From assembly GCA_016930435.1 (NCBI GenBank), contig JAFGGQ010000144.1, positions 1-7,889 on the forward strand: 7,889 bases of DNA, read 5' to 3'. This document shows positions 1-7,889 of the stretch, piece after piece; the stretch's first letter is position 1, and each line of letters begins with the position of its first letter. Origin of the DNA: a bacterium (lineage in GTDB: Bacteria > UBP14 > UBA6098 > JAFGQG01). Below the pieces are notes generated by a model. The model had not been told where the DNA came from, did no database searches, and saw nothing but the letters and a program-made list of their open reading frames with translations. The position numbers and the translations under genes are program-made.

Positions 1-42
1 CTATACGCAATAAATAAGTAATTCTTTGTAAATTTAAGTTCA

Positions 43-71
43 AGTATATATATAAATAATAATACTGTCAA
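43..71 (-). promoter_or_regulatory. Sigma70-like promoter firing out of the left edge
   Basis: On the minus strand, TTGACA (71-66) and TATACT (48-43) are separated by exactly 17 bases of AT-rich DNA. Transcription would begin near position 36 and run off the left edge. It lies just past the thi4 stop, so the next gene to the left is probably a new transcription unit with the same orientation. No terminator is visible between the thi4 stop and this promoter. Confidence 0.6.
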
Positions 72-78
72 GAATAAT

Positions 79-852
79 CTACAATTTGGGAATTATTAGC
101 TCAGCGGCTTTCTTTCCGGATAAGAACATCCCTCCGAAGATAGGACCCATCCTGGGTCCCCCTGATACCGCACAGGCGCACATACCAGCAACACATAACC
201 CCGGTGCCACCTCCCGGGTCTGGTCCACCACAAAATGCTCTCCCTCCTCCGCATTCATTGACTTCTCCCCTGATACAATGCCCTCTTCTGTATCCAAAGA
301 GATTCCACTCTTTCCGGCTACTATGCGGGACACCTCTGAGGGATGACCGGTAGCATCTATTACATAACGGGTCTTTATTGTCAAGGGATCAATATGCAGC
401 TTGCCCATCTCTACAACTGACCAGTTTAATACTAATCCTGATACCCGGTTTTGATCAACCATAATATCTTCTACTGTGATCAGATTAAATATCTCCAATC
501 CCGCCTGACAGGCTTTCGAGGTAAGAGTGGAAACCGCTTCAACCGCATTTGCCCAGTAATAGTTATCCTGATATTTGTGGTAATTGATGTTGAATTCCTG
601 AAGTATAGGCAGTGCATTTTCTTGGACTACAATAATATTGAACATCATGCCTCCACCCCACATTCCGCCCCCTATGGATAGTTTCCTTTCAAAAAGGGCA
701 ACTTTAAACCCCTTTTGAGCCAGGTAATAACCAGCTACCAGACCAGCCGGGCCACCCCCCACGATTCCAACGTCCAGATCAAGATTACGAATCAGCTTAC
801 GGGAATACTCCTTAATTATAATCTCGGATATGATGACTTCATCAAGCTTCAT
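79..852 (-). CDS. thi4: Thi4-type thiazole synthase, sulfide-using (His) form
   Basis: This cytosolic enzyme makes the thiazole half of thiamin (adenylated carboxythiazole) from NAD, glycine and a sulfur source. The 257-aa length is full for bacterial and archaeal Thi4. Visible motifs are an N-terminal Rossmann nucleotide-binding loop GGGPAG (residues 32-37), the acidic end of the second strand FER (54-56), a Gly-rich loop GGGMWGGG (61-68), LHIDP (152-156), DATGH (166-170) and the C-terminal RMGPIFGGM (224-232). In the yeast suicide enzyme the sulfur-donating Cys205 sits in CCMDP. The aligned residue here is His153, as in the methanogen enzymes that use free sulfide catalytically with iron, so a non-suicidal mechanism is inferred. 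The ATG start has a GGAG site 5 nt upstream. It begins 15 nt after the stop of the exosortase-associated membrane gene, so co-transcription is likely. No TPP riboswitch fits in that gap. Such proteins are often labelled ribulose/ribose-1,5-bisphosphate family by mistake. Confidence 0.93.
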
Positions 853-867
853 TTTTACTCCATTCTT

Positions 868-1398
868 CTATCGGTTCTTTCTGCTAAATTCAGAAATAAA
901 GTTGTTTATCCCACCTTTTTTCCTTAGTATCAGTAAAAACCACAAGGCTATTGGAAGCAAGGTCAGGAATACACCATCCATAAATATTTTAATTCCGTTA
1001 ATCGTACTGGACTGGGATATGTAAAGGATCAAAATGATAGATAGCGCAATAATGTGGAATATAACAAGGATCAGATAACCCAGTCCCAGACCCACTATTT
1101 TGCTTTTTTTATCAAGTTTCGTTGCCAGGGTTAATGCCGTAAATGGAATTATATTTGCGGTTAACCCCCCTACTGCTATCTTAAGATCTGCCCTTAAAGC
1201 ATAAACCCTGAACAAAATATCTTCGCCTTTCACCCAAAGCACATCGATCTGGCCTTTGAATATTGGAATAATTCTGGAAATAATTGCCATAATATGACCA
1301 ATTATTCTTAGATAATAACCTTCCAGCGCGAAAGCCCATACAAAGAAAGCCAGTACAGTAATGCCAAGAAATTTAAGAAGGAAGAGTGTTTTTCTCAT
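868..1398 (-). CDS. Exosortase-associated multi-pass membrane protein
   Basis: This is a 176-aa inner-membrane protein with no catalytic motif that I recognise. Hydrophobic segments lie at about residues 5-25, 73-93, 100-127 and 140-158. A soluble stretch at about 40-72, probably outside, separates the first two, and the C-terminus is basic (ending FSRKNR). The start codon overlaps the stop of the exosortase gene as ATGA and has no Shine-Dalgarno sequence, so translation is probably coupled to the exosortase. The order exosortase then small membrane protein matches what is known for XrtH and XrtF systems, where an associated 150-180-aa membrane protein follows the transpeptidase. Length and topology also fit, but I cannot confirm homology by alignment. 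Its role is unknown and is inferred to be a partner or assembly factor for the exosortase. The gene is AT-rich compared with the giant gene upstream. Confidence 0.72.
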   Translation of the reverse strand: MRKTLFLLKFLGITVLAFFVWAFALEGYYLRIIGHIMAIISRIIPIFKGQIDVLWVKGEDILFRVYALRADLKIAVGGLTANIIPFTALTLATKLDKKSKIVGLGLGYLILVIFHIIALSIILILYISQSSTINGIKIFMDGVFLTLLPIALWFLLILRKKGGINNFISEFSRKNR

Positions 1399-1967
1399 TT
1401 TGATTTGACTATTTTATCGACCCATATAATCCAAATAAGGATAACAAATACTATAAAGGTGCCCTGCCACAGGTAATTATGGATAAAATCGAACGCAGGT
1501 TTTGATTTGATACCTACCCAGGCTATTAGAACCAGGCGAATAATGTTCATTAAAAATATGCTGATCAATCCTATCAGGTGCCCCAAAAGCTTTTCTTTCC
1601 ATTTAGAAGGATAAGCCAAAACGCACGACGAATAAATGAAGAATGCAAATCCACCAGTACATTCGTACACGATCTGAAGGGAGATTGTGCCCAGATTAAT
1701 AACATCTCCAAAAATAGCGGCTTCTATCCCCAATAAGGAAATGATCCAAAACACAACCCGGGCGGTTCCGCTCTGAATCAGAAAATTAACTTTGTCGGGT
1801 AGAATAAAGTAAAGGAATAAATACTCTAAGGCTGCAAACAGCACTACCAAAAGTACAAACTTAAGTACCTTTTTCTGAGTTTTTTTTTTACGGGTTTTTT
1901 TGCAGCCAAGATTGATCTCCTGGAATATTATAAAAATATTTAAGTAGGGTTGGAACGGTTGTTCCAA
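1395..1967 (-). CDS. Exosortase family transpeptidase, short XrtH-like type
   Basis: This integral-membrane cysteine protease/transpeptidase is predicted to cut C-terminal sorting tails of exported proteins at the outer face of the inner membrane. In the 190-aa reading, hydrophobic segments lie at about 34-56, 70-87, 104-120, 127-153 and 168-183. The three family catalytic residues are visible: Cys103 in VYECTGG, Arg144 in MNIIRL, and His163 in FDFIHNYLWQ. The short length, the AYPSKWKEKLLG loop and the HxYLWQ ending resemble XrtH rather than long EpsI-type exosortases. The 5' end is doubtful. The only standard in-frame start upstream of the first helix is TTG at 1967-1965, which lies inside a hairpin and has no spaced ribosome site. 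A good site (AGGAG, 1917-1921) sits 7 nt before a TTG at 1909-1907 that is one frame off and is separated from the body by A7 and A10 runs. The gene lies between the mini-protein and the membrane partner. Confidence 0.88.
   Translation of the reverse strand: MEQPFQPYLNIFIIFQEINLGCKKTRKKKTQKKVLKFVLLVVLFAALEYLFLYFILPDKVNFLIQSGTARVVFWIISLLGIEAAIFGDVINLGTISLQIVYECTGGFAFFIYSSCVLAYPSKWKEKLLGHLIGLISIFLMNIIRLVLIAWVGIKSKPAFDFIHNYLWQGTFIVFVILIWIIWVDKIVKSK
1917..1921 (-). promoter_or_regulatory. Probable exosortase ribosome binding site
   Basis: AGGAG lies 7 nt before a TTG at 1909-1907. That TTG is not in frame with the exosortase body as sequenced. One extra A in the A7 run (1901-1895) or the A10 run (1889-1880) would join them, giving a short basic N-terminus beginning Met-Ala-Ala-Lys-Lys before the first helix. 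Confidence 0.45.
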
Positions 1968-1975
1968 CCCTACTT
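1942..1975. repeat. Perfect 15-bp inverted repeat (hairpin) between mini-protein and exosortase
   Basis: AAGTAGGGTTGGAAC (1942-1956) and its exact reverse complement (1961-1975) flank a 4-base loop GGTT. The hairpin starts 26 nt beyond the mini-protein stop and overlaps the first codons of the longest exosortase frame. On the transcribed strand the stem is followed by AAATATTTTTATA rather than an immediate T-run, so it is not a classic intrinsic terminator. It could be an attenuator or mRNA-stabilising structure that lowers exosortase expression relative to its putative substrate, or a small REP/MITE-like insertion. An 8-bp direct repeat TGGAATAT (1921-1928 and 1983-1990) flanks it. Confidence 0.85.
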
Positions 1976-2001
1976 CTATCTATGGAATATCAATCTGAAT
2001 A

Positions 2002-2175
2002 CTAATCTTTCTTCTTGATAATCCTGTAAACGCCGTAACCAACAGCGCCAACAGCGATCACCGGGATAGCGATCAGGCCGATAGGCACAGTTTCAGGAGA
2101 ATGTGGAGGACCAGGCTGAGCCCAGAGAGCAGTAAAACTGCCCAGCAGAGTTATAATACCTAGTACTTTTTTCAT
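2002..2175 (-). CDS. 57-aa mini-protein, putative exosortase substrate
   Basis: From the N-terminus the protein has a signal peptide (residues 1-19, MKK then a hydrophobic core ending ALWA, predicted cut before Gln20). Next come a short Pro-rich segment (20-31, QPGPPHSPETVP), one transmembrane helix (about 32-53, with the GYGVY motif near its end) and a basic tail KKKD. A Pro-containing motif, a helix and a basic tail make the tripartite layout of exosortase/archaeosortase targets. The exosortase gene follows immediately. It recalls very short Bacteroidota proteins with PGPP and PIDxG followed by an Ala/Gly-rich helix, but the exact motif here is PETVPIG. I chose ATG at 2175-2173 because AGGAGG (2184-2189) lies 8 nt upstream; a longer TTG frame from 2202 would place that site inside the gene. 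If cleaved at both ends, only about 10-15 residues would remain. The alternative is a small single-pass membrane protein unrelated to sorting. Confidence 0.8.
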   Translation of the reverse strand: MKKVLGIITLLGSFTALWAQPGPPHSPETVPIGLIAIPVIAVGAVGYGVYRIIKKKD

Positions 2176-2183
2176 CTTATTCG

Positions 2184-2189
2184 CCTCCT
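2184..2189 (-). promoter_or_regulatory. Ribosome binding site deciding the mini-protein start
   Basis: A full AGGAGG lies 8 nt before the ATG at 2175-2173. It falls inside the longer TTG-initiated frame from 2202, so the shorter 57-aa protein is the right call. Confidence 0.85.
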
Positions 2190-2245
2190 TTTTTGATAGC
2201 AAATATGTTTACTTTAACATTTATTTCGGTTTCTGTTAATCTACT

Positions 2246-5200
2246 TTACTTTATAATCACCATTTTCTTTTTGTCAAGGAATTTTTCTGTTTTCATCTCA
2301 TAAAAATAGATTCCGCTACCTACTTCGCTGCCTGTATTTGTTCTGCCGTCCCACATTATCTGATAATAACCGGCATTCATATCCTCGTTTACCAGGGTTT
2401 TTATCTCCTGCCCAAGAATATTGTAAACAGACAGTTTAACGTGGCTTTCCTCCGGTACGGCAACCTTGAAAGTAGTTGTCGCATTGAAAGGATTGGGAAC
2501 GTTCTGATGCAGAGCAAAGGTGGTAGGCAGTGTCTCTTTTTCCTCGATATCGGTAGCAATTCCATAAGTAGTAATGCGGAATGTGAATTCATGAAAAGGA
2601 GTAGTAGGTGTAAATGTATAAGTTGTATCCACATCGGTTCTCATATCAGTCTCAACTCCGCTGTGCTCATCGATCAGGGTGAAGGTATATCTGGTATCAA
2701 TATTATCGATTCCAAAGGACGCATCATCTACGGATGGGATATGAACTTTAGGCCAGACAATGCTAACGGTTCGGCCGGGGGTCAGTGTACCGCATTCGAT
2801 GGTGAAATTCCATTCTTTAACACCTTCGAAGATGGGCCGGGTATCCCTGCAGAATTCACCATCATCACCGGGGATACTGAAGTAAGCGGGTATAATGCTG
2901 GAACCCGGAGGAGGTTCAATTGGGCAATCAAATACATCTGAATTATCCCAGCCATCGAGAGCGGATTGAGCAACTGAAATATAATTATAGCGATCCCAGA
3001 TCCAAGCGCCACGATAACCCTTGATGCTGACCCTCAGGTTAAACGGAGGAAGCAAATCGGTCATAGCTGTTTTAAGGAAGGTCTGGTTTTTGGAATCCCT
3101 CTCTGTTTTGGGAGCTACTTTCTCCTCCACAAATTCAGGTTGGGCTTTAAGCATAGCTGTGGTCCCGCTCATTTTCATGGGCAGAATACCATATCCTGCC
3201 AATCCGGGATTAACCGCGGCAAAGAAGCCCCTCCAGGGGTTAATATAACGAGGTGCGCCGCCTGGCACGCCTGGATTATAGAATGCCCACCCACGAGGAG
3301 TCCAGGTGAAATAAGTCTGGTTCATGTTGAAGAATTCAGGGTCCATTACCACTGCATTCCAGTCCAGCTTCCTGTTGAAAGCATTTCCGACCAGATGCCA
3401 ACCCGCAAACCTTGGCGCGGAATGATAGGGCAGGGTCAACAGTGTATCCGTTTCATAAGGATTGCCCGTAACATCAAAAAGCGTTCTCCAGGCCCAACTG
3501 CTCAGATAATAACCCACTGCGCGTTCCATGTGACTGGGAAGGTAATATGTAGCATCTTCAGGATTATAGGCATAGATACTGCTTCTTGTTGGTGAATAGT
3601 AGAATGGTATTATATCATCGCTGAGCTGGGCATAGAAATCGTTAGGATCGGCATCTACGGGGAATGCAACCAGGTTCCAGCCCTGATTCAAGCTGGGAGC
3701 AACGTTCAAGCGAACGGGTATTCGGACCGGGGGTACCTGATCGGTAACATAGAGGTAGATGTCGAACTCATATAATCCGGGGAGAGGGTCTTCATCCTGC
3801 ACTATTATACGGATGGTAACGCATTCTCCAGGATTCAGTGAACCGCTCATTGGATCGATAGATACTGCCGGAGGCAATACCGGGAATCCGGTATCGATTA
3901 CGAATACCGTATTCAATGACTGGCAGGCATACCAGATTCTGCCAAGATAATCGACTTCCAAACCCGCGCCGCCGAAACCTGTGCCATCACCGGGCGGGAA
4001 TATGGTATTGATTACTTCACCTGTTTCAGGATTCACTTCCTGGATCATATCAGATGCAGCATTATGGCTGATCCATACTGTTCTGCGACCGGCATGCCAA
4101 CCTAAGCCAGCTACAGAGAATGGTACTGCAAAGGAATCGATAATGGTGCCCGGGGCAGCCCATGAAGTCCCGCGTATCTTGTAAACCTGGTTCATCCACC
4201 AGCCACCGATCCAGAATACATCTTCCTCAGGATCGTATGCCAAGCCTCTTTGGTTAGTGTAAGTCCAGGGTCCTCCAAGTGAATCCACCACTGCCCCAGT
4301 AAGACGGTCCCAAGCATAAATCTTGTTAGTTCCGCCCACGGCGACCTGCCACATCTTTTCGCCATCCCAGGCCATATCCGCGGCAAATACCCCGCACCAG
4401 GGGGCGGTATCATGATGAATACCCGTATAACTGCCGTCCTCCATGCTGAAGGCAAAATTATGGTTGGTACCGCGGTCTATAGCCGGGTCACTGACCCAGA
4501 AGTACTCATCTCCCTGTAAGCCCAGACCCCATGCCAGACTTACCGGGGAAATCCAGGTAAGATCATAGGCGGCTACAATATCCCCATAATCCATTGTTCT
4601 CTTAATACTACGGGGATCAGAGATACCTTCCGGATCACGGGTTACCGAGGGGACATCATTTCGGGGACGGTCCAGTACAGAACTCATTTCAGTGAATTCA
4701 GGAGTTTCCGTTAATGGACGTTCCCATATTATGCCACCGCCCACAGGGGAAAAGTAATAATCAATAACGCTGTTGGAGGTATTGCAAAATTCAAAGAAGA
4801 GGGTATCGGACCCTTCATAGGAAACGTCGCCTTCGATAGGAATCTCTATCTCTATGGGATAGAGGTAGAGATCGGCATAGGTCGTAAAGCCTTCATAAAC
4901 GACTACATTGGTATAAGCCGAGAAGTAACCGGTCATGTGTCCGCCCAGCTCAACCATACCTATAGGGGCTTGAGGAAGGAAGAAATATCCGGTCTCATCG
5001 GTGTAATCGCTGCCGCCGGCGGCTACTACACGGGCGCCGTCAAGGGGTTCGAAGGTAGTGATGTCATAAACACGGCCCTCGATGCTTCCGGAAGGCCATG
5101 AATAAGCTTCAAAATCATCCACATACCAGCCAGGATGAGAATTGACTAATTCATCGCTGCAGAAACGGAAGCGGATATGTGTAACAGCGCCATTTAAACC

Positions 5201-7666
5201 GGTAAGATCCATCATGACCTGGGTCCAGGTTGTCATGATTCCTGAGTAAGCAGGTTGACCTGCAATCGGACTGCTAAAAAACGTACTTATAACACTGGGA
5301 TATCCGGCAGGAGGGGTCCATAGATCCCAGGATCTGCCGTTATTGATGGAGGTATAGATCTGCCCACCGTCAAAGTTGGTTTCCATATTATACCAGTGCC
5401 AGAATGTGAAGTAGGAGGTAGGGGATGTAAGTGGGACGTCCAGTGTCCAGTCGGCCAGATCCACGCCGTAATTAGCAGTGAGCACCGTTCCCCAGCAATT
5501 GGGGGCGGAGTGAGCGGGATCAGGACCAGGAGCGCCGGGCATTCCCCATTGCCATCCTCCATCCGGTGGAAATGGAATCAAACCGCCGTCATCATCGTCG
5601 AAATCTTCTACCCACCAGGGCACAGCAGGATCCAGGAAGAGGGTATCCACATAGGTGGTTTCGGTTTCATTCACGGTAATAGTCTGAGCCTCGGTGGTAT
5701 AACCAAATTGAGTACCAATGACGCTATACATTCCGGCTTCAACGGCATCAAAGAAGTAACCGCCGGCAGCATCGGTAACGTCAGCCAGTCCGGTACCCTG
5801 AAGTATAATATTGATACCCGGGTCGCCCAGTGGGCCGGTATCGGTGAGATCGGCAAAACCCTGTATATAACCTATGGGCATTCCCATCAGATAGAGATCA
5901 ACCCAGGCGGTATCATCTACAAGAACGGTAACCGCAAATGCTGTGTCGGGATAGAACCCGGCAAAGGTTCCGATCACGGTATATGTACCCGGGGGCACGT
6001 ATGGGAATATAAAGTAACCGGTAGCATCGCTGAAAACGAATGTTCCCAGTTCATCTACGGTAACCTGGATATTGCTGTGGTCAACCCGGCCATCCAGGAG
6101 TGCGATACCCTCGATACCTCCGCTTGGGGGCGGGTCCGTGGTGAACTTTATCGCGCGGCCATTGGCCAAACCGGCGGCATCAGGATGTAAAGTACCATTA
6201 TAAAGGTATTGATAGCCATATAGCTGGGTTTCATCTTCCAAACCAACTGAGCATCCTGTCGGTCTTGCCACAACATTATATTGAGTAACGATCTCTCCAT
6301 TGCCACCGAGGGCGGTGTAATAGTCCGGATCGTAGATAATTGCCTCAAAGGTTTCCGGATCACCGCTATAGTAGTGATGACATTCTTTCCATTCCACGAT
6401 GAGGTAGTGATTTACGGCATCATAACCAACGTAAATATCCCCGCCATAGCCGGGGTTAAGATCATCCCAGAAAGGCGCAACAATACAGTCCAGATTGTCT
6501 GCATCGGGCATTGGATCGTTAGTAAAATCAGATACAGTACTTGGCCGGGTAAAAGTGATCCGGCCGTTAGTAGAGACGAAAATGGTGTCGTAGTCAGTGC
6601 CATAGAACCGGAAGGTAAATGGCATGATCCAACCCGCCCAGTTATCGTCCTCGTCTCCCAGTGTACTGGGAGCTACGACGCCTTGCAGTTCGATCCAGTT
6701 GTACACCGGGGCTTCGGGGTAAAGGTCAACATCGTCATAGGCAAAATATTCACCGATCACGGAGAACTGGAAAGTATCGGTAGTTGCGCAATTTCCGGAG
6801 GTGTCGCAGGCGGTAATGAAGTAGCGGATGATGGTCCAGTCGGATTGACCGGGGATAAAGTTTTGGAATGCTGCTCCGCCAAGGAAGTTCATAAGTATCC
6901 GGGTAAAACCTCCGCCTGTACTGTAGTAGAGGAATGAGCTATCGGGTTCTAAAGCAACATTATCAGTAATATTAGCATCTATCTGGTACTGGAGCAATCC
7001 AGGGGCCTGATTACCCAGAGGGGTATGAGTGATAATTGGGGGATCGAAATCGCCGGGAGGTGCAAAGCCCATGATCTCAACGCTATCAACAGCCCAGTAG
7101 TAATCATTATCTCTTTTATAAACCCATCCGATTCGGAATGAATCTGAGGCGGCAACCCATGCGGAAATATCGAACCACATGTCTTCGGTAGAATCGATGG
7201 ATGCTCCGATAGCAGAATACTCCCAGATCTGGTTTTCCCAGTCAAGGGTGTCGCCAGCTACAGTCAAGGCGTTTGGGTTTTGGTCAAAGACGATGTACAT
7301 ACTTCCGGTGCCCGAGCTCCAGGTTCGCCAGCGATGCCGGAAGGAAAAATGCACGGAGTCATAGACGCCGGGATACATCACCGGGGACATCAACCAGTCG
7401 TTGTGAATCACGCTAGAGCCGACGTAACGGATGGCTGCTGCCAAACCGAATTCAGCGGGGGCAATGGGTGCTCCGGACTGGTACCAGTCTTCCTCCCCTA
7501 ACGTCGGGTTGCTACCGCCAGCCATAGTATCCCATCCTGCCGGTAAAAAAGCTCCTTCGAAATCTTCAATCAAAAGCGTATCAACTGTCTGGGCGTTAAT
7601 GCAGGGGACAACCATCAATACCACCACAAAAAGCATAGCCACTGACAGCAAGGCCTTATGAGACAT
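2246..7666 (-). CDS. Giant secreted multidomain beta protein with FlgD-like C-terminal sorting domain
   Basis: This 1806-aa exported protein has a signal peptide (1-25, cut after INA). Domains in order are as follows. There is a cleaved-adhesin/MAM-like jelly roll (about 28-200, from IEDFEG to WAVDSVEI), an Ig-like segment (205-305) and a nidogen-like module (306-510, with FVSTNGRITF and APFWDDLNPG). Two carboxypeptidase-regulatory-like beta sandwiches follow (515-594 and 598-679), then a second jelly roll (685-857, from WWVEDFD to GWYVDDFEAYSW) and a third regulatory-like sandwich (858-940). The rest is a propeller-like region (1035-1260), an Ig-like segment (1261-1323), a module beginning GWNLVAFP (1325-1500) and a C-terminal FlgD-Ig/type IX-like domain (about 1706-1806, starting at HQNVPNPFNA and ending KKKMVIIK). 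I see no protease or glycosidase motif, so adhesion or a surface-layer role is inferred. The ATG has AGGAGG 5 nt upstream. It is more GC-rich than its neighbours. Confidence 0.92.
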   Translation of the reverse strand: MSHKALLSVAMLFVVVLMVVPCINAQTVDTLLIEDFEGAFLPAGWDTMAGGSNPTLGEEDWYQSGAPIAPAEFGLAAAIRYVGSSVIHNDWLMSPVMYPGVYDSVHFSFRHRWRTWSSGTGSMYIVFDQNPNALTVAGDTLDWENQIWEYSAIGASIDSTEDMWFDISAWVAASDSFRIGWVYKRDNDYYWAVDSVEIMGFAPPGDFDPPIITHTPLGNQAPGLLQYQIDANITDNVALEPDSSFLYYSTGGGFTRILMNFLGGAAFQNFIPGQSDWTIIRYFITACDTSGNCATTDTFQFSVIGEYFAYDDVDLYPEAPVYNWIELQGVVAPSTLGDEDDNWAGWIMPFTFRFYGTDYDTIFVSTNGRITFTRPSTVSDFTNDPMPDADNLDCIVAPFWDDLNPGYGGDIYVGYDAVNHYLIVEWKECHHYYSGDPETFEAIIYDPDYYTALGGNGEIVTQYNVVARPTGCSVGLEDETQLYGYQYLYNGTLHPDAAGLANGRAIKFTTDPPPSGGIEGIALLDGRVDHSNIQVTVDELGTFVFSDATGYFIFPYVPPGTYTVIGTFAGFYPDTAFAVTVLVDDTAWVDLYLMGMPIGYIQGFADLTDTGPLGDPGINIILQGTGLADVTDAAGGYFFDAVEAGMYSVIGTQFGYTTEAQTITVNETETTYVDTLFLDPAVPWWVEDFDDDDGGLIPFPPDGGWQWGMPGAPGPDPAHSAPNCWGTVLTANYGVDLADWTLDVPLTSPTSYFTFWHWYNMETNFDGGQIYTSINNGRSWDLWTPPAGYPSVISTFFSSPIAGQPAYSGIMTTWTQVMMDLTGLNGAVTHIRFRFCSDELVNSHPGWYVDDFEAYSWPSGSIEGRVYDITTFEPLDGARVVAAGGSDYTDETGYFFLPQAPIGMVELGGHMTGYFSAYTNVVVYEGFTTYADLYLYPIEIEIPIEGDVSYEGSDTLFFEFCNTSNSVIDYYFSPVGGGIIWERPLTETPEFTEMSSVLDRPRNDVPSVTRDPEGISDPRSIKRTMDYGDIVAAYDLTWISPVSLAWGLGLQGDEYFWVSDPAIDRGTNHNFAFSMEDGSYTGIHHDTAPWCGVFAADMAWDGEKMWQVAVGGTNKIYAWDRLTGAVVDSLGGPWTYTNQRGLAYDPEEDVFWIGGWWMNQVYKIRGTSWAAPGTIIDSFAVPFSVAGLGWHAGRRTVWISHNAASDMIQEVNPETGEVINTIFPPGDGTGFGGAGLEVDYLGRIWYACQSLNTVFVIDTGFPVLPPAVSIDPMSGSLNPGECVTIRIIVQDEDPLPGLYEFDIYLYVTDQVPPVRIPVRLNVAPSLNQGWNLVAFPVDADPNDFYAQLSDDIIPFYYSPTRSSIYAYNPEDATYYLPSHMERAVGYYLSSWAWRTLFDVTGNPYETDTLLTLPYHSAPRFAGWHLVGNAFNRKLDWNAVVMDPEFFNMNQTYFTWTPRGWAFYNPGVPGGAPRYINPWRGFFAAVNPGLAGYGILPMKMSGTTAMLKAQPEFVEEKVAPKTERDSKNQTFLKTAMTDLLPPFNLRVSIKGYRGAWIWDRYNYISVAQSALDGWDNSDVFDCPIEPPPGSSIIPAYFSIPGDDGEFCRDTRPIFEGVKEWNFTIECGTLTPGRTVSIVWPKVHIPSVDDASFGIDNIDTRYTFTLIDEHSGVETDMRTDVDTTYTFTPTTPFHEFTFRITTYGIATDIEEKETLPTTFALHQNVPNPFNATTTFKVAVPEESHVKLSVYNILGQEIKTLVNEDMNAGYYQIMWDGRTNTGSEVGSGIYFYEMKTEKFLDKKKMVIIK
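2250..2277 (-). promoter_or_regulatory. Sigma70-like promoter for the mini-protein/exosortase cluster
   Basis: On the minus strand, TTGACA (2277-2272) and TATAAA (2255-2250) are separated by 16 bases. The whole element lies within the last codons of the giant gene, where the -35 box encodes Leu-Asp of the LDKKKMVIIK tail. A start near 2243 would give a leader of about 68 nt before the mini-protein ATG. No terminator separates the two genes, so read-through from the giant gene may add to expression. Confidence 0.55.
4859..6121 (-). repeat. Three related carboxypeptidase-regulatory-like domains within the giant protein
   Basis: Three protein-level repeats lie at residues 516-594, 598-679 and 859-936. 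Each starts with an IEG/IQG strand and contains D-x-x-G-(G)YFF/YFIF followed by a Gly-containing turn and a hydrophobic strand. Copies 1 and 2 are tandem, and copy 3 follows the second jelly roll. They probably act as rigid extracellular spacers. Confidence 0.7.
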
Positions 7667-7671
7667 CCTTT

Positions 7672-7677
7672 CCTCCT
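7672..7677 (-). promoter_or_regulatory. Ribosome binding site of the giant gene
   Basis: AGGAGG lies 5 nt before the ATG at 7666-7664. It fixes the start of the signal peptide. Confidence 0.85.
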
Positions 7678-7727
7678 TTTAAAATTAATTAATTTCTTTA
7701 TAAATTCGCTGTTAAAAATTATTTAGA

Positions 7728-7755
7728 AATATAAATACCATAGATATTATGTCAA
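7728..7755 (-). promoter_or_regulatory. Sigma70-like promoter of the giant gene
   Basis: On the minus strand, TTGACA (7755-7750) and TATATT (7733-7728) are separated by 16 bases. The predicted start near 7721 leaves a leader of about 55 nt before the ATG at 7666. It uses the same exact -35 hexamer as the two other promoters in this window, which supports all three. Confidence 0.55.
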
Positions 7756-7889
7756 GATAATATTATTGTTTTTAAATTATTTTTTAAGATAAATATTTCA
7801 TTATTTAATACCATAGTAAAGGCCATTTCCGAATCCTGGTTCATTTTTTAAAACCCCATCTTATTCTGCCAATAGCTTCTTTGTATAGC

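Follow-up and report, generated by a model that had tools for sequence, protein, structure and literature searches.

Exosortases usually serve many large proteins, and their chemistry is hence hard to assay. In the 7,889-nt stretch of DNA analysed here (the window; contig JAFGGQ010000144.1 of an uncultured bacterium from the phylum UBP14), the gene directly before an exosortase encodes a protein of only 57 residues, with a signal peptide, a Pro-rich motif, a helix and a KKKD tail. This raises the question whether an exosortase may be dedicated to one very small substrate. The open reading frame (ORF) described in the original prediction, hereafter the mini, was confirmed, and we consider it likely, judging from comparative sequence analysis, that the mini is the substrate of the adjoining exosortase and that the two form a dedicated one-substrate system. 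The features of the locus are listed in Table 1.

Table 1. Coordinates of the features identified in the window and the evidence for each
Feature	Position	Strand	Evidence
Giant, 1806 aa, with type IX secretion type A tail	2246..7666	-	TIGR04183 30.4 bits, cut-off 23
Mini-substrate (predicted), 57 aa	2002..2175	-	ORF; homologues in 4 other genomes
Perfect 15-bp palindrome, resembling a terminator, in the gap from mini to exosortase	1942..1975	-	z -6.0
Exosortase, about 171 aa if started at TTG 1909 and with A10 read as A11	1395..1909 (approximate)	-	TIGR04178, Pfam, AlphaFold
A10 homopolymer breaking the exosortase frame	1880..1889	-	sequence
Exosortase-associated membrane protein (partner), 176 aa	868..1398	-	overlaps exosortase stop
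Thi4-type thiazole synthase	79-852	-	TIGR00292 304 bits

On the minus strand of the window, the order of transcription is the secreted giant, the mini, the exosortase, the partner and the thiazole synthase. The giant lies directly upstream of the mini, with a gap of 70 nt; in the loci read, 17–76 nt separate the mini from the preceding gene for a protein with a type IX tail, and in one family (f2) a second, shorter gene of this type is found between the giant and the mini. The ATG of the mini is preceded by a good ribosome-binding site (AGGAGG). The encoded sequence, MKKVLGIITLLGSFTALWAQPGPPHSPETVPIGLIAIPVIAVGAVGYGVYRIIKKKD, comprises a signal peptide (aa 1–19) ending at an A|Q junction, a Pro-rich linker (aa 20–29), the motif VPIG (aa 30–33), a hydrophobic helix (about aa 34–50) and the basic tail RIIKKKD. 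The five minis are 52–57 aa long, and the homologues are 55–72% identical to the mini of the window. All five have A|Q where the signal peptide ends, together with VP[IV]G, AIPxIAV and YG[VI]Y and a Lys/Arg tail. Between the genomes G000 and G001, the signal peptide differs at 7 of its 19 residues and the linker at 4 of its 10, as compared with 5 of 28 for the C-terminal part; the latter (VP[IV]G-helix-KKK) is the best-kept region of the mini, and the pattern named in the original prediction is thus not lost in the homologues beside exosortases. Wherever both rates could be computed, dN was lower than dS in all three genes of the cassette (mini, exosortase and partner), the mini being under purifying selection. 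The layout suggests that processing would leave a mature peptide of 9–14 residues, in line with the 10–15 residues proposed originally. Such a short, poorly conserved product is odd for a sorted protein, which counts against the mini being a substrate.

The distribution of the three genes, sampled in five genomes from three families, argues for the pairing of mini and enzyme. The mini, the exosortase and the partner were each identified in the same five of 17 phylum genomes (G000, G001, G002, G005 and G013), the mini in one copy per genome, and all are absent from the other 12. The order of the genes (type IX-tail gene, mini, exosortase, partner) is constant in all five, and its recurrence in the four phylum genomes other than that of the window indicates that the mini-exosortase pairing is not due to chance. 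The family f4 provides a clean insertion/deletion boundary: in G013 the giant is followed by the mini, the exosortase, the partner and a 103-aa PaaD/MIP18-like gene, while in G004, G007, G009 and G011, which lack the cassette, the same 103-aa gene follows the giant. Over the f4 loci with and without the cassette, this gene was located in L005:2543-2854, L084, L086, L091 and L092. Such presence or absence between shared neighbors implies gain or loss of the three genes en bloc, and the dedicated pairing proposed at the outset is thereby upheld. Searches with the mini model against 369 genomes of other phyla returned no match, and no homologue of the mini without an exosortase was detected among the 381 other genomes searched. 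The sister locus L042 has no mini, and no minis were found beside exosortases of other phyla, where neighbors with such tails are larger and several of them IPTL-like. In a genome of another phylum (G024), an XrtH exosortase adjoins a protein with an IPTLSEWG tail (L007), and a second locus (L006) pairs an exosortase like that of the window with a member of the same partner family but lacks a mini.

The enzyme itself is confidently assigned to the exosortase superfamily (NCBIfam TIGR04178: 53.7 bits, cut-off 23; Pfam Exosortase_EpsH, PF09721: 54.4 bits, cut-off 25.7). C80 (the Cys of ECTG), R121 and H140 do not vary across the 24 aligned relatives, and the AlphaFold model has a mean pLDDT of 94. 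A search of the genome contigs with the single exosortase sequence gave no match and was repeated with an alignment as the query. A single exosortase was found in the genome of the window. In a tree in which the deep branches are unsure, the five mini-linked exosortases (that of the window and a single row for each of four genomes) form a clade of their own (support 99/92), apart from XrtX. As a side observation, an exosortase domain was also encountered inside two very long open frames (L044:3908-5887 and L063:3854-5668; 660 and 605 codons), which may encode fusion proteins.

None of the subfamily models of exosortases accepts the enzyme of the window at its cut-off. The closest counterpart is PID-CTERM (NF046080), found above the cut-off in 47 of 296 Bacteroidota genomes with up to nine copies per genome. 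The PID-CTERM proteins that were read are mostly 59–75 aa long and have the form signal peptide-AQPGLPSAPSQAPIDGGLGLLAAAGGAYAIKKLRDKK; like the minis, they are tiny proteins with a signal peptide ending in AQ, a Pro-rich linker, a P-I motif, a Gly/Ala-rich helix and a basic tail. The Bacteroidota locus L142 has a PID-CTERM mini, next to it XrtX (186 bits, cut-off 170), and then a membrane protein with a sub-threshold score for the XrtX-associated family NF046082 (58.8, cut-off 75), i.e. the order seen in the window; this cassette lies beside what look like polysaccharide genes. Alignment of the mature part of the window's mini with the PID-CTERM family by hhalign gave 88% and a score of 27.5 (controls: IPTL tails 17.8, 30 column shuffles at most 12.0, reversed alignment 8.4). 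However, the motif of the minis is VP[IV]G followed by [LI]AIP, whereas PID-CTERM has PIDGG, and the window's cassette has one mini per genome and lies beside a type IX cargo gene, with no apparent polysaccharide genes next to it. The mini of the window did not match NF046080 (E <= 10, cut-off 26), nor did any protein in G000, G001, G002 and G013, and the exosortase reached 63.6 bits on the XrtX model (NF046081, cut-off 170). Since neither the mini nor the exosortase reaches the curated cut-off of its PID-CTERM/XrtX family, the cassette looks like a parallel variant of that kind in another phylum, not a member of it. The uniqueness implied by the title of the original prediction is not supported, as tiny exosortase-type substrates had already been catalogued as PID-CTERM, beside XrtX, in Bacteroidota.

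Other systems are more remote. XrtH with IPTLxxWG-CTERM resembles the cassette in the small exosortase and the arrangement of motif, helix and basic tail, but the IPTL-like proteins encountered are at least 158 aa long (L007, L036), the enzyme scored 71.6 bits on TIGR04177 (cut-off 86), and the motif is VPIG, without IPTLxxWG. Of the suggested conserved neighborhood with XrtH-like exosortases, the neighborhood was recovered in five genomes and the assignment to XrtH was not, while the statement that the motif is neither PEP-CTERM nor IPTLxxWG agrees with both the family models and the motif comparison. The best-scoring subfamily is archaeosortase B/VPXXXP-CTERM (TIGR04144: 105.5 bits, under the cut-off of 150), whose motif, by the family name, also starts with VP; however, that system is archaeal, and VP[IV]G has no second Pro at the corresponding distance. 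Flavobacterium XrtF likewise combines a small exosortase with an associated membrane protein in type IX-secreting bacteria, but the window's exosortase reached only 32.5 bits on the XrtF model (cut-off 90). Deletion of XrtF or of its associated membrane protein abolished zorbs and strongly reduced biofilm, the substrates of XrtF being unknown according to the same study (PMC10936215).

Is the mini the only protein handled by this exosortase? Searched with the mini profile, the window's genome gave a single copy, the next best match having an E of about 2, and a scan for a signal peptide, a C-terminal helix and a basic tail over 1.11 Mb (39% of the genome) produced five crude ORFs, all lacking the motif. 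Substrates that are long and have diverged at the C-terminus may reside in the remaining 61%; from these searches the mini is probably the sole substrate. Or perhaps the mini is no substrate at all, but a small regulatory or structural subunit of the exosortase complex, i.e. a two-helix membrane peptide acting as an active-site decoy or as a stabilizer of the pair formed by enzyme and partner? Its strict one-to-one occurrence and adjacency with the exosortase, the better conservation of its helix and motif than of the exported part, and the lack of any other substrate in the searches would all suit such a role, which we nonetheless regard as unlikely: the succession of motif, helix and basic tail matches known sorting signals, and the multi-copy minis of PID-CTERM fit substrates better. 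The expected amounts of mini and enzyme argue in the same direction. Every distinct locus has a terminator-like hairpin between the mini and the exosortase (z -6.0, -5.9, -3.7 and -2.4). The palindrome core TAGGGTTGGAA..TTCCAACCCTA is identical in G000 and G001 and occurs once per genome, between the mini and the exosortase (at about 1982-2011 in L002), with stem-end pairs altered on both sides between the two genomes. Together with the grouping of the mini with the surface-protein gene, the hairpin suggests that far more mini than enzyme would be made, that is, a low ratio of enzyme to substrate, which speaks against a subunit.

The start of the exosortase gene presents a further peculiarity, as its frame is not continuous from the likely TTG start, which is preceded by AGGAG (1917-1921). 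Translation of the window begins with (M)AAKKPVKKK and loses the frame at the A10 run. The counterpart from a second genus, G001, begins with (M)AKKSKKK and loses the frame at its own A10 run, situated at the identical offset (L002:1918-1927, minus strand). Addition of one A to the run (A10 to A11) restores proteins of 171 aa in the window and 170 aa in G001, and the restored starts match the MASKK/MAKSK starts of the exosortases from G002, G005 and G013. Runs of A10 are rare in the two genomes with the exosortase run (8 and 13 per genome), and that in the exosortase gene is, as far as the contexts show, the only one common to both; the chance of an A10 within a given 60-nt stretch is about 1e-4, raised by the Lys-rich start. 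For tssM1, poly-A slippage was proven to restore the frame at about 20% (PMC4256274), and conserved A runs have been proposed as a mark of purposeful slippage (PMC1088944). The run may accordingly be regarded as a candidate site of transcriptional slippage or a phase-variable switch, though two coinciding assembly errors are also possible, as is initiation at a downstream TTG inside the first helix. If the A10 is taken as sequenced, the window's enzyme would be N-terminally truncated.

The 176-aa partner had no hit in the family-model search, which included NF046082 (cut-off 75), and a homology to the XrtX-associated protein was rejected, as no alignment to the L142 partner was obtained. Of the 57 loci fetched, about 40 have a member of its family immediately behind a related exosortase; the loci in which the family follows an exosortase include some of Zixibacteria, Myxococcota and Gemmatimonadota. 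The AlphaFold models of the partner (mean pLDDT 92) and of the exosortase exhibit a matching order of elements (one or more long helices, three strands, a short helix, helices), and the alignment of the two profiles spans 134 columns (92.7%, score 48.3; locally shuffled controls at most 22.7, reversed 12.6, the rotated alignment being uninformative as a control since a local alignment survives rotation). No solved structures resembling the exosortase or the partner were found. The partner family has no invariant Cys, no invariant Arg and no invariant His at the catalytic position, and the ECTG block of the exosortase lies in a gap of the alignment. Such features suggest that the partner is probably a catalytically dead homologue of the exosortase.

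Combination of these results suggests a putative mechanism for the mini as a substrate. The mini would be made together with the large surface protein encoded upstream and exported by Sec; signal peptidase I would cut at the A|Q junction, so that the trimmed protein starts with a Gln able to cyclise, while the C-terminal helix would hold it in the inner membrane. The exosortase Cys would then attack at or near V-P-[IV]-G, the helix and the lysine tail would be dropped, and the Pro-rich peptide would be released or transferred to an acceptor, with the dead homologue probably pairing with the active enzyme. A more elaborate version, in which a surface peptide of ~12 residues, possibly capped by pyroglutamate, is produced by a pair of active and pseudo-exosortase, the enzyme dose depending on the hairpin and, at A10, on programmed slippage or phase variation, is offered tentatively, as its joint truth appears rather doubtful.

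Two special cases of the substrate mechanism concern the fate of the peptide, and each is, in our estimate, improbable. One is peptide export or signalling, with a free Pro-rich pGlu-PGPPHSPETVP... serving as a signal, adhesive or antagonist. The exported part of 9–14 residues with its invariant initial Gln is compatible with this, and N-terminal Gln is converted to pyroglutamate in Bacteroidetes, but this Q-rule is not general outside Bacteroidetes (PMC5837995), the peptide is poorly conserved between genera, receptor, transporter and immunity genes are absent nearby, and the process linked to exosortases is surface sorting, by analogy with LPXTG/sortase, and not the release of peptides (PMC1569441). 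No better placed is the anchor donor, in which the mini peptide would be moved onto another molecule, such as the giant secreted by the type IX route or its glycolipid anchor: the cassette always lies directly behind a giant-related type IX-tail gene, in three families with differing downstream genes, yet the giant is found in 16 of 17 phylum genomes, with or without the cassette, and 15 of the 17 have PorU (the usual type IX sortase) above its cut-off. Both are therefore independent of the cassette, which is not needed for display of the giant.

If the mini is indeed the dedicated substrate, one enzyme and one 57-residue protein moving as a unit would come close to a minimal exosortase system, in which substrate, enzyme and partner could be co-expressed in a laboratory host, and the cleavage site and the acceptor read directly by mass spectrometry. 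The cassette would extend the sorting of tiny proteins beyond Bacteroidota, the partner suggests that some exosortase-associated membrane proteins may be dead copies of exosortases, and the A10 run may represent a case of transcriptional slippage or phase variation controlling protein sorting.
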